This document shows, piece by piece, positions 1-64,000 of a stretch of DNA of 64,000 nt. Position numbers and translations under genes: made by a program. The notes under the pieces are model-generated. The model did not search any database. It saw nothing but the letters and a program-made list of their open reading frames with translations, and was not told the DNA's origin. This DNA comes from Pseudomonas alloputida (GTDB lineage Bacteria; Pseudomonadota; Gammaproteobacteria; Pseudomonadales; Pseudomonadaceae): positions 1,523,501 through 1,587,500 of the forward strand of contig NZ_CP128540.1 in the NCBI RefSeq assembly GCF_021283545.2, given 5' to 3'. The stretch's first letter is position 1. The number at the start of each line of letters is the position of its first letter.

Positions 1-421
1 CGAGCTGGTTGCGGCTGAGGCCGTCGATGACCTGTTCCGAGCTCAGCGAGCTGAGCTGAAAGTGCAGTTCGGGGTATTTTTCGCGCAGGGGCAGCAGCAG
101 GTGCATGGGGTTGAAACTGGCCAGCGGCACCGTGCCCAGGCGCAGGCTGCCGACCACCTGGCCACGGCAACTGGCAGCCTCGGCCTGCAGGCCGTCATGG
201 GCGGCGAGCAGGGTACGGGCCCAGGCCAGGATGCGCTCGCCGGCCTCGGTGAAACCTTCGAAGCGCTGGCCCCGCTTGACCAGCACCAGGTCCAGTTCGT
301 CTTCCAGGTTGCGCAGGCGCATGGACAGCGTCGGCTGGGTGATATGGCACAGCGCCGCCGCCTGGCCGAAGTGGCGGGTCTGGTCGAGGGCGATGAGGAA
401 CTTGAGCTGCTTGATGTCCAT
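1..421 (-). CDS. LysR-family transcriptional regulator (partial, N-terminal 140 residues)
   Basis: Only the start of this gene lies in the window; it runs off the left edge. The N-terminus (MDIKQLKFLIALDQTRHFGQ) is a typical LysR winged helix-turn-helix, with the recognition-helix segment CHITQPTLSMRLRNLE at about residues 29-44, followed by the linker and the first strand of the inducer-binding fold. LysR regulators bind DNA as tetramers and respond to a small ligand. It is divergent from moaB, with 141 bp between the start codons. A dyad in that gap (466-484) recurs upstream of the oxidoreductase gene at 4591, so this protein probably controls the molybdoenzyme genes. The ligand cannot be read from the sequence. 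Confidence 0.9.
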   Translation of the reverse strand, partial: MDIKQLKFLIALDQTRHFGQAAALCHITQPTLSMRLRNLEDELDLVLVKRGQRFEGFTEAGERILAWARTLLAAHDGLQAEAASCRGQVVGSLRLGTVPLASFNPMHLLLPLREKYPELHFQLSSLSSEQVIDGLSRNQL

Positions 422-464
422 GGAAGTGCCTGGCGTCTGGTTATGCAGACCTTAACCCACGTCT

Positions 465-484
465 GCGATAGATGTCATTGATCG
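465..484. promoter_or_regulatory. Candidate LysR operator in the lysR-moaB gap
   Basis: The imperfect palindrome CGATAGATGTCATTGATCG (466-484) is symmetric at 13 of 19 positions and lies midway between the divergent lysR and moaB starts. Its reverse complement matches 16 of 19 positions at 4450-4468, upstream of the formate dehydrogenase-like gene. LysR-type regulators normally bind such dyads in divergent promoters. Binding itself is inferred. Confidence 0.5.
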
Positions 485-498
485 GCCGGTACGTCATA

Positions 499-528
499 TC
501 GATTGGACGCCTCTGGGGGTATGCCTCT
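499..528 (+). promoter_or_regulatory. Candidate moaB promoter with a motif shared with the oxidoreductase gene
   Basis: The 13-mer TCGATTGGACGCC (499-511) occurs identically at 4524-4536, upstream of the oxidoreductase gene. It contains a TTGGAC -35-like hexamer; 17 bp further on lies a weak -10-like TCTAGC. The two hits are the only upstream copies noticed here. It may be the promoter core or part of a regulator site. Confidence 0.4.
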
Positions 529-562
529 AGCGTGGTGAAAATGCCCTTCAAGGAGCTTCACC

Positions 563-1081
563 GTGCGCGTCCAACTTGATGCGGTCTTCGTACCGCTGAA
601 CATCGCCGTGCTGACTGTCAGCGACACCCGTACCTACGACAACGATACTTCCGGCGCGCTGCTGGCCAACCGCTCGGTCGAGGTCGGTCACCGGCTGGTG
701 GCGCGAGCGCTGCTCAAGGACGACCTGTACAAGATCCGCGCTCAGGTGGCCAGCTGGATTGCCGATGAACAGGTGCAGGTGGTGCTGATCACCGGAGGTA
801 CCGGCTTTACCGGGCGCGACAGCACACCCGAAGCGGTCGAGTGCCTGCTGGACAAGCGTATCGATGGGTTCGGCGAGTTGTTCCGGGCATTGTCGATTCT
901 CGATATTGGCAGCTCGACCGTGCAGAGCCGGGCGTTGGCCGGGTTGTCCAACCGCACGTTGGTATGTTGCCTGCCGGGCTCGACCGGAGCCTGCCGCACC
1001 GCCTGGGAAGGCATTCTGGCCGAGCAGCTGGATGCACGGCACCGGCCATGCAACTTCGTCAAACACCTGTTGCCGATGTAG
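563..1081 (+). CDS. moaB: Molybdenum cofactor biosynthesis protein MoaB
   Basis: This is a 172-residue MoaB/MogA-family protein, which handles molybdopterin (adenylylation step) in molybdenum cofactor synthesis in the cytoplasm. The conserved VLTVSDTR strand is at about 16-23, the substrate-binding GGTGFTGRD loop at 78-86 and LPGSTGACR at 137-145. The start is GTG, preceded by AAGGAG (550-555) at good spacing. It sits near moaA and a molybdoenzyme gene, consistent with a dedicated cofactor supply. Its stop codon overlaps the first bases of a REP element that is interrupted by the IS110 insertion immediately downstream, so the gene is intact but has lost its normal 3' flank. Confidence 0.93.
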   Translation: MRVQLDAVFVPLNIAVLTVSDTRTYDNDTSGALLANRSVEVGHRLVARALLKDDLYKIRAQVASWIADEQVQVVLITGGTGFTGRDSTPEAVECLLDKRIDGFGELFRALSILDIGSSTVQSRALAGLSNRTLVCCLPGSTGACRTAWEGILAEQLDARHRPCNFVKHLLPM

Positions 1082-1229
1082 GAGATTCTATGGCCGGAGG
1101 CAAATTTTCAGTAAAAACGCCATCGGCCTCTCTCAGCAACCTCGAGGTACGAGTCAGCGTGCCAGAGAATTTCTCCCCAGCATTGGATACTGCCCGTCAG
1201 TTTGGGCGGGCTGCGTTGCAGCCCCAGCC

Positions 1230-2195
1230 TCAGCTGGCCGGCTTGGCACCTCCGGTATATATCTCGGGCTTCCAGTCGGCCTGATGCCTCATCAGGCCGA
1301 AGGCCAGCCGAGCCAAGCGACGTGCAAGGATCACCAAGGCTTGAGTGGTTTTCTTCCCCCGGGCTTGGTGATGGGCGTAATACTGCTTCCAGGTCGCGGT
1401 TCGACTGCCGCTCATCGAGGCGTTGTACAGGAGTCTACGGACCTCCGAGTCTCCGCGCTTGCTCAACTTCCCTCTGCCTGCCCATTTACCGGATTGGGAA
1501 ACCGTTACATCCATGCCTAGATAAGCGACAAAGGCGTCGCTGTTCTTGAACTCGCCGCGCATGAAGGACATCACCAGGCCGGCAGCCGTTAAGAAACCAA
1601 CACCCGGAAGCCTCTGAACACGGCGCATCTGATCGGAAAGCCCCGCCTTCTTGATCACCGCACGCAGCTGTTTTTCCAGCGAAAGCTCTATGCGTTCGAG
1701 CACTTCCTCAACACGTTTGAGTTCTGAGGCAAACAATTTGTCGCCCGACAAGCTCATCCGCAGCATGCCGCGCACTGCTACAAGTTTGGCGCGGCGGCGC
1801 AGCAGCACCTGGATCTCACGATGCCCGGCTGGTGGCGGAGTCCAAGCCTTCAAAGAGCCCCGCTCGTTGCTCAGGAAGCGGGCGAGCAAAGCGGCATCAT
1901 GGGCATCTGTTTTTGCCCGTATAGCAACACTTTCCCGGTACTTACTCAGCCTCAGCCCATCGATAACGTATACCGCGAAGCCCGCAGCATGGGCTTGCTC
2001 CGCCATTTCCATGTGATAGGTACTGGTCGCTTCGATGGCCAGCGCTGAGCCTTTGGGCAGCGTCTTGAGCCAGGCTTTGATTGCTTTCGGAGTGTTAGGG
2101 ATGGCGAAGGATTTGGTATTCGGAGCGGCTTGAATCACCAGTTCATCTTTGGAGGTGTCCACGCCAGCTTCGATTGGGATTGCGGACATTGCCAT
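1230..2195 (-). CDS. IS110-family transposase (DEDD recombinase)
   Basis: The 321-residue protein has both IS110 domains. The N-terminal RuvC-like DEDD domain shows GVDTSKDELV (D13), AIEAT (E55) and AKTDAHDAA (D97, D100). The C-terminal Transposase_20 domain shows QRLPGVGFLTAAGL at about 195-208 and a conserved serine region NASMSGSR at 258-265, expected to hold the nucleophile. No frameshift or stop is seen, so it looks active. The start is ATG with AAGGAG at 2205-2210; an internal ATG two codons later is possible. IS110 recombinases act with an RNA encoded in the element to join donor and target DNA at a dinucleotide core. Confidence 0.95.
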   Translation of the reverse strand: MAMSAIPIEAGVDTSKDELVIQAAPNTKSFAIPNTPKAIKAWLKTLPKGSALAIEATSTYHMEMAEQAHAAGFAVYVIDGLRLSKYRESVAIRAKTDAHDAALLARFLSNERGSLKAWTPPPAGHREIQVLLRRRAKLVAVRGMLRMSLSGDKLFASELKRVEEVLERIELSLEKQLRAVIKKAGLSDQMRRVQRLPGVGFLTAAGLVMSFMRGEFKNSDAFVAYLGMDVTVSQSGKWAGRGKLSKRGDSEVRRLLYNASMSGSRTATWKQYYAHHQARGKKTTQALVILARRLARLAFGLMRHQADWKPEIYTGGAKPAS

Positions 2196-2230
2196 GAATA
2201 GCTGCTCCTTGTAGCGTAGTGTGACTTGAA

Positions 2231-2384
2231 GGGCACACCCTGGCGCAGGCTTGCTTCTATTGTCGCTTGCTCGCGAGGCATTCCTTATCGGCGCTTGGGT
2301 GTTGAAAGGAGGAGGGGTGATTTCTCCTACGGTCTGTACTGCGCGAACAGTCAGAAGCGAGTTATGGCCCTCCTCCTCCCTTCA
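2231..2384 (-). ncRNA. Predicted bridge RNA of the IS110 element
   Basis: On the transposase strand the leader forms two stem-loops on paper. The first has a 13-bp stem (arms 2368-2380 and 2304-2316, two G.U pairs) around an internal loop closed by a hairpin (2334-2354). The 5' side of the loop carries AACTCGCT (2356-2363) and the 3' side GTAGGAG (2324-2330); these pair with the left and right halves of the interrupted REP. The second stem (ACACCC/GGGTGT plus GCGC/GCGC, 2291-2302 with 2235-2246) would be the donor loop. The order target loop then donor loop, upstream of the transposase, matches the IS110-group bridge RNA. Ends are approximate and expression is inferred. Confidence 0.7.
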
Positions 2385-2390
2385 AGTCCT

Positions 2391-2400
2391 ACCATACAAG
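2391..2400 (-). promoter_or_regulatory. Left-end half of a junction promoter (-10 of the bridge RNA)
   Basis: TATGGT (2396 to 2391 on the minus strand) is a -10-like hexamer at the transposase-proximal end. In a circular form of the element it would lie exactly 17 bp from TTGCCT (1103 to 1098, minus strand) at the other end, making a promoter that starts RNA around 2384. In the integrated form the base stretch at the -35 position is REP sequence with no good hexamer. Confidence 0.5.
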
Positions 2401-2422
2401 CGGGTTTACCCGCGAAGAGGCC
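2401..2422. repeat. Right part of the REP element split by the IS
   Basis: CGGGTTTACCCGCGAAGAGG is the major part of a REP; its missing GTAGGAG start is at 1078-1084 on the other side of the IS. Intact copies of the same sequence occur at, for example, 19680 and 61522. Confidence 0.9.
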
Positions 2423-2443
2423 AGAACAGGCAACCACCCACCG

Positions 2444-3343
2444 TCAGCTCAACACATACCCCACCGGCAACAAGGCGGGAGGCAGCTGCTGTTCCCCCAA
2501 TCCGGCCAGCACATCGCGCTCCACAGTCCGCACCATGGCATCGGTCGGCAGGTCGTTCTCATCGCGCCCGAACGGGTCTTCCAGCTCGTTGCCGATCGCA
2601 TCCAGCCCGAAGAACGTGTACCCCACGATGGTGGTGAACAGCGGTGCCAGCCAGCCCAGCGGCTCGGCCAGGGCAAACGGCAGCAGCAGGCAGAAAATGT
2701 AGATAGTACGGTGCAGCAGCAGCGTGTAGGGGAACGGCAAGGGAGTGCCCTTGATCCGCTCACAGGTGGCTTGCACTTCGGTCAGGCCCGCCAGGCGTTG
2801 CTCCAGCAGGTTGTAGCGCCATTCGCTGATCTGTTGCTGTGCGGCCAACCGTGAACAGTGTTCGCCGATTTCACGCAGGATGCCGTCGCACACATTGTGC
2901 GGGCTGATCGCATCGGCCCGGGCCAGCCACGGCCTGGCAGCTGCCCGTTCGTCCTCGTTACGCAGCCGGGCATTGAGTGCATGGGCGAAACCACACAGGT
3001 TGCGCAGCAGTTCGGTGCGCAGTGTTTCGTCGGTAATCACCACGCTTTCCCGCACGAACGAGCGGGTTTCGATAATCAGTTTGCCCCAGGCCTTGCGCCC
3101 CTCCCACCAACGGTCATAGCACGCGTTGTTGCGAAAGCTCATGAAGATCGACAGCGACAGGCCCAGCAAGGTGAACGGCGTGGCGCTGACCGGGTAGAAA
3201 TACGCCGGGTAATGCCGCTCGACCAGCACGATCAGCGCGGCCAGCAGTGTCACCATCAGGCAACGCAGGGCAATGCGTTTGACGATCGACCCCTTGAGGG
3301 TGAACAGCACGCGCAACACATCGGTGGAGGGTGGGACGATCAT
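2444..3343 (-). CDS. Bestrophin-like inner membrane protein (UPF0187/YneE family)
   Basis: The 299-residue protein has the bestrophin-family layout: a hydrophobic segment VKRIALRCLMVTLLAALIVL near residue 20-40, a second with GLSLSIFMSFRNNACYDRWWEGRKAWG, where the NxxxYDRWWEGR signature is characteristic, and two C-terminal membrane segments (YIFCLLLPFALAEPLGW and LFTTIVGYTFFGLDAIG) followed by ELEDPFG. Bacterial bestrophins are pentameric ion channels; the ion is not predictable here. The reading frame extends 66 codons upstream, but the ATG at 3343 fits the family length and avoids running into moaA, whose stop is 20 bp upstream. It is downstream of moaA on the same strand, probably cotranscribed; a molybdenum role is unproven. 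Confidence 0.85.
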   Translation of the reverse strand: MIVPPSTDVLRVLFTLKGSIVKRIALRCLMVTLLAALIVLVERHYPAYFYPVSATPFTLLGLSLSIFMSFRNNACYDRWWEGRKAWGKLIIETRSFVRESVVITDETLRTELLRNLCGFAHALNARLRNEDERAAARPWLARADAISPHNVCDGILREIGEHCSRLAAQQQISEWRYNLLEQRLAGLTEVQATCERIKGTPLPFPYTLLLHRTIYIFCLLLPFALAEPLGWLAPLFTTIVGYTFFGLDAIGNELEDPFGRDENDLPTDAMVRTVERDVLAGLGEQQLPPALLPVGYVLS

Positions 3344-3363
3344 GGAAGTCCAGAGACGGCTGC

Positions 3364-4368
3364 TCAGCCGCCGGTCATGTTCATGAAGCGCAGGATCTGC
3401 ACATCGCCACCGACTTCGAAATGATGGCGATAGGGCTTGAGGTGCAGCGAGTCGCGAATGGCCTTTTCCAGGCGTTCGGGGTTGCCCGGGTGGGCGCGCA
3501 GCACGTGCTTGAGGTCTACCGAGTGTTCGTTGCCCAGGCACAGCAGCAGGCGGCCTTCGACGGTGAGGCGCACGCGGTTGCAGGTGGCGCAGAAGTTGTG
3601 GCTGTGTGGGGAAATGAAGCCGACCCGGGTGTTCGCGGCTTCGGCCAGGCGCCAGTAGCGGGCCGGCCCCATGGACGACTCGGTCGATTCGACCAGCGTG
3701 AACTGCTCGGCCAGGCGTGCCCGTACTTCATCGCTGGAGCAGAACGATTCGCCACGTTCATGCTCGCTTATCACCCCCAGCGGCATTTCCTCGATGAAGG
3801 TGATGTCCAGCTCGCGTTCGATGGCAAAGCGCACCAGATCGACCAGTTCATGGTCGTTGCGGCCTTTGAGTACCACGCAGTTGAGCTTGGTGCGTTTGAA
3901 ACCGGCCTGGCGTGCGGCGTCGATGCCGGCGATTACCTGGGCTAGGTCGCCGGTGCGGGTCAGCTGCTTGAAACGGTCGGCATCCAGGCTATCCAGGCTG
4001 ATGTTCAGGCGTGTCACCCCGGCGTCGAACAGCGGCTGAGCCAGGCGCCCGAGTTGCGAGCCGTTGCTGGTCAGGCACAGCTCGCGCAGGCCGGGCAGGG
4101 CGGCGATGCGCCCGCACAGGTCGACGATGCCCTGGCGTACCAGTGGCTCGCCACCCGTCAGGCGGATCTTTCGGGTGCCCAGCGCGACGAAGCGTTCGGC
4201 CACCTGGAACAGTTCTTCGAGGCTGAGGATTTGCTGGCGCGGCAGAAACTGCATGTCTTCGGCCATGCAGTACACGCAACGGAAGTCACAGCGGTCGGTG
4301 ACCGACATCCGCAGGTAGTCGATTTTCCGGTTGAAGCCGTCGATCAGGGCCCGGCTGTTCTGTTCCAC
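3364..4368 (-). CDS. moaA: GTP 3',8-cyclase MoaA
   Basis: This 334-residue radical SAM enzyme makes the first molybdenum-cofactor precursor from GTP (3',8-cyclisation, then cPMP via MoaC). The SAM cluster cysteines are C27, C31 and C34 ([10 protein letters not shown]), the GGEP strand is at 72-75, and the second 4Fe-4S site is C260, C263 and C277 ([11 protein letters not shown]...LLLC). The functionally required C-terminal Gly-Gly is present (NMTGG). It is transcribed away from the oxidoreductase gene at 4591, with 222 bp between them. Pseudomonads often carry more than one moaA; this copy is linked to a specific molybdoenzyme and may serve it preferentially. Confidence 0.96.
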
Positions 4369-4590
4369 GTTCGCACTCGAATGGGTTGGGACATGACTCC
4401 AAGCTATAACCTGGCCGCAAGGCCGTCAAATTGCTTTGCCTGACCGGTTGATCGATGGCCTCTATCGCTTGGCATAGCCTCTGGCAGCCATGATCGAAAC
4501 CGCTTATCACGCCGTAAGATCTTTCGATTGGACGCCCCTTCCCACGCTCCATAGGCTGGAAAAAAGCATCGAAGCGTGAGGATTCATCGC
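4369..4590. promoter_or_regulatory. Divergent promoter region between moaA and the oxidoreductase gene
   Basis: No credible gene is seen in these 222 bp. GATCGATGGCCTCTATCGC (4450-4468) is the second copy of the LysR-type dyad found at 465-483 (opposite orientation, 16 of 19 identical). TCGATTGGACGCC (4524-4536) is the second copy of the moaB promoter motif; its TTGGAC is followed 17 bp on by ATAGGC. GAGGA at 4578-4582 is the ribosome binding site for the ATG at 4591. Confidence 0.5.
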
Positions 4591-6921
4591 ATGAGCCAGG
4601 ACGAACACATCAGGGACTACAAGGGCGCCGCTGCCGGCTGGGGGGCGCTCAAAAGCGTGACCAAGAGCTGGCTGGGCAGCGACAACGCCTTCAAGAACCT
4701 GCGGGCCATGCTCAAGACCAACCAGAACGGCGGTTTCGACTGCCCCGGCTGTGCCTGGGGCGAGTCGCCGGAAAGCGACATGGTCAAGTTCTGCGAAAAC
4801 GGCGCCAAGGCGGTCAACTGGGAAGCCACCGGCCGCTCGGTCGACCCGGCTTTCTTCGCCAAATACAGCGTCAGCGCGCTGAAGGAGCAGACCGACTACT
4901 GGCTTGAATACCAGGGCCGCCTCACCCACCCGATGCGCTACGACGCCGCCACCGACCACTATGTCGAAACCACCTGGCAGGAGGCCTTCGAGCTGGTCGC
5001 CAGGCACCTGCGTGCGCTGCAGTCGCCGGATGAAGCCGAATTCTACACCTCGGGCCGGGCCAGCAACGAAGCGGCGTTCCTTTACCAGCTGTTCGTGCGT
5101 GCCTACGGCACCAACAACTTCCCGGATTGCTCGAACATGTGCCACGAAGCCAGCGGCGCGGGCATGTCGGAAACCCTCGGGGTGGGCAAGGGCACCGTGG
5201 TGTTCCACGATCTGGAGCTGGCCGACGCGATATTCGTCATCGGGCAGAACCCCGGCACCAACCACCCGCGCATGCTCGAACCCCTGCGCGAAGCGGTCAA
5301 GCGTGGCGCCCAGGTCGTCTGCTTCAACCCGCTGAAAGAGCGTGGCCTTGAGCGCTTCCAGCACCCGCAGCACCCGTTCGAAATGCTCAGCAACGGCTCC
5401 GAGCCGACCTCCAGCGCCTACTTCCGCCCGGCCTTGGGTGGGGACATGGCGGCAATGCGCGGTATTGCCAAGTACTTGTTGCAATGGGAGCGCGAGGCGC
5501 AGGCCAAGGGCGAGCCGGCGGTGTTCGACCATGCCTTCATCGCCGAGCACACCAGCGGCGTCGACGATTACCTGGCGGCGGTGGACGCCACGTCCTGGGA
5601 GCACATCGTCAAACAGTCGGGCTTGACCCTGGCCGAGATCGAGCTGGCCGCCCGCATGTACCGCAAGGCCGAGCGGGTCATCATGTGCTGGGCCATGGGC
5701 GTCACCCAGCACCGCCATTCGGTGCCGACCGTGCAGGAAATCGTCAACCTGCAGCTGCTGCGTGGCAACGTCGGCAAGCCCGGCGCAGGCCTGTCGCCGG
5801 TGCGTGGCCACAGTAACGTGCAGGGTGACCGTACCATGGGCATTGACGAGAAACCCTCGGCGGCACTACTCGATGCCATCGAGCAACGTTTCCAGTTCAG
5901 TGTGCCGCGTACCCATGGGCACAACGCAGTGTTGGCGATCAAGGCTATGGAAGAGGGGCGGGCCAAGGTGTTCATCGGCCTGGGCGGCAACTTTGCCCAA
6001 GCCACCCCGGACACCGCGCGCACCCACGCGGCGCTGCAGAACTGCGCGTTGACCGTGCAGATTTCCACCAAGCTTAACCGCTCGCACCTGATCACCGGCC
6101 GCGATGCGCTGATCCTGCCGTGCCTGGGCCGTACCGAAATCGACCTGCAGGCCGAAGGGCCGCAAGGCGTGACCGTGGAGGACACCTTCAGCATGGTGCA
6201 CATCTCCAATGGCCAGTTGCGCCCGCGCTCGCCGCATATGCGCTCGGAGCCGTGGATCATTGCCGGTATGGCCAAGGCCACGCTGGGCAACCAGCCGATC
6301 GACTGGGAGTACGCGGTGGCCGATTACAACCGCATTCGCGACATGATCGCTGACGTGATTCCGGGCTTTACCGGTTTCAATGAACGCTTGAACAGCCCCG
6401 GCGGGTTCCACCTTGGCAACAATGCCGCCGATCGCAACTTCCGCACGGCCACGGGCAAGGCCCGCTTCATGCCCCACGCGCTGCCCGAGGAACTGGTCAA
6501 CGCCAAGGTACTGGCCCGTGGTGACAAGCCCGACCTGATTTTGCAGACCCTGCGTTCGCACGATCAGTACAACACCACCCTGTATGGCCTGGACGACCGC
6601 TACCGTGGGGTGTTCGGCCTGCGTGAAGTGGTGTTTGTCAACGAAGCCGACATCCGTCGCCTGGGCTTCGAACCGGGTGAGCAGGTGGACCTTGTGTCGC
6701 TGTGGGAGGATGGCGTGGAGCGGCGGGTGTCGGGATTCCGCCTGGTGGCGTATGACGTGCCCGAGGGGCAGGCGGCGGCGTATTACCCGGAAACCAACCC
6801 GTTGGTACCGCTGGAAAGTTATGGTGAGGGGACCTATACCCCGACCTCGAAATTCGTGGCGATCAAGGTCGAAAAGGCCAAGGCGGGGAACCGCATTGCG
6901 GCGGTGTTGGCCTCGGATTGA
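4591..6921 (+). CDS. FdhF/YdeP-family molybdopterin oxidoreductase (formate dehydrogenase-like alpha subunit)
   Basis: The 776-residue protein belongs to the bis-MGD molybdopterin oxidoreductases of the YdeP type. Near the N-terminus there is only a CPGC motif (C51, C54), lacking the full four-cysteine 4Fe-4S signature of classic formate dehydrogenases. The active-site region reads DCSNMCHEASGAGMSE (C180, C184), where a cysteine replaces the selenocysteine of FdhF. The C-terminal 150 residues form the dinucleotide-binding domain. Substrate is not certain; E. coli YdeP is linked to acid resistance. The chosen ATG has GAGGA at spacing 8; a GTG at 4576 is in frame but poorly placed. moaA and moaB flank it, and LysR probably regulates it. 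Confidence 0.9.
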   Translation: MSQDEHIRDYKGAAAGWGALKSVTKSWLGSDNAFKNLRAMLKTNQNGGFDCPGCAWGESPESDMVKFCENGAKAVNWEATGRSVDPAFFAKYSVSALKEQTDYWLEYQGRLTHPMRYDAATDHYVETTWQEAFELVARHLRALQSPDEAEFYTSGRASNEAAFLYQLFVRAYGTNNFPDCSNMCHEASGAGMSETLGVGKGTVVFHDLELADAIFVIGQNPGTNHPRMLEPLREAVKRGAQVVCFNPLKERGLERFQHPQHPFEMLSNGSEPTSSAYFRPALGGDMAAMRGIAKYLLQWEREAQAKGEPAVFDHAFIAEHTSGVDDYLAAVDATSWEHIVKQSGLTLAEIELAARMYRKAERVIMCWAMGVTQHRHSVPTVQEIVNLQLLRGNVGKPGAGLSPVRGHSNVQGDRTMGIDEKPSAALLDAIEQRFQFSVPRTHGHNAVLAIKAMEEGRAKVFIGLGGNFAQATPDTARTHAALQNCALTVQISTKLNRSHLITGRDALILPCLGRTEIDLQAEGPQGVTVEDTFSMVHISNGQLRPRSPHMRSEPWIIAGMAKATLGNQPIDWEYAVADYNRIRDMIADVIPGFTGFNERLNSPGGFHLGNNAADRNFRTATGKARFMPHALPEELVNAKVLARGDKPDLILQTLRSHDQYNTTLYGLDDRYRGVFGLREVVFVNEADIRRLGFEPGEQVDLVSLWEDGVERRVSGFRLVAYDVPEGQAAAYYPETNPLVPLESYGEGTYTPTSKFVAIKVEKAKAGNRIAAVLASD

Positions 6922-6934
6922 TGGGGTGCCTGTG

Positions 6935-7028
6935 CTGGCCTCTTCGCGGGTGAACCCGCTCCTACGGGACCCCACAGCGCTTGAGGTTGAGGTGATCCTG
7001 TGAGGTTGCCCGCGAAGAATCCAGCACC
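6935..7028. repeat. REP pair, second copy degenerate
   Basis: A REP (GGCCTCTTCGCGGGTGAACC, from 6938) is followed by a decayed inverted copy GGTTGCCCGCGAAGAATCC (7003-7021). They fill the convergent gap between the oxidoreductase and the Lrp gene and could act as a bidirectional transcription end. Confidence 0.75.
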
Positions 7029-7030
7029 GG

Positions 7031-7492
7031 TCAGGCGCGATGCACCGGGTAAGCCGTGGTGTACTTCATCTGCTCCATGGCAAAACTGGACGTGATGTTC
7101 GATAGCCCATCGGTATGGGTAATCAGCTTTTTGTAGAACCGGTCATACGCAGCAATATCACCCACCACCACCCGCAGCATGTAGTCCCAGTCCCCCGACA
7201 TGCGGTAGCACTCCATCACTTCCTCGAACCCGGTCACGGTCGCAGCAAACTGCTCCAGCCAGGCGCTGTCGTGGCGCTGGGTCTTGAGCTGGACGAACAC
7301 GGTGAGCCCCAACCCCAGGCGTTCGGGGTCCAGCAGGGCGACGCGGCCGAGGATGTAGCCGTCTTCCTCCAGGCGCTTGACCCGCTTCCAGCACGGTGTG
7401 GTGGACAGGTTGACGGCCTCGGCCAGGTCCTTCAGCGAGATTGAGGCATCACGCTGTAGCAGGGTAAGAATGTGCTGGTCGAAACTGTCCAT
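7031..7492 (-). CDS. Lrp/AsnC-family transcriptional regulator
   Basis: The 153-residue protein has the Lrp layout: an N-terminal HTH (LKDLAEAVNLSTTPCWKRVKRLEEDGYILG, about 21-50) and a C-terminal RAM domain (VFVQLKTQ..., ECYRMSGDWDYMLRVVVGD) that binds amino acids. Lrp-type regulators act as octamers or dimers and often govern a divergent amino acid gene. Here a PLP enzyme of the Cys/Met family starts 105 bp away on the other strand and is the likely target. The ATG at 7492 fits the family; an upstream in-frame ATG at 7525 would add 11 atypical residues. Confidence 0.92.
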   Translation of the reverse strand: MDSFDQHILTLLQRDASISLKDLAEAVNLSTTPCWKRVKRLEEDGYILGRVALLDPERLGLGLTVFVQLKTQRHDSAWLEQFAATVTGFEEVMECYRMSGDWDYMLRVVVGDIAAYDRFYKKLITHTDGLSNITSSFAMEQMKYTTAYPVHRA

Positions 7493-7512
7493 ATCGCGCG
7501 CTGGCCGTGCAG

Positions 7513-7523
7513 GAAAATATTTC
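7513..7523. promoter_or_regulatory. Candidate Lrp-type site
   Basis: GAAAATATTTC is an AT-rich near-palindrome in an otherwise GC-rich divergent gap between the Lrp gene and the PLP enzyme gene. AT-rich dyads are typical Lrp/AsnC operators. There is no direct evidence of binding. Confidence 0.3.
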
Positions 7524-7596
7524 ACAGATTACCCCAAGGCCAGACGATTTGGGTTGTGCGATAGTTGCGGCTTTCATTCTGCCAATGGGCCTGACC

Positions 7597-8766
7597 ATGT
7601 CCGACAAGCCGCGCAATTTCGCCACCCGTACCATTCACGCCGGCGAGCAGTTCAGCGTTGCCGATAACGCCATTTTCCCGGCTATCGTCACCGCCAGTTC
7701 GTTCACCAAGCGCAGCCTGGACGATAAGCCGGAATATTCCTACAGCCGCGTCGGCAACCCCACCCGGCATGCCTACGAAACCTGTGTCGCTGCCTTGGAA
7801 GAAGGCGTGGGCGCTGTGGCCTGCGCCTCGGGAGTCAATGCCACCGCAACCGTGCTTGAGCTGCTGCCCAAGGATGCCCACGTGGTGGTGATGAACGGCG
7901 TGTACGGTGGCACGTTCCGCATCATGGAAGATTACCGCAGCCGCACCTCGGGGCTGACCACCACCTATGTCGATCTCAACGACATTGAAGCCGTAGCGGC
8001 TGCGATCAAGCCGGAAACCCAGCTGATCTGGATCGAGTCGCCGACCAACCCGTTGCTGCACCTGGTCGACATCAAGGCGGTGTGCGACCTGGCCAAGGCC
8101 AAGGGCATCCTCACCTGCATCGACAACACCTTCTGCTCGCCGTGGAACCAGCGCCCGATCACCCTGGGCGTGGACTTGGTGATGCACTCGGCCAGCAAGT
8201 ACATCGGTGGCCACTCCGACCTCACCGGCGGTGTGGTGGTGGCGGCCAACGATGCGTTGCTGGCACGCCTGCGCCGTATCAGCATGGCGATTGGTGCGGT
8301 GCAGGGGCCGTTCGACTGCTACCTGGCCCTGCGCGGTCTGAAGACCCTGGATGTGCGCATGGAGCGCCAGTGCGCCAATGCCCTGCAGGTGGCGCGCTTC
8401 CTGGAAGGTCACGCGCAGGTCGAGCAGGTGTATTACCCGGGGCTGGAAAGCCACCCGCAGCATGAACTGTGCAAACGCCAGATGCGCAGTGGCGGGGCGG
8501 TGGTGGCGATGAAAGTAAAAGGCGACCGCGCCGCGCTCAACCGCCTGGTGGAGGCGCTGCAGATTTTTGTGCTGGCCGACTCGCTGGGCGGGGTGGAGAG
8601 CATGATCAACCACTCCTGGAGCATGTCGCACTGCTCGCTGAGCCCAGAGCAGAAAGGGGTGATGGGGATCAGCGAGAACCTGCTGCGGTTGTCGGTAGGG
8701 ATCGAGGATTACCGTGACCTGGTCGAGGACCTGGATGGGGCGTTGAAAGCGCTGGTCGCTGTGTGA
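7597..8766 (+). CDS. PLP-dependent trans-sulfuration family enzyme (cystathionine gamma-synthase/lyase or methionine gamma-lyase type)
   Basis: The 390-residue protein is a Cys/Met-metabolism PLP enzyme. Key features are YSRVGNPTR (48-56, contacts the cofactor phosphate of the neighbouring subunit), ACASGVNATATV (76-87), IDNTFCSPWNQRP (175-187) and the Schiff-base lysine K201 in SASKYIGGHSDLTGG. The family catalyses gamma-elimination or gamma-replacement on homocysteine, cystathionine, methionine or acyl-homoserine; the exact substrate is not readable. The divergent Lrp-type regulator suggests an amino-acid-induced catabolic role rather than biosynthesis. The start chosen is ATG at 7597; ATG at 7585 is also in frame and neither has a strong ribosome site. 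Confidence 0.85.
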   Translation: MSDKPRNFATRTIHAGEQFSVADNAIFPAIVTASSFTKRSLDDKPEYSYSRVGNPTRHAYETCVAALEEGVGAVACASGVNATATVLELLPKDAHVVVMNGVYGGTFRIMEDYRSRTSGLTTTYVDLNDIEAVAAAIKPETQLIWIESPTNPLLHLVDIKAVCDLAKAKGILTCIDNTFCSPWNQRPITLGVDLVMHSASKYIGGHSDLTGGVVVAANDALLARLRRISMAIGAVQGPFDCYLALRGLKTLDVRMERQCANALQVARFLEGHAQVEQVYYPGLESHPQHELCKRQMRSGGAVVAMKVKGDRAALNRLVEALQIFVLADSLGGVESMINHSWSMSHCSLSPEQKGVMGISENLLRLSVGIEDYRDLVEDLDGALKALVAV

Positions 8767-8773
8767 GGGCCGC

Positions 8774-8842
8774 AGGCCCTTTCGCGGGTAAACCCGCTCC
8801 TACGACGGTGTAGGAGCGGGCTTGCCCGCGAAGAGGCCGGTG
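8774..8842. repeat. Inverted REP pair
   Basis: Two REPs face each other: GGCCCTTTCGCGGGTAAACC (from 8776) and GTAGGAGCGGGCTTGCCCGC (from 8820), separated by about 9 bp. They lie between the convergent PLP enzyme and YdcH genes. Confidence 0.9.
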
Positions 8843-8859
8843 GATTCAATAGATGCCTG

Positions 8860-9096
8860 TCAGGATTTGGGCGGATGAATGATCCGTTCGATCTTGTCCT
8901 TGATCAGCAACCTTTCCTTGCGCAGGCGGTTGACGGCTTCGTCGTTGGTGCCGTTGCCTTCGGCGGCTACCACCTCCTTGTCCTTGGCGTTGTACTCCTT
9001 GTGCAGTTTGTGCAGGCCCTGATCCTTGTCCATGAGCGCCTGGAATGCATCAGCGGTAACGTGCAGGTCAGCGAGCAGATCGTGCGGAACTGGCAT
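8860..9096 (-). CDS. YdcH family protein (DUF465)
   Basis: This 78-residue, highly charged, helical protein carries the DUF465 signature: LHKEYNAKDKEV in the middle and a C-terminal LRKERLLIKDKIERII helix. It is predicted to be a short coiled-coil hairpin. The family is widespread in proteobacteria and has no firmly established function. It is a single gene after a REP pair; AGAGGTG lies just upstream of the ATG as a ribosome site. Confidence 0.85.
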   Translation of the reverse strand: MPVPHDLLADLHVTADAFQALMDKDQGLHKLHKEYNAKDKEVVAAEGNGTNDEAVNRLRKERLLIKDKIERIIHPPKS

Positions 9097-9346
9097 TTCT
9101 TCACCTCTGTCAGGGTTGTCGGTAAGGTCCTGACCATTGAGGATAGCTGTCTTTGCGCAGGCTTGTGACGGCGGTCCAGGCTGAATGGCAGCTGAATGGT
9201 TTTGCGATAATCGATAAAAGACACACCCTCACGAAATTGTTACCAAGTTTTTCACAAAAAATTGATGACGTGCTTTCTAGAGTTCGCCCCAGTTCCCACA
9301 GTGCCATCTGGCCTGGGGTGATCATCACTCTTGATAGCGAACGCTG
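9097..9346. promoter_or_regulatory. Upstream region of the EptA-like gene
   Basis: No gene is seen. The segment 9190-9280 is AT-rich relative to its surroundings. TTACCAAGTTTTTCAC (9240-9255) resembles the ColR site ending in TTTTTCAC known from P. putida, but differs at two of the defined upstream positions. ColRS controls some lipid A phosphoethanolamine transferases in this species, so the match is suggestive only. Confidence 0.3.
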
Positions 9347-10984
9347 ATGCTCAACTTCAAATCCCTGCGGACTGAATGGGTCACGCTGCTGGCCAGTCTT
9401 TATCTGCTGATTGGCTTCAATATGTTCCTCTGGGAGCACCTGCAAGCGGTGGTTCCTGCCGGCCTTTCGGGGTTGTGGCTGAGTCTGGCGTTTGCTGTGC
9501 TGATGCTCTTCGCGTTCAATCTGATCCTCACGTTAATTGCCTTCCGGTATGTAGTGAAGCCGGTACTTATCGTGTTGTTCATGAGTGGCGCGGGCGTGGC
9601 TTACTTCATGAACCAGTACGGCGTACTTATTGACGCCGGCATGTTCCGTAATATGGCCGAGACCAATATTGCGGAGGTGCGCGACTTGATGTCGTTCAAG
9701 TTTGCCGCGTATATCCTGCTGCTGGGTGTGCTGCCATCGGTGCTGCTGTGGAAGGCGCAGATCGCCTACCGCCCGTGGCACCGCGAGCTGCTGGGTAAGT
9801 TGGTGGTCAGTGGTGCCTGTGTGGTGACCATCGGCTCGGTCGCGTTGGTCAATTATCAAGGGCTGTCGTCGCTGTTTCGCAATCACCATGAACTGCGTCT
9901 GATGCTCACCCCCAGCAATATCGTCGGGGCCTCCATTGGTTATGTCGACGAACGTGTCGGTACGGCCTCGCGCCCGTTCCAGCATTATGGCGAAGATGCC
10001 AAGCGTGATGCGGCCTGGCTAAAACATGAGCGCAAGTCGCTGACCGTGCTGGTGGTCGGGGAAAGTGCCCGGGCAGACCATTTCGGCGTGTTGGGCTATG
10101 ACCGCGATACCACGCCCAATCTCGCCAGGGAGCAGGGCCTGCTGGCGTTTTCCGACGTGCACTCGTGCGGTACGGAAACGGCGGTTTCGGTGCCTTGCAT
10201 GTTCTCGGGCATGAAGCGCAAGGACTACGATGCCCGCGTAGCGAAGAACCGCGAAGGGCTGCTGGACATCCTGCAGCGTGCCGGCCTGGCCGTGCAGTGG
10301 CGTGACAACCAGTCGGGCTGCAAAGGCACCTGCGATCGCGTGCAGTTCATCGACGTCAGCAACCTCAAGGACCCGCAGCTGTGCGCCGATGGCGAATGCC
10401 ATGACCAGATCTTGCTGCAAGGCCTGGACGCGTTGATCGACAACCTCGACAAGGACACCGTGCTGGTGCTGCACCAGATGGGCAGCCACGGCCCCGAGTA
10501 CTTCAAGCGCTACCCCAGTGATGGCGAGCGCTTCACCCCGGTGTGCCAGAGCAACGCGTTGAACCAGTGCAGCGAGGAGGAAATCATCAACGGGTACGAC
10601 AACACCCTGGCCTATACCGACAAGGTGCTGGCCTCGCTGATCGATACCCTGCGCAGCAAGCAAGACAAGGTCGATACCGCGATGATCTACCTGTCCGACC
10701 ACGGCGAGTCGCTGGGCGAGTACAACCTGTTCCTGCACGGCACGCCCTACGCCATCGCTCCCGAGCAGCAGAAGCACATACCACTGCTGACCTGGTTCTC
10801 CGACAGCTACAAGGAGGACTTCGGCGTCGATACCGACTGCCTGGCACGGCTCAGCGATGCCCCGCTGTCCCAGGACAACCTGTTCCACTCGATGCTTGGC
10901 CTGTTGCAGGTACATACCGAGCTCTACCAGCAGTCGCTGGACATGTTTGCCGGTTGCCGGCCTTGGCTGGCGGCCAAGCGCTGA
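9347..10984 (+). CDS. Phosphoethanolamine-lipid A transferase (EptA/CptA-like)
   Basis: This 545-residue inner-membrane enzyme has five N-terminal membrane segments (within residues 11-170; DUF1705) and a C-terminal periplasmic sulfatase-fold domain. Active-site elements are VVGESARADHFGVLGYDRDTTP (E239 metal ligand, about 237-257), the nucleophile T276 in CGTETAVSVPCM, LSDHGESLGE near 450 and a metal-binding histidine in LHGTPYAI. Six or more cysteines in the soluble domain fit its conserved disulfides. It transfers phosphoethanolamine from phosphatidylethanolamine to lipid A or core sugar, lowering surface charge and polymyxin binding. It is a single gene ended by a hairpin-rich REP pair. 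The name eptA versus cptA cannot be settled from sequence alone. Confidence 0.92.
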   Translation: MLNFKSLRTEWVTLLASLYLLIGFNMFLWEHLQAVVPAGLSGLWLSLAFAVLMLFAFNLILTLIAFRYVVKPVLIVLFMSGAGVAYFMNQYGVLIDAGMFRNMAETNIAEVRDLMSFKFAAYILLLGVLPSVLLWKAQIAYRPWHRELLGKLVVSGACVVTIGSVALVNYQGLSSLFRNHHELRLMLTPSNIVGASIGYVDERVGTASRPFQHYGEDAKRDAAWLKHERKSLTVLVVGESARADHFGVLGYDRDTTPNLAREQGLLAFSDVHSCGTETAVSVPCMFSGMKRKDYDARVAKNREGLLDILQRAGLAVQWRDNQSGCKGTCDRVQFIDVSNLKDPQLCADGECHDQILLQGLDALIDNLDKDTVLVLHQMGSHGPEYFKRYPSDGERFTPVCQSNALNQCSEEEIINGYDNTLAYTDKVLASLIDTLRSKQDKVDTAMIYLSDHGESLGEYNLFLHGTPYAIAPEQQKHIPLLTWFSDSYKEDFGVDTDCLARLSDAPLSQDNLFHSMLGLLQVHTELYQQSLDMFAGCRPWLAAKR

Positions 10985-10988
10985 AGCC

Positions 10989-11077
10989 CTGTGGGAGCGG
11001 GCACGCCCGCGAACCCGGGCAAACCCGGGCCATACACCGTGTTGCCTTCATTCGCGGGCGCGCCCGCTCCCACAGGG
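10989..11077. repeat. Inverted repeat pair around a small hairpin
   Basis: TGTGGGAGCGGGCACGCCCG (from 10989) and its inverted partner CGGGCGCGCCCGCTCCCACA (to 11077) flank CCCGGGCAAACCCGGG, itself a hairpin. This is a variant REP with a GTGGGAGC head rather than GTAGGAGC. It lies between the EptA-like gene and rnd. Confidence 0.85.
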
Positions 11078-11161
11078 TGGACTGCCCCCGAAAAGCGGGA
11101 CAGTTTCACCCGCAGTGCCCGCGCCGTATATACTGCGCGCCAATGTTAGTGGGAGAGCCTT

Positions 11162-12295
11162 GTGGCCATCGAAATTCACTGGATCCGTGACGACCAGAGC
11201 CTGGCCGAACACTGCCGCGACTGGCACCAACTGCCCTTCGTCGCCGTCGACACCGAATTCATGCGGGTAGACACCTTTTACCCGAAAGCCGGGCTGATCC
11301 AGATCGGCGACGGCCAACGCGCCTTCCTGATCGACCCGCTGCTGATCGGCAACTGGCAACCCTTGGCCGACCTGCTGGAAGACAGCGCTGTGGTCAAGGT
11401 GCTGCACGCCTGCAGCGAAGACCTCGAAGTGCTGCTGCGCCTGACCGGCAAGCTGCCTCAGCCGCTGTTCGACACTCAGCTGGCCGCCGGTTACCTGAAC
11501 CTGGGCTTCTCGATGGGCTATTCGCGCCTGGTGCAGGAAGTGCTGGGCATCGAATTGCCCAAAGGCGAAACCCGTTCCGACTGGCTGCAACGCCCGCTCT
11601 CGGAAACCCAGGTCAGCTACGCTGCCGAAGATGCCGTGCACCTGGCCGAGCTTTTCACCGTGCTGCGCCCGCGGCTGAGTGACGACAAGTATGCCTGGGT
11701 GCTGGAAGACGGCGCCGAGCTGGTGGCTGCGTTGCGCCGTGAAGTCGAGCCCGAAAGCCTGTACCGCGACGTCAAGCTGGCCTGGAAGCTGGCGCCTCAA
11801 CAACTGGCAGTGCTACGTGAGCTGTGCGCCTGGCGCGAACGCGAAGCGCGCAACCGCGATGTGCCGCGTAATCGTATCCTCAAGGAGCACTCGCTGTGGC
11901 CCATGGCCAAAAGCCAGCCGAACAACCTGTCGGCCTTGGCCAAGATCGACGAGATGCACCCGCGCACCATTCGTCAGGACGGTGAGTTCCTCATCCAGCT
12001 GATCAAGCGCGCCGCCAGCCTGCCGGCCGAGCAATGGCCTGCGCCCTTGCCTGAGCCGCTTCCGATCGAGGCTGCTGGCCTTCTCAAGCAGCTGCGTGCC
12101 ATCGGCCAGGCCGAAGGCGAGCGCCTGGGGATTGCACCCGAGCTGATGCTGCGCAAGAAAGCCCTGGAGGCGCTGCTCAAGAGCGGATACCCCAATGGCC
12201 CTTATCAACTGCCCGATTCGCTGCGCGGCTGGCGCCGTGAGCGCATGGGCCAGGCCCTGCTGGACAACCTGGCAGGTGCCGGAGAAACCCGATGA
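11162..12295 (+). CDS. rnd: Ribonuclease D
   Basis: The 377-residue protein is a DEDDy 3'-5' exoribonuclease that trims tRNA precursors and other structured RNAs. Exo I is AVDTEFMR (D30, E32), Exo II is [13 protein letters not shown] near 80-90 and Exo III is [13 protein letters not shown] near 155-167, with the tyrosine of the DEDDy class. An HRDC domain follows ([22 protein letters not shown]) and a second helical HRDC-like segment ends the protein. The start is GTG with GGGAG upstream. Its last codons overlap the next gene (ATGA), so rnd, ycgL and the reductase gene form one operon. Confidence 0.95.
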
Positions 12296-12585
12296 AACGC
12301 ATTTGCTCGATCTACAAGAGCCCACGCAAGAACGAAATGTACCTGTACGTACTCAAGGCTGACGGCCTGGAACGCGTGCCTGAAGGCCTGCTGCCGTTCT
12401 TCGGCACCCCCGTGCACGCTTTCGACCTGGTGCTCACCCCTGAGCGCAAACTGGCCCGCGAGGACATCACCAAGGTGCTGGAGAACCTCGAAAGCCAAGG
12501 CTACCACCTGCAGATGCCGCCGCTGGAAGATGAGTACATCGAGCACCTGCCCGAAGAGCTGCTGCGCCGCAACGACCCCGTCTGA
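12292..12585 (+). CDS. YcgL domain protein
   Basis: The 97-residue protein matches the YcgL family: start [20 protein letters not shown], then [23 protein letters not shown] and a conserved C-terminal [12 protein letters not shown]. The family is small, cytoplasmic and common in gammaproteobacteria, with no demonstrated biochemical activity. Its start overlaps the rnd stop by 4 bp, implying translational coupling; the rnd-ycgL pairing is common in Pseudomonas. Confidence 0.9.
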
Positions 12586-12587
12586 CC

Positions 12588-13520
12588 ATGCGCGTACTGA
12601 TCGCTGAGCATGACCATGCTCGATACGCCGCGCTTTTGCGCGCCGCCGCGCCAGAACTGGAAGTGCTGACCAGCGGCGACTCTGCCGAACTGGCCCGCCA
12701 GGCACCGCAGTGCCCGGTGTGGCTGGGCCAGCCGGACTTGCTGGCCAGTCTGCTGCGCCAAGGCCACAAGCCTGGCTGGATACAGTCGACATGGGCCGGT
12801 ATCACGCCGTTGCTGGCCGACGGCCTGCCGCGTGATTACCGCCTGAGCCGCGCAGTAGGCATCTTCGGACAGGTGATGGCCGAGTATATGCTCACCTATA
12901 TGCTAGGCCATGAGCGTGAGGTGCTGTCGCGCCTGGTCAGCCAGGTCGAGCGGCGCTGGGATGACCGCCCGGGGCGCAGCCTGGAAGGGCGCAAGGTTCT
13001 CATTGTGGGTGTAGGCGACATTGGTCAGCGTGTGGCCGAGTTCCTGCAGCCGTTTGGTGTGGCGCTGTACGGCGTTGCCAGCAGCGCCCGTGAGCAGGCG
13101 CCGTTCGTCGAGGTGGCGGCGCTGGCCGACCTGCCGCGCTTGGTTGGCCAGGTCGACTACGTGCTGAACCTGCTGCCGGATACCCCGGCGACTCATGACC
13201 TGTATGACGCCGCGCTGTTCAAATGCTTCCAGCCCTCGGCCTTGTTCATCAATGCCGGGCGTGGTGTGGCGGTGGTCGATGCCGACCTGGTCGAGGCGTT
13301 GAAAGAGGGTCATCTGGCCGGTGCTGTGATCGATGTGTGCCGCCAGGAGCCGTTGCCCAAGCAACACCCGTTCTGGACCGCCTGGGGCTTGCTGCTGACC
13401 GGGCACAGCTCGGCGCCCACCTCGCCGACAGCGATGGTGCGCTTGTTTGTCGAGAATGTGCGGGCTTATGAAGCGGGGCAGGGGTTGCGGGGTGAAGTCG
13501 ATTTCGCCCGGGGCTACTGA
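12588..13520 (+). CDS. D-2-hydroxyacid dehydrogenase (GhrA-like hydroxypyruvate/glyoxylate reductase)
   Basis: The 310-residue protein has the D-isomer 2-hydroxyacid dehydrogenase fold. The NAD(P)-binding loop is VGVGDIGQRVAEFLQPFG (about 140-157), the second conserved block is LPDTPATHDLYDAALF, and NAGRGVAVVDADLVEAL with a downstream VCRQEPLPKQHPFW carries the catalytic Arg/Glu/His-type positions; the histidine lies in LLTGHSSAPT. Length and sequence resemble GhrA, which reduces glyoxylate and hydroxypyruvate. It starts 2 bp after ycgL and ends the rnd operon. Confidence 0.85.
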   Translation: MRVLIAEHDHARYAALLRAAAPELEVLTSGDSAELARQAPQCPVWLGQPDLLASLLRQGHKPGWIQSTWAGITPLLADGLPRDYRLSRAVGIFGQVMAEYMLTYMLGHEREVLSRLVSQVERRWDDRPGRSLEGRKVLIVGVGDIGQRVAEFLQPFGVALYGVASSAREQAPFVEVAALADLPRLVGQVDYVLNLLPDTPATHDLYDAALFKCFQPSALFINAGRGVAVVDADLVEALKEGHLAGAVIDVCRQEPLPKQHPFWTAWGLLLTGHSSAPTSPTAMVRLFVENVRAYEAGQGLRGEVDFARGY

Positions 13521-13536
13521 TCGCTGCGGCCTGTAC

Positions 13537-13614
13537 CGGCCTCTTCGCGGTAAAACCGCTTTAGCACAGGGTGGTGATACCCCCCGTAGGAGCGGGCTTG
13601 CCCGCGAAGAGGCC
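13537..13614. repeat. Inverted REP pair
   Basis: CCGGCCTCTTCGCGGTAAAA (from 13537) carries a small deletion in the loop; the second copy GTAGGAGCGGGCTTGCCCGC (from 13586) is standard. It separates the convergent reductase and nitroreductase genes. Confidence 0.85.
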
Positions 13615-13633
13615 AGCACTGCCAACACAAACC

Positions 13634-14227
13634 TTACAGGCTGAAATCGCCTTCAGCAGCCAGCTCGCTCAGCGGCTTGCGCGGGCTCGGCACTTCACGC
13701 GCCTGCAGGGCTTCATCCAGGCTGGCCTTGTCCCCCAGCTTGCCGATCGCCACCATGGCATGCAGTACGTAACCCTCGGGAATCTTCAGTTCCTGACGTG
13801 CCAGGTCCTGATCGAAGCCGGCCATGCCATGGGTATGCCAGCCGCTGATGCTGGCCTGCAGGGCCAGGTGCCCCCAGGCAGAGCCCGTGTCGAAGGTGTG
13901 CCACAGCGCCGGTTTTTCTTCCGTAGCGCCCGGGGCCGCGAACGTGGTCTTGGAAATGACCAGCACCAGCGCCGACGCCTGTTGCGCCCAGTTGCGATTG
14001 AAGGGCACCAGCAGGCTCAGGTAACGCTCCCAGTTCGGCGTGTCGCGGCGGGCATAAAGGAAGCGCCAAGGCTGCGAGTTATAGGCCGAAGGTGCCCAGC
14101 GGGCGGCTTCGAGGAAGCTCAGCAGGGTTTCTTCGCTGATCGGCTCGGCGGTGAAGGCGCGTGGCGACCAGCGGTTGATGAACTGCTCGTTGATGGCGTA
14201 ATCGGCAATGCGGGGGTTGGCGCTCAT
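13634..14227 (-). CDS. Nitroreductase family protein
   Basis: The 197-residue protein belongs to the FMN-dependent nitroreductase superfamily. It shows the N-terminal FINRWSPRAFTAEPISEETL block with the RxSxRxF-type phosphate-binding pattern, AARWAPSAYNSQPWRFLY (FMN contact), and the C-terminal GYVLHAMVAIGKLGD. Such enzymes reduce nitro compounds, quinones or flavins with NAD(P)H; the natural substrate is unknown. The frame extends further upstream, but the ATG at 14227 with AGGAG just before it gives the family length. It is divergent from the ycgN gene. Confidence 0.88.
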   Translation of the reverse strand: MSANPRIADYAINEQFINRWSPRAFTAEPISEETLLSFLEAARWAPSAYNSQPWRFLYARRDTPNWERYLSLLVPFNRNWAQQASALVLVISKTTFAAPGATEEKPALWHTFDTGSAWGHLALQASISGWHTHGMAGFDQDLARQELKIPEGYVLHAMVAIGKLGDKASLDEALQAREVPSPRKPLSELAAEGDFSL

Positions 14228-14372
14228 GGCGGCTCCTGCGAACGGACGGGAAAAGCGCACGCTACTGCGTGCCGTCGCGACTGACAAGCGGTCTGGCTTT
14301 GCCGAAGGCCAGGCTCTAGACTGGCGCCGCCGCGCGCCGTGGCCCCCAAGATGAAGGCAGGAACCCTGTGTG

Positions 14373-14822
14373 ATGATCGCTGAAAACGCGCCGTTCTGGC
14401 GGCGCAAGACCCTCGAAGAGCTCAGCCAGCAAGAGTGGGAGTCGCTGTGCGATGGCTGCGGCCTGTGCTGCCTGCAAAAGCTCGAGGACGAAGACGACAA
14501 CAGCGTCTATTACACGCGCATCGCCTGCAAATTGCTGGACCTGAATACCTGCCAGTGCAGCGACTACCCCAACCGCTTCGCCCAAGTGCCAGACTGCATC
14601 CAGCTCACCCCGGGCAAGGCCGACCAGTTCAAGTGGCTGCCGAGTACCTGCGGTTACCGCCTGGTCAGTGAGGGCAAGGACTTGCCGGCCTGGCATCACC
14701 TGGTTTGTGGCGACCGGCAACAGGTTCATGAACAGCGCATTTCCCAGTCGGGACGTATGCTCAGTGAACACGATGTGCACGAAGACGACTGGGAAGACCA
14801 CCTGATCTTTCGCGCCAGCTGA
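14373..14822 (+). CDS. YcgN family cysteine-cluster protein
   Basis: The 149-residue protein belongs to the YcgN/UPF0260 family. It has the [16 protein letters not shown] cluster near residue 26 and further cysteines at [26 protein letters not shown] and HLVCGDR, which probably bind zinc or an Fe-S cluster (YkgJ-type). Function is unknown. A GTG codon directly before the ATG could also serve as start. It is followed 41 bp later by an exported-protein gene on the same strand. Confidence 0.88.
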
Positions 14823-14863
14823 CCGGCGCGGCCCGCTGCCTCGGGGAAACAAGGAGTTTCTGT

Positions 14864-16072
14864 ATGCGTTGCCACCTGATGTTGCTGTTGGGCCTGATGG
14901 CCAGTTCGCCGGCCTGGGCGAAAAAGGTCGACCTCGACTACCAGGTGCGCTTGCTGCCTGCCAGCGGCCAGGCCGAGGTCCGCGTGACATTGGCCGAAGG
15001 CAGCGCCGTGCGCAGCCTGGACTTCGACCTGGGCAAGGCTGGGGCCTACAGCGGCTTCCAGGCTGATGGGCAATGGCAGCTGAAGGGGCAACGTGGTATC
15101 TGGCAGCCAGCGGCCGGCAAGACCAGCCTCAGCTACCGTGTGCAACTGGACCAGAAGCTGGCCAGCGGCGCCTATTCATCACGCATCACCCCGCACTGGG
15201 CCCTGTTCCTCGGCGACCAGCTGATACCCCCTGCGCGCCTCGACCAGCAGGATGGTACCGAGCTGGTGGCGCGCCTGGCTTTCGACCTGCCCGAGGGCTG
15301 GAAGAGCATCGAAACCTCCTGGCCGCGCATCGGCAAGGGGAAGTTTCGCATCGACAACGTGTCGCGCCTGTTCGATCGCCCGACCGGCTGGATGCTTGCC
15401 GGCGACCTGGGCAGCCGCCGCGCTCGCCTGGGCGAGACCGAAGTGACCGTGGCCGCGCCGGTGGGGCAGGGCATGCGGCGCATGGACAGCCTGACCTTGC
15501 TCACATTCGTCTGGCCACAACTACAAGCTGTGTTCCCGCGTAACCCGCCCAAGCTGCTCTTGGTCGGGGCGCGTGACGGCATGTGGCGAGGGGCTATGGC
15601 TGCGCAGGGCTCGTTGTACCTGAACAGTGCCCGGCCCATGGTCAGCGAAAACGGCAATAGCCCGTTGCTGCGCGAATTGGTGCAACTGTTCGCGCAGATT
15701 GAGGGGCGTGACGGCAGTGACTGGCTGGTAGAGAGCCTGACCGATTATTACGCCAACGAGTTGTTACGCCGCTCGGGCGGGATGAGTGATGACCGCTACC
15801 AGGTCTGGCAGGCGCGTCTGAGCAAGCAGGGCGCCAAGGTCAACCGGCTCAAGGGTGAGCGCGCAAGCCCGGCCCAGGTGGCCCGTGGCGTGATGCTGTT
15901 GCAGGCATTGGACAAGGAAATCCGCATTCACACCCAGGCCAAACGTTCGTTGGACGATGTAGTGCGTGGGCTGATGCGCCTGCCCAGCGTCAGTACCGAG
16001 GACTTCGTGCAGATCAGCGAGAACGTGCTGGGGCGGCGTTCGGATGTGCTGCAGAGCAAGGTGTTGCACTAA
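14864..16072 (+). CDS. Exported M61-peptidase-like protein lacking the zinc motif
   Basis: The 402-residue protein starts with a signal peptide (MRCHLMLLLGLMASSPAWA, cleavage near 19/20). Its arrangement resembles M61 glycyl-aminopeptidase-like proteins: a beta-rich N-terminal half (VDLDYQVRLL...FDLPEGW), then a helical domain. Where M61 enzymes have HExxH, this protein reads RELVQ (270-274), while the following helix WLVESLTDYYANELLRR (287-303) retains the glutamate (E290) and aromatic pattern of the third-ligand helix. It is therefore probably a catalytically dead scaffold or binding protein, unless the resemblance is superficial. It ends with a strong hairpin terminator. Confidence 0.6.
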   Translation: MRCHLMLLLGLMASSPAWAKKVDLDYQVRLLPASGQAEVRVTLAEGSAVRSLDFDLGKAGAYSGFQADGQWQLKGQRGIWQPAAGKTSLSYRVQLDQKLASGAYSSRITPHWALFLGDQLIPPARLDQQDGTELVARLAFDLPEGWKSIETSWPRIGKGKFRIDNVSRLFDRPTGWMLAGDLGSRRARLGETEVTVAAPVGQGMRRMDSLTLLTFVWPQLQAVFPRNPPKLLLVGARDGMWRGAMAAQGSLYLNSARPMVSENGNSPLLRELVQLFAQIEGRDGSDWLVESLTDYYANELLRRSGGMSDDRYQVWQARLSKQGAKVNRLKGERASPAQVARGVMLLQALDKEIRIHTQAKRSLDDVVRGLMRLPSVSTEDFVQISENVLGRRSDVLQSKVLH

Positions 16073-16078
16073 GGCCCG

Positions 16079-16120
16079 TATGAAAAGCCTTGCCTGACCT
16101 TCGTCTCAAGGCTTTTCATA
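16079..16120. terminator. Hairpin terminator after the M61-like gene
   Basis: A perfect 14-bp inverted repeat (TATGAAAAGCCTTG, 16079-16092, and CAAGGCTTTTCATA, 16107-16120) with a 14-nt loop starts 7 bp after the stop codon. The A/T ends of the arms supply the U-rich tail, so it could act in both directions. Confidence 0.8.
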
Positions 16121-16186
16121 CAGGCCCAAGGCATCCCTGGCGCCTGTCCCGGCCTTTGACAGCCCAAGCTTCGCCGCACGGCCTTG

Positions 16187-16657
16187 TTATTTGAACTTGG
16201 GCCCTGAGCGGGTATTCAGCCCTTTGGCCATGCGGTCATACAACACCACATTCACCGTCGCCGCCAGGTTCATGCAGCCCTCGGTCGGGATGTAGATAGT
16301 CTCTTCACACCATCCCCGCACGTCTTCGCTCAACGAGCCGTCCTCTGGCCCGAAGATGTAAATAGCCCGGTCCGGATGGGTGTAGTCCGGCAATGGCCGC
16401 GCACCCTCTACCAGTTCCACCGCCACAGGCGTGCAGCCCAGCGGGATAATGCGCTGCAAGTCGTCGATGCCGATCAGCGGGATGTCGTAGTGCACGCGCT
16501 TGGTGTCGGTGACGAAGTCACGTGCGCGCTCATAGCGTTTGCCTGTGTAGAACACCGAATTGACGCCATAGCAGCCCGCGGCGCGCATCACAGAGCCGAC
16601 GTTTTCTGCCGACTTGGGGTTGAACAGGCCGATGCAGCTGTATCGTTTGTTTGCCAC
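16187..16657 (-). CDS. SPOUT-family RNA methyltransferase (TrmH/TrmL type)
   Basis: The 156-residue protein is an SPOUT methyltransferase with a trefoil-knot SAM site. Motif 1 is NPKSAENVGSVMRAAGCYG (13-31), motif 2 FGPEDGSLS (about 102-110) and motif 3 NLAATVNVVLYDRMAKG (about 130-146). Members methylate ribose or bases of tRNA or rRNA using SAM. It resembles small TrmL-like enzymes but the exact modified nucleotide is not readable. It is a single gene, adjacent to and on the same strand as the HNH gene, with 71 bp between them. Confidence 0.88.
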   Translation of the reverse strand: MANKRYSCIGLFNPKSAENVGSVMRAAGCYGVNSVFYTGKRYERARDFVTDTKRVHYDIPLIGIDDLQRIIPLGCTPVAVELVEGARPLPDYTHPDRAIYIFGPEDGSLSEDVRGWCEETIYIPTEGCMNLAATVNVVLYDRMAKGLNTRSGPKFK

Positions 16658-16728
16658 GTACCGGGGCCCTTCGCGAAAAAAGCGCGATTATACGGGCTGC
16701 CCGGTAACAGCGGGGGGCGAATCGATGG

Positions 16729-17100
16729 TCAGTCTTTCTTCAGCATGCCCGCCAGCCCGGCAAACGGGTTGTGCGTAGCCTTGGCAATGCTCGGGGTGCT
16801 GGTGGAGCCTTCGCTGAAGTACTGCTGGTCGGTGTAGCGCGAGTGCTCGTTGTCGTGGCAGTACAGGCACAGCAGCTCCCAGTTGGAGCCGTCCTGAGGA
16901 TTGTTGTCGTGGTTGTGGTCACGGTGATGCACGGTCAGCTCGCTCAGGCGCTTGCCAGCGAACTCGCGGGCGCAGCGACCGCACACGTGCGGGTACATTC
17001 TCAGGGCCTTGTCGCGGTAGCCCATTTCCTTGTCGCGCTTGGCATCGGCCAGGATGCGGTCGAGGCGCGCGGTAGCGGCGGCAGAAGAGGTGGAGCTCAT
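16729..17100 (-). CDS. YajD-type HNH nuclease family protein
   Basis: The 123-residue protein has an HNH motif: a CGRCAREF zinc knuckle (about 40-47), LTVHHRDHNHDNNPQDGSNW (HH at about 57-58) and a second knuckle LLCLYCHDNEHSRY. All metal and catalytic positions appear intact. E. coli YajD is the recognised relative; its substrate is unknown. There are no restriction or toxin-immunity genes around it, so a housekeeping nucleic-acid role is more likely than defence. Confidence 0.88.
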   Translation of the reverse strand: MSSTSSAAATARLDRILADAKRDKEMGYRDKALRMYPHVCGRCAREFAGKRLSELTVHHRDHNHDNNPQDGSNWELLCLYCHDNEHSRYTDQQYFSEGSTSTPSIAKATHNPFAGLAGMLKKD

Positions 17101-17232
17101 GGTGTTTCCTTTGTTCTGATCAGGCAGGTGACGGTTATGCCATTGAGTCTAGCGCGCTTGCAGGTCAGGCGGACAGGCGAAAGCGTTGATTTAGGCGTAG
17201 CCTGTAGAAAGGTTCCCGACAGGAGGTTGCTG

Positions 17233-17511
17233 ATGTTTCACGCGATCCTCGCCGCGCTGTTGATGGCTGGCCTGCCCCTGGCAGAAGCTGCCAGCACGCC
17301 ACCTCGTCTCAATACGCCAGTGCCTGGTGCACCGGGTACGCCTACGCCCACGCCATACCCGCAGATAACCCCGAGTACACCGCCCAAGGCTTACGACAGC
17401 CAGCCGGGGGCGCCACTGTTGCCGCCGATGCCAGTGCCCGGCCCGCCGAAGGATCAGCCATTGCCCGGGTTGCGGCCGGAGCCGCCGAAGCCGGTTGTGG
17501 AGGATGATTGA
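17233..17511 (+). CDS. Small proline-rich exported protein
   Basis: The 92-residue product has a signal peptide (MFHAILAALLMAGLPLAEA, cleavage near 19/20), and the mature part is about one-third proline with Thr, Gly and Pro in PGTPTPTPYPQI-like runs, ending in acidic VVEDD. A strong AGGAGG lies 6 bp before the ATG. It has no recognisable domain; it is likely a flexible periplasmic or envelope polypeptide. It is divergent from the HNH gene and convergent with oligopeptidase B. Function is unknown. Confidence 0.7.
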   Translation: MFHAILAALLMAGLPLAEAASTPPRLNTPVPGAPGTPTPTPYPQITPSTPPKAYDSQPGAPLLPPMPVPGPPKDQPLPGLRPEPPKPVVEDD

Positions 17512-17559
17512 CGGGTGCGAGCTGAGGGGGCTGGGGGGTGCAACGCGCCCCCCGCTATC

Positions 17560-19602
17560 TCAAAGAATACCCAGCTCGCCAAACACGAACGCATACTCCA
17601 GAGCCACATCCTTCAACCCCTGGTACCGCCCGCTCATCCCGCCATGCCCAGCCCCCATCTCGGTCTTGAGCAGCAGCAGGTTGCTGTCGGTCTTGAGTGT
17701 GCGCAACTTCGCCACCCATTTGGCTGCCTCCCAATACTGCACGCGGCTGTCGTTGTAGCCCGCCACCACCAGCATCGCCGGGTAGGCCTGCGCTTTCAGG
17801 TTCTCGTACGGCGCATAAGCCTTGATCCGTTCATACACCTCCGGCTCCTCAGGGTTGCCCCATTCGTCGTACTCGGTCACGGTAAGCGGCAGCTCCGGGT
17901 CGAGCATGGTGTTGAGCACGTCGACGAACGGCACTTCGGCAATGGCGCAGCGGAACAGCGCCGGGCGCAGGTTGAGCACCGCGCCGATCAGCAGGCCGCC
18001 AGCGCTGCCACCACTGATGGCCAGGCGGTCGGCGGCAGTCACGCCCTGGCTGATCATGTGCTCGGCGCAGGCGATGAAGTCGCTGAACGTGTTGTGCTTG
18101 TACTCCTGCTTGCCGGCACGGTACCAGGCTTCCCCCAGTTCACCACCACCTCGCACGTGGGCGATGGCAAAGGCCACGCCGCGCTCCAGCAGGCTCAGGC
18201 GCGCATGTGAGAACCAGGGGTCGAGGCTTTCGCCATAGGCACCATAGCCGTACAGGTACAGTGGCACGGTCTTGCCCAGGTCCTGGCGGCGGCGTACCAG
18301 GCTGATCGGCACCAGGGTGCCGTCCGCTGCGGTTGCCCACAGGCGCTCACTGACATAGTCATCGGCATCGAATGCACCGAGCACCGGGGTTTGCTTGAGC
18401 ACCACCTGGGCGCCCGTGGGCAACGTCAGTTGGCGCACCTGGGCCGGGCGGTTGAGCGCTTCGTAGCGCAAGCGTATGCGAGTGCTGGCAAATTCAAGGC
18501 TGTCCTGCACGTACAGGCTGTAGGCTGCGTCTGGCAGTTCGACGCGGTAGGCCGGCAAGCCCTGCGGGCGGACTTCGATGATCGGCAGGCCGCCTTCGCG
18601 CAGGCTCAGGGTGAGGGCACCGGCGTTCAGGCTGAGGCCTTCGAGCATGACCGCGTCGCGGTGCGCCACCAGCACCTGCCACTGTTCGCGGCTTGGCACT
18701 GGCGCGGCTGGCGCGTGGTACAGGGCGAAGTTGATGCCATCCTGGTTGGTGCGGATGAACCAGCGCCACTGGCCGTCGAGTTGGCCATGGTCGGGGAAGT
18801 ATTCGTGGCCTTCGACGCGCGGCGCCAGGCAGGTGAACGGCGCCTGCGGGGTTTCGGCGTCCAGCACCCAGGCCTCGCTGGTGGTCTTGCTGTTCAGCAG
18901 CAGCACCAGCTGGCGCTCGGAGCTGGTGCGGTAGCAGTGCAGGAAGAAACGCCCATCTGGCTCTTCGAACACGGTGTGCGCGGCGTCGGTGCCCAAGGTG
19001 TGGCGACGCAGGCGCCATGGGCGGTGGGTGTCGTCCAGCTCTGCGAAGAAGAGCGTCTGGCTGTCGTTGGCCCAGGTCAGGCTACCGTCGCAGTCGTCGA
19101 AGGGCAGGGTAGTGACACTGCCACTAGCCAGGTCTTTGACGTACAGGGTATAGATTTCGTCGCCGCTGGTGTCGAGGCTATAGGCCAGCAGGCGGTGGTC
19201 GGGGCTGATGTTGAACGCGCCCAGGGAGAGGAAACCGCCGTTGGCCAGGGCGTTGGGGTCGAGCAGCAGTTGCTCCTGGCTTTCATCGACGGTGTTCGAG
19301 TCGTCGGCCGGACGTGGGCAGCGGTAGTGACGCGGATATTCGTCGCCGGCGGTGGTACGGGTGTAGTACAGGTAGGGGCCCCAGGGCGCCGGCAATGACA
19401 GGTCGGTCTCCAGGATGCGGCCCTTGATTTCTTCGAACAGGCGCTCACGCAACGGTGCCTGGTCGGCCAGGCAGGCTTCCTGGTAGGCGTTTTCAGCTTG
19501 CAGGTAAGCGAGTACCTCGGGGGTGTCGCGCTGTTGCAGCCAGGCATACGGGTCGGTGGCCTGGTCGGCTTGGGCAATCGGGGGTTGGGGCTTGGTTGGC
19601 AT
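17560..19602 (-). CDS. ptrB: Oligopeptidase B (S9A prolyl oligopeptidase family)
   Basis: The 680-residue protein has a seven-bladed propeller in the first two-thirds and an alpha/beta hydrolase domain after it. The catalytic serine is in ISGGSAGGLLIGAVLN and the conserved hydrolase entry is YLYGYGAYGESLDPWFS; FAIAHVRGGGELGEAWY and GMSGRYQG (histidine in GAGHGG) complete the site. Family members cleave short peptides, oligopeptidase B after basic residues. It is cytoplasmic, with no signal peptide. The start ATG at 19602 follows a REP pair; no operon partner. Confidence 0.92.
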   Translation of the reverse strand: MPTKPQPPIAQADQATDPYAWLQQRDTPEVLAYLQAENAYQEACLADQAPLRERLFEEIKGRILETDLSLPAPWGPYLYYTRTTAGDEYPRHYRCPRPADDSNTVDESQEQLLLDPNALANGGFLSLGAFNISPDHRLLAYSLDTSGDEIYTLYVKDLASGSVTTLPFDDCDGSLTWANDSQTLFFAELDDTHRPWRLRRHTLGTDAAHTVFEEPDGRFFLHCYRTSSERQLVLLLNSKTTSEAWVLDAETPQAPFTCLAPRVEGHEYFPDHGQLDGQWRWFIRTNQDGINFALYHAPAAPVPSREQWQVLVAHRDAVMLEGLSLNAGALTLSLREGGLPIIEVRPQGLPAYRVELPDAAYSLYVQDSLEFASTRIRLRYEALNRPAQVRQLTLPTGAQVVLKQTPVLGAFDADDYVSERLWATAADGTLVPISLVRRRQDLGKTVPLYLYGYGAYGESLDPWFSHARLSLLERGVAFAIAHVRGGGELGEAWYRAGKQEYKHNTFSDFIACAEHMISQGVTAADRLAISGGSAGGLLIGAVLNLRPALFRCAIAEVPFVDVLNTMLDPELPLTVTEYDEWGNPEEPEVYERIKAYAPYENLKAQAYPAMLVVAGYNDSRVQYWEAAKWVAKLRTLKTDSNLLLLKTEMGAGHGGMSGRYQGLKDVALEYAFVFGELGIL

Positions 19603-19626
19603 TGAAGGTCTCTTGATTGGAGTTGC

Positions 19627-19718
19627 CTGTGCCGGCCTCTTCGCGGGTAAACCCGCTCCAACAGGGATCGCACCGAGGTAGGAGCGGGTTTACCCGCGAA
19701 GAGGCCGGCACAGGCAAA
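19627..19718. repeat. Near-perfect inverted REP pair
   Basis: CCTGTGCCGGCCTCTTCGCG (from 19627) and its mirror ending CGCGAAGAGGCCGGCACAGG (to 19718) form two complete REPs about 20 bp apart, in the divergent region between ptrB and the gene at 19782. The symmetry extends beyond the REP core. Confidence 0.95.
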
Positions 19719-19781
19719 CACTGTCTGCGCCCGGAAAAGTGTTTATCATAGGCATCTCTTTGCCTGGCTTGCACGAACACC

Positions 19782-20279
19782 ATGACCGAGAACGACTACA
19801 CCTTCGCCTGGGGCTTGTACGCAGTAGCCGCCTTAGGGTGCCTGCTGGTGGGCTTCAAGCTCACCGGCTGGATGTGGCGCTGGCTGCGCGAACCGCTACG
19901 CGTGGTGCTGGCGGTGCTGCTGCTGACCCCGACCATCGTCGACCCGGTCAAGGACAGCTTCGCCCCTGCAATCGCCATCACTGCGCTGGATGTCGCTTTC
20001 AAGGTCGGCAACAACGCCTGGCGCGCTGTGTCCGACTTCGCCATGTACGGCATGATCGCCTTCGGCCTGTACTTCCTCTTCGTGCTGCTGCGCTGGCCGC
20101 TGGAAAAGCGCACGCACGCACGCCGTGAGCAGGCCGAAGCCGCCGCCAGGCGTCAGCGGGCCGAGGATGACCAGCTCGGCACCCAGGCGCCGCTGGCTGC
20201 CGAGCGCAGCGACCGTTACCGTGACGACTTGCCGCCAGCCGCTGCGCGTGGCGCAGGCCGGGTCGAGCCCCGTCTGTAA
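19782..20279 (+). CDS. Hypothetical inner membrane protein
   Basis: I do not recognise the family. The 165-residue protein has about three membrane segments (LYAVAALGCLLVGFKL at 12-27, VVLAVLLLTPTIV near 41-53, MYGMIAFGLYFLFVLL near 88-103) and a charged, Ala/Arg-rich cytoplasmic tail from about 110 (ARREQAEAAARRQRAEDD) that may be helical. It is 14 bp upstream of a YafJ-like amidotransferase, which in turn is 9 bp from a DUF2937-like membrane protein, so the three probably form one operon. Confidence 0.8.
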   Translation: MTENDYTFAWGLYAVAALGCLLVGFKLTGWMWRWLREPLRVVLAVLLLTPTIVDPVKDSFAPAIAITALDVAFKVGNNAWRAVSDFAMYGMIAFGLYFLFVLLRWPLEKRTHARREQAEAAARRQRAEDDQLGTQAPLAAERSDRYRDDLPPAAARGAGRVEPRL

Positions 20280-20293
20280 ACGGAGACACGCCT

Positions 20294-21067
20294 ATGTGTG
20301 AACTGCTGGGCATGAGTGCCAACGTCCCTACCGACATCGTTTTCAGCTTCACCGGCCTGATGCAGCGGGGCGGGCGAACCGGCCCGCACCGTGACGGCTG
20401 GGGGATAGGCTTTTACGAAGGCCGCGGCCTGCGCCTGTTCCAGGACCCGGCCGCGAGCAGCGAGTCGGAAGTGGCCAACCTCGTGCAGCGCTACCCGATC
20501 AAAAGTGAAGTGGTGATCGGTCATATCCGTCAGGCCAACGTCGGCAGGGTGTGCCTGTCCAACACCCACCCGTTCGTGCGGGAAATGTGGGGCCGCAACT
20601 GGTGCTTCGCGCACAACGGCCAGCTGGGTGACTTCAAGGGCCTGGCCAGTTTCTACCGGCCAGTGGGCGACACCGACAGCGAAGCGGCCTTCTGCGACTT
20701 GCTCAACCGCATCCGCAGCGCCTTCCCCGAACCGGTGCCGGTGGAACAGCTGCTGCCAGTGCTGGTCGAAGCCTGTGCCGGCTACCGGGATCTGGGGGTG
20801 TTCAACTGCATGCTCAGCGATGGCGACTGGCTGTTCTGCTTCTGCTCGACAAAGCTGGTGCACATTACCCGCCGTGCGCCATTCGGTGCCGCACGGTTGA
20901 AGGATGTCGACCTGATCGTCGATTTTCATACCGAAACCACCCCCAACGACGTGGTCACGGTGATTGCCACCGAGGCCCTGACCGAGAACGAGACCTGGCA
21001 CCGCTACGCGCCGGGTCAGTGGGCCCTGTGGCGGCACGGCGAGTGCGTGGCGCACGGCCAGAGCTAA
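20294..21067 (+). CDS. Class II glutamine amidotransferase (YafJ family)
   Basis: The 257-residue protein begins MCELLGMSAN, placing the nucleophilic cysteine at position 2, as in Ntn-type class II amidotransferases. Further active-site blocks are GPHRDGWGIGFYEGR (about 30-44), HIRQANVGRVCLSNTHPF, NWCFAHNGQL and GDTDSEAAF, which bind glutamine. It frees ammonia from glutamine; E. coli YafJ is the closest named relative and its acceptor is unknown. There is no fused synthetase domain. Second gene of a three-gene operon with membrane proteins on both sides. Confidence 0.9.
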   Translation: MCELLGMSANVPTDIVFSFTGLMQRGGRTGPHRDGWGIGFYEGRGLRLFQDPAASSESEVANLVQRYPIKSEVVIGHIRQANVGRVCLSNTHPFVREMWGRNWCFAHNGQLGDFKGLASFYRPVGDTDSEAAFCDLLNRIRSAFPEPVPVEQLLPVLVEACAGYRDLGVFNCMLSDGDWLFCFCSTKLVHITRRAPFGAARLKDVDLIVDFHTETTPNDVVTVIATEALTENETWHRYAPGQWALWRHGECVAHGQS

Positions 21068-21076
21068 GGACGCTGC

Positions 21077-21598
21077 ATGTTCAGAAGTTACCTGCGATTG
21101 CTGTTGTTCACCTTCGGCCTGCTGGCCGGTATCCAGGTCCCGGGGCTGGTCAAGGACTATAGCCAGCGGGTCGAGGCGCACCTGTTCGAATCGCGCGAGG
21201 CGCTCGATGGGTTCCGGCAAACGGCCGAGCGCTTTTTCAAGGGCGACTTGCAGGCGCTGCTGCAGCACTACCGCAGCAGCGACGACCCGGTGTTCAACAG
21301 TGATGCCAACAGCATCGAAAGCCTGATGATCCGCAACGAACTGCTGGAAAACGAATGGCAGGTGCTGCAAGGGTCATGGGCCGGGCGTACCTGGCATGTG
21401 CTGGTACAGGCCGACCCGCAGTTGCGTGAAGAAACCCTCAATGGCTACAGCTACCAGATTCTGCTGGTACCCGAGGCGATTGGCTGGGGTGTGGGTGCCG
21501 GTTTTGTGCTGGCCTTTGTGGTCGAAAGCCTGTTGCTGGGGATTGGCTGGCTGATCCTGGGCGGGCGGCGCAGGGTGGTGAAAGAGAGCTGGCGCTAA
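21077..21598 (+). CDS. DUF2937-like membrane protein
   Basis: The 173-residue protein has an N-terminal membrane segment (LRLLLFTFGLLAGIQVPGLV), an extracytoplasmic helical middle (SQRVEAHLFESREALDGFRQTAERFFKGD) and a C-terminal membrane segment (GWGVGAGFVLAFVVESLLLGIGWLI) ending in a basic tail. This matches the DUF2937 layout; function is unknown. It follows the amidotransferase by 9 bp and is ended by a 32-bp REP palindrome. Confidence 0.8.
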   Translation: MFRSYLRLLLFTFGLLAGIQVPGLVKDYSQRVEAHLFESREALDGFRQTAERFFKGDLQALLQHYRSSDDPVFNSDANSIESLMIRNELLENEWQVLQGSWAGRTWHVLVQADPQLREETLNGYSYQILLVPEAIGWGVGAGFVLAFVVESLLLGIGWLILGGRRRVVKESWR

Positions 21599-21617
21599 GT
21601 TCTGCTGTACCTGTACC

Positions 21618-21649
21618 GGCCCTTTCGCGGGCATGCCCGCGAAAGGGCC
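21618..21649. repeat. Perfect 32-bp palindromic REP hairpin
   Basis: The two 16-bp arms, starting GGCCCTTTCGCGGGCA, are exactly complementary with no loop. It sits between convergent genes (DUF2937-like and LysR) and probably ends transcription on both sides. Confidence 0.85.
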
Positions 21650-21670
21650 GCTACAGGCGGAGACTGTTGG

Positions 21671-22582
21671 TCAGACCAGCACGATCCGCTGCCCACCCAC
21701 ATCCCGCGCATACCGCGCCAACACCTGCCGGCAAACCCCAACCACCTCATCGACCAACGCCACCCCGGTCTGCCACGCCACCACCAGCTCAAGGCTCGGC
21801 GGCGGCTGCAACCCTTCCAGCAGCACCAGCTCGCCCCGGCCCAACTCGGCATCCACCAGCGCCGGCGGTAGCGCGCCAATGCCAAAGCCGTCGCGCAACA
21901 GCCGGGTAATCGCCGCCACCGAGTTCACACAATTCAACCGTGGTGCCTCTGCCCCCGCAGCCTGCAGCAAGCTCAGCACCTCCTGGTGCGGCCGTGAATT
22001 CTTCGAGAAGGTGATGATGCGCTCGCGCCCAAGTTCGGCCAGCGACGCATAGTCCCGGTGCTGGTGGGCGCCTGCGGCCACCACCCAGCCCATTGGGTAG
22101 CGTGCCAGGTCGAGGCTGCGGATCGATTGCTCGCGCAGCAAGTCGGTCTGCAAGATAACGTCAAGAAAGCCCTTCTGCAGCTGCTCGCGCAAGTTCAGCG
22201 CGGTGTCGGCCACCAGTTCGATTTCCACCTGTGGGTAGCGCTCGGTCAGCTCCGCCACCAGCGCGCTCATCCAGGTGTGGATCACAGTATCCATCACCCC
22301 GATGCGAATGCGCCCGACCTTGGCCCGGTCGCTGTCCAGCGATTGCTTCATGGCCTTGGCGGTTTCCAGCATGCGTTCGGCGTATTCCAGTACCTTGCTG
22401 CCTTCCGGGGTCAGGCTGACGCCGCGGGAGTCGCGCAGCAGCAGCTTCACGCCCAGGTCGGCCTCCAGTGCGGCAATGCGGCTGGATACCGAAGCCTGGG
22501 TGGTGAACAGCTTTTCTGCCGTCAGGCGGAAGCTCTTGAGCCGGGCGACCCAGACGAAGGTTTCGAGGAAGCGAAGGTTCAT
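21671..22582 (-). CDS. LysR-family regulator of the 5-oxoprolinase locus
   Basis: The 303-residue protein starts MNLRFLETFVWVARLKSFRL with an HTH (AEKLFTTQASVSSRIAALEADLGVKLLLRDSRGVSLTPEG, 22-61) and a full-length LysR ligand domain (IRIGVMDTVIHTWMSALVAEL...). It is divergent from the MFS transporter and pxpABC genes, with 130 bp between start codons, and is the likely regulator of that operon; an inducer related to 5-oxoproline or its precursor is an inference. Confidence 0.9.
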   Translation of the reverse strand: MNLRFLETFVWVARLKSFRLTAEKLFTTQASVSSRIAALEADLGVKLLLRDSRGVSLTPEGSKVLEYAERMLETAKAMKQSLDSDRAKVGRIRIGVMDTVIHTWMSALVAELTERYPQVEIELVADTALNLREQLQKGFLDVILQTDLLREQSIRSLDLARYPMGWVVAAGAHQHRDYASLAELGRERIITFSKNSRPHQEVLSLLQAAGAEAPRLNCVNSVAAITRLLRDGFGIGALPPALVDAELGRGELVLLEGLQPPPSLELVVAWQTGVALVDEVVGVCRQVLARYARDVGGQRIVLV

Positions 22583-22712
22583 GATCAGTTTTTCTTAATC
22601 CAGACCGGCGGTTTTTTTCGTTGGACGCAGGCGAGGCGGCCTCTGAACAATGGCGCCCAGGCCGCGACGCTTCATGTCGCCCATAAAACAATACCAACAA
22701 GCCGAGGCATCC

Positions 22713-23999
22713 ATGAACCCCACCGGCGTGCAGCAGCAGGTCAGTACCCTCCCTTCGTCCGGGCCTTTCGCCTGGTACCGCGACATCGACAAACAGCAAC
22801 GACGTACCTTCTGGAGCTGCAAGATTGGCTATGGCCTGGACGGCATGGACACGCAGATGCTCAGTTTCGTCATCCCTACGCTGATCATGCTGTGGGGTAT
22901 CACCACCACCGAAGCCGGGTTGATCCACACCAGCACGCTGATCGCCTCGGCTGTAGGAGGCTGGGTGGCCGGTATCCTCTCCGACCGCATCGGCCGGGTG
23001 CGTACCCTGCAACTGACGGTGTTGTGGTTCGCCTTCTTCACCTTCCTGTGCGGCTTCGCTCAGAACTACGAGCAATTGCTGATTGCCCGAACCCTGATGG
23101 GCTTTGGCTTCGGTGGCGAGTGGACCGCCGGCGCGGTGTTGATAGGCGAAGTGATCCGCGCCCAGGACCGCGGCAAGGCGGTGGGCATGGTGCAGTCCGG
23201 CTGGGCAATTGGCTGGGGCCTCACGGCCATCCTTTATGCGCTGCTGTTCTCCTGGCTGCCGGCAGAGCAGGCCTGGCGTGCGTTGTTCCTGCTGGGGCTG
23301 GTACCGGCAATCTTCGTGATCTTCGTTCGCCGCCTGGTCAAGGACCCTGAGGTCTATCGCAAGGCCAAGGCAGTGGAAAACGCCGAGGCACCTTCGCGCT
23401 TCTACGAAATCTTCGCCCCGGGCATGCTCTGGACCACTGTGCGGGCATCCCTGCTGACCACCGGGGCGCTCGGCGGCTACTACGCCATCACCTCGTGGCT
23501 GCCAACCTTCCTGAAGAACGAACGCGGCCTGAGCGTGCTGGGCACGGGTGGCTATCTGGCCATGGTGATCGTCGGCTCATACATGGGCTATGTGGTCAGC
23601 GCTTATCTATCCGACCTGCTGGGGCGCAAGAAGAACTTCATCCTGTTCGCCGTGGGCTCTTTCGTCATTGTGCTGTTGTACACGCAGATGCCGGTCAGCG
23701 ATGGCGTGATGCTGTGGCTGGGCCTCCCGTTGGGCTTCTTCGCCTCGGGTATCTTCAGCGGCATGGGGGCGTTTCTGACCGAACTGTTCCCCACGCGCAT
23801 TCGGGGTTCGGGGCAGGGCTTCTGTTACAACATCGGCAAGGTCATTGCCGCGCTGTTTCCGTTGATGATCGGCATGCTCGGCCAGAATGTTCCGCTGGGC
23901 CTGGGTATCGGCGTGTTTTCTGCGGTGTCCTACGGCATTGTGATCGTGGCGGCCTTGAGCTTGCCTGAAACCCGCGGCAAACAGCTGCAGGCGCGGTAA
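22713..23999 (+). CDS. MFS transporter (sugar-acid/aromatic-acid:H+ symporter type)
   Basis: The 428-residue protein has about 12 membrane segments. MFS signature motifs are GWVAGILSDRIGRVRTLQ (between TM2 and TM3) and a repeat in the second half, SAYLSDLLGRKKN. The conserved YGLDGMDTQMLSFVIPTL in TM1 is typical of AAHS/sialate-type importers of small organic acids. The ATG at 22713 has GAGG upstream; earlier in-frame ATGs lack one. It is followed after 36 bp by pxpA, so the likely cargo is 5-oxoproline or a compound that yields it. Confidence 0.88.
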   Translation: MNPTGVQQQVSTLPSSGPFAWYRDIDKQQRRTFWSCKIGYGLDGMDTQMLSFVIPTLIMLWGITTTEAGLIHTSTLIASAVGGWVAGILSDRIGRVRTLQLTVLWFAFFTFLCGFAQNYEQLLIARTLMGFGFGGEWTAGAVLIGEVIRAQDRGKAVGMVQSGWAIGWGLTAILYALLFSWLPAEQAWRALFLLGLVPAIFVIFVRRLVKDPEVYRKAKAVENAEAPSRFYEIFAPGMLWTTVRASLLTTGALGGYYAITSWLPTFLKNERGLSVLGTGGYLAMVIVGSYMGYVVSAYLSDLLGRKKNFILFAVGSFVIVLLYTQMPVSDGVMLWLGLPLGFFASGIFSGMGAFLTELFPTRIRGSGQGFCYNIGKVIAALFPLMIGMLGQNVPLGLGIGVFSAVSYGIVIVAALSLPETRGKQLQAR

Positions 24000-24035
24000 G
24001 GTAGGCATATGCACAACGACAAGGGAGACCGCGTG

Positions 24036-24785
24036 GTGGAACGCCTGCTACTCAATTGCGACATGGGCGAGAGTTTCGGCAGCTGGCGCATGGGCCTGGA
24101 TGCCGAGGTCATGCCTTACATCGATTGCGCCAACATCGCCTGCGGCTACCACGCCGGCGACCCCGGTATCATGCGCCGCACGGTGACGTTGGCGCTTGAG
24201 CACGGGGTGACTATCGGCGCTCATCCGGCCTACCCGGACCTGGTCGGCTTCGGCCGCCGCTCCATGGCCTGCAGCCCGGAAGAAATCCGTGACCTGCTGC
24301 ATTATCAGATCGGTGCGCTGGATGGCATCTGCAAAGTGCTGGGTGGTCGCGTGGCCTATGTGAAGCCCCATGGTGCGCTGTACAACGACATGATGGCCGA
24401 CCCGCTCAAGCTGCGTACCGTGCTGGAGGCCGTCGCGGCCTATGACAGCAACCTGCCGTTGATGCTGATGGCCACCGCCGACAACCGTGCCGCCCAGGCA
24501 CTGGGCGATGAAATCGGCGTGCCGCTGTGGTTCGAGGCGTTCGCAGACCGCGCATACACTGCCAGCGGCCATCTGCTGTCGCGGCGCCTGCCGGGCGCGG
24601 TGCATCACGACCCGGCGCGGGTGGTGGAGCAGGCGGTGCGTCTGGCCCGAGGCGAAACGCTGTTGGCTGACGATGGCAGCGCCTTGCAGCTTGCCGCCCG
24701 CACCCTCTGCGTGCATGGCGACAACGACAGTTCGGTGGCGGCGGTGCGGCAGATTCGCCAGGCCCTCGATGGGCTGGAGGTGTGA
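24036..24785 (+). CDS. pxpA: 5-oxoprolinase subunit PxpA (LamB/YcsF family)
   Basis: PxpA with PxpB and PxpC forms the ATP-dependent 5-oxoprolinase that opens 5-oxoproline to glutamate. The LamB/YcsF signature is clear: [14 protein letters not shown], then [45 protein letters not shown] and LCVHGDN. I chose GTG at 24036 (249 residues), since AAGGGAG at 24021-24027 lies 8 bp before it; GTG at 24033 is one codon earlier, and an ATG at 24009 is in frame but lies before this ribosome site. The stop overlaps the pxpB start (TGATG). Confidence 0.93.
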
Positions 24786-25471
24786 TGAAGCCGCGAATCG
24801 AAGTGGTCGCCATCGACAGCCTGATGGTACGCCTGTTCGACCGTATCGATGAGGTCAACATGCCATGGATGCTCGCCGCCAGCCGGCGCTTGAGCGCGGC
24901 GTTCGGCGAGCATTTGCTGGACCTGGTGCCGTCTTATACTACGCTGATGGTGCAGTCTGCCCTGGCGCCAGGCGAGGCCAGGGCGCGAATCGCTCAGGCG
25001 CTGGACGGCTTGCAGCCTGACACAGGCAGTGGCGGCCGCCGACACGAGATCCCGGTGTGGTACGACGCCAGTGTCGGCCCCGAGCTGCCTGTGCTGGCAG
25101 CCCGCAGCGGCTTGAGTGAAGCGGAGATTGTTCGCTTGCACGGTGAACGCGATTACCCGGTGTTTGCCCTGGGCTTCGCACCGGGTTTCGGCTTCATGGG
25201 CCTGGTCGACGAGCGCCTGGCCAGCCCTCGTCTGAGTACCCCACGCAAGCGCGTGGCGGCGGGCAGCGTGGGTATTGCCGAGCGCCAGACGGCGGCCTAC
25301 CCGGCAGTATCGCCGGGTGGCTGGAACCTGATCGGGCGCACCCCGGTGCGGTTGTTCGACCGTGAGCGTGAGGGTTACAGCCTCTTGCAACCCGGTGACC
25401 GGGTGCGCTTCGTGCCGGTTTCGCGCAGCGAATTCCTGGCCATGGGTGGTGATGTGGAGGCGCAGGGATGA
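24785..25471 (+). CDS. pxpB: 5-oxoprolinase subunit PxpB (KipI-like)
   Basis: The 228-residue protein has the allophanate-hydrolase subunit 1 (KipI/PxpB) fold. Typical blocks are IPVWYDASVGPELPVLAARSGLSEAEIVRLH, YPVFALGFAPGFGFMGLVDERLASPRL and PRKRVAAGSVGIAERQTAAYPAVSPGGWNLIGRTPVRLFD. It partners PxpC in the ATP-dependent part of the reaction. The ATG overlaps the pxpA stop and its own stop overlaps the pxpC start, indicating tight co-translation. In Bacillus the equivalent pair also controls a kinase; there is no sign of that here. Confidence 0.93.
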   Translation: MKPRIEVVAIDSLMVRLFDRIDEVNMPWMLAASRRLSAAFGEHLLDLVPSYTTLMVQSALAPGEARARIAQALDGLQPDTGSGGRRHEIPVWYDASVGPELPVLAARSGLSEAEIVRLHGERDYPVFALGFAPGFGFMGLVDERLASPRLSTPRKRVAAGSVGIAERQTAAYPAVSPGGWNLIGRTPVRLFDREREGYSLLQPGDRVRFVPVSRSEFLAMGGDVEAQG

Positions 25472-26385
25472 AGCAGTTGATGATCGAGGCCAGTACGCCG
25501 TTGTGCCAGTTACAGGATGCCGGGCGCTTTGGCGTGCGCCACCTTGGCGTGACCCAGGGCGGGGCGCTGGACTGGGTGGCGATGCACTGGGCCAACTGGC
25601 TGCTGGGCAACCCGTTGGGGGCGCCGGTGGTCGAGGTGGCGCTGGGTGGTTTTTGCGTGGTGGCCGAACAGGATTGCGTGCTGGCCCTGGCCGGTGCCGA
25701 CCTGGATGCGTGTGTCGATGATCAGCCCTTGGCGCCATGGCGCAGCTTTGCCCTGGCCAAGGGGCAGCGCTTGACCCTGAAGCAGCCCAAAGTGGGTGTG
25801 CGGGCGTATCTGGCGGCACCGGGTGGGTTTCTGGGCGAGGATGTGCTGGGCAGTTGTGCCACTGTGGTACGTGAAGCACTGGGTGGCATCGATGGCCAGG
25901 GTGCTGCGCTGGCTAAACACCAGGCATTGGCTTTTACCGGTAGCAATGCCCCCCTGCGCGAAGTGCCGCAAGCGTTGTGCCCGCAGTTCGCCCAAAAGCC
26001 GGTGCTGGACCTGGTGATGGGCGCGCAGATCGGTGAATTCAGCGGTACCAGCTTGTTCGAGGCATTCAACCGGGAGTGGACGCTGGATAGCCGGGCCGAC
26101 CGCATGGGCATCCGGTTGTTGGGGCCGCAGCTGGTGTACCAAGGGGCGCCGATGATCTCCGAAGGGATCCCGCTGGGGGCGGTACAGGTGCCGCCAGACG
26201 GGCAGCCGATCGTGTTGCTCAATGACCGGCAAACCATTGGTGGGTACCCGCGGCTGGGCGCGCTGACGCCGCTGGCGCTGGCGCAACTGGCGCAGTGCAT
26301 GCCGGGGACGGTGGTGCGGTTCAGGGCGGTGGTGCAGGACGAGGCCTGGCGAGAGCAGCAGCTTTACCTGGGGCGTTGGTCGTAA
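25468..26385 (+). CDS. pxpC: 5-oxoprolinase subunit PxpC (KipA-like)
   Basis: The 305-residue protein is the allophanate-hydrolase subunit 2 / KipA type: CQLQDAGRFGVRHLGVTQGGALDW at the start, NPLGAPVVEVALGG, AYLAAPGGFLGEDVLGS, SRADRMGIRLLGP and the C-terminal SEGIPLGAVQVPPDGQPIVLLNDRQTIGGYP. It completes the PxpABC complex. Last gene of the operon; a REP hairpin follows 7 bp after its stop. Confidence 0.93.
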   Translation: MKQLMIEASTPLCQLQDAGRFGVRHLGVTQGGALDWVAMHWANWLLGNPLGAPVVEVALGGFCVVAEQDCVLALAGADLDACVDDQPLAPWRSFALAKGQRLTLKQPKVGVRAYLAAPGGFLGEDVLGSCATVVREALGGIDGQGAALAKHQALAFTGSNAPLREVPQALCPQFAQKPVLDLVMGAQIGEFSGTSLFEAFNREWTLDSRADRMGIRLLGPQLVYQGAPMISEGIPLGAVQVPPDGQPIVLLNDRQTIGGYPRLGALTPLALAQLAQCMPGTVVRFRAVVQDEAWREQQLYLGRWS

Positions 26386-26392
26386 GACTGCT

Positions 26393-26424
26393 GGCCCTTT
26401 CGCGGGCGAGCCCGCGAAAGGGCC
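26393..26424. repeat. REP palindrome hairpin after pxpC
   Basis: Arms GGCCCTTTCGCGGGC and GCCCGCGAAAGGGCC (15 bp each) are separated by 2 bp, almost the same as the palindrome at 21618-21649. The pair brackets the LysR-MFS-pxpABC block. Convergent position suggests a bidirectional transcript end. Confidence 0.85.
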
Positions 26425-26437
26425 GGTACAGGCAACC

Positions 26438-27616
26438 TCACTTGGACAGGTAGCGCATCCCGTCCTCCAACCCTTGCAGGGTCAGCGGATACATCTTGTC
26501 CTCGATCAGGTCGCGCACCAGATGGGTCGAGGCGGTGTACTCCCAGGCCTGCTTGGGGTACGGGTTGATCCAGATGACCTTCCTGAATTTTTCCATGAAA
26601 CGCTGGATCCACACATACCCGGCTTCTTCGTTCCAGTGCTCCACGCTGCCACCGGGCTGGGTGATCTCGTAGGGCGCCATGGCCGCGTCACCGACGAACA
26701 CCACCTTGTAGTCATCGCCGTACTTGTGCAGCAGGTCGAAGGTGGAAAAACGTTCGGACGTGCGGCGCAGGTTGTTCTTCCACACCGACTCATAAACGCA
26801 ATTGTGGAAGTAGTAATACTCCAGGTGCTTGAACTCGGTCTTGCAGGCCGAGAACAGCTCTTCGCAGACTTTGACGTGGGCGTCCATCGAACCGCCAATG
26901 TCGAACAGCAACAGCAGCTTCACGGTGTTGCGCCGCTCGGGGCGCATCTGGATGTTCAACAACCCGGCATCACGCGCGGTGTGGTCGATGGTGCCATCGA
27001 TGTCGAGCTCTTCGGCGGCGCCTTCGCGGGCGAACTTGCGTAGCCGGCGCAGGGCCAGCTTGATGTTGCGGGTGCCAAGCTCGACCTGGTCGTCGAGGTT
27101 CTTGTACTCGCGTTGGTCCCAGACTTTTACTGCCTTGCCCTGACGCTTGCCGGCTTCACCGACGCGGATGCCCTCGGGGTTGAAACCACCCGAGCCGAAT
27201 GGGCTGGTGCCGCCGGTGCCAATCCACTTGTTGCCGCCAGCGTGGCGTTCCTTTTGCTCTTCGAGGCGCTGCTTGAATGCCTCGATAAGCTTGTCCAGGC
27301 CGCCCAGCGACTGGATCTGCGCGCGTTCTTCATCGGTCAGCGAGCGCTCGAATTCCTTGCGCAGCCAGTCTTCGGGGATTAGCGCCTCGATATGCCGGTC
27401 GAGGTTTTCCAGGCCCTTGAAATAGGCTGCGAAGGCACGGTCGAACTTGTCGAAGTGGCGTTCATCCTTCACCAGGATGGCGCGGGCGAGGTAGTAGAAC
27501 TCGTCCATGTCGGCGAACACCACGCGCTTTTGCAAGGCCTGGTGCAGGTCGAGCAGTTCACGCACCGAAACCGGCACCTTGGCCGCACGCATCTCATTGA
27601 ACAGATTGAGCAGCAT
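26438..27616 (-). CDS. VWA domain (CoxE-like) protein
   Basis: The 392-residue protein has an N-terminal helical region, a basic and glycine-rich linker (GGNKWIGTGGTSPFGSGGFNPEG, about 127-149) and a C-terminal von Willebrand A domain with a MIDAS motif FDIGGSMDAH (D239, G241, S243). It lacks a signal peptide. It starts 13 bp after the stop of the MoxR-type ATPase gene at 27630; MoxR/CoxE pairs work together as a chaperone machine that inserts cofactors or remodels target complexes. No obvious client is encoded nearby. Confidence 0.88.
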   Translation of the reverse strand: MLLNLFNEMRAAKVPVSVRELLDLHQALQKRVVFADMDEFYYLARAILVKDERHFDKFDRAFAAYFKGLENLDRHIEALIPEDWLRKEFERSLTDEERAQIQSLGGLDKLIEAFKQRLEEQKERHAGGNKWIGTGGTSPFGSGGFNPEGIRVGEAGKRQGKAVKVWDQREYKNLDDQVELGTRNIKLALRRLRKFAREGAAEELDIDGTIDHTARDAGLLNIQMRPERRNTVKLLLLFDIGGSMDAHVKVCEELFSACKTEFKHLEYYYFHNCVYESVWKNNLRRTSERFSTFDLLHKYGDDYKVVFVGDAAMAPYEITQPGGSVEHWNEEAGYVWIQRFMEKFRKVIWINPYPKQAWEYTASTHLVRDLIEDKMYPLTLQGLEDGMRYLSK

Positions 27617-27629
27617 GGCCCTGCTCCTG

Positions 27630-28475
27630 TCAGCGGTTGCCGCGCCGGCTCATGAAGGCCAGGCGCTCGAGCAGTTGTACATCCTGCTCGTTTTTTACCA
27701 GCGCACCGGCCAGCGGCGGGATGGCCTTGGTCGGGTCGCGTTCGCGCAGCACCGCTTCACCGATGTTGTCGGCCATCAGCAGCTTGAGCCAGTCGACCAG
27801 CTCGGAGGTGGACGGCTTTTTCTTCAGGCCCGGCACCTTGCGCACGTCGAAGAACACATCCAGCGCCTCGCTGACCAGCGACTGGCTGATGTTCGGGTAG
27901 TGCACGTCGACAATCTGCTGCAGGGTAGTGCGGTCGGGGAAGGCGATGTAGTGGAAGAAGCAGCGGCGCAGGAAAGCGTCCGGCAGCTCTTTTTCGTTGT
28001 TCGAGGTAATGATGATGATCGGACGCTGTTTGGCCTTGATGGTCTCGTCGATTTCGTAGACGTAGAACTCCATCTTGTCGAGTTCTTGCAGCAGGTCGTT
28101 GGGGAATTCGATATCGGCCTTGTCGATTTCGTCGATCAGCAGGATGACCCGCTCGTCGGCCTCGAAGGCCTCCCAGAGCTTGCCCTTTTTCAGGTAGTTG
28201 CGCACATCGTGCACCTTGTCCACGCCCAGCTGCGAGTCGCGCAGGCGGCTGACCGCGTCGTACTCGTACAGCCCCTGGTGGGCCTTGGTGGTGGATTTGA
28301 TGTGCCAGGTGATCAGGCGCGCCCCGAACGAAGCCGCCAACTGCTCGGCGAGCATGGTTTTGCCGGTGCCCGGTTCGCCCTTGACCAACAGCGGGCGTTC
28401 GAGGGTAATGGCCGCGTTTACCGCCAGTTTCAGGTCATCTGTGGCGACGTAGTCGCGGGTGCCTTCGAACTTCAT
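27630..28475 (-). CDS. MoxR-family AAA+ ATPase
   Basis: The 281-residue protein has Walker A GEPGTGKT (33-40), Walker B VILLIDEIDKADIEF (about 106-120), sensor 1 PIIIITSNNEKELPDAFLRRCFFHYI with the arginine finger, and the C-terminal lid. It belongs to the MoxR type, which pairs with VWA proteins (see the gene downstream at 26438). It forms hexamers and uses ATP to remodel a partner. It is the first gene of a two-gene operon, preceded by a REP pair. Confidence 0.92.
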   Translation of the reverse strand: MKFEGTRDYVATDDLKLAVNAAITLERPLLVKGEPGTGKTMLAEQLAASFGARLITWHIKSTTKAHQGLYEYDAVSRLRDSQLGVDKVHDVRNYLKKGKLWEAFEADERVILLIDEIDKADIEFPNDLLQELDKMEFYVYEIDETIKAKQRPIIIITSNNEKELPDAFLRRCFFHYIAFPDRTTLQQIVDVHYPNISQSLVSEALDVFFDVRKVPGLKKKPSTSELVDWLKLLMADNIGEAVLRERDPTKAIPPLAGALVKNEQDVQLLERLAFMSRRGNR

Positions 28476-28504
28476 GGGGGTTTGTCCTCTGTTTAGGGCT
28501 TTGC

Positions 28505-28572
28505 GGGCCTCTTCGCGGGTAAACCCGCGCCTAATAAGGTTGTAGGGGCGGGTTTACCCGCGAAGAGGCCCG
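28505..28572. repeat. Inverted REP pair
   Basis: GGGCCTCTTCGCGGGTAAAC (from 28505) and the inverse GGGTTTACCCGCGAAGAGGC (to about 28571) lie about 15 bp apart at their inner ends, upstream of the MoxR-type gene. A terminator for the downstream DUF748 side is possible but no U-tract is present. Confidence 0.9.
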
Positions 28573-28676
28573 AACAGGCAGCACATGATCTGGATTTGTT
28601 TCCGACTATAACGCGGGGCCTGGCGGCTGCAAACGCAGACCGGGTATTCAGTCCCTGAATGCCCCGTCACGCTGTC

Positions 28677-29750
28677 TCAGTCAGACTTCGGCGCTGGTTG
28701 CTCATAGCGCGCATTGAATGCCTGGACAAACCCATTGCGCAGGATCTGCAAGAACGCTTCGAAGGCACTGATATCCTGTTGGCGCACACTGCCGCTGAGT
28801 TCCACCCGGGTGGCGAACTGGTTTTTCGGCTGGTTCTTCAGCACCGTCTCCGTCGCACCCACCAGGGCCTCCCACACCGAGCGGAAGAAGCCCTTGTCCT
28901 TTTCCTCGACGTCCTGTTGCCAGTCGAACACGTCGACATCGCGCAGCAGCGGTTTTATATAGCCGTTCAGCCGGCCGTTTTCTGCCTGGGCCTCGATGAC
29001 CACGTCACCGTGCCCGGCATTGAAGTCGAATTTGCCGTAGGCGCTGGCAAAGTCATTCAGTTTGCGCAGCTCGATGCCGGTGGCGCGAAGCCTGAATTCG
29101 AAGTCGTCGAAATCACTGAAAGGGTCGAAGGTGGCACGGCTTTCTACCTTCGCATCCCCCGCGATGAGCGCCGTCCCTTCGAAACTTGCATCGCGACGGC
29201 CTTGCTGGTCGCGCACGTTGGTCAAGTTGCGGATGCTGGCGTTCAACCGGGTGGCCTTGAGGTCGACCGGTGGCTTGGAATTGAAGTTGCGGAACGTCAG
29301 CACGCCATTGTCGATACGCACTTCGTTGAGGGTGATGGGCAGGAGTTTTTCCAGCTGCTGGCGCCAGTCAGTACCTTGGCCGGTCTGCGACGCCTGTTTG
29401 CTACCACCGTCGACAAAGTTCAGCTCGGGGTGCACGAAGGTCACCTCCGCCACCACTGCCTTGTCGTACCACAACGAATGCCAGCTCACCGAGAGGTCGA
29501 TCAGTGGGGCGTCGAGAAACGGTACGGGCACCTTGCCGGTGGTCTTGACGATTTTCAGCCCGTTTATCTGATAGGCACCGCGCCACCAGGCCAGGTCCAC
29601 ATCGGCTACCTGGCCGCGGTAGTCACCCATGTCGGCCAGCTTGTCGTTGAGGTAGTCGCGCACCAGGTAGGGCAGGGCCAGGTGCAGCGCCACCAGCAGC
29701 ACGATCAGGCTGGCCAGGCCGACCAGCGGCCAGCGATAGCGGGCTTTCAT
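28677..29750 (-). CDS. DUF748 (AsmA-like) envelope protein
   Basis: The 357-residue protein has one N-terminal membrane anchor (RWPLVGLASLIVLLVALHLALPYLV, about 5-29) and a periplasmic beta-rich region with the DUF748/AsmA-like pattern: YLNDKLADMGDYRGQVADVDLAWWRGAYQINGLKI and SFEGTALIAGDAKVESRATFDPFSDFDDFEFRLRATGIELRKLNDFASAYGKFD. Such proteins are thought to shape or span the envelope in lipid transport. A longer frame runs upstream to 30623, but this overlaps cysK antisense and is not a gene. It is divergent from cysK. Confidence 0.85.
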   Translation of the reverse strand: MKARYRWPLVGLASLIVLLVALHLALPYLVRDYLNDKLADMGDYRGQVADVDLAWWRGAYQINGLKIVKTTGKVPVPFLDAPLIDLSVSWHSLWYDKAVVAEVTFVHPELNFVDGGSKQASQTGQGTDWRQQLEKLLPITLNEVRIDNGVLTFRNFNSKPPVDLKATRLNASIRNLTNVRDQQGRRDASFEGTALIAGDAKVESRATFDPFSDFDDFEFRLRATGIELRKLNDFASAYGKFDFNAGHGDVVIEAQAENGRLNGYIKPLLRDVDVFDWQQDVEEKDKGFFRSVWEALVGATETVLKNQPKNQFATRVELSGSVRQQDISAFEAFLQILRNGFVQAFNARYEQPAPKSD

Positions 29751-29882
29751 GAGGCTGTCTCCAAGGCGGGATGTGCGGTTGACCGCAACGTGCCGGGCTG
29801 AGTTCGAACAGGCTTTACGGGCCACCGCCGCAGGCTTACCCTTGAGGCATTTCCCTGCTTTTTCATGCCAAGGACCCCTGCC

Positions 29883-30857
29883 ATGAGCCGTATCTTCGCA
29901 GACAACGCCCACTCCATCGGTAACACGCCGCTGGTGCAGATCAACCGCATCGCTCCGCGCGGTGTGACCATCCTGGCCAAGATCGAAGGGCGCAACCCCG
30001 GGTACTCGGTCAAATGCCGCATTGGCGCGAACATGGTCTGGGACGCCGAGAGCAGCGGCAAGCTCAAACCGGGCATGACCATTGTCGAGCCCACCTCGGG
30101 CAACACCGGCATCGGCCTGGCCTTCGTCGCCGCCGCCCGCGGCTACAAGCTGATGCTGACCATGCCCGCTTCGATGAGCCTGGAGCGCCGCAAGGTGCTG
30201 AAGGCACTGGGCGCCGAACTGGTATTGACCGATCCGGCCAAGGGCATGAAGGGCGCGATCGAGAAGGCCAACGAAATCGTCGCCTCCGACCCGGAGCAGT
30301 ACTTCCTGCCGGGCCAGTTCGAAAACCCGGCCAACCCGGCCATTCACGAGAAAACCACCGGTCCTGAGATCTGGAACGACACGGACGGCGCCATCGACGT
30401 GCTGGTGGCAGGCGTGGGCACTGGCGGGACCATCACCGGCGTGTCGCGCTACATCAAACATACCCAGGGCAAGGCCATCCTGTCGGTGGCAGTGGAACCC
30501 GTGGCATCGCCACTGATCAGCCAGACCCTGGCCGGCGAAGAACTCAAGCCAAGCCCGCACAAAATCCAGGGCATCGGCGCCGGTTTCGTGCCGAAAAACC
30601 TCGACCTGTCGATTGTCGACCAAGTGGAGACGGTGACCGACGAAGAGTCCAAGGCCATGGCGATTCGCCTGATGCAGGAAGAGGGCATCCTTTGTGGTAT
30701 TTCCTGCGGTGCGGCAATGGCGGCAGCGGTGCGTCTGGCCGAAAAACCGGAAATGCAGGGTAAGACCATCGTCGTAATCCTGCCCGATTCGGGCGAGCGA
30801 TACTTGTCGAGCATGCTGTTCAGCGACATGTTCAGCGAGCAGGAAACCCAGCAGTAA
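29883..30857 (+). CDS. cysK: O-acetylserine (thiol)-lyase A (cysteine synthase)
   Basis: The 324-residue protein makes L-cysteine from O-acetylserine and sulfide. The PLP lysine is K44 in [14 protein letters not shown], the substrate loop TSGNTGIG is at about 74-81, phosphate-binding GTGGTITG follows, and the C-terminal [15 protein letters not shown] is conserved. Length and sequence match CysK rather than CysM. The start is ATG at 29883, six codons into a slightly longer frame. It stands alone and is divergent from the DUF748 gene. Confidence 0.96.
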
Positions 30858-30922
30858 TCGGCCTTGCCGCTGATCCGGCGCAACGATCGGCGGACTGGTT
30901 TATTGCAAAATCTTCATGAATG

Positions 30923-30959
30923 CGATCCCGCCCGGGTTGTTTTTACCGCGGCGGGATCG
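30923..30959. terminator. Probable terminator after cysK
   Basis: CGATCCCGCC (30923-30932) and GGCGGGATCG (30950-30959) form a perfect 10-bp stem with a loop containing TTGTTTTTA, followed by GTTTATGATG. It is 66 bp beyond the stop of cysK. The short U-run is weak. Confidence 0.5.
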
Positions 30960-31030
30960 GTTTATGATGGCAGGATGATTTTCTGGAGAGCAGGCAGCGC
31001 AGCCGTGACTCTTCCTCAAGGAGTGAAAGC

Positions 31031-31966
31031 ATGACCTTTTCCTTTGCAGCCAAGGCGGGTGTCTTGCTGGTGTTTTTCGGCAGCGTGCTGTTCGTGCACT
31101 TGCGCGGCAAGGCCCGCCTGCCGGTGTTGCGCCAGTTCGTCAACCATTCGGCGCTGTTCGCCCCCTACAACGCGTTGATGTACCTGTTCTCCGGCGTGCC
31201 GTCCAAGCCTTACCTGGATCGCCAGCGCTTCCCCGAGCTGGACGTGTTGAAGGACAACTGGCAGGAAATCCGCGAAGAGGCCATGCGTCTGTTCGACGAA
31301 GGCTATATCCGTGCCGCTGAGAAAGATAACGACGCCGGCTTCGGTTCGTTCTTCAAGAAGGGCTGGAAGCGCTTTTACCTGAAGTGGTACGACAAACCGC
31401 TGCCTTCGGCGCAAACCCTGTGCCCGCGCACTGTCGAACTGGTCAGCCGCATCCCCAATGTCAAGGGCGCAATGTTTGCCCTGCTGCCCGGCGGCAGCCA
31501 CCTGAACCCGCACCGCGACCCGTTCGCAGGTTCGCTGCGTTATCACCTGGGGCTGTCCACGCCCAACTCCGACGCATGCCGCATCTACGTGGACGGTGAG
31601 CAGTACGCCTGGCGTGATGGCGAAGACGTGATGTTCGACGAAACCTACGTGCACTGGGTCAAGAACGAAACCGACGTTACCCGCGTGATCCTGTTCTGCG
31701 ACATCGAGCGCCCGCTGAGTAGCCCGCTGATGACGCGCATCAACCGTAAGGTCAGTGCCTTCCTCGGCCGCGCCACCGCGCCGCAGAACACCGACGACGA
31801 GCGCGTGGGCGGGATCAACCAGGCGTACGCCTGGAGCAAGCGCTTCAGCAACAGGATCAGCAGCCATGTGAAGCAGTTCAAACGTGCCAACCCCAAGGCT
31901 TACCGCGTGCTGCGGCCGGTACTGGCGGTGGTGGTGGCGTATCTGTTGTATCGCTGGTTGTTCTGA
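31031..31966 (+). CDS. lpxO: LpxO-type lipid A hydroxylase (aspartyl/asparaginyl beta-hydroxylase family)
   Basis: The 311-residue protein is an Fe(II)/2-oxoglutarate dioxygenase with terminal membrane segments (KAGVLLVFFGSVLFVHL at 8-24; LAVVVAYLLYRWLF at the end). Iron ligands are in NPHRDPF (H161, D163) and H208 in ETYVHWVKN; the conserved arginine lies downstream in VTRVILFCDIERP. LpxO hydroxylates the secondary acyl chain of lipid A in the inner membrane. The match to Pseudomonas LpxO is by overall layout; this is also annotated as aspartyl beta-hydroxylase. A single gene with its own promoter. Confidence 0.85.
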   Translation: MTFSFAAKAGVLLVFFGSVLFVHLRGKARLPVLRQFVNHSALFAPYNALMYLFSGVPSKPYLDRQRFPELDVLKDNWQEIREEAMRLFDEGYIRAAEKDNDAGFGSFFKKGWKRFYLKWYDKPLPSAQTLCPRTVELVSRIPNVKGAMFALLPGGSHLNPHRDPFAGSLRYHLGLSTPNSDACRIYVDGEQYAWRDGEDVMFDETYVHWVKNETDVTRVILFCDIERPLSSPLMTRINRKVSAFLGRATAPQNTDDERVGGINQAYAWSKRFSNRISSHVKQFKRANPKAYRVLRPVLAVVVAYLLYRWLF

Positions 31967-32399
31967 TTTTTTCTGGTCTAACCGGCATCTTTGCGGGGCA
32001 AGCCCGCTGCCACAGGTGCGGCTGATCCTTCAAGGACGAGGGCGCGCGCGTGGAAGCGGGGTTGTGCTGCGAAGAATCACTCGCTATATTCCAGAACATT
32101 CACTTCTGCAAAGACCCCTGTCATGCCCGCCATCCCTTCCACCACACGCTTTGCCATCGCGCCAGTCGCGGGCATGGTCGTGCGTGGTAGCCAGCAGCCG
32201 GTCATGATCTGTCACTCCCCACCACCTGTCAGTGGCGTCGTAGGCGGCGTAGCTCCGCCTCATTGCGTGGTCGTGCTGGGCTGATCGGCTTCTTGCCGTA
32301 CCCCTTCACACGCGCAACCTACTGAACACGGTCGGCCACTGCTCACGTGAAGCGCACGCCGTCCGTTTGGCTTATCTGCCTACTATCAGGTGGCAATTC
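31967..32399. other. Intergenic region with a decayed REP and an uncertain small ORF
   Basis: A degenerate REP (ACCGGCATCTTTGCGGGGCA, from 31981) follows the lpxO gene. Next is a 53-codon ATG frame at 32123-32284 (MPAIPSTTRFAIAPVAGMVV at its start) with GC-rich third positions but no ribosome site or recognisable family. The last 110 bp hold no feature I can name apart from the promoter expected for the DMT gene at 32400. Confidence 0.5.
32123..32284 (+). CDS. Possible small protein, uncertain
   Basis: The 53-residue product has a hydrophobic centre and two cysteines near its end and no match I know. It is supported only by an ATG frame with GC-biased third positions; AAAGACC is not a convincing ribosome site. 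It may be non-coding. Confidence 0.2.
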   Translation: MPAIPSTTRFAIAPVAGMVVRGSQQPVMICHSPPPVSGVVGGVAPPHCVVVLG

Positions 32400-33281
32400 A
32401 TGTCTGTCTTTACCAAAACGTCCGTGGCCTCGGCGGCCACTACCTGCCTGTTCGTCCTGCTGTGGAGCAGCGGGGCGATCGTCTCCAAGCTCGGCCTGGC
32501 GCATGCCAGCCCGTTCGCCTTTCTGCTGTTGCGCTCGGCGCTGGCCCTGGCTGGCCTGTTGCTGATCGGCCCGTTGCTAGGGCTGCGCTGGCCGCGTACT
32601 CGCGGGAGCATTCTGCGCGCCCTGGGTACCGGTTGTGTGCTGCTCGGTGCCTATCAGATCTTCTATCTGTTGGCGCTTGATACCCATGTCACCCCCGGCG
32701 TCATGGCCACGGTGATGGGGGTACAACCGATCCTCACCGTGGTGCTGATGGAACGCCAGCGCTCCTGGAGCCGTTTGTTCGGCCTGGGTTTGGGGTTGGG
32801 CGGCTTGATCATGGTGGTCTACCAGGGCATCAACCTGGGCGGGGTATCGCTGGCGGGCATGCTGTTCGCCCTGCTGGCGTTGGTCAGCATGACCTTTGGC
32901 TCGATCCTGCAGAAGCGCATTACCGACAACCCCATGGGCACACTGCCGCTGCAGTACCTGGCCGGCTTTGCCATGTGCGCGCTGTTCGCACCTCTGCAGC
33001 CGCTTCATGTCGAGTGGACCGGCAGCTTCGTCGGTGCGCTGCTGTGGATGGGCCTGGTGGTCTCGCTGCTGGCAACCTTGCTGCTGTACCGGCTGATCGC
33101 CAAGGGCAACCTGGTCAATGTCACCAGCCTGTTCTACCTGGTGCCGGCAGTGACTGCGGTGATGGACTTGCTGATCTTCGGTAACCGCCTGGCACCGCTC
33201 AGCCTGCTGGGCATGGGGCTGATCGTGGTAGGGCTGCTGTTCGTGTTTCGCAAGCCCGCCGCGCGCCTGGCCGAAGCGTAG
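32400..33281 (+). CDS. EamA-family (DMT) exporter
   Basis: The 293-residue protein has ten membrane segments in two EamA repeats; the first repeat starts TCLFVLLWSSGAIVSKLGLAHASPFAFLLLRSALALAGLL, the second with LLFALLALVSMTFGSILQKRI. Members export amino acids or metabolites or act as permeases; substrate is unknown. The start ATG at 32400 is 33 bp into a longer frame and fits the membrane topology. Its stop is 3 bp from the convergent DUF4265 gene stop. Confidence 0.88.
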   Translation: MSVFTKTSVASAATTCLFVLLWSSGAIVSKLGLAHASPFAFLLLRSALALAGLLLIGPLLGLRWPRTRGSILRALGTGCVLLGAYQIFYLLALDTHVTPGVMATVMGVQPILTVVLMERQRSWSRLFGLGLGLGGLIMVVYQGINLGGVSLAGMLFALLALVSMTFGSILQKRITDNPMGTLPLQYLAGFAMCALFAPLQPLHVEWTGSFVGALLWMGLVVSLLATLLLYRLIAKGNLVNVTSLFYLVPAVTAVMDLLIFGNRLAPLSLLGMGLIVVGLLFVFRKPAARLAEA

Positions 33282-33284
33282 GCC

Positions 33285-33743
33285 CTAGCGGAACTCTTCG
33301 GGGATGGCGTGGCGCAACACGCCTTCCTCGAAGTCCAGCAGGCCGGCTTCGCGCTGGGTGAGCAGGTAGTAGAGCAGGGTATCGAGCGAGCGTTGCGGCG
33401 GGACCTCGACCGCCAACATCTTCACTGCTTGTTCGGTTTCACAGGCGCAGCCGAAATCCAGCAATGCTGCGCGTACCTGGTCGAGGGTTTCCGGTGGTTT
33501 GACGACCACCCGGAACACCGAGCTGCCGCTGCTGTGGCGCAGTTGTGCGAACCAGGTTTCGCCTGCTTCCTCGCGGGTGTCGATCACGTCGCCCGGGGCG
33601 ATGCCATAGACATGGAAGGGTATGTTGTCGATGGCATAGCCGCCTTCCACGGCCTTGGCCCACAGGCCCTCGACCGAGGCCGGTGGGTAGCCGTTCTCGT
33701 CCTGTTCCAGGCGGAACAGGACCTTTTTGTACGCGCTGTTCAT
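33285..33743 (-). CDS. DUF4265 domain protein
   Basis: The 152-residue protein has the DUF4265 pattern: KVLFRLEQDENGYPPASVEGLWAKAVEGGYAIDNIPFHVYGIAPGDVIDT, then SSVFRVVV and a C-terminal helical part. It is soluble with no signal peptide. Function is unknown; members in other bacteria lie near polymorphic-toxin genes, but no toxin is seen here. It is 13 bp downstream of the DMT gene at 33757 on the same strand, so the two are probably cotranscribed. Confidence 0.75.
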   Translation of the reverse strand: MNSAYKKVLFRLEQDENGYPPASVEGLWAKAVEGGYAIDNIPFHVYGIAPGDVIDTREEAGETWFAQLRHSSGSSVFRVVVKPPETLDQVRAALLDFGCACETEQAVKMLAVEVPPQRSLDTLLYYLLTQREAGLLDFEEGVLRHAIPEEFR

Positions 33744-33756
33744 GCAGTACCCCGCT

Positions 33757-34632
33757 TCAACTGCGCGCCGGGCGCAGCACCAGCCACAAGGCCAGGCCAA
33801 TCAGCAGGCCGCCGTATAGATGCGCCATCGACAACGGCTCATTCAGCAGCCATGCCCCCCACAATACGCCGAATACCGGGATCAGGAACGTTACGGTGCT
33901 GGCTTTTACCGGGCCGATTTCTTCGAGCAGGCGGAAGTACAGGATGTAGGCAAAGGCGGTGCACAGCAAACCCAGCCCCAGCAACGACAACCACACCTCC
34001 CAGCCCCCCCAGCTGGCGGGCGGTTGGGTGAGTGCGCTCCAGCCGAACAGCGGGGTCAGCATCAGCGTTGCGCCGAGCATGCTGCCCAGTGCGGAAAGAC
34101 GGCTGTCCAGGCCGCTGATCCAGCGGCGGGCGAGGAACCCGGCAAAGCCGTAGCAGGTGGTGGCCGCCAGGCAGGCGAGGGCGCCTTGCAGCAGGGCCAT
34201 GTCCAGTGCCACCGGGCCGGCGCCGCTAAGGATGCCGACGCCGAACAGGCCAAGGAAGATGCCGCAGAGTTTGGCCAGGGTCATTGGCTCGCGGAAGAAC
34301 AGTACGCCGACCAGCACGCCCATCAACGGGGTGGTGGCGTTGAAGATCGCCGAATAGCCGGCCGGCAGCACCTGGGCCGCCACCGAGTAGAAGGTGGCGG
34401 GGATGCCGGAGTTGATCATGCCCAGCACCAGGCACGCGCCGAGCTTGCCCTGGAAGTTCCAGCGCACACGGGCGGCGGCCAGTATCACGATCAGGCCCAG
34501 ACAGGCGATGGAGACCCGGAAGAACGCGGTCGGCACCGTGCCCAGTTCGGGGGCGATGATGCGCATGAACAGGAAACTCGCTCCCCAGACGGCGGCAAGG
34601 GTCAGCAGGCGGGCTAGGGCGATGGGGCTCAC
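33757..34632 (-). CDS. EamA-family (DMT) exporter
   Basis: The 291-residue protein has ten membrane segments in two EamA repeats (first repeat LLTLAAVWGASFLFMRIIAPELGTVPTAFFRVSIACLGLIV; second LLQGALACLAATTCYGFAGFLARRWI). I chose the GTG start at 34632 (encoding MSPIALARLL), with GGAG at proper spacing; the frame extends far upstream with no plausible N-terminus. The cargo is unknown. It is divergent from aceK and upstream of the DUF4265 gene. Confidence 0.88.
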   Translation of the reverse strand: MSPIALARLLTLAAVWGASFLFMRIIAPELGTVPTAFFRVSIACLGLIVILAAARVRWNFQGKLGACLVLGMINSGIPATFYSVAAQVLPAGYSAIFNATTPLMGVLVGVLFFREPMTLAKLCGIFLGLFGVGILSGAGPVALDMALLQGALACLAATTCYGFAGFLARRWISGLDSRLSALGSMLGATLMLTPLFGWSALTQPPASWGGWEVWLSLLGLGLLCTAFAYILYFRLLEEIGPVKASTVTFLIPVFGVLWGAWLLNEPLSMAHLYGGLLIGLALWLVLRPARS

Positions 34633-34836
34633 AACGGTCTCCGGAGGTAAGGCAGGGGCGCGAGTGTACGCCAGGGGGCGGGGGGATTCTTGTGCTTTCT
34701 TGCTGTGTAATTCCTCTTGGGCTGCGGGGCTCTGGGCAAGGCAACTGCAACTACAGCTCGGGCCTTCAATGGCAGTAACCCATGAAGCCAAGGGCGGCTA
34801 AGCTCTGTACTCAATCCCAGCTCCGAGGCCCCACGC

Positions 34837-36552
34837 ATGTCCCAGCCCTGGCCCGCTGTCGAAATCGCCCGGATGATCCTCGCCGGCTTCGACGACTACC
34901 GCGATCATTTCCAGCGCATCACCCTGGGTGCTCGCCAGCGCTTCGAACAGGCGCGCTGGCAGGATATCCAGCAGGCCGCCGCTGCCCGCATCAATCTCTA
35001 CGAAGAGAAAGTCGCCGAAGTCAACGGTTGGCTGCGCCAGGCCTTTGCTGCAGAGGTGCTGCTGGATGTGGAACAGTGGCCGCTGGTGAAAAACGCCTAT
35101 ATCCACCTGATCGACCCCCGCCTGGACGACGAGTTGGCAGAGACCTGGTACAACTCGCTGTTTTGCAGCCTCTTCAGCCATGACCTGATCAGCGACGGCT
35201 GCATGTTCATCCACACTACCCGGCCTTCCATGCGCGGCCGCGAGCGCGCCGCGCAAACCCGTACCTATCGGCTTGACGGCAGTCTCAGGAACTTGCTGCG
35301 CGCGGTGTTCGCCGATTACCCGTTCGACATGCCCTATGGCGACCTGGAAGGCGACCTGGCGCGGCTGGAAGAACAACTGCGCGAATGCCTGCCCGACTGG
35401 GTGTGCAAGGACCCGGCGCTGGCCGTGGAGCTGTTTGTACCCGTGCTTTACCGCAACAAGGGGGCCTATCTGGTCGGCCGCCTGTACAACAGCGATGAGC
35501 AGTGGCCGTTGGTGATTCCCTTGCTGCACCGCGAGGGCCACGGCATCGAGGCCGATGCGCTGATTACCGACGAGGCCGAGGTGTCGATCATCTTTTCGTT
35601 CACCCGCTCTTACTTCATGGCCGATGTCCCGGTGCCCGCCGAGTTCGTCAATTTCCTCAAGCGCATCCTGCCGGGCAAGCACATTGCCGAGCTGTATACC
35701 TCGATCGGGTTCTACAAGCAGGGCAAGTCGGAGTTCTACCGCGCACTGATCAACCACCTGGCCAGCAGTGATGACCGCTTTGTCATGGCACCAGGGGTGC
35801 GGGGCATGGTCATGAGCGTGTTCACCTTGCCCGGCTTCAATACGGTGTTCAAGATCATCAAGGACCGCTTCTCGCCATCGAAAACCGTGGATCGCGCCAC
35901 GGTGATCGACAAGTATCGGCTGGTGAAGAGTGTCGACCGGGTGGGGCGTATGGCCGACACCCAGGAGTTTGCCGATTTTCGCTTTCCGCGCAGCAAGTTC
36001 GAGCCGGATTGCCTGGCCGAGTTGCTGGAGGTGGCGCCGTCGACGGTGGCGCTGGAGGGCGACACGGTGCTGATCCGCCACTGTTGGACCGAGCGGCGCA
36101 TGACGCCGTTGAACCTGTACCTGGAGCAGGCCACCGAAGGCCAGGTGCTGGAGGCGCTGGAGGACTACGGCCTGGCCATCAAGCAGTTGGCGGCGGCGAA
36201 CATCTTCCCCGGCGACATGTTGCTGAAGAACTTTGGTGTGACCCGTCATGGCCGGGTCGTGTTCTACGACTATGACGAAATCAGCTTCCTGACCGAGGTG
36301 AATTTCCGCCACATTCCGCCACCGCGTTACCCGGAGGACGAAATGTCGGGCGAGCCGTGGTACTCGATCGGGCCGCATGATGTGTTCCCCGAAGAGTTTC
36401 CGCCGTTTCTGTTTGCCGATATGGGCCAGCGGCGGTTGTTCAGCCGCTTGCATGGGGAACTGTATGACGCGGATTACTGGAAGGGGCTGCAGGCGGCGAT
36501 ACGTGAGGGGAAAGTGATCGATGTGTTTCCGTATCGGCGCAAGGCCCGGTGA
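34837..36552 (+). CDS. aceK: Isocitrate dehydrogenase kinase/phosphatase
   Basis: The 571-residue protein matches AceK throughout: start [29 protein letters not shown], then [24 protein letters not shown], the regulatory half, and the kinase-like C-terminal half with [60 protein letters not shown] (catalytic loop) and FPEEFPPFL. AceK reversibly phosphorylates isocitrate dehydrogenase and so opens or closes the glyoxylate shunt. It stands alone, not in an aceBAK operon as in E. coli. Confidence 0.96.
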
Positions 36553-36571
36553 ATCAGCGCGAACAGGCCTG

Positions 36572-37432
36572 TCACGCCTTCAAACACTTCATCTCGCTCA
36601 AATGGGTACGCACCTTGCCCAACCGTTCCTGCAGGAACCTCCGTTGCTGCGGGGTGCTCTGCCGCACCAGGTCCACCAGCAGGCTGCGTGCCTGCTGCTC
36701 GCTATTCCGATACGCCGCCCGGTATTCGGGTGTCCACAAACTCTCCTTGCGTTGCAACAAGGTCGCCAGGCGCGGTTCGAAGCTGGAGTCGTTGCGCTGG
36801 TTCATTGCCAACAGCAGTTGCTGCTGCCAGTGGGCACGGTTGGCGATCCATTCACGGTTCTGGTCACCCAGCGCTTGAGACCAGGCCTGGATGCGTTGCT
36901 TCTGTACCGCCGTCAACTCGCCAAACCATGGCGTCAGGCGTTTTTCCATGCGTTCGCTACGGCGGGCCATCTGCTTGGGCAATGGCGTATCCACATACTG
37001 CTTCTGCCGTTCACTGATGTCTTCGCGGAAGGCCTCACGCATCTGCGCTACCTGGTTGTCGCTCATGCCGCGCAGCAGTTCGGTGGCCGAAGGGGTGATT
37101 TCCTCGGCCAATCGACCAATTGCCTCACGGACCTCGCGGGTGCTTTGCTGCAGGGCCTGGTCGGTGACCTGGTCGTCGGCGACCATGTCACGTAGCCGGT
37201 CGAGCCAGTCGAGGTAGCCGGGCAGTTGAGTCTTGCAATGCCAGGCCAGGTGCTCGCGCAACCGATCATCCAGCAGCGCCCTTTGCTCGCGGTTCATGTC
37301 CAGGTAGTCGCTCAGCGACCACGGCACCAGGCGGTCGAGGTTGCGATAGGCCAGGTCGATGCGGCTGCAGGCGGCCAAGGCCAGGGCGAAGCCGATGGCG
37401 ATAAGCAGGGCTTTGGGCAGGCGTAGCGGCAT
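36572..37432 (-). CDS. DUF6279 family lipoprotein
   Basis: The 286-residue protein has a lipoprotein signal (MPLRLPKALLIAIGFALALAACSRIDL, lipobox LALAAC, C22). The rest is all-helical and charged with repeated YxxLDRLVPWSL, DYLDMNREQRALLDDRLREHLAWH and a long C-terminal helix, the DUF6279 pattern. It is probably attached to a membrane leaflet in the periplasm. Function is unknown. The ATG at 37432 fits; a longer upstream frame is not needed. It is divergent from the CvfB-like gene. Confidence 0.85.
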   Translation of the reverse strand: MPLRLPKALLIAIGFALALAACSRIDLAYRNLDRLVPWSLSDYLDMNREQRALLDDRLREHLAWHCKTQLPGYLDWLDRLRDMVADDQVTDQALQQSTREVREAIGRLAEEITPSATELLRGMSDNQVAQMREAFREDISERQKQYVDTPLPKQMARRSERMEKRLTPWFGELTAVQKQRIQAWSQALGDQNREWIANRAHWQQQLLLAMNQRNDSSFEPRLATLLQRKESLWTPEYRAAYRNSEQQARSLLVDLVRQSTPQQRRFLQERLGKVRTHLSEMKCLKA

Positions 37433-37562
37433 GTGCTGTTCCTTCCTCAGGCTGGCCAGAAGGTAGATGCAAGTGCGGCCTGGCGGTTCCACTGCATGAG
37501 TGGTCGGGCCATGTGGTGGCTTCAGGTGTAGAATAGCCGCCTTGTCTTGAGGATCATCGGAA

Positions 37563-38399
37563 ATGGCTCTGCTTGGGCGTTACAACAGTTTGCAAATCGT
37601 GAAACACGTGGACTTCGGTCTGTACCTGGACGGCGGCGCCGATGGCGAAATCCTGCTGCCCGGGCGCTACATCCCGAAAAACGCCGAGACCGAGGTCGAT
37701 GACTGGTTGAACGTGTTCATCTACCTGGACAGCGAAGACCAGCTGATCGCCACCACCGAGAAGCCCAAGGTGCAGGTCGGCGAGTTCGCCAGCCTGAAGG
37801 TCAAGGACATCAACGGTGCCGGTATCTTCCTGGACTGGGGCCTGTCCAAGGACTTGCTGATGCCGTACTCGGAAGAGGCTCGGCCACTGAAGATCGGTGA
37901 TTACTGCGTGGTGCACGTGTACCTCGACAAGCGCACCCGCCGGATCACTGCCACGTCGCGCCTGGACCGCTACCTCGATGTCACCCCGGCCGACTACAAG
38001 GTTGGCCAGCCGGTCGAGCTGCTGGTGGCCGGCGAAACGCCGATGGGCTTCAAGGCCATCATCAACAACCGCCACTGGGGCCTGATCCACAAGAACGAGG
38101 TGTTCAAGTTCTTGCGCTCGGGCATGCACGAGAAGGGCTTCATCAAGGAAGTGCGCCAGGACGGCAAGATTTCACTGAGCCTGCAGCCGGTAGGCGCCGC
38201 CCTGGCGGACACCCTGCAAGAGCAGATCATGGCGCGCCTGGAAGCCGAAGGCGGGGTGTTGGGGGTGTGCGACAAGAGTGACCCTGCGTTGATCAGCAAG
38301 CTGTTCAACGTCAGCAAGGGCAACTTCAAGAAGGCCATTGGCGGGTTGTTCAAGCAGGGCCTGATCGTCATCCATGACGATCGCATCGAGAAAGCCTGA
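37563..38399 (+). CDS. CvfB-family S1-like RNA-binding protein
   Basis: The 278-residue protein has two or three S1-like OB domains (LQIVKHVDFGLYLDGGADGEILLPGRYIP at 10-38; GEFASLKVKDINGAGIFLDWGLSKDLLMPYSE; GETPMGFKAIINNRHWGLIHKNEVFKFLRSG) and a C-terminal winged-helix ending in ISKLFNVSKGNFKKAIGGLFKQGLI, as in YitL/CvfB. It probably binds RNA; relatives affect virulence gene expression. There is no operon partner, and the next gene is convergent. Confidence 0.9.
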   Translation: MALLGRYNSLQIVKHVDFGLYLDGGADGEILLPGRYIPKNAETEVDDWLNVFIYLDSEDQLIATTEKPKVQVGEFASLKVKDINGAGIFLDWGLSKDLLMPYSEEARPLKIGDYCVVHVYLDKRTRRITATSRLDRYLDVTPADYKVGQPVELLVAGETPMGFKAIINNRHWGLIHKNEVFKFLRSGMHEKGFIKEVRQDGKISLSLQPVGAALADTLQEQIMARLEAEGGVLGVCDKSDPALISKLFNVSKGNFKKAIGGLFKQGLIVIHDDRIEKA

Positions 38400-38404
38400 C
38401 GGCC

Positions 38405-38785
38405 TTACGCCTGTACGAAGTTGCGGAAGTCCAGCTGCTCGCCACCCGGACGGGTGTCGCGCAGCAGCGAGTCCCGGTCGGCGCTGAGGGCCAGGCTGAT
38501 GGTGGAGCGGCGCTTGCCAGGCTTGCGCACTTCCATTTGCTCAAGGTGAGCCTTGAGGAAATTGGTGGGCACCTTCAGGTGCTGCAGCTCATCGCTTTCC
38601 GGCGTGTGCAGCAGCAGGTTGACCCAGTCGGCCTGGCCCTTGCCCAGCAGTGCCACCGGCACTTCGAACCACCACAGGTTGCGTTTGTTGTCCAGGATGG
38701 CGAACAGGGTGTTGCTGCTGGTCAGCACCGGCCGGGCCAGTGCTTCGTTGCGCCGGGCGATGGCGGCGGGTTTGTCGAGTTTCAT
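38405..38785 (-). CDS. Conserved hypothetical protein
   Basis: The 126-residue, soluble, basic protein (SNTLFAILDNKRNLWWFEVPVALLGKGQADWVNLLLHTPE in the middle) has no domain I recognise and appears Pseudomonas-restricted in my experience. It ends with a hydrophobic-charged tail EQLDFRNFVQA and is convergent with the CvfB-like gene, stops 5 bp apart. Confidence 0.7.
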   Translation of the reverse strand: MKLDKPAAIARRNEALARPVLTSSNTLFAILDNKRNLWWFEVPVALLGKGQADWVNLLLHTPESDELQHLKVPTNFLKAHLEQMEVRKPGKRRSTISLALSADRDSLLRDTRPGGEQLDFRNFVQA

Positions 38786-39020
38786 GCAGGTTCCTGCGCG
38801 TTGACGCTATGAAGGCCTGCATTGTGAGGGGTGGCACGGGGCGGAGCAAGGTTTGTGACTTGCGGTGCCAGTGCCGGCCTCTTCGCGGGCTTGGGCGGTA
38901 TTCGCCTGCCGTTTTACCGTTCGGCTTCTGGCCGGGAAATCCGTTGAAACTCCTGGCCCAGGCGTTGGGTCAACCTTCTGTCGACACGGTTCACGTGTCT
39001 CCATTTGCAGGAGTTTTGCC

Positions 39021-39200
39021 ATGAGCGGTACTAAAGACAAAGCGAAAGGCTTGGCCAACGAAGCGATCGGCAACGTGAAACAGGGTGTTGGCAAGGTGAC
39101 CGACAACGAAAAGCTGCGGGCCGAAGGCAAGGCGCAGGAGCTCAAAGGCGAGGCGCAGCAGGTCAAGGGAAATGTGAAGGATGCGGTGAAGAAGCCTTGA
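39021..39200 (+). CDS. CsbD-like stress protein
   Basis: The 59-residue product (MSGTKDKAKGLANEAIGNVK at the start) is a hydrophilic helical CsbD family member with the GxxKEAxGNVKxxVGKxT pattern. Members accumulate under stress and in stationary phase; biochemical role is unknown. AGGAG stands before the ATG and a REP hairpin follows the stop. The frame extends upstream, but only this start gives the family protein. Confidence 0.88.
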   Translation: MSGTKDKAKGLANEAIGNVKQGVGKVTDNEKLRAEGKAQELKGEAQQVKGNVKDAVKKP

Positions 39201-39209
39201 CTTGAGGCG

Positions 39210-39251
39210 GTGCCGGCCTCTTCTCGGGTGAACCCGCGAAGAGGCCGGCAC
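39210..39251. terminator. REP-type hairpin after the CsbD gene
   Basis: GTGCCGGCCTCTTCTCGGGT and its mirror ending CGCGAAGAGGCCGGCAC form a long stem with one mismatch in the inner region. It lies 10 bp after the stop codon, so termination of this short transcript is likely, although no U-run is present. Confidence 0.6.
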
Positions 39252-39353
39252 TTATTCGTAAGCAAATTCTTCAACCACGGCCGGGAGCAGCACAGCTCGG
39301 GCACGGTCTATTAGACTTGCCTGTGTAACGATCAAGCGGCGAAAGGAGACGCT

Positions 39354-40310
39354 ATGATTTTCCCCGACCTGCGCGGCTTGCCCCTGCACCGCGTGCTGGT
39401 TCGCACCGTCAAGGAATTCCTCGACGACGAGATGTCCACCTATGCCTCAGCGCTGGCCTACCAGGCGCTGTTCTCGCTATTCCCCTTCCTGTTGTTCCTG
39501 ATTGCCCTGATCGGTTTCCTACATTTGCCGGACTTTTTCTCCTGGCTGCGTCTGCAATCGGAACTGGTGTTGCCGCCCCAGGCGCTGGAGCAGGTGAACC
39601 CGGTGATCGACCAGCTGCAACAATCCAAGGGTGGGCTGCTGTCGGTGGGTATCGTGATCGCCCTGTGGACCGCCTCCGCCGGCGTGCGCCTGATGATGAG
39701 CGCCATGAACGCCGCTTACGATGTGTCCGAAGGTCGCCCGGTGTGGAAGCGTATCCCGCTTTCCATTTTCTACACCGTGGGCCTGGCTGGCATGCTGCTG
39801 GCGGCCGCAGCTCTGATGGTGCTGGGCCCGCAGGTGATGGAATGGATAGCTGCCCAGATCGGCATGCAGGAGTTCATCGTCACACTGTGGACCATCCTGC
39901 GCTGGCCGGTGATCATCATTCTGCTGATGGTGGCAGTGGCCCTGATCTATTACGTGATGCCTGATGTGAAACAGCAGTTTCGCTTCATCACCCCGGGCTC
40001 GGTGCTGGCGGTTGTGGTGTGGATCGTGGCCTCCCTGGGCTTTGCCTACTACGTGAAGACCTTTGCCGACTACAACGCCATGTACGGCAGCATTGGTGCA
40101 ATCATCGTGCTGTTGCTGTATTTCTATATTTCGGCTGCCGTGCTGCTGCTCGGCGCCGAAATGAATGCGGTGATCGAGCACATGTCAGCCGAAGGCAAGA
40201 ACCCGGGCGAGAAAGACTTCGACGGGGAAAAGCCCAAGGAAACCTTGACTGTACTGGGTCACGAGCACCCAAACCCGAGCAAGCCTCATAGCGTCGAGCC
40301 GAACCCCTGA
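39354..40310 (+). CDS. YihY/BrkB family inner membrane protein
   Basis: The 318-residue protein has about six membrane segments (including [101 protein letters not shown] and [26 protein letters not shown]) and a polar C-terminal tail. The last segment carries the BrkB-type GAEMNA motif. Once called RNase BN, the family has no proven enzyme activity. Its stop codon overlaps the def start (TGATG). Confidence 0.9.
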
Positions 40311-40846
40311 TGATCCGTGACATTCTCAAGATGGGCGACGAACGCCTGCTGCGCATCGCTCCGCCAGTGCCCGAGCACATGCTTGGCAGTGCCGAACTGC
40401 AGCAACTGATCGACGACATGTTCGAAACCATGCGTCACGTCGGCGGTGTGGGCCTGGCCGCCCCGCAGGTCGGCATCGACCTGCAGTTGGTGATCTTCGG
40501 CTTCGAGCGCAGCGAGCGATACCCCGATGCCGAGGCGGTGCCGCAGACCATTTTGCTGAATCCGGTCATCACCCCGACCTCCAGCGAGGTCGAGGACGGC
40601 TGGGAGGGGTGTCTGTCGGTGCCTGGCTTGCGCGGCGTGGTGCCGCGCTTCAAGCATATCTGCTACCAAGGGATCGACCCCCAGGGCAGCCCGATCAACC
40701 GCTTTGCCGATGGCTTCCATGCACGAGTGGTGCAACACGAGTGCGACCACTTGATCGGCCGGCTATACCCCTCGCGCATCCAGGACTTTGCCAAGTTCGG
40801 CTACACCGAGGTGCTGTTCCCTGGGCTCGAGGTCAGCGAGGACTGA
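40310..40846 (+). CDS. def: Peptide deformylase
   Basis: The 178-residue metalloenzyme removes the formyl group from new N-terminal methionines. Motif 1 is [11 protein letters not shown] (45-55), motif 2 is [12 protein letters not shown] with metal-ligand C101, and motif 3 is HECDH (143-147) with two histidine ligands and the catalytic glutamate. The long PDF insert [13 protein letters not shown] is typical of gammaproteobacteria. It is distinct from the def next to fmt and is probably a second copy. It overlaps the YihY gene and, at its 3' end, the convergent GNAT gene by 46 bp. Confidence 0.93.
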
Positions 40847-41241
40847 CTTCGCTGCAGGGCTACCAGGCGTTTGTTGCGCTGATAGCGTAGCAGGCGGCTG
40901 GCCAGGGCTTCTGGCAGCTGTTGGGCCAGGTCGAAACCCAGGCGCTGGTAGAAGGGCATCAGGTCGGGGTGACAGAACAGCCAGACGGGCCCGCCAACCT
41001 GCGCCAGCGCGGCCTCGACCAATCGCGCAGCCACCCCTTGGTTGCGCCGCTGCGGGGCGACGAACAGGCCCGTCAGCCAGAATCCCTCACCCACCGCACT
41101 CAGGCTCAGCCCGGCGATGATGCCAGGGGCCCGTGCTACCCACAGTTCGGCGTCGCTTGCAGCGCGCATGCGTGAGCTGTGCTGGCGGTAGAAGTGGTCC
41201 AGCAAACGGCGTTCTGTGTCCGAAAGCGTCGAACAGTACAA
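40801..41241 (-). CDS. GNAT-family N-acetyltransferase (convergent overlap with def)
   Basis: The 146-residue protein is a GNAT enzyme: [16 protein letters not shown], then the acetyl-CoA-binding [20 protein letters not shown] (Q/RxxGxG/A-type), [18 protein letters not shown] at the C-terminal part. There is no ATG; TTG at 41241 is one start, and an ATT ten or so bases upstream would extend the N-terminus as TISEQ. The C-terminal 15 codons overlap def on the other strand, so the true stop is a little inside a conserved gene. Substrate is unknown. Confidence 0.75.
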
Positions 41242-41523
41242 TTGTTCAGAAATGGTGAGCCCTACCCTGAAACGAGGCCAGAGGCTCTGGCCTGATGATT
41301 TGCGGCCACTTTGTCGCAGATTGTTGCAAAACCGGCAAGGGTGAATATCCGACTACGGGGTTCAACTATTGCTGGCCGGGAGTAGAATTTTGTTCATCCC
41401 CCCTGGCAGTACGAAGCGGGATCGGTACTTCGTGCCATCTAGACCCTAGATGACAACTTCTCCGCGCCGGATACGGCAATAGAAGTCAATCGATCAGCTT
41501 GAACGCTCAAAAGGCAAAACCAC

Positions 41524-41781
41524 ATGAAACCATTACTGATTCTTGCATTGGTCGGTATGTCCTCGTTCGCCCTCGCCGATGAGGCCAAACCCGTCTCCAG
41601 CGAGCCTGTGGCTCAGCAGTACGACTACTCGATGAACCTGGACATCAAGCGGGTGATCAACCTGTCGACCATCCCCAATGTCTGCGAAGTGGTACCTGCG
41701 ACCATGACCTATGAAGACCATCAGGGCCAGGTGCACACCATTCAGTACCGGGCCATGGGTGAAGGTTGCCAGCAGGGTTGA
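41524..41781 (+). CDS. Small exported DUF2790 protein
   Basis: The 85-residue product has a signal peptide (MKPLLILALVGMSSFALA, cleavage about 18/19) and a mature part with the DUF2790 pattern YDYSMNLDIKRVINLSTIPNVCEVVPATMTYEDHQGQVHTIQYRAMGEGC, including the two cysteines that may form a disulfide. Periplasmic and of unknown function; several DUF2790 members are copper-responsive. It is a single gene with a perfect hairpin terminator. Confidence 0.85.
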   Translation: MKPLLILALVGMSSFALADEAKPVSSEPVAQQYDYSMNLDIKRVINLSTIPNVCEVVPATMTYEDHQGQVHTIQYRAMGEGCQQG

Positions 41782-41787
41782 CTGGCG

Positions 41788-41825
41788 GTGCCCGCCACAG
41801 GGGCTGAAAACGCTGTGGCGGGCAC
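41788..41825. terminator. Terminator after the DUF2790 gene
   Basis: GTGCCCGCCACAG (41788-41800) and CTGTGGCGGGCAC (41813-41825) are a perfect 13-bp stem with a 12-nt loop, beginning 7 bp after the stop codon, followed by TTGCTGG. Confidence 0.75.
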
Positions 41826-41884
41826 TTGCTGGCCCTGATGCGATCTCCCGGGTGCTCCGCCAATACAGAATAATTTCCCCCACC

Positions 41885-41911
41885 TGTCGAATCCTCCGCT
41901 TACCGTTCGAC
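41885..41911 (+). promoter_or_regulatory. Candidate ECF42-type promoter
   Basis: TGTCGA (41885-41890) and CGAC (41908-41911) are separated by 17 bp, 62 bp before the first ATG of the operon that encodes an ECF42-type sigma factor. This is the bipartite form (-35 TGTCGA, -10 CGA/TC) I recall as reported for ECF42 promoters. Autoregulation is inferred. Confidence 0.55.
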
Positions 41912-41972
41912 CATAGCTGAAGGCACGCTTCACACCGTGCCCCAACCCCTATGATCTGTCGGAGGTACCCCG

Positions 41973-42398
41973 ATGAGCACCGCAGCCGAATCCGAAATCC
42001 GCCAATTGATCGAGCGCTGGATGCAAGCCGTGCGCGATCGCGACATCCCGGGCATCATCGCCCCCTACGCCGACGATATCGTCGCCTTCGATGCCATCCA
42101 GGCTCTGCAATTCAAAGGCAAGTCGGCCTACACGGCGCACTGGGAAATGTGCATGGGCATGTGCACCGGCCCCATGGTGTTCGAACTTGCCCAACTCACC
42201 GTGCACGCCGCTGGCGATCTGGCCCTGGCCCATTGGCTGAACCGCTGCGGCCCGGGCGACGACGAAAGCCAGTGCGGCTTCATGCGCGCCACGGTGGGCT
42301 ATCGTCGTCAAGGCGGCCAGTGGCAGGTAATCCACGAACACTGGTCGGCGCCTTTCGACATGGAAACGCAAAAAGCGCTGTTTGATCTCAAGCCCTGA
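41973..42398 (+). CDS. SnoaL/NTF2-like protein of the ECF42 operon
   Basis: The 141-residue protein has the NTF2-like cone fold pattern: SEIRQLIERWMQAVRDRDIPGIIAPYADDIVAFD at the start and GYRRQGGQWQVIHEHWSAPF near the end, typical of YybH/SgcJ-type proteins. These proteins bind small hydrophobic ligands or act as isomerases; substrate is unknown. First gene of the operon with GGAGGTACCCCG ribosome context before the ATG. Confidence 0.85.
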   Translation: MSTAAESEIRQLIERWMQAVRDRDIPGIIAPYADDIVAFDAIQALQFKGKSAYTAHWEMCMGMCTGPMVFELAQLTVHAAGDLALAHWLNRCGPGDDESQCGFMRATVGYRRQGGQWQVIHEHWSAPFDMETQKALFDLKP

Positions 42399-42442
42399 GC
42401 CGTTATCGCCAAACGCACTTTGCCAATACCCTGGAGGCGACC

Positions 42443-42787
42443 ATGAAATACCTGTGCCTGGTCTATTGTGACGAGGGGCTGTTGCACAGCCTGCCCGACA
42501 GCCCGGCAGACGCCGAATGCATGGCCTACGCCGAAGCCATTCACGGTTCCGGGCGCATGCTGGCGGCCGAGGCGCTGAAGCCGGTGCAGACGGCCACCAC
42601 GGTACGCATGCGCAACGGACACATGAGCCTGACAGACGGCCCGTTCGCCGAAACCAAGGAGCAACTGGCGGGCTTTTACCTGGTGGAGGCCCGCGACCTC
42701 AACGAAGCGCTGAATATCGCCAAGGGCATCCCTGCCGCGCGGGTCGGTAGTGTCGAGGTGCGACCAGTGCGCGAGCTGCAACCCTGA
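42443..42787 (+). CDS. YCII-related (DGPF) protein
   Basis: The 114-residue protein is a YCII family member with the DGPF motif (65-68, in SLTDGPFAETKEQLAGFYLVEARD), the diagnostic partner of ECF42 sigma factors. It starts KYLCLVYCDEGLL. It probably has a ferredoxin-like fold; its biochemical role and stress signal are unknown. It is 44 bp after the NTF2-like gene and is coded with GGAGGCG upstream. Confidence 0.88.
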   Translation: MKYLCLVYCDEGLLHSLPDSPADAECMAYAEAIHGSGRMLAAEALKPVQTATTVRMRNGHMSLTDGPFAETKEQLAGFYLVEARDLNEALNIAKGIPAARVGSVEVRPVRELQP

Positions 42788-42808
42788 CAGCCAAGGAGAA
42801 CCATCAGC

Positions 42809-43294
42809 ATGAGCCTTGCACCCATTGCCCAGGCGCAACACGAGTTGTCCATCAGCCGCCTGATCGACGCACCACCGGCCAAGGTATTTCGCGCCTGGAC
42901 CGAACCCCAGTGGCTGATGCAGTGGTGGGGGCCGCACGGCATGACCACCCCGGAGTGTGAGATGCAACTGTGGGCCGGTGGCCTGTTTCGCACCCTGATG
43001 CGCGCGCCGGATGGCTGCGAGTACCCCAACCAGGGCGTCTTTCTGGAAATTGCCGCGCCACGCCGGCTGGTGTTCACCGATGCCTTCGGCCCCGGTTGGG
43101 TACCGTCGGACAAGGCCTTCATGACCGCCGTGATCAGCTTTGACGAGGAACAGGGCAAAACCCGCTACACCGCCCGTGCCTGGCACTGGAATGCCACCGA
43201 CTGCCGGGCCCATGAAGAAATGGGCTTCCACCAGGGCTGGGGAGAAAGCCTGGACCGCCTGGTGGAGGTGGTGACCCAGCGGATGCCCGACTGA
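42809..43294 (+). CDS. SRPBCC (AHSA1-like) ligand-binding protein
   Basis: The 161-residue protein has an SRPBCC fold: LSISRLIDAPPAKVFRAWTEPQWLMQWWGP at the start, GGLFRTLM, GVFLEIAAPRRLVFTDAFGP and HEEMGFHQGWGESLDRLVEVV at the C-terminal helix. It has a hydrophobic pocket for a small ligand. Its stop overlaps the sigma factor start (TGATG), so the two are probably coupled. Confidence 0.88.
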   Translation: MSLAPIAQAQHELSISRLIDAPPAKVFRAWTEPQWLMQWWGPHGMTTPECEMQLWAGGLFRTLMRAPDGCEYPNQGVFLEIAAPRRLVFTDAFGPGWVPSDKAFMTAVISFDEEQGKTRYTARAWHWNATDCRAHEEMGFHQGWGESLDRLVEVVTQRMPD

Positions 43295-44532
43295 TGGCCG
43301 CACTGGCCCAGGTGCGTGCCGAAGTCGAGGCTGTGTACCGGCAGGAGTCGCGGCGCATACTGGCGACACTGATCCGCTTGCTGGGTGATTTCGACCTGGC
43401 CGAGGAGGCCATGCATGATGCCTTCTTCATTGCCGTCGAACGCTGGCAACGCGACGGTATCCCCGCCAACCCGCGAGCGTGGCTGGTTTCTGTCGGGCGC
43501 TTCAAGGCCATTGACGCGCTGCGCCGGCGCGTCCGCTTCGACCGCTCCCAGGCTGACTTGAGCATGCTGCTGGAGGGTCAGGCGCAGGACCCCAGTGAAG
43601 AAGAGCTGCTGGCGGATGACCGCCTGCGGCTGATCTTCACCTGTTGCCATCCGGCCCTGTCGGCCGACGCTCAGGTGCCGTTGACGCTTCGCGAAGTCTG
43701 CGACCTGACCACCGAGCAGATCGCCCGCGCCTTTCTGCAAAGCCCGGCCACCATCGCCCAGCGTATCGTGCGCGCCAAGGCCAAGATCCGTGACGCGGGC
43801 ATACCGTACCAGGTACCGGAGCTGAGTGAACTGCCCGAGCGCCTGGAAAGCGTGTTGCGGGTGATCTACCTGGTGTTCAACGAGGGCTATTCGGCGTCAT
43901 CGGGCGAGACACTGCTGCAGCAGGCGCTGAGCGATGAAGCCATTCGCCTGGCGCGGTTGCTGGTGCAGTTGCTGCCCGACCCGGAGGCGGTCGGCCTGCT
44001 GGCGTTGATGTTGCTGCAGGCGTCCCGGCAGCGGGCGCGCATCGATGGCCAAGGCGATTTGGTGGTTCTGGAGCAGCAGGACCGTAGCTTGTGGGACCGG
44101 CAGTTCATTGCCGAGGGCTGTGCTCTGGTTCGCCAGGCCCTGCAGAGCCGTGCATTCGGGGCCTATACCGTCCAGGCGGCGATTGCTGCCGTGCATGCCG
44201 AAGCGGCGACGGCTGAAGAGACGGACTGGGGAGAAATCGTCGGGCTGTATGACGTGTTGCAGCGGTATTGGCCATCAGCGGTGGTGGCGCTTAACCGCGC
44301 GGTGGCGCTGGCGAAGCGGGATGGGCCGGAGGCTGGCTTGCGGGAAGTCGAAGGGATTCTGGCGCGGGGGGAGTTGCTGGACTATCACCTGGCACATGCG
44401 GCACGCGCCGAGTTGCATTGCCAGCTGGGACAGGTGCAAGAGGCGCGTGCGGCCTGGCAGCAGGCGCTGGCCTTGACCCGGCAGGCGCCTGAACGGCGGC
44501 ATATCGAGCGGCGTTTGCAGGCTATCGAATGA
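43294..44532 (+). CDS. ECF42-type RNA polymerase sigma factor
   Basis: The 412-residue protein has sigma region 2 (SRRILATLIRLLGDFDLAEEAMHDAFFIAVERWQRDGIPANPRAWLVSVGRFKAIDALRR) and region 4 (LTLREVCDLTTEQIARAFLQSPATIAQRIVRAKAKIRDAGIP), then a long C-terminal extension rich in helical TPR-like units, diagnostic of ECF42. ECF42 factors occur with DGPF/YCII proteins, as here, and have no anti-sigma factor; the C-terminal domain is thought to regulate activity. The signal is unknown. Confidence 0.9.
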   Translation: MAALAQVRAEVEAVYRQESRRILATLIRLLGDFDLAEEAMHDAFFIAVERWQRDGIPANPRAWLVSVGRFKAIDALRRRVRFDRSQADLSMLLEGQAQDPSEEELLADDRLRLIFTCCHPALSADAQVPLTLREVCDLTTEQIARAFLQSPATIAQRIVRAKAKIRDAGIPYQVPELSELPERLESVLRVIYLVFNEGYSASSGETLLQQALSDEAIRLARLLVQLLPDPEAVGLLALMLLQASRQRARIDGQGDLVVLEQQDRSLWDRQFIAEGCALVRQALQSRAFGAYTVQAAIAAVHAEAATAEETDWGEIVGLYDVLQRYWPSAVVALNRAVALAKRDGPEAGLREVEGILARGELLDYHLAHAARAELHCQLGQVQEARAAWQQALALTRQAPERRHIERRLQAIE

Positions 44533-44539
44533 TGGGGGG

Positions 44540-44577
44540 GCCGGCCGCTTCATGGGCAAGCCCGCTCCCTCAGGGTG
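44540..44577. repeat. Single degenerate REP
   Basis: GGCCGGCCGCTTCATGGGCA (from 44540) with CAAGCCCGCTCCCTCAG is a decayed REP after the sigma gene; the TCGCG core has become TCATG. Confidence 0.55.
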
Positions 44578-44648
44578 CCTGCTAAATCAACGCGTTAGCG
44601 GGTTACCCAGGAGAGCAGCCTTGAAGAAGAGGCTGGCTGCATCACACT

Positions 44649-45119
44649 TCAGCTCGCCACAAAGTTCGGCGGCGATACCAGCTCGACGGTCTGCTGCTTG
44701 CGCGGCGCCAGGATCTCGGCTTCACCCGCGACCACCAGCTCGTCGTTCTGGTTGTACACATTGGTGGCGATGCGCACCTTGAACTTGGGCAGCTTCTCGA
44801 GGATCTCCAGGCGCACGGTCAGGGTGTCGCCGATTTTCACCGGTTTCTGGAAGCTCATCTGCTGGCCCAGGTAGATGGTGCCAGGGCCAGGCAGGGTGCA
44901 GGCCACTGCCGCACTGATCAGCGCGCCGCTGAACATGCCATGGGCAATACGTTCGCGGAACATGCTCTTGGCGGCGAACTCGGCATCCAGGTGAACCGGG
45001 TTGTGGTCACCGGACATCGCGGCGAACAGCTGGATGTCGCGTTCTTCAACGGACTTCTTGTACTCGGCCTTCTGGCCGACTTCGAGGGCTTCGTAAGGCG
45101 TGTTGGTGACCTGGGACAT
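44649..45119 (-). CDS. phaJ1: (R)-specific enoyl-CoA hydratase
   Basis: The 156-residue protein is a MaoC-like hot-dog hydratase that converts trans-2-enoyl-CoA to (R)-3-hydroxyacyl-CoA. The hydratase catalytic dyad is D38 and H43 in FAAMSGDHNPVHLD, followed by RIAHGMFSGALISAA. Length and sequence match PhaJ1 of P. aeruginosa closely (for example EVGQKAEY, LPGPGTIYLGQ). It supplies monomers for polyhydroxyalkanoate and links beta-oxidation to storage. It is upstream of the lipase-like and fadD genes. A longer frame to 45362 is not the gene. Confidence 0.93.
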   Translation of the reverse strand: MSQVTNTPYEALEVGQKAEYKKSVEERDIQLFAAMSGDHNPVHLDAEFAAKSMFRERIAHGMFSGALISAAVACTLPGPGTIYLGQQMSFQKPVKIGDTLTVRLEILEKLPKFKVRIATNVYNQNDELVVAGEAEILAPRKQQTVELVSPPNFVAS

Positions 45120-45153
45120 CGAGGCTTCCTTAAGCGTTGGGCGAGGGCGGCTA

Positions 45154-46098
45154 TCATTCACTGCGCGCAGGGCGGCCAAGGGCCAGCGCCTGTTCCAGCC
45201 AGCCGAGAATATCGGCGATGACCTCGCCACGGTTGGTTTCGTTGAGTACTTCATGCCGCGCCTCAGGATAGACGCGCAGCTGTACATGTCGGTTGCCGGT
45301 CGCGCGCAGGGCGTCGGCCAGATGGGTGAGACGCTTGCCGGCACTGACCGGATCACATTCACCGCCGATCACCAGCATCGGCAGGTTGGGATCGATCTGC
45401 GCGAGGTTACCCGGCTGACTGATCTGCGCCAAGCCCTGCAGCAGATCGAGCCACAACTGGTTGGTGCAGCGAAAGCCGCACAACGGGTCATTCACGTACT
45501 GATCGACCTCGCCCGGGTCGCGGCTGAGCCAGTCGAAGGCCGTGCGGTTGGGCTTGAAGGCGTTGTTGAACGAACCGAAGGACAACCATTCGATCAGTGC
45601 ACTCTTGCCCAGTGGCCCCTGGCGCCAGGACTCCAGCCGGGCAATCAGCCGCGCAAAGCGGTACAGCACGGCCGGTTGGTAGTTGGAACCGCTAAGGATC
45701 GCCCCGTGCAGGCTGCCACTGTGATGCAGCAGGTACGCCTGGGCGATGTAGCTGCCCATGCTGTGGCCGAACAGGAACAGCGGCGTGCACGGGAACTGCT
45801 GGCCGATGTGCTGGGCCACACACCCCAGGTCATTGACCACGGCATTCCAGCCATGATGGCGGGCGAACAGGCCGAGGTTGCCCAGTTCGGCAGTGCGCCC
45901 GTGGCCACGCTGATCGGCAGCGAACAGGGCAAAGCCGGCCTCGCTCAGAGCCTGGCCCAGGCGCTGGTAGCGCCCGGCATGCTCGGCCATGCCATGGGCC
46001 AGCAGCACCACGGCCTTTACCGGTGTGGCCGGCAGCCATTGGTGTACGTACAGGCTGCAGTGCTCACTGGCGGGCAGCCAGAAGGCGTCGTGAGGCAT
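45154..46098 (-). CDS. Alpha/beta hydrolase (monoacylglycerol lipase / lysophospholipase-like)
   Basis: The 314-residue protein has the Ser nucleophile in GHSMGSYIAQ (S113), HGMAEHAGRY (oxyanion hole region, about 35-44), ADQRGHGRTA, GECDPVS with the Asp and HEVLNETNR with the His of the triad. It most resembles monoacylglycerol lipases and the lysophospholipase annotated in P. aeruginosa at the same place. It probably releases fatty acids used by the adjacent FadD enzymes. It lies 34 bp before phaJ1 on the same strand, so cotranscription is likely. Confidence 0.88.
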   Translation of the reverse strand: MPHDAFWLPASEHCSLYVHQWLPATPVKAVVLLAHGMAEHAGRYQRLGQALSEAGFALFAADQRGHGRTAELGNLGLFARHHGWNAVVNDLGCVAQHIGQQFPCTPLFLFGHSMGSYIAQAYLLHHSGSLHGAILSGSNYQPAVLYRFARLIARLESWRQGPLGKSALIEWLSFGSFNNAFKPNRTAFDWLSRDPGEVDQYVNDPLCGFRCTNQLWLDLLQGLAQISQPGNLAQIDPNLPMLVIGGECDPVSAGKRLTHLADALRATGNRHVQLRVYPEARHEVLNETNRGEVIADILGWLEQALALGRPARSE

Positions 46099-46316
46099 GG
46101 CGGGTCCTTGTGCGCGCGGTTACCCGAACAGTGTATGCACAACCGGCCGGATTGCAGGAGGGGCACAAATAAGATTCACAATGTTAATGGCGGCACTTGG
46201 CGTATATGCCACCTTGGGTTTACCTGCTAACGTCGAATCAACGCCTTTTCGCCGGCAGGCGGTCAGGTAAAGGACTAAAGGACGCAGTGCAGGTCCAGGC
46301 AGAGGAACAATAATAA

Positions 46317-48005
46317 ATGCAAGCCGACTTCTGGAATGACAAGCGCCCGGCAGGCGTGCCTTCCACCATCGACATCAATGCCTACGCCTCGGTCGTCGAG
46401 GTGTTCGAGCGCTCCTGCAAGCGCTTTGCCGACCGCCCGGCGTTCAGCAACCTGGGCGTGACCCTCAGCTACGCGGAACTGGAGCGCCATTCGGCAGCCT
46501 TCGCTGCCTGGTTGCAGCAGCACACCGACCTCAAACCGGGTGAGCGCATCGCCGTACAGATGCCCAATGTGCTGCAGTACCCCATCGCCGTCTTCGGTGC
46601 CATGCGCGCCGGGCTGATCGTGGTCAATACCAACCCGCTGTACACCGAGCGCGAGATGCGCCACCAGTTCAAGGACAGTGGCGCGCGTGCGCTGGTGTAC
46701 CTGAACATGTTCGGCAAGCGCGTGCAGGAGGTGCTGCCCGATACCGGTATCGAATACCTGATCGAGGCAAAGATGGGTGACCTGCTGCCGGCCGCCAAGG
46801 GCTGGCTGGTCAACACCGTGGTCGACAAGTTGAAGAAGATGGTGCCGGCCTACCGGTTGCCCCAGGCGGTGCCGTTCAAGCAGGTGCTGCGCGAGGGCCG
46901 CGGGCTGTCGCCCAAACCGGTGTCGCTGAACCTCGATGACATCGCGGTGCTGCAGTACACCGGCGGCACCACCGGCCTGGCCAAGGGCGCCATGCTCACC
47001 CATGGCAACCTGGTGGCCAACATGCTGCAAGTGCTGGCCTGCTTCTCGCAGCACGGCCCCGATGGGCAGAAGCTGCTGAAGGACGGCCAGGAAGTGATGA
47101 TTGCGCCGCTGCCGCTGTACCACATCTATGCCTTCACCGCGAACTGCATGTGCATGATGGTCACCGGCAACCATAATGTGCTGATTACCAACCCGCGGGA
47201 TATTCCCGGCTTCATCAAGGAGCTGGGCAAGTGGCGTTTCTCTGCCTTGCTGGGCCTCAATACCCTGTTTGTCGCACTGATGGACCACCCGGGATTCCGT
47301 CAGCTGGACTTCTCGGCGCTGAAGGTCACCAACTCTGGTGGCACAGCGCTGGTCAAAGCCACCGCCGAGCGCTGGGAAGACCTTACCGGGTGCCGCATCG
47401 TTGAAGGCTACGGCCTGACAGAAACCTCGCCGGTGGCCAGCACTAACCCCTACGGCCAGCTGGCGCGTCTGGGTACCGTGGGCATCCCCGTGGCGGGTAC
47501 CGCGTTCAAGGTCATCGATGATGATGGCAACGAACTGCCGCTGGGCGAGCGGGGCGAGCTTTGCATCAAAGGCCCGCAGGTCATGAAGGGGTACTGGCAG
47601 CAGCCCGAGGCAACGGCCCAGGCACTGGATGCAGAAGGCTGGTTCAAGACCGGTGATATCGCGGTGATCGACCCGGACGGCTTCACCCGAATTGTCGACC
47701 GCAAGAAGGACATGATCATCGTCTCGGGCTTCAACGTGTACCCCAACGAAATCGAGGATGTGGTGATGGGGCATCCCAAGGTCGCCAACTGTGCGGCTAT
47801 CGGCGTGCCGGACGAGCGTTCCGGCGAGGCGGTCAAGCTGTTCGTGGTGCCGCGCGAGGGGGGGCTGAGCGTTGATGAGCTGAAGGCCTACTGCAAGGCC
47901 AACTTCACCGGCTACAAAGTACCCAAGCACATCGTGCTGCGCGAATCGTTGCCCATGACGCCGGTGGGCAAGATTTTGCGGCGGGAGTTGCGCGATATAG
48001 CGTGA
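46317..48005 (+). CDS. fadD2: Long-chain fatty acid-CoA ligase (FadD2)
   Basis: The 562-residue protein is an acyl-AMP-forming ligase. The AMP motif YTGGTTGLAKGAML is at 214-227, the second signature EGYGLTETSPV near 363-373, GWFKTGDIAVIDPDGFTRIVDRKKDMIIVSGFNVYPNEIE (hinge and catalytic lysine region) near 439-478, and the C-terminal K in TPVGKILRREL. It activates fatty acids during uptake at the inner membrane. It is divergent from the hydrolase, and a second fadD follows as in P. aeruginosa, where the upstream copy is FadD2. Confidence 0.94.
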   Translation: MQADFWNDKRPAGVPSTIDINAYASVVEVFERSCKRFADRPAFSNLGVTLSYAELERHSAAFAAWLQQHTDLKPGERIAVQMPNVLQYPIAVFGAMRAGLIVVNTNPLYTEREMRHQFKDSGARALVYLNMFGKRVQEVLPDTGIEYLIEAKMGDLLPAAKGWLVNTVVDKLKKMVPAYRLPQAVPFKQVLREGRGLSPKPVSLNLDDIAVLQYTGGTTGLAKGAMLTHGNLVANMLQVLACFSQHGPDGQKLLKDGQEVMIAPLPLYHIYAFTANCMCMMVTGNHNVLITNPRDIPGFIKELGKWRFSALLGLNTLFVALMDHPGFRQLDFSALKVTNSGGTALVKATAERWEDLTGCRIVEGYGLTETSPVASTNPYGQLARLGTVGIPVAGTAFKVIDDDGNELPLGERGELCIKGPQVMKGYWQQPEATAQALDAEGWFKTGDIAVIDPDGFTRIVDRKKDMIIVSGFNVYPNEIEDVVMGHPKVANCAAIGVPDERSGEAVKLFVVPREGGLSVDELKAYCKANFTGYKVPKHIVLRESLPMTPVGKILRRELRDIA

Positions 48006-48336
48006 TACCGGGATGGCTTCTTCGCGGGTAAACCCGCTCCTACACTGCCCAATGTAGGAGCGGGTTTACCCGCGAATGCCTTAAACCGCTCTAACAGGCT
48101 CTATACAGCCTTATCTGCGACATTTTGGATAATTACTCTAAAAATGACCTGTATTGTTCATTGAGTCATTTTTGTGACCATAAGGCCTGTTTTGGCCTCT
48201 AGGCGACCCCAGACAAAGCTGTTACTCTCGGCCCGCTTCCAGATGATCCGGTTTGCAACGAACCGTCATCTCATATCAATAATAAGCGCATCGACGCGTG
48301 AATCGAACTTCGCTGTTGCTGAAGGAGTGGGCTTCC
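48006..48336. repeat. REP pair and fadD1 promoter region
   Basis: GGCTTCTTCGCGGGTAAACC and its inverted partner TAGGAGCGGGTTTACCCGCG (spacing about 15 bp) occupy 48013-48080 after fadD2. The remaining 48086-48336 has no open gene; it is AT-rich at 48120-48175 and holds the probable fadD1 promoter. AAGGAG at about 48320 is the ribosome site for the ATG at 48337. Confidence 0.75.
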
Positions 48337-50034
48337 ATGATCGAAAATTTTTGGAAGGATAAGTACCCAGCCGGGATTACGGCGGAAATCAATCCTGACG
48401 AATTCCCCAATATCCAGGCAGTACTCAAGCAATCCTGCCAACGCTTTGCCGACAAACCGGCCTTTAGCAACCTGGGCAAGACTATCACTTATGGCGAGTT
48501 GTATGCGTTGTCGGGGGCGTTTGCCGCCTGGCTGCAGCAGCATACCGACCTCAAGCCGGGTGACCGCATTGCCGTGCAACTGCCCAATGTCCTGCAATAC
48601 CCGGTCGCGGTCTTCGGTGCCATGCGTGCCGGGCTGATCGTGGTCAACACCAACCCGCTGTACACCGCGCGGGAGATGGAACACCAGTTCAACGACTCGG
48701 GTGCCAAGGCCCTGGTGTGCCTGGCCAACATGGCCCACCTGGCGGAAAAAGTGGTGCCCAAAACCCAGGTCAGGCACGTTATCGTCACTGAAGTTGCCGA
48801 CCTGCTGCCACCACTCAAGCGCCTGCTGATCAACAGCGTGATCAAGTACGTGAAGAAGATGGTGCCGGCCTACAACCTGCCGCAGGCCGTGCGTTTCAAT
48901 GACGCCCTGGCGCTGGGCAAGGGCCAGCCCGTGACCGAAGCCAACCCGCAGGCCAACGACGTGGCGGTGCTGCAGTACACCGGCGGTACCACCGGTGTGG
49001 CCAAAGGCGCCATGCTGACCCACCGCAACCTGGTGGCCAACATGCTGCAGTGCCGTGCACTGATGGGCTCCAACCTGCACGAAGGCTGCGAAATCCTCAT
49101 CACCCCGCTGCCGCTGTACCACATCTATGCGTTTACCTTCCATTGCATGGCGATGATGCTGATCGGCAACCACAACGTGCTGATCAGCAACCCGCGTGAC
49201 TTGCCGGCGATGGTCAAGGAACTGGGCAAGTGGAAGTTCAGCGGCTTTGTGGGCCTCAACACCCTGTTCGTTGCCCTGTGCAACAACGAGGCGTTCCGAG
49301 CCCTGGATTTCTCGGCGCTGAAAATCACCCTGTCGGGCGGTATGGCCTTGCAGCTAAGCGTGGCCGAGCGCTGGAAGGCCGTTACCGGTTGCGCCATCTG
49401 CGAAGGCTACGGCATGACCGAAACCAGCCCGGTGGCGGCGGTGAACCCCTCGGAAGCGAACCAGGTGGGCACCATCGGTATTCCGGTGCCGTCGACCCTG
49501 TGCAAGGTCATCGACGACGCCGGCAATGAGTTGCCGCTTGGCGAAGTGGGCGAGCTGTGTGTCAAGGGCCCGCAGGTGATGAAGGGCTACTGGCAGCGTG
49601 AAGACGCCACGGCCGAGATTCTCGACAGCGAAGGCTGGCTGAAGACCGGCGACATCGCCGTGATCCAGGCGGACGGCTACATGCGCATCGTCGACCGCAA
49701 GAAAGACATGATCCTGGTCTCGGGCTTCAACGTATACCCCAACGAGCTGGAAGACGTGTTGGCGGCCCTGCCGGGCGTGCTGCAGTGCGCAGCCATCGGT
49801 GTGCCGGACGAGAAGTCGGGTGAAGTGATCAAGGTCTTCATCGTGGTCAAGCCGGGCATGACCGTGACCAAGGAGCAGGTGATGGAGCACATGCGTGCCA
49901 ACGTTACCGGCTACAAGGTACCGCGCCACATCGAGTTCCGCGATTCGCTGCCGACCACCAACGTGGGCAAGATCCTGCGCCGCGAACTGCGTGATGAAGA
50001 GCTCAAGAAGCAAGGCTTGAAGAAGATCGCCTGA
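48337..50034 (+). CDS. fadD1: Long-chain fatty acid-CoA ligase (FadD1)
   Basis: The 565-residue protein is about two-thirds identical to FadD2 next door, by inspection. It has YTGGTTGVAKGAML, EGYGMTETSPVAAVNP, GWLKTGDIAVIQADGYMRIVDRKKDMILVSGFNVYPNELE and the terminal TNVGKILRREL. It is the inner-membrane acyl-CoA synthetase for exogenous fatty acids. The start chosen is the ATG at 48337 (MIENFWKDKYP), with AAGGAG upstream; a GTG at 48298 is in frame but unlikely. A duplicated pair, separately promoted. Confidence 0.94.
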   Translation: MIENFWKDKYPAGITAEINPDEFPNIQAVLKQSCQRFADKPAFSNLGKTITYGELYALSGAFAAWLQQHTDLKPGDRIAVQLPNVLQYPVAVFGAMRAGLIVVNTNPLYTAREMEHQFNDSGAKALVCLANMAHLAEKVVPKTQVRHVIVTEVADLLPPLKRLLINSVIKYVKKMVPAYNLPQAVRFNDALALGKGQPVTEANPQANDVAVLQYTGGTTGVAKGAMLTHRNLVANMLQCRALMGSNLHEGCEILITPLPLYHIYAFTFHCMAMMLIGNHNVLISNPRDLPAMVKELGKWKFSGFVGLNTLFVALCNNEAFRALDFSALKITLSGGMALQLSVAERWKAVTGCAICEGYGMTETSPVAAVNPSEANQVGTIGIPVPSTLCKVIDDAGNELPLGEVGELCVKGPQVMKGYWQREDATAEILDSEGWLKTGDIAVIQADGYMRIVDRKKDMILVSGFNVYPNELEDVLAALPGVLQCAAIGVPDEKSGEVIKVFIVVKPGMTVTKEQVMEHMRANVTGYKVPRHIEFRDSLPTTNVGKILRRELRDEELKKQGLKKIA

Positions 50035-50054
50035 CCACAAGCCTGCACGCTCAG

Positions 50055-50167
50055 TGTGGGGGCGGCCTCGTGTCGCGAAAGGGCCGCGACGCGGCCCTGG
50101 GATTTCGGCGGCGATGCATCAATGGCTGGGGGCGCTTTGCGCCCCTTTCGCGACACAAGGCCCCACA
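50055..50167. repeat. Long imperfect inverted repeat, non-REP type
   Basis: Arms TGTGGGGGCGGCCTCGTGTC (50055 onward, to 50083) and CCCTTTCGCGACACAAGGCC (50143-50167) pair over about 25 bp, with a central GGCCGCGACGCGGCC hairpin and GGGGGCGCTTTGCGCCCC. The GTGTCGCGAAAGGG head recurs as a shorter form at 53266-53311. This differs from the GCGGGTTTACCCGC REPs. Confidence 0.8.
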
Positions 50168-50216
50168 ATAAGATGCGGCGCCGTCTTCAGACATTGTGAG
50201 TCCCTGTAGGCGCAAC

Positions 50217-51524
50217 TCAGCGCAGCTTCTCAAGCATCTGGTAATACCACATCCCCGCCGCCAGCAGCGGGTTCCCCAGCAAGTCCCCCATCGGCACCCG
50301 CACATGCCTGCACTGGGCGAAGGTGTCGAACTTCTCCAGCGTCCCGGTCAACGCTTCGGCCATGATCTCGCCCATGATGTGGCTGGTGGCAATGCCATGC
50401 CCCGAGTAACCCTGGCAGTACCACACGTTGTCCGACAGCTTGCCCAGCTGCGGGATGCGGTTGACCACGATGCCCATGGCGCAGCTCCACTGGAACTCGA
50501 TCGGCACCCCCTTCAATGCCGGGAAGGTGCGTTCGATGCAGGGGCGCAATTCGCCTTCGATGTCCCGTGAATCCTTGCCTGAGTAGTTGGCGCCGCCGCC
50601 GAACAGCAGGCGCTTGTCGGCCGTCAGGCGGTAGTAGTCGAGGACGAAGCGGCAGTCGTACACCGCCAGGTCCTGCGGGTTGATCTGCTCGGCCAGCTCA
50701 CCCAGCGGCGCGGTGGTGACGATACCGCCCATGGCCGGGAAGATCTTGCCCTTGAGCTGGCGCTTTTCGAGCTTGTGATACACATCGCCGGCCAACATCA
50801 CCTGGCGTGCCTCCACCCGGCCATGCGCGGTAACCACCGCCGGGCGCGGGCCATGGACGATGTCCAGCACTTCGGAATTTTCGAATATCAGTGCACCCAG
50901 GCCATGTGCGGCACGGGCTTCGCCCAGGCACAGGTTGAGTGGGTGCAGGTGCAGGTTGCGCAGGTTCTTCAACGCACCCAGATAAAGCGGGCTTTGCAGA
51001 TGCTCGGCCACTGCAGCGCGATCGAGCAATTGCACCTGATCGCCCATGCCACGGCGCCGCGCTTCGGCCTCGAACGCACGCAGTTCGTTCATGTGCGAAG
51101 GCTTCATGGCTGCATGCAGGTGGCCACGCTTGAGGTCACAATCGATGCCATAGCGCGCCACGCGCTGCTCGATCACCTGGTGCCCGCGCCAGCGCAAGTG
51201 CCAGATGAAGTCGTCAACTTCGGCGCCCAGATGGTTGCGCATCTGCGAGCGCATGGCCTCGTCGCCCGACAGGCTGCCGGTGACCTGGCCGCCGTTGCGC
51301 CCGCTGGCGCCCCAGCCGATACGGTTGGTTTCGACGATGGCGACCTTCAGGCCGCGCTCGGCCAGTTCAACCGCCGTGGCCACGCCCGTAAAGCCACCGC
51401 CGATGATCGCCACATCCACCTGCACCGTGCCCTTGAGTTGCGGGTACGCAGTGTGGTCGTTGAGGGTGGCGCTGTAGTAGGACGGCGCGCGCTGCGCCGG
51501 GCCGTTGTTCAATGCTGCGTTCAT
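50217..51524 (-). CDS. FAD-dependent oxidoreductase (gamma-glutamylputrescine oxidase, PuuB-like)
   Basis: The 435-residue protein has a D-amino acid oxidase fold: FAD-binding VDVAIIGGGFTGVATAVELAERG (about 36-58), GWGASGRNGGQVTGS (about 72-86), and YCQGYSGHGIATSHIMGEIMAEALTG near the end. Best matches by features are PuuB-type oxidases that oxidise gamma-glutamylputrescine. It is 24 bp downstream of the puuA-like gene on the same strand, which supports that role. An oxidase for another amine is possible. The flavin site is intact. Confidence 0.8.
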   Translation of the reverse strand: MNAALNNGPAQRAPSYYSATLNDHTAYPQLKGTVQVDVAIIGGGFTGVATAVELAERGLKVAIVETNRIGWGASGRNGGQVTGSLSGDEAMRSQMRNHLGAEVDDFIWHLRWRGHQVIEQRVARYGIDCDLKRGHLHAAMKPSHMNELRAFEAEARRRGMGDQVQLLDRAAVAEHLQSPLYLGALKNLRNLHLHPLNLCLGEARAAHGLGALIFENSEVLDIVHGPRPAVVTAHGRVEARQVMLAGDVYHKLEKRQLKGKIFPAMGGIVTTAPLGELAEQINPQDLAVYDCRFVLDYYRLTADKRLLFGGGANYSGKDSRDIEGELRPCIERTFPALKGVPIEFQWSCAMGIVVNRIPQLGKLSDNVWYCQGYSGHGIATSHIMGEIMAEALTGTLEKFDTFAQCRHVRVPMGDLLGNPLLAAGMWYYQMLEKLR

Positions 51525-51548
51525 GGGTGTTCCTTGTTATTTAGGGGC

Positions 51549-52928
51549 TCAGGCCTGGTGCAGGTACCAGCGCCAGTCCTGTTCGCTGACTTCGGCCATG
51601 AACTGGCGGTACTCGGCGCGCTTGACCTTCAGGTACACGCCAAGGAAGTCTTCGCCCAATGCTTCACGGGCCCAATCGGAATGTTGCAGGGCGTCGAGTG
51701 CGGTCAGCCAGTCAGTGGGCAGGTGTTCGGTGGCCTGGGCATAGCCGTTGCCTTCAACGGGCGCGCCTGGGTCAAGCTGTTCGCGGATGCCCCAGTGGCT
51801 GGCAGCAAGGATCGCCGCTGCTGCCAGGTAAGGGTTGGCATCCGCGCCACAGATGCGGTGCTCCACATGGCGGCTGTTGGCAGGGCCTCCTGGCACACGC
51901 AGGCTCACGGTGCGGTTGTCCACGCCCCAGGTTGGCGCCAGGGGCGCATAGCTGTTGGCCTGGAAGCGGCGGAAGGAGTTGGCGTTGGGGCAGAACAGCA
52001 GCAGCGAGTCGCGCAGGTGGCGCAGCATGCCGGCCACGGCCTGGCGCAGCAGCGGGGTGCCGGCCTTGTCTTCGCTGGCGAACAGGTTGTTGCCGGCGCT
52101 GTCGGCCAGGCTCAGGTGCATGTGCATGCCGGTGCCGGCCAGTTGGGCGAATGGCTTGGCCATGAAGCAGGCCTGCATGCCGTGGGCATGGGCCACACCT
52201 TTTACCAAGCGCTTGTAGCGCACCGCCTGGTCCATCGCCTGCAGCGCATCGCCATGCTCCAGGGTGATTTCCACCTGGCCCGGGGCGTACTCGGAAATGG
52301 CCGTGCGCGCCGGGATGCCTTGGGCCTTGCAGGCAGCGTACAGGTCGGCGAGGAACGGTTCGATCTGCTCCAGTTCGCGCAGGCCATAGACCTGGGTGCT
52401 GCGGGGGCGGCCGCCATCGTTGTCCAGTGCCGGTTGTGGGCGGCCCTGGGCATCACGCTGCTGGTCGAGCAGGTAGAACTCCAGCTCGCAGGCCATCACC
52501 GGGTGATAACCATCGGCCTTCAACGCTTCGATGGTGCGCAGCAGCACATGGCGTGGGTCCGCGATGCTGGCCGGCAGACCCTCGCTGGGGTGCATGCTCA
52601 CCTGCACTGCGGCGGTGGGCACCCGGCGCCAGGGCAGGCGCACCAGGCTGCCGTCAAGCGGGTAGGCACGGCAGTCGATGTCGCCGACGTCCCACACCAG
52701 GCCGGAGTTTTCCACGTCGTCGCCGTTGAGGGTCAGGCCAAGGATGGTGCTGGGCAGTGGCCGGCCTGTCTGGTACACGGCCAGCAGTTCCTCGCGGTGC
52801 AACAGCTTGCCGCGTGGCACACCGTTGGCGTCGAGGATGAACAGTTCGAACAGCTCGATATCGGGGTTGTCGGCCAGAAAACGGGTAGCCTGCTCTACAG
52901 GGGCAAAGTGCATGATCAATTCGCTCAT
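51549..52928 (-). CDS. Glutamine synthetase family protein (gamma-glutamylpolyamine synthetase, PuuA-like)
   Basis: The 459-residue protein has the GS fold: beta-grasp start (ATRFLADNPDIELFELFILDANGVPRGKLLH), then catalytic domain with MACELEFYLL (metal glutamates), EYAPGQVEITLEHGDALQAMDQ, GTGMHMHLSLADSAGNNLF and NPYLAAAAILAA near the end. It lacks the adenylylation loop of GlnA and resembles PuuA/SpuI-type enzymes that ligate glutamate to putrescine or other amines. The start at 52928 is chosen; an internal ATG (MHFAPVEQ) is also plausible. Cotranscribed with the oxidase. Confidence 0.87.
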   Translation of the reverse strand: MSELIMHFAPVEQATRFLADNPDIELFELFILDANGVPRGKLLHREELLAVYQTGRPLPSTILGLTLNGDDVENSGLVWDVGDIDCRAYPLDGSLVRLPWRRVPTAAVQVSMHPSEGLPASIADPRHVLLRTIEALKADGYHPVMACELEFYLLDQQRDAQGRPQPALDNDGGRPRSTQVYGLRELEQIEPFLADLYAACKAQGIPARTAISEYAPGQVEITLEHGDALQAMDQAVRYKRLVKGVAHAHGMQACFMAKPFAQLAGTGMHMHLSLADSAGNNLFASEDKAGTPLLRQAVAGMLRHLRDSLLLFCPNANSFRRFQANSYAPLAPTWGVDNRTVSLRVPGGPANSRHVEHRICGADANPYLAAAAILAASHWGIREQLDPGAPVEGNGYAQATEHLPTDWLTALDALQHSDWAREALGEDFLGVYLKVKRAEYRQFMAEVSEQDWRWYLHQA

Positions 52929-52998
52929 AGACGCGCAGGGCCACCGCGCAAGCAGGCGGCCCGGTTGAGTCAAACGGCCAGACGCTGGCCGGGTTTGG

Positions 52999-53163
52999 TC
53001 ACAATGGCGTGAGCGAAGTGTCCGGTGGGCGCGCGTGACGGCAGTGCCACAAGGCCCAGAAGGCGAGGATGATGTGGACCAGCGGATTTTCCCCGGCACG
53101 GCTCCGGGCCTTCGGTAGCGAAGGGCGGGACGACGGTGGGGCGATGGGCTGGGCGGGAGTCAT
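52999..53163 (-). CDS. Possible small conserved protein, uncertain
   Basis: The 54-codon ATG frame (MTPAQPIAPPSSRPSLPKAR at the start) includes a hydrophobic GENPLVHIILAFWALWHCR segment that could be a single membrane or amphipathic helix. A longer in-frame ATG at 53214 exists. No ribosome site is strong, no family is recognised. It could instead be leader RNA of the puuA-like gene. Confidence 0.3.
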   Translation of the reverse strand: MTPAQPIAPPSSRPSLPKARSRAGENPLVHIILAFWALWHCRHARPPDTSLTPL

Positions 53164-53265
53164 GCCTTTGATACTCACATGCGGCGTAAGGTTGATTAAA
53201 GCAGTGAATGGCAACCTTTACATCGCACTTGGCTAAACATTCGTGTTGAAAGCACCACGGTCAAA

Positions 53266-53311
53266 GTGGAAGCGGCCTTGCGGCCCTATCGCGACACAAG
53301 GCCGCTTCCAC
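53266..53311. repeat. Hairpin repeat upstream of hrpA
   Basis: GTGGAAGCGGCCTTG (53266-53280) and CAAGGCCGCTTCCAC (53297-53311) are a perfect 15-bp stem with a 16-nt loop that includes TCGCGACA. The motif is shared in part with the repeat at 50055-50167. Confidence 0.85.
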
Positions 53312-53416
53312 AGGGAGCGTGCAGGCAGCAGAGAATCCGCAAATCTGCGACAATCGCCCGACTTTCCGAATGCCGATCATGAAAAAGCAGGCTCACCTGC
53401 ATCACTAAAAAGCCCC

Positions 53417-56400
53417 ATGACTGACCACGCCATCGACAAACTGCTGCAAAACCTCGACCACGCCATGATTGCCGACCGCCATTGCCTGCGCCGGCAACTG
53501 CACGAACTGCGCAAGCGCCCCGACGAGGCGAAGCTGGCGCAGTGGGTGGAGAAGGTCCAGGCCTCCTGCGCTCAGGTCACCGCGCGTCAGCAGAGCGTGC
53601 CGACCGTACGCTACGACGACAACCTGCCCATCGCCGCCAAGCGTGACGAAATCAAGAAGGCCCTGGCCGAAAACCAGGTATTGGTGATCGCCGGCGAAAC
53701 CGGCTCTGGCAAGACGACCCAGTTGCCGAAAATCTGCCTGGAGCTTGGCCGTGGCAGCCATGGGTTGATCGCCCATACCCAGCCACGCAGGATCGCAGCG
53801 CGTAGTGTGGCCGCGCGAGTCGCTGAAGAGCTGGGCACGCCCCTGGGCGCGCTGGTCGGCTACCAGGTGCGTTTCGAAGACCAGAGCGATTCCAATACCT
53901 TGGTCAAGCTGATGACCGACGGCATTCTCCTGGCCGAAACCCAGCATGACCGCTTCCTTGAACGCTATGACACGATCATCGTCGACGAAGCGCACGAGCG
54001 CAGCCTGAACATCGACTTCCTGCTCGGCTACCTGAAAACGTTGCTGCATCGCCGACCGGACCTGAAACTGATCATCACCTCGGCCACCATCGACCTGGAG
54101 CGCTTCTCCAGGCATTTCGACGGTGCGCCGATCATCGAGGTGTCTGGGCGCACCTTCCCGGTGGACACCTGGTACCGCCCGCTGACCAGCGAGCAGGACG
54201 AAGAGGGCAACCAGATCGAGGACGACCTCACCGTCGATCAGGCCATCCTTGCCACCCTCGACGAGCTGGCGCAGCACGAACGCAGCGAGGGCAAGGGCCC
54301 GGGCGATGTGCTGATCTTCCTGCCGGGCGAGCGGGAAATCCGTGATGCCGCCGAGATCCTGCGCAAGGCGCAACTGCGCCATACCGAGATTTTGCCGCTG
54401 TACGCGCGCCTGTCACCGGCCGAGCAGCAGCGTATCTTCCAACCGCACACCGGGCGCCGCGTGGTGCTGGCCACCAACGTCGCCGAAACCTCGCTGACCG
54501 TGCCTGGCATCCGCTATGTGATTGACACCGGTACTGCGCGCATCAGCCGCTACAGCTACCGCGCCAAGGTCCAGCGTCTGCCGATCGAGGCCGTGTCACA
54601 GGCCAGTGCCAACCAGCGTAAAGGCCGTTGCGGCCGGGTCGAGCCGGGCATTTGCGTGCGTCTCTACAGCGAAGAGGACTTCAACAGCTGGCCAGCGTTT
54701 ACCGACCCGGAGATTCTGCGCACCAACCTGGCGGCGGTGATCCTGCAGATGTTGCACCTGCGCCTGGGCGCAATCGATGCCTTCCCGTTCATCGAGCCGC
54801 CGGATGGCAAAGCCATCAGCGACGGCTTCAACCTGTTGCAGGAGCTTTCGGCGGTTAACCGCGAGAACCAGCTGACGCCAATTGGCCGCCAGTTGGCGCG
54901 CTTGCCGATCGACCCGCGTCTGGGCCGCATGCTGCTTGAAGGCGCGCGCCTGGGCAGCCTGCAGGAAGTGCTGATTGTCACCAGCGCGCTGTCGGTGCAG
55001 GACCCGCGTGAACGCCCCCCAGAACGCCAGCAGGCCGCCGATCAGGCGCACGCACAGTGGAAGGACGTGGACTCGGACTTCGCTGCGCTGGTCAACCTGT
55101 GGCGTGGCTTCGAGGAACAACGCCAGGCGCTGACCGCCAACCCGCTGCGCAACTGGTGTCGCAAGCAGTTCCTGAACTACTTGCGGCTGCGCGAGTGGCG
55201 CGATGCTCATCGTCAGTTGGCGCTGATTTGCCGTGACCTGCAGCTGACGGTGAACAAGGAACCGACCGATTACCAGAAGCTGCACAAGGCAATCCTCAGC
55301 GGGCTGCTCAGCCAGATTGGCCAGAAGACCGAAGAGGGCGACTACCAGGGCGCCCGTCAGCGGCGCTTCTGGGTGCATCCATCTTCGGGCCTGGGGCGCA
55401 AGCGCCCGCAGTGGGTCATGGCTGCCGAGCTGGTCGAAACCACCAAGCTGTATGCGCGCATGGTGGCCAAGATCGAGCCGGACTGGATCGAGCCGCTGGC
55501 CGGCCACCTGATCAAGAAGAACCATTTCGAGCCGCACTGGGAGAAGAAGCGCGGGCAGGTGGTGGCCTACGAGCAGATCACGCTCTACGGGCTGATCCTG
55601 GTCGGCCGTCGGCCGGTGCACTACGGCCCGATCGACCCGGCGACCTCGCGCGAGCTGTTTATCCGTGAAGGCCTGGTGGGTGGCGAAATCCAGTCGCGGG
55701 CCAAGTGCCTGGCGGCCAACAAACGCCTGCTTGGAGAGCTGGACGAGCTGGAAGCCAAGGCTCGCCGGCGTGACATCCTGGCTGACGAAGAAACGCTGTA
55801 CGCTTTCTATGAAGCGCGCCTGCCGGCGGAAATCCACCAGACGGCGACCTTTGATAGTTGGTACCGCATGGGCAGCCAAAAGGACGCCAACCTGCTGATC
55901 ATGCGCGAGGAGGACGTGCTGGCCCGCGAGGCCAGCGAAGTGACCGCCGCACAGTACCCCGACAGTATGCAGGTGGGCGATCTGCGCCTGCCGCTGAGCT
56001 ACCACTTCGAGCCCGGCCACCCCCGTGATGGTGTGACGGTGCGGGTGCCGGCACCGCTGTTGCCGAGCCTGCCGGGCGAGCGCCTGGAGTGGCTGGTGCC
56101 GGGCCTGCTGGAGGCCAAGTGCGTGGCGCTGGTGCGCAACCTGCCCAAGGCCCTGCGCAAGAACTTCGTCCCGGTGCCAGACTTCGTCAAGGCTTCGCTG
56201 GCGCGCATGACCTTCGGCCAAGGGGCGCTGCCACAGGCCCTGGGCCAGGAGCTGCTGCGCATGACCGGTGCACGTGTGTCGGACGAGGCCTGGGACGAGT
56301 CGGTCAACCAGGTCGAGGGCCACCTGCGCATGAACATCGAAGTGGTCGATGGCCAGGGCAAGTTCCTTGGCGAAGGCCGCGACCTGGCGGAACTGACCGC

Positions 56401-57322
56401 GCGCTTTGCTGCCGCCAGCCAGGCTGCCCTGGCCGTGCCGCGTGACGCCAAGGGTGAGCAGCCGGTGCAGGCCAAGGCCTTCAGCGAAGTGAAACAGACC
56501 GCCCAGCAGAAGATCGCCGGCCTGTCGATGACCGTGTACCCGGCACTGGTGGAAGACAACGGCACTGTGCGTGAAGGGCGTTTCTCGACCCAGGCCGAAG
56601 CGGAGTTTCAGCACCGCCGCGCCTTGCAACGGCTGTTGCTGCAGCAACTGGCCGAGCCGGCCAAGTTCCTGCGCGGCAAGCTGCCGGGGCTGACCGAGCT
56701 GGGCCTGCTGTACCGTGAAATGGGGCGGGTAGAAGCGCTGGTCGAAGACATTCTGCTGGCCAGCCTGGACAGTTGCATCCTTGAAGGCGAACAACCGTTG
56801 CCACGTGAAGGTGCGGCCTTGGCCGCGCTGGCTGAACGCAAGCGCGGCAGCTGGGCCGAGCATGCCGAGCGCCTGGCAAGGCAGACCCTGGAAGTGCTGA
56901 AGCTGTGGCATGGTCTGCAGAAACGCTTCAAGGGCAAGATCGACCTGAGCCAAGCGGTGGCACTGAACGACATCAAGCAGCAGCTAGGCAACCTGGTGTA
57001 CCCGGGCTTCGTACGCGAAACGCCTGGGGTGTGGTTCAAGGAGTTGCCGCGTTACCTCAAGGCGGTTGAATTGCGCCTCGAGAAACTCGGCTCGCAAGTA
57101 CAGAAGGACCGGGTGTGGAGCGGCGAATTGGCCAACCTGTGGGCGCAGTACAAGGCCCGTGCCGACAAGCATGCCCAGGAAGGCAAGCGCGATGAGCAAC
57201 TGACCGTGTACCGCTGGTGGCTGGAAGAATATCGAGTGTCGCTGTTTGCCCAGCAGTTGGGGACCAAGGTGCCGATTTCTGACAAGCGATTGAGCAAACA
57301 ATGGAGTCAGGTGGAAGGCTAA
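53417..57322 (+). CDS. hrpA: ATP-dependent RNA helicase HrpA
   Basis: The 1301-residue DEAH-box helicase has Walker A GETGSGKT (93-100), motif Ia TQPRRIAARSVAAR, DEAH (190-193), SAT (in TSATIDLERFS), LIFLPGEREIRDA, TNVAETSLTVPGIRYVIDTGTAR and QRKGRCGRVEPGICVRLYS. The helicase domain is followed by a helical and OB-type C-terminal half typical of full-length HrpA. E. coli HrpA is 1300 residues and acts on mRNA and stalled ribosomes. The start at ATG 53417 fits; a longer frame exists upstream. Confidence 0.96.
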   Translation: MTDHAIDKLLQNLDHAMIADRHCLRRQLHELRKRPDEAKLAQWVEKVQASCAQVTARQQSVPTVRYDDNLPIAAKRDEIKKALAENQVLVIAGETGSGKTTQLPKICLELGRGSHGLIAHTQPRRIAARSVAARVAEELGTPLGALVGYQVRFEDQSDSNTLVKLMTDGILLAETQHDRFLERYDTIIVDEAHERSLNIDFLLGYLKTLLHRRPDLKLIITSATIDLERFSRHFDGAPIIEVSGRTFPVDTWYRPLTSEQDEEGNQIEDDLTVDQAILATLDELAQHERSEGKGPGDVLIFLPGEREIRDAAEILRKAQLRHTEILPLYARLSPAEQQRIFQPHTGRRVVLATNVAETSLTVPGIRYVIDTGTARISRYSYRAKVQRLPIEAVSQASANQRKGRCGRVEPGICVRLYSEEDFNSWPAFTDPEILRTNLAAVILQMLHLRLGAIDAFPFIEPPDGKAISDGFNLLQELSAVNRENQLTPIGRQLARLPIDPRLGRMLLEGARLGSLQEVLIVTSALSVQDPRERPPERQQAADQAHAQWKDVDSDFAALVNLWRGFEEQRQALTANPLRNWCRKQFLNYLRLREWRDAHRQLALICRDLQLTVNKEPTDYQKLHKAILSGLLSQIGQKTEEGDYQGARQRRFWVHPSSGLGRKRPQWVMAAELVETTKLYARMVAKIEPDWIEPLAGHLIKKNHFEPHWEKKRGQVVAYEQITLYGLILVGRRPVHYGPIDPATSRELFIREGLVGGEIQSRAKCLAANKRLLGELDELEAKARRRDILADEETLYAFYEARLPAEIHQTATFDSWYRMGSQKDANLLIMREEDVLAREASEVTAAQYPDSMQVGDLRLPLSYHFEPGHPRDGVTVRVPAPLLPSLPGERLEWLVPGLLEAKCVALVRNLPKALRKNFVPVPDFVKASLARMTFGQGALPQALGQELLRMTGARVSDEAWDESVNQVEGHLRMNIEVVDGQGKFLGEGRDLAELTARFAAASQAALAVPRDAKGEQPVQAKAFSEVKQTAQQKIAGLSMTVYPALVEDNGTVREGRFSTQAEAEFQHRRALQRLLLQQLAEPAKFLRGKLPGLTELGLLYREMGRVEALVEDILLASLDSCILEGEQPLPREGAALAALAERKRGSWAEHAERLARQTLEVLKLWHGLQKRFKGKIDLSQAVALNDIKQQLGNLVYPGFVRETPGVWFKELPRYLKAVELRLEKLGSQVQKDRVWSGELANLWAQYKARADKHAQEGKRDEQLTVYRWWLEEYRVSLFAQQLGTKVPISDKRLSKQWSQVEG

Positions 57323-57496
57323 CCTCCATTATTTGTGGCAAACTTTGGGGCGTTTGGGGCCGCTTTGCGGCCCTTGGCGGATAAGCCCGCCGCGCGGGGG
57401 TAAACGTATGCCCCTGAATTGGCACTAAAGTGCCATTAACCTGTCATGTTTCCAGCCAGCGCCCTGTGGCGATGGCCTTTGACCAGAGGAACGACC
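57323..57496. other. Gap between hrpA and the KAS III gene
   Basis: A small hairpin GGGGCCGCTTTGCGGCCCTT (57357-57376) may end hrpA transcription. CGCCGCGCGGGGG follows. No gene is present; AGAGGA at 57485-57490 is the ribosome site for the GTG at 57497. Confidence 0.5.
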
Positions 57497-58618
57497 GTGC
57501 ATAACGTCGTGATCAGCGGCACCGGCCTGTACACCCCGGCCCAGAGCATTTCCAACGAAGAGCTGGTGGCTTCCTTCAATGCCTGGTCGCAGCAGTTCAA
57601 CCAGGACAACGCTGCCGCCATCGAGCGCGGTGAAGTCGAGGCGGCGCCGCTCTCCGACGCGGCGTTTATCGAAAAGGCCTCGGGCATCAAGAGCCGCTTT
57701 GTCATGGACAAGGCCGGTATCCTCGACCCGCAGCGCATGAAGCCGCGCCTGCCCGAGCGCAGCAACGATGAGCCGTCGGTGCTGTGTGAAATGGCCGTGG
57801 CCGCTGCCCGCCAGGCCCTGGAGCGCGCAGGCCGAACGGCGGCCGATGTCGACGGGGTGATCGTCGCCTGCTCCAACTTGCAGCGCCCTTACCCGGCGAT
57901 CGCCATCGAAGTGCAACAGGCACTGGGTGTCCAGGGCTTTGCCTTCGACATGAACGTGGCCTGCTCGTCGGCCACCTTCGGCATCCAGACCGCCGCCAAT
58001 AGCGTAGCGCTGGGCCAGGCGCGGGCGGTGCTGATGGTCAACCCCGAAGTGTGCACCGGCCACCTCAACTTCCGTGACCGCGACAGCCATTTCATTTTTG
58101 GCGATGCCGCCACCGCCGTGTTGCTGGAGCGTGCCGACCAGGCCACTTCGGCGCACCAGTTCGACATCGTCAGCAGCAAGCTCTGGACTGAGTTCTCCAA
58201 CAACATCCGCAACAACTTCGGCTTCCTCAACCGTGCGGCGGAAGAGGGCGAAGGCGCTGCGGACAAGCTGTTCATACAGGAAGGCCGCAAGGTGTTCCGC
58301 GAGGTGTGCCCGAAGGTGGCCGAGCTGATCGGTGAGCACCTGCAGGAGAACGGGTTGCAACCAGGCGACGTGAAGCGCTTCTGGCTGCACCAGGCCAACC
58401 TCAGCATGAACCAGCTGATCGTCAAGAAACTGTTGGGGCGTGAAGTGGCCGAGGAAGAGGCACCGGTGATTCTGGACCGTTACGCCAATACCAGCTCGGC
58501 GGGGTCGGTGATTGCCTTCCACCTGTACCAGGATGACCTGGCCAAAGGCTCGTTGGGCGTGTTGAGCTCGTTTGGTGCGGGGTATTCGATTGGTAGTGTG
58601 ATTCTGCGCAAGCGCTGA
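57497..58618 (+). CDS. Beta-ketoacyl-ACP synthase III-family protein (octanoyl-CoA-type)
   Basis: The 373-residue protein is KAS III-like, with catalytic C156 in NVACSSATFG, H298 in WLHQANLSMNQ and N331 in RYANTSSAGS. It is longer than FabH and most resembles P. aeruginosa PA3286, which condenses octanoyl-CoA from beta-oxidation with malonyl-ACP to feed fatty acid synthesis. Proximity to fadD2, fadD1 and phaJ1 supports a similar role. The GTG start at 57497 has AGAGGA upstream; the 17 residues before it are not needed. Substrate length is inferred. Confidence 0.88.
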   Translation: MHNVVISGTGLYTPAQSISNEELVASFNAWSQQFNQDNAAAIERGEVEAAPLSDAAFIEKASGIKSRFVMDKAGILDPQRMKPRLPERSNDEPSVLCEMAVAAARQALERAGRTAADVDGVIVACSNLQRPYPAIAIEVQQALGVQGFAFDMNVACSSATFGIQTAANSVALGQARAVLMVNPEVCTGHLNFRDRDSHFIFGDAATAVLLERADQATSAHQFDIVSSKLWTEFSNNIRNNFGFLNRAAEEGEGAADKLFIQEGRKVFREVCPKVAELIGEHLQENGLQPGDVKRFWLHQANLSMNQLIVKKLLGREVAEEEAPVILDRYANTSSAGSVIAFHLYQDDLAKGSLGVLSSFGAGYSIGSVILRKR

Positions 58619-58633
58619 TTCATCAGGCGCCTG

Positions 58634-58737
58634 TTACGGCCTCTTCGCGGGCTTGCCCGCTCCCACAGGTACAGCACAGTTCTCAAGGTCTGTGGTGATA
58701 CTGTGGGAGCGGGCAAGCCCGCGAAGGGGCCGGCGCA
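58634..58737. repeat. Inverted REP pair, GTGGGAGC variant
   Basis: GGCCTCTTCGCGGGCTTGCC (from 58637) and TGGGAGCGGGCAAGCCCGCG (from 58704) face each other over a spacer of about 33 bp. The head is GTGGGAGC, as at 10989. Confidence 0.9.
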
Positions 58738-58750
58738 TTTCACACAGACA

Positions 58751-58794
58751 AAAAGAAGCGGGAAACGCCGGATGGGGTCGGCGTTTCCCGCTTC
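58751..58794 (-). terminator. Rho-independent terminator of the porin gene
   Basis: On the minus strand GAAGCGGGAAACGCCG and CGGCGTTTCCCGCTTC form a perfect 16-bp stem with an 8-nt loop, followed by TTTTTGTC. It lies 25 bp after the porin stop codon. Confidence 0.93.
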
Positions 58795-58818
58795 AGGTGA
58801 AGCAGAGCAGGGTGTTGC

Positions 58819-60063
58819 TTAGAACTTGGCTTCCAGGTCTACCTGCAGGGTGTCGACGTCAGCATTGCTGTTCGGCAGCTGCGACAGGTCGGTCTTGGCC
58901 ATCAGGTAGGCAGCACCCAGGGAGAAGTTCTTGTCGATCTCGTAACCGACCTTGAACTTGTGACCGCGCGAACCGGTGTAGCCGTTGCCGAAGTCCGAAT
59001 CGGTGAACAGGCTGACCACCGCGTTACGCTGCACATCGCGGTAGTTGTAGTCCAGGCTCCAGGCACCCATTTTGGTTTTCAGGCCAGCCAGCCAGGCCTG
59101 ATCTTCGCCGTCGGTGCTGTCGGTGTTCTTCACGTACTGGCCATAGGCCGACAACGGAATGGCCAAGCCAGTGAAGTCGATCTGGCCAAAGCCTTCCACC
59201 AGATTGAACTCGTTGGTGGTGTTGCCGAACGACTGCAGGATGGCTGCTTCCTTGTCGTTGTCGTAACCATAGATGCTGGCACCCACGGTGAGCTTGAGCA
59301 CGTCGGCCGGCGCGAACTTGGCGCCCAACTGGCCGTGGTAGACCTGCGCATCGTGCTTGTACTGGACGCCGTCACCATCGACGTTGTCCTTCAGGGTGTA
59401 CTGACCGGCGCTGGCAAAGACTTCGGCCCCGCCCAGGTCAGCCTTGTAAGTGGCCGCCACACCTTCCGGGTTGATGTCGCTATCCCAGATGATGTCGCCC
59501 ATGCTCACCCAAGGCTGTTGCATCTTGCCGCCAATCAGGTGCAGGTTAGGCACTGCAGTCGGGTGCCAGTCGAGGTAGGCCAGGTCGACCCACAGCGACT
59601 TCTTGTCGAAGTAGTTGTCGAAGCTCTGGTTGGTCGAACGTCGGTCAGCGCTGCTGCCAGTGGCGATACGGACCCCAGCGTCGACCTGCGGGTTGATCTC
59701 GCTGTAGAAGCCGACACGGGCACGTACTCGCTGGCGGTCCTGGTTGCCGCTGCTGCTGTTCGGATCGTCGACGTTGACGTCTTCGTAACGCAGGCGCACG
59801 TCACCCTTGATCTGGGTCTTGGCGGCCCATGCCACTTTTTGTTCAAAGGAGCTCATACGTTCGGACTGAGCTTTCTGGTCGGCCTTTTCCTTGGTTTCTT
59901 TTGCCAGGTCGCCCTGCAGTTCGTTGTACTGCGCCTGGTTGATCGAGCCATTGGCGCGGAGCATTTCGAGCAGCTTGGCGTCGACAGCAGCACTGGCCGG
60001 GGCACTCAGGGCCAGCATCATGCCGGTGAGGCTTACTCCGGTAAGTGTGGAAACAAGACGCAT
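58819..60063 (-). CDS. Outer-membrane porin (putative, OprP/porin-like family)
   Basis: The 414-residue protein has a signal peptide (MRLVSTLTGVSLTGMMLALSAPASA, cleavage about 25/26), an N-terminal coiled-coil-like segment (ELQGDLAKETKEKADQKAQSERMSSFEQKV) and then a beta-barrel with alternating strands, ending in the terminal aromatic F (DTLQVDLEAKF). The layout matches Pseudomonas putative porins of unknown specificity. It probably forms a trimer in the outer membrane. It has its own terminator, and a divergent gene lies 262 bp upstream. Confidence 0.85.
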   Translation of the reverse strand: MRLVSTLTGVSLTGMMLALSAPASAAVDAKLLEMLRANGSINQAQYNELQGDLAKETKEKADQKAQSERMSSFEQKVAWAAKTQIKGDVRLRYEDVNVDDPNSSSGNQDRQRVRARVGFYSEINPQVDAGVRIATGSSADRRSTNQSFDNYFDKKSLWVDLAYLDWHPTAVPNLHLIGGKMQQPWVSMGDIIWDSDINPEGVAATYKADLGGAEVFASAGQYTLKDNVDGDGVQYKHDAQVYHGQLGAKFAPADVLKLTVGASIYGYDNDKEAAILQSFGNTTNEFNLVEGFGQIDFTGLAIPLSAYGQYVKNTDSTDGEDQAWLAGLKTKMGAWSLDYNYRDVQRNAVVSLFTDSDFGNGYTGSRGHKFKVGYEIDKNFSLGAAYLMAKTDLSQLPNSNADVDTLQVDLEAKF

Positions 60064-60325
60064 AAGGTTCTCCCTACTGAAAAAAATGGGGGAGGCTCAA
60101 GCGCCTGCCCCTGCGTTGGCATGTCTTCGGAAAGGGCCTGAATAGACAGGTTCTAGGGTTCCGGAAAACAGGCGCAAGTATTGCGGGGGCCAATGACAGA
60201 TTAATGTCTGATTAGTGGCACTGTTGTTAAGTAATTGAGTATTGAAGGACCCACCCGGCGTTCGTCATTTGAGCGACGGGCCTTCCTTGGGGATACTGAC
60301 GGTCTTCAGACAGCGAGCCGAAAAC

Positions 60326-61453
60326 GTGACCAGCCTGTACAGCCTTGCCCACCTGCGTGATCTTTCGACGGCCACCTGGGATGCCCTTGTGCCAGCCGGC
60401 CAACCCTTCCTGCGCCATGCTTTTCTCAGTGCAATGGAGGACAGCGGCAGCGTGGCGCGCAACACGGGCTGGGCCGCCGAGCACCTGGTGCTGGAGCGTG
60501 ACGGACAGGTACGGGCGCTGTTGCCCGCGTACCGCAAGTGGCACTCGTTTGGCGAGTATGTGTTCGATCATGGTTGGGCCGATGCTTGTGAGCGGGCCGG
60601 TATCGCCTACTACCCAAAACTGCTTGGCGCTGTGCCGTTCAGCCCGGTCAGCGGCCCACGGCTGCTGACGGCCGATCCGGCTGACGGTTTGTTGATGCTG
60701 CAGGCCCTGCCGGAGTATCTGGGCAAGGGTGGGCTTTCCGGAGCGCACATCAACTTCACCGACCCGGCGCTGGACGCGCAGTTGGCGGGCCTGCCTGGGT
60801 GGATGGAACGCCTGGGCTGCCAGTTTCACTGGCAAAACCGGGGGTATCGCGACTTCCAGGACTTTCTCGACAGCCTCAGCTCGCGCAAGCGCAAGCAGAT
60901 GCGCAAGGAGCGCGAGCAGGTGGCGGGGCAGGGTATCGACTTCCGCTGGTACCGCGGTGATGAACTGGACGAGGCACAGTGGGATTTCGTCTTTCTATGC
61001 TATGCCAACACCTATGCGGTGCGTCGTCGTGCCCCCTACCTGACGCGCGAATTTTTCAGTCTGCTGGCCGAGCGCATGCCCGAGGCGGTGCGCGTGGTGA
61101 TGGCCCGCCAGGGTGGGCGTGATGTGGCCATGGCCTTGAGCCTGGTGGGCGGCGACAGCCTGTTTGGCCGCTACTGGGGCTGCCTGGATGAGTTCGACCG
61201 GCTGCATTTCGAGACGTGTTTCTACCAGGGCATGGACTTTGCCATTGCCGAGGGTTACCAGCGTTTCGATGCCGGGGCACAGGGCGAGCACAAGTTGATA
61301 CGCGGGTTCGAGCCGGTGTTGACGCGGTCGTGGCATTACCTGCTGCACCCGGGGTTGCGGCGGGCGGTGGAGGATTTTCTGCTGCAGGAACGGGAAGGGG
61401 TCAAGGGGTATGCCGAAGAGGCGCGGGGGATGTTGCCCTACCGCCGGGACTGA
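60326..61453 (+). CDS. FemAB/GNAT-like protein (DUF482 family)
   Basis: The 375-residue protein has the DUF482/peptidogalycan-type GNAT pattern: WDALVPAGQPFLRHAFLSAMEDSGSVARNTGWAAEHLVLERDG at the start, then SGPRLLT, GYRDFQDFLDSLSSRKRKQMRKEREQV, and a C-terminal GRYWGCLDEFDRLHFETCFYQGMDFAIAEGYQRFDAGAQGEHKLIRGFEPV. It may transfer an acyl or aminoacyl group, but substrate is unknown. The GTG start at 60326 (encoding VTSLYSLAHL) is chosen; the frame extends to a TTG at 60242 without a good N-terminus. Confidence 0.87.
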   Translation: MTSLYSLAHLRDLSTATWDALVPAGQPFLRHAFLSAMEDSGSVARNTGWAAEHLVLERDGQVRALLPAYRKWHSFGEYVFDHGWADACERAGIAYYPKLLGAVPFSPVSGPRLLTADPADGLLMLQALPEYLGKGGLSGAHINFTDPALDAQLAGLPGWMERLGCQFHWQNRGYRDFQDFLDSLSSRKRKQMRKEREQVAGQGIDFRWYRGDELDEAQWDFVFLCYANTYAVRRRAPYLTREFFSLLAERMPEAVRVVMARQGGRDVAMALSLVGGDSLFGRYWGCLDEFDRLHFETCFYQGMDFAIAEGYQRFDAGAQGEHKLIRGFEPVLTRSWHYLLHPGLRRAVEDFLLQEREGVKGYAEEARGMLPYRRD

Positions 61454-61471
61454 GAGATCTGTGTTGCCTGT

Positions 61472-61550
61472 GCCGGCCTTTTCGCGGGTAAACCCGCTCC
61501 TACAACGATAGCGAACCTGTGTAGGAGCGGGTTTACCCGCGAAAAGGCCG
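61472..61550. repeat. Inverted REP pair
   Basis: CCGGCCTTTTCGCGGGTAAA (from 61472) and GTAGGAGCGGGTTTACCCGC (from 61521) with CGAAAAGGCC face each other. It separates the FemAB-like gene from the convergent ABC transporter gene, whose stop is 9 bp away. Confidence 0.9.
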
Positions 61551-61558
61551 CGCAGGTG

Positions 61559-63391
61559 TCAATCGACCCCGACAAAACCTCCGGTCTGGTGGTGCCACAA
61601 CCGGGCATACAGCCCTTGCTGCTCCAGCAACTCACTGTGGCTGCCACTCTCGACAATTCGCCCCTTGTCCAGCACCACCAGCCGGTCCATACGGGCAATG
61701 GTGGAAAGCCGGTGGGCAATGGCGATTACCGTCTTGCCCTGCATCAGCGTCTCCAGGCTTTCCTGGATCGCCGCTTCCACTTCCGAATCCAGCGCCGAGG
61801 TGGCCTCGTCCATGATCAGGATCGGCGCATTCTTCAACAGGACCCGTGCAATGGCGATACGCTGACGCTGGCCACCCGACAGCTTGACCCCGCGTTCGCC
61901 CACATGGGCATCGAAACCGGTGCGGCCCTGGGCATCCGAAAGCTGTGGGATGAACTCGTCAGCCCGCGCGCGGCGCACAGCTTCATGCAGTTCTGCATCG
62001 CTGGCACCGGGGCGGCCGTACAGCAGGTTTTCGCGAATCGAACGGTGCAGCAGCGAGGTATCCTGGGTGATCATGCCGATCTGTGCACGCAGGCTGGCCT
62101 GGCTCACCTTGGCAATGTCCTGGCCGTCGATGAGGATGCGCCCACCCTGCACGTCGTACAGACGCAACAGCAGGTTGACCAGAGTCGACTTGCCTGCCCC
62201 GGACGGGCCGATCAAACCGATTTTCTCACCCGGGCGGATGTCCAGGTTGAGCCCTTCTATGACATTGGTGGCCTTGCCGTAATGGAAGTCGACGTCAACG
62301 AAACGCACCGCGCCGCGGCTGACCTTCAGGGCCGGCGCATTGGGCGGGTCGGTGACGGTGACCGGCTGGGCGATGGTCTGCAGGCCGTCCTGCACCATGC
62401 CGATGTTCTCGAAGATGCCGTTGACCACCCACATGATCCAGCCCGACATGTTGACGATGCGGATCACCAGGCCAGTGGCCAGGGCGATGGCACCCACGGT
62501 GATCAGCGATTGGCTCCACAGCCACAGGGCAAGGCCGGTGGTGGCGACCACCAGCAGGCCATTGAGGGTGGTGATGACCACGTCCATGCTGGTGATCACC
62601 CGGGAGGCCAGCTGGGTTTTCTCGGTCTGCTCGCGGATTGCCTCACGCGCATACTGCTGTTCGTAGTCGGTATGGGCGAACAGCTTCAGCGTTGCGATGT
62701 TGGTGTAGCCGTCGACGATACGCCCCATCAGCTTGGAACGTGCGTCCGAAGACACCACCGAGCGCTCCTTGACCCGTGGCACGAAGTAGAACAGCGCTGC
62801 AATGTAGCTGACGATCCACGCCAGCAGCGGCAGCATCAGGCGCCAGTCGGCCTCGGCGAACAGCACCAGCGAGGTGATGGCGTAGATCAGCACATGCCAT
62901 AGCGCGTCCACCGCCTGCACGGCGGAATCGCGCAGCGAATTGCCGGTCTGCATGATGCGCTGGGCAATACGCCCGGCGAAGTCGCTCTGAAAGAAGTTCA
63001 GGCTCTGCTTGAGCACATAGGTATGGTTTTGCCAGCGGATCAGGCTGGTCATGCCGGGGTTGATAGTCTGGTGCACCAGCAGGTCGTGCAGGCCGAAGAA
63101 CAATGGCCGCAGCAGCAGAATCACCACCAGCATCCAGATCAGCTCGCCGCTGTGCTCGCTAAAGAAGTTGGCATTGGGCGTACCCTGGGCCAGGTCGATG
63201 ATCCGGCTGAGGTAGCTGAACATCGCCACCTCGATCAGCGAGGCGACCAGGCCGACCACCAGCAGGGCCACGAAGCTGGGCCACACCTGGCGCAGGTAAT
63301 ACAGGTAGAACGGCCACACCGTGCTCGGGGGGGCTTCGCTCGGTGCCTCGCGGAAAATATTGATCAGTCTTTCGAAACGGCGGTACAGCAT
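61559..63391 (-). CDS. ABC exporter, fused permease and ATPase
   Basis: The 610-residue half transporter has an N-terminal six-helix domain (LYYLRQVWPSFVALLVVGLVASLIEVAMFSYLS at the start) and an ATP-binding domain with Walker A GPSGAGKST, Q-loop GMITQDTSLLHRSI, signature LSGGQRQRIAIARVLL, Walker B ILIMDEATSALDSE and H-loop AIAHRLST. It works as a homodimer, exporting lipids or drugs; the cargo is unknown. The start at 63391 (MLYRRFERL) is chosen over ATG 63403. Its start is 62 bp downstream of the ppiA stop codon on the same strand. Confidence 0.9.
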   Translation of the reverse strand: MLYRRFERLINIFREAPSEAPPSTVWPFYLYYLRQVWPSFVALLVVGLVASLIEVAMFSYLSRIIDLAQGTPNANFFSEHSGELIWMLVVILLLRPLFFGLHDLLVHQTINPGMTSLIRWQNHTYVLKQSLNFFQSDFAGRIAQRIMQTGNSLRDSAVQAVDALWHVLIYAITSLVLFAEADWRLMLPLLAWIVSYIAALFYFVPRVKERSVVSSDARSKLMGRIVDGYTNIATLKLFAHTDYEQQYAREAIREQTEKTQLASRVITSMDVVITTLNGLLVVATTGLALWLWSQSLITVGAIALATGLVIRIVNMSGWIMWVVNGIFENIGMVQDGLQTIAQPVTVTDPPNAPALKVSRGAVRFVDVDFHYGKATNVIEGLNLDIRPGEKIGLIGPSGAGKSTLVNLLLRLYDVQGGRILIDGQDIAKVSQASLRAQIGMITQDTSLLHRSIRENLLYGRPGASDAELHEAVRRARADEFIPQLSDAQGRTGFDAHVGERGVKLSGGQRQRIAIARVLLKNAPILIMDEATSALDSEVEAAIQESLETLMQGKTVIAIAHRLSTIARMDRLVVLDKGRIVESGSHSELLEQQGLYARLWHHQTGGFVGVD

Positions 63392-63453
63392 GGGCGACAA
63401 CACTCCTGTTCGTCCGACCCTCAGGCGGTTTCACATCCCTGTGAAGCCTGCAG

Positions 63454-64000
63454 TCAGTCGATACGTTTGGCGGACTTGATATAGACCGGATCGGCCGGTA
63501 CGTCGCGCATGCCTTTTTTGATGGTGGTCGGCGAGTTGACGATCTGATCGACCACTTCCATGCCTTTGGTCACCTTGCCGAACACGGCATAACCGGCGTC
63601 GCGGCCTGGGTTGAGGAAGTCGTTGTCGGCGACGTTGATGAAGAATTGGCTGGTGGCCGAGTTCGGGTTGGACGTGCGTGCCATCGACAGGGTGCCGCGG
63701 GTGTTCTGCAGGCCGTTGCTGGCCTCGTTCTTGATCGGGTCGTTGGTGTTCTTCTGCACCATCTGGTCAGTGAAACCGCCGCCCTGGACCATGAACCCCG
63801 GGATCACGCGGTGGAAGATGGTGTTGTTGTAGAAGCCGCTGTCCACGTACTGCAGGAAGTTCTTGGTACTGAGCGGTGCCTTCTCGGCGTTCAGCTCGAT
63901 TTCGACCTGGCCGAAGCTGGTGTCCAGCAGGACGTGCGGGGTCTTGTCGGAAGCCATGACACTGGTGGCGAAGGCGACCGAGCAGGCGGTGAGCAGGAGT
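63454..64000 (-). CDS. ppiA: Periplasmic peptidyl-prolyl isomerase A (partial at right edge)
   Basis: This cyclophilin-type PPIase has [46 protein letters not shown] and [18 protein letters not shown], with the active-site Arg, Phe, Gln and Phe. The frame continues beyond the ATG at 63957 toward the window edge as [19 protein letters not shown], a signal peptide tail cleaved near SVMA/SDK, so the true start is outside the window and the protein is PpiA rather than cytoplasmic PpiB. It catalyses cis-trans proline isomerisation in the periplasm. Confidence 0.92.

Follow-up and report, generated by a model that had tools for sequence, protein, structure and literature searches.

What directs an insertion element into one particular kind of genomic repeat is the question raised by a 1.3-kb, single-gene element that interrupts a REP in the window analyzed here, a stretch of 64,000 nucleotides from Pseudomonas alloputida. 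In the case of IS621, a bridge RNA has been described that guides entry into E. coli REPs (PMC11208160). A first-pass annotation of the window had proposed that the leader preceding the transposase gene is the guide RNA of this element as well, with two guide stretches that match the REP in which it sits. Below, the element and its copies, the leader, the relatives of the element in other genomes and the competing explanations are considered in turn.

The element and its insertion sites

The element and its surroundings comprise the following features (window coordinates).

1085..2398, minus strand: IS110-group element between its CT cores, common to six copies, which diverge outside the REP
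2399..2400, minus strand: left CT core, from sequence reading and copy comparison
1083..1084, minus strand: right CT core, from sequence reading and copy comparison
1230..2195, minus strand: DEDD recombinase (IS110 transposase) of 321 amino acids, from the open reading frame and profile matches
2401..2434, minus strand: left part of the interrupted REP (...TTCGCGGGTAAACCCG), which matches REPs elsewhere in the genome
1078..1082, minus strand: right part of the interrupted REP (CCTAC; with the core, CTCCTAC), from sequence reading and copy comparison

Judged from its sequence, 1085-2398 is an IS110-group element of the IS621 type. It begins with TGTATGG... at its left end and closes with ...CATAGAAT at its right end. 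The recombinase contains the Pfam domains DEDD_Tnp_IS110 (the RuvC-like N domain) and Transposase_20 (the C domain), and scores 183 bits, against a cutoff of 140, with the NCBIfam family NF033542 ('IS110 family RNA-guided transposase'). The solved structures that it resembles include IS621 chain 8wt6_A (phmmer, E 7.4e-23) and the ISCro4 transposase. Domain, family and structure matches therefore all place it in the IS110 group. The layout of the element agrees with this placement, with 203 nt of noncoding sequence upstream of the transposase gene versus 145 nt downstream, and with a covarying RNA on the upstream side, as in IS110-group elements.

Six copies of the element, 100% identical over at least 1,339 bases, were detected in its own genome (one contig, 6.44 Mb). 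Each has TTCGCGGGTAAACCCGCT on its left side and CTCCTAC on its right, with divergence beyond, and all are inserted in REPs at AAACCCG^CT...CT^CCTAC. Listing the genomic copies had been suggested as a check of the guide proposal, and it turned out in favor of it: each of the six sites is complementary to both guides. The 14-mer AAACCCG-CT-CCTAC accounts for 212 of the 645 CCCGCTCCNAC sites in the genome. A mirror REP (GTAGGAGCGGGT...) is present in the right flanks of two copies (L002 and L003), and the window flanks, when joined, can be aligned through the junction with intact REPs found in this genome (e.g., 98% over query positions 19-63). CTCCTAC thus belongs to the REP and not to the element.

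Comparison of the joined flanks with 57 genomes, 40 of which matched (largely through the flanking gene or REPs), did not reveal an orthologous empty site. The one match inspected, L183, has REPs near the gene end, but at another place, and L180-L190 could not be anchored. Orphan guide RNAs were not detected in the element's own genome, where the covariance model described below found six leaders only, at the places of the six full copies.

The right half of the interrupted REP (1078-1084; plus-strand GTAGGAG) covers the stop codon (1079-1081) with which a 172-residue open reading frame (563-1081), presumably moaB, closes, and the element therefore ends within a few bases of the end of that gene.

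Guides and fold of the leader

The leader was defined as the 203 nt between the core and the ATG (2196-2398). Its target-recognition part and closing helix are as follows.

2356..2363, minus strand: left target guide AACTCGCT, which pairs with AACCCGCT at the six own sites and changes with the target in relatives
2324..2330, minus strand: right target guide GTAGGAG, the complement of CTCCTAC at the six own sites, replaced by GTGGGAG where the nearest relatives sit in CTCCCAC
2224..2387, minus strand: closing helix P1 (2378-2387 with 2224-2233), from the MFE fold
2307..2377, minus strand: target-loop stem P2 (2368-2377 with 2307-2316), from the folds; 13 bp if the loop is folded alone
2333..2355, minus strand: hairpin inside the target loop, with 8 model pairs

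The positions given for both guides in the first-pass annotation proved to be right on the minus strand. As it had stated, the left guide equals the left target half except for one U.G, forming seven Watson-Crick pairs and this wobble with AACCCGCT (the next base outward is mismatched, T against A), and the right guide is an exact complement, with seven of seven positions paired. Both guides include the CT core, the left one addressing the bottom strand of the target and the right one the top strand, and they stand in the left-then-right order of the IS110 group. When the 203-nt leader was subjected to 20,000 dinucleotide shuffles, both guides occurred in this order, with the same tolerances, in three of them; the left guide alone was found in 580 and the right guide alone in 415.

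The target loop (2302-2382) folds at -35.8 kcal/mol with a z-score of -4.6, and the whole leader (2196-2398) has a z-score of -5.5; in either case none of 200 shuffles was as low. A stem of 13 bp (2368-2380 with 2304-2316) had been proposed, and it is recovered in the MFE fold of 2302-2382; within the whole-leader fold, its three outer G's join the longer closing helix and the stem is left with 10 bp. The inner hairpin had been described as having 7 bp, which needs correction, as the fold gives nine pairs around a bulged A (eight in the covariance model). A scan of window positions 1-6000 against Rfam at the gathering threshold gave no match.

Covariance folding across relatives, a further check named with the original proposal, supported the structure. 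A covariance model from 48 leaders was used to realign 51 matches, an alignment that is fitted to the structure and so favors it. Both sides change in 21 of the 39 pairs, in 104 cells, and neither number was reached in any of 500 shuffles; the count of further pair types was reached by two of the 500. If the partner is slid out of register, at most 25 double-changed cells are obtained versus 104 in register. By helix, both sides change in 4 of the 10 pairs of P1 (89.9% of cells paired), in 7 of the 10 pairs of P2 (84.7%) and in four of the eight model pairs of the target-loop hairpin (95.1%). RNAalifold, run on a MAFFT alignment, found double changes in 3 of 29 pairs, a low number that we took to reflect misaligned stems, and the model-based alignment was used instead. 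The leader contains two internal loops within a conserved fold, as bridge RNAs do, the outer stem of the donor arm being its weakest helix (three pairs kept in the model, 68.3% of cells paired).

The remaining features concern the donor side and a possible promoter.

2235..2302, minus strand: donor arm (outer stem 2297-2302/2235-2240, inner stem 2291-2294/2243-2246, hairpin 2263-2276), from the fold, conservation and pair counts
2280..2288, minus strand: putative left donor guide AUAAGGAAU, which resembles the donor ATAGAAT plus two extra bases, with the core unpaired; a reading of invariant columns
2250..2260, minus strand: putative right donor guide AUA-GAAG-CAAG, for which discontiguous pairing with the donor CTTGTAT is possible
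2391..2396, minus strand: candidate -10 element TATGGT of a circle-junction promoter, whose -35 element would be TTGCCT (1098-1103), 17 bp away in the circle, as read from the sequence

In the 48 leaders, AUA and CAAG of the donor arm are invariant or nearly so, and AUA...GAAU and AUA-GAAG-CAAG are largely invariant. These stretches could pair with the joined ends of the element, ATAGAAT-CT-TGTAT, a suggestion that draws on conservation, which leaves no variation in which covariation could appear. Joining of the ends would also create a candidate circle-junction promoter, TTGCCT-17-TATGGT. TATGNT was present at the -10 position in 148 of 148 parsed loci (the parser required TAT), and TTG at the -35 position in 54 of 148.

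Guides and targets in related elements

We searched 398 genomes of the same genus with the transposase; 74 matched at E 1e-20, and at most five places per genome were taken up. Together with the six own copies and two MAG loci, 153 loci were tried, of which 148 were readable, in 47 genomes including the element's own, and five (L041, L061, L062, L123 and L142) were left unparsed. Since a left end of CTTGTAT was a condition of parsing (that of L123 is CTTGGAT), the uniformity of the left ends is in part built in; the right end ATAGAATCT occurred in all 148 parsed loci. The two MAG loci, both distant, came from a search of genome contigs, in which near kin may be left out. No relative was found in the plasmid records searched. 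Apparent stop codons within the matches of relatives were found to lie outside the tblastn alignment in eight of nine re-read loci, and that of L049, at query position 315 of 321, is a normal gene end.

Nineteen distinct left guides were observed at the 148 sites. Of the 14 guide positions per site, none was unpaired at 73 sites, one at 52, two at 10 and three to five at 13; at most one was therefore unpaired at 125 of the 148 sites. Left guides paired with their own targets at 6.168 of 7 positions, compared with 5.486 (sd 0.074, maximum 5.743) in 2,000 guide swaps among the 47 genomes, and right guides at 6.949 compared with 6.870, the observed value being reached in one of 2,000 swaps; both tests ignore relatedness.

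Guide and target changed together in close and distant kin. The nearest relatives, L032 and L033 (92% and 74% of residues), have GTGGGAG for GTAGGAG, and their sites read CTCCCAC for CTCCTAC. GTGGGAG occurs with CTCCCAC in the nearest kin G390 (92% of amino acids) and in G009, and GTAGGAG with CTCCTAC in G000 and G094; the latter, a distant relative with five copies read, also has AGTTCGCT with AGTTCGCT. On a quick recombinase tree, at least seven changes of the guide base at position -3 were counted over 39 rows, and two changes of the right guide, with its target altered accordingly, over 48 rows. When independent pairs are drawn from the tree, two to six per trait, the target moves in the same way as the guide or stays, and never moves in the opposite way; the pairs are too few for any of these comparisons to be significant.

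Departures from complementarity were concentrated at particular places. The left-guide base facing the core C was mismatched at 94 of 148 sites (mostly A) and that facing the core T at 34 of 148, such mismatches being frequent outside the window's clade, with the outer positions largely kept. The right guide of G080, GTGAGAG, has an A.C with CTCCCAC at five of five sites. Among the 13 sites with three or more unpaired positions, nine are in G128 and G383, two in G214, and one each in G186 and G091. The left guide of G128 and G383 (L046, L050 and sister copies) reads AGCTCG-TCA and is apparently one base longer, and its match to AGGCTCGCT needs a shift by one position.

Several loci were unusual in their arrangement. 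The leader of L051 (G091), at only 125 nt, has no donor arm, and its single site fits the guide poorly. At L055 (G186), the left flank is not a REP; it reads CTCCCACATTTGGTAGCT, the same as the sequence after the right end, as would be expected after a move of the element next to its own right flank or after collapse of a tandem. L084 (G066) is a direct tandem of two copies with a spacing of 1,352 bp, and both copies have a full leader match. Among the low-scoring matches, seven leaders were inspected that come from genomes in which no transposase was listed. For L226, L229, L240 and L252, the stretch ends within about 300 bases after the leader start; L235 and L239 retain transposase pieces of 38 and 33 residues; and at L227 no transposase match was present at E 1e-3 in the stretch examined. 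These candidates for orphan guide RNAs look like remnants or cut stretches. Two of them, L227 (G299) and L239 (G065), come from single-contig genomes, and in both the leader remnant occupies a REP-like site.

The main objection to these results is that guide and target could match merely through a shared dependence on the host; it is answered by comparing the sites used with the REPs available. We counted CTCGCTCCCAC and CCCGCTCCCAC in 30 of the 47 genomes and kept the 28 with CTCG or CCCG guides (G296 and G367 belong to neither guide class). These 28 genomes have 86 sites; eight of them, lacking both REP variants, were set aside (three in G139, two in G214 and one each in G004, G186 and G274). 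The variant specified by the guide was found at 74 of 78 sites, whereas the REP pools of the individual genomes predict 59.5 (0 of 100,000 simulations). In mixed pools, where each variant makes up 20% or more, 28 of 31 sites match the guide versus 16.0 expected. The four sites that depart from the guide lie in G100 (two), G214 and G139 (one each). The guide class also corresponds to the host's commoner variant in 24 of 28 genomes (Fisher p 0.00015, uncorrected for relatedness). Regarding the right guide, sites of the types CGCTCCTAC and CGCTCCCAC number 418 and 358 in the window genome (GTAGGAG), 268 and 1,452 in G390 (GTGGGAG), and 243 and 163 in G094 (GTAGGAG). The counts in G009, 109 and 150, are below those of reversed-pattern controls (219 and 175), and its pool therefore says nothing.

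Mechanism, alternatives and known systems

The leader very probably encodes the target loop of a bridge RNA. That a leader-encoded RNA, transcribed in the sense direction, guides this IS621-type element into REPs is the best explanation of the data, and we hold it with high confidence. Its basis is the anatomy of the element, the site specificity of six copies, guide-target covariation, the choice among REP variants and the covarying helices; six sites, guide-target changes, pool choice and helices likewise uphold the initial claim that the leader is the element's guide RNA. As to the mechanism, we infer that a bridge RNA running from about 2388 to about 2212 would be transcribed in the sense of the recombinase gene and bound by the recombinase, and that the guides in its second loop would address the ends of the element itself in their joined form (ATAGAAT-CT-TGTAT). 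Together, recombinase and RNA would excise the element as a circle, and the circle would then be recombined at CT into REPs reading AAACCCG-CT-CCTAC.

An antisense transcript of the leader could instead be the functional RNA, like Asr9 of ISPpu9, either with guides in mirror order or acting only on translation of the transposase. We regard this as improbable, and the evidence on it is divided. The 5'-UTR of ISPpu9 is reported to have a stable antisense sRNA of about 180 nt (PMC8450116), and in our set 46 of 48 leaders reach a lower folding energy when read antisense, while in 40 of 48 the antisense z-score is the stronger one (mean -4.74, compared with -3.72 for sense). Within the fitted stems, A.C cells outnumber G.U cells (60 versus 35 in alignment A2, in which stems are partly out of register), which is the wrong direction for a sense RNA. 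However, the guide order of the IS110 group arises on the sense strand, the orders of IS1111 and IS110 elements being reported as different (PMC11187229), and in the window's clade (L001, L032 and L033) it is the sense strand that has the stronger z-score. Guide-target departures of the wobble type also lean to sense, numbering 27 versus 13 among combinations in which no more than two positions are unpaired (p 0.04) and 33 versus 23 over all 73 combinations (p 0.23). At position -3 there are 18 sense and 11 antisense wobbles, and nine of the 11 come from G128 and G383, in which the guide is seemingly shifted. Since the antisense strand folds more strongly in most relatives, the strand assignment rests on guide order and precedent; the sequences themselves support the sense strand mildly, with part of the evidence pointing the other way. 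By analogy with ISPpu9, an antisense RNA may be made as well.

These genomes are rich in REP sequence, and the right guide GTAGGAG is the opposite strand of the REP, which would fit a recombinase protein that recognizes the REP directly and a leader that resembles the target merely through a captured REP piece. This we consider barely credible, because guide letters follow target letters among close and distant recombinases, the guide predicts the REP variant used within one genome, and the guides stand at fixed places in a covarying fold. It is only a little less improbable that the leader is a 5'-UTR for translational control and nothing else, with guide matches due to chance or to ancestry shared with host REPs: the rarity of both guides in shuffled leaders (3 of 20,000) and the covariation and pool tests argue against it. 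Its attraction is that the leader start pairs, in the predicted fold, with CCCTTCAAGT about 30-40 bases ahead of the start codon, and that the leader of ISPpu9 is reported to control translation (PMC8450116). Translational control could, of course, coexist with guiding.

The element is a well-supported further case of an IS110 element that enters REPs under RNA guidance, a mechanism already published, as is the natural shift of an element to a new target through a changed guide, reported for ISEc11/ISXne4 (PMC11187229). No title on guide changes across Pseudomonas REPs was found among the open-access titles searched; the dataset behind PMC11208160 may contain such elements. We lean slightly toward the view that, genus-wide, these elements rewrite their guides one letter at a time in step with the host's REP family, with the donor loop and ends fixed. 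If true, base pairing would be the only link between the evolution of REPs and the targeting of the elements, and REP pools would serve as natural in vivo assays of single-nucleotide guide specificity. The natural dataset (148 sites, 47 genomes, 19 distinct left guides) separates guide choice from target availability, allows one to ask how guides get rewritten as host repeats change, and offers candidate bridge-RNA systems for programmable insertion.

Among known systems, IS621 as described in PMC11208160 shares with the window element an IS110-group DEDD recombinase, a two-loop leader RNA, a left followed by a right target guide with a CT core, and a REP target. A discontiguous right donor guide and a circle-junction promoter are described for IS621 in the same paper, and such a donor guide is possible in the window element too. 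In contrast, the guides and the REP are different, the recombinases are distantly alike (E 7.4e-23), and the window RNA is predicted from sequence. Insertion of ISPpu9 and ISPpu10 into REPs was reported in 2006 (PMC1525189), and ISPpu10 is one of six elements for which an extended-data legend from 2024 gives predicted guides, both target and donor (PMC11208160). According to the 2006 report, ISPpu10 has a REP target, a 2-bp direct repeat and the same position in the REP as ISPpu9 (PMC1525189); the window element may be ISPpu10 or near kin. ISPpu9 of P. putida KT2440 (Asr9/Ssr9) is similar in its IS110 family membership, insertion into P. putida REPs and structured 5'-UTR, and differs in its repeat, AG, and its 5'-UTR of 244 nt (PMC8450116), whereas the window element has CT (transposase strand) and 203 nt from core to ATG. 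Finally, the seekRNAs reported for ISEc21 of IS110 and for IS1111-family elements likewise have two short stretches matching both target strands; in IS1111 elements, unlike here, the RNA lies downstream of the transposase gene, subterminal inverted repeats are present and the guide order is different (PMC11187229).
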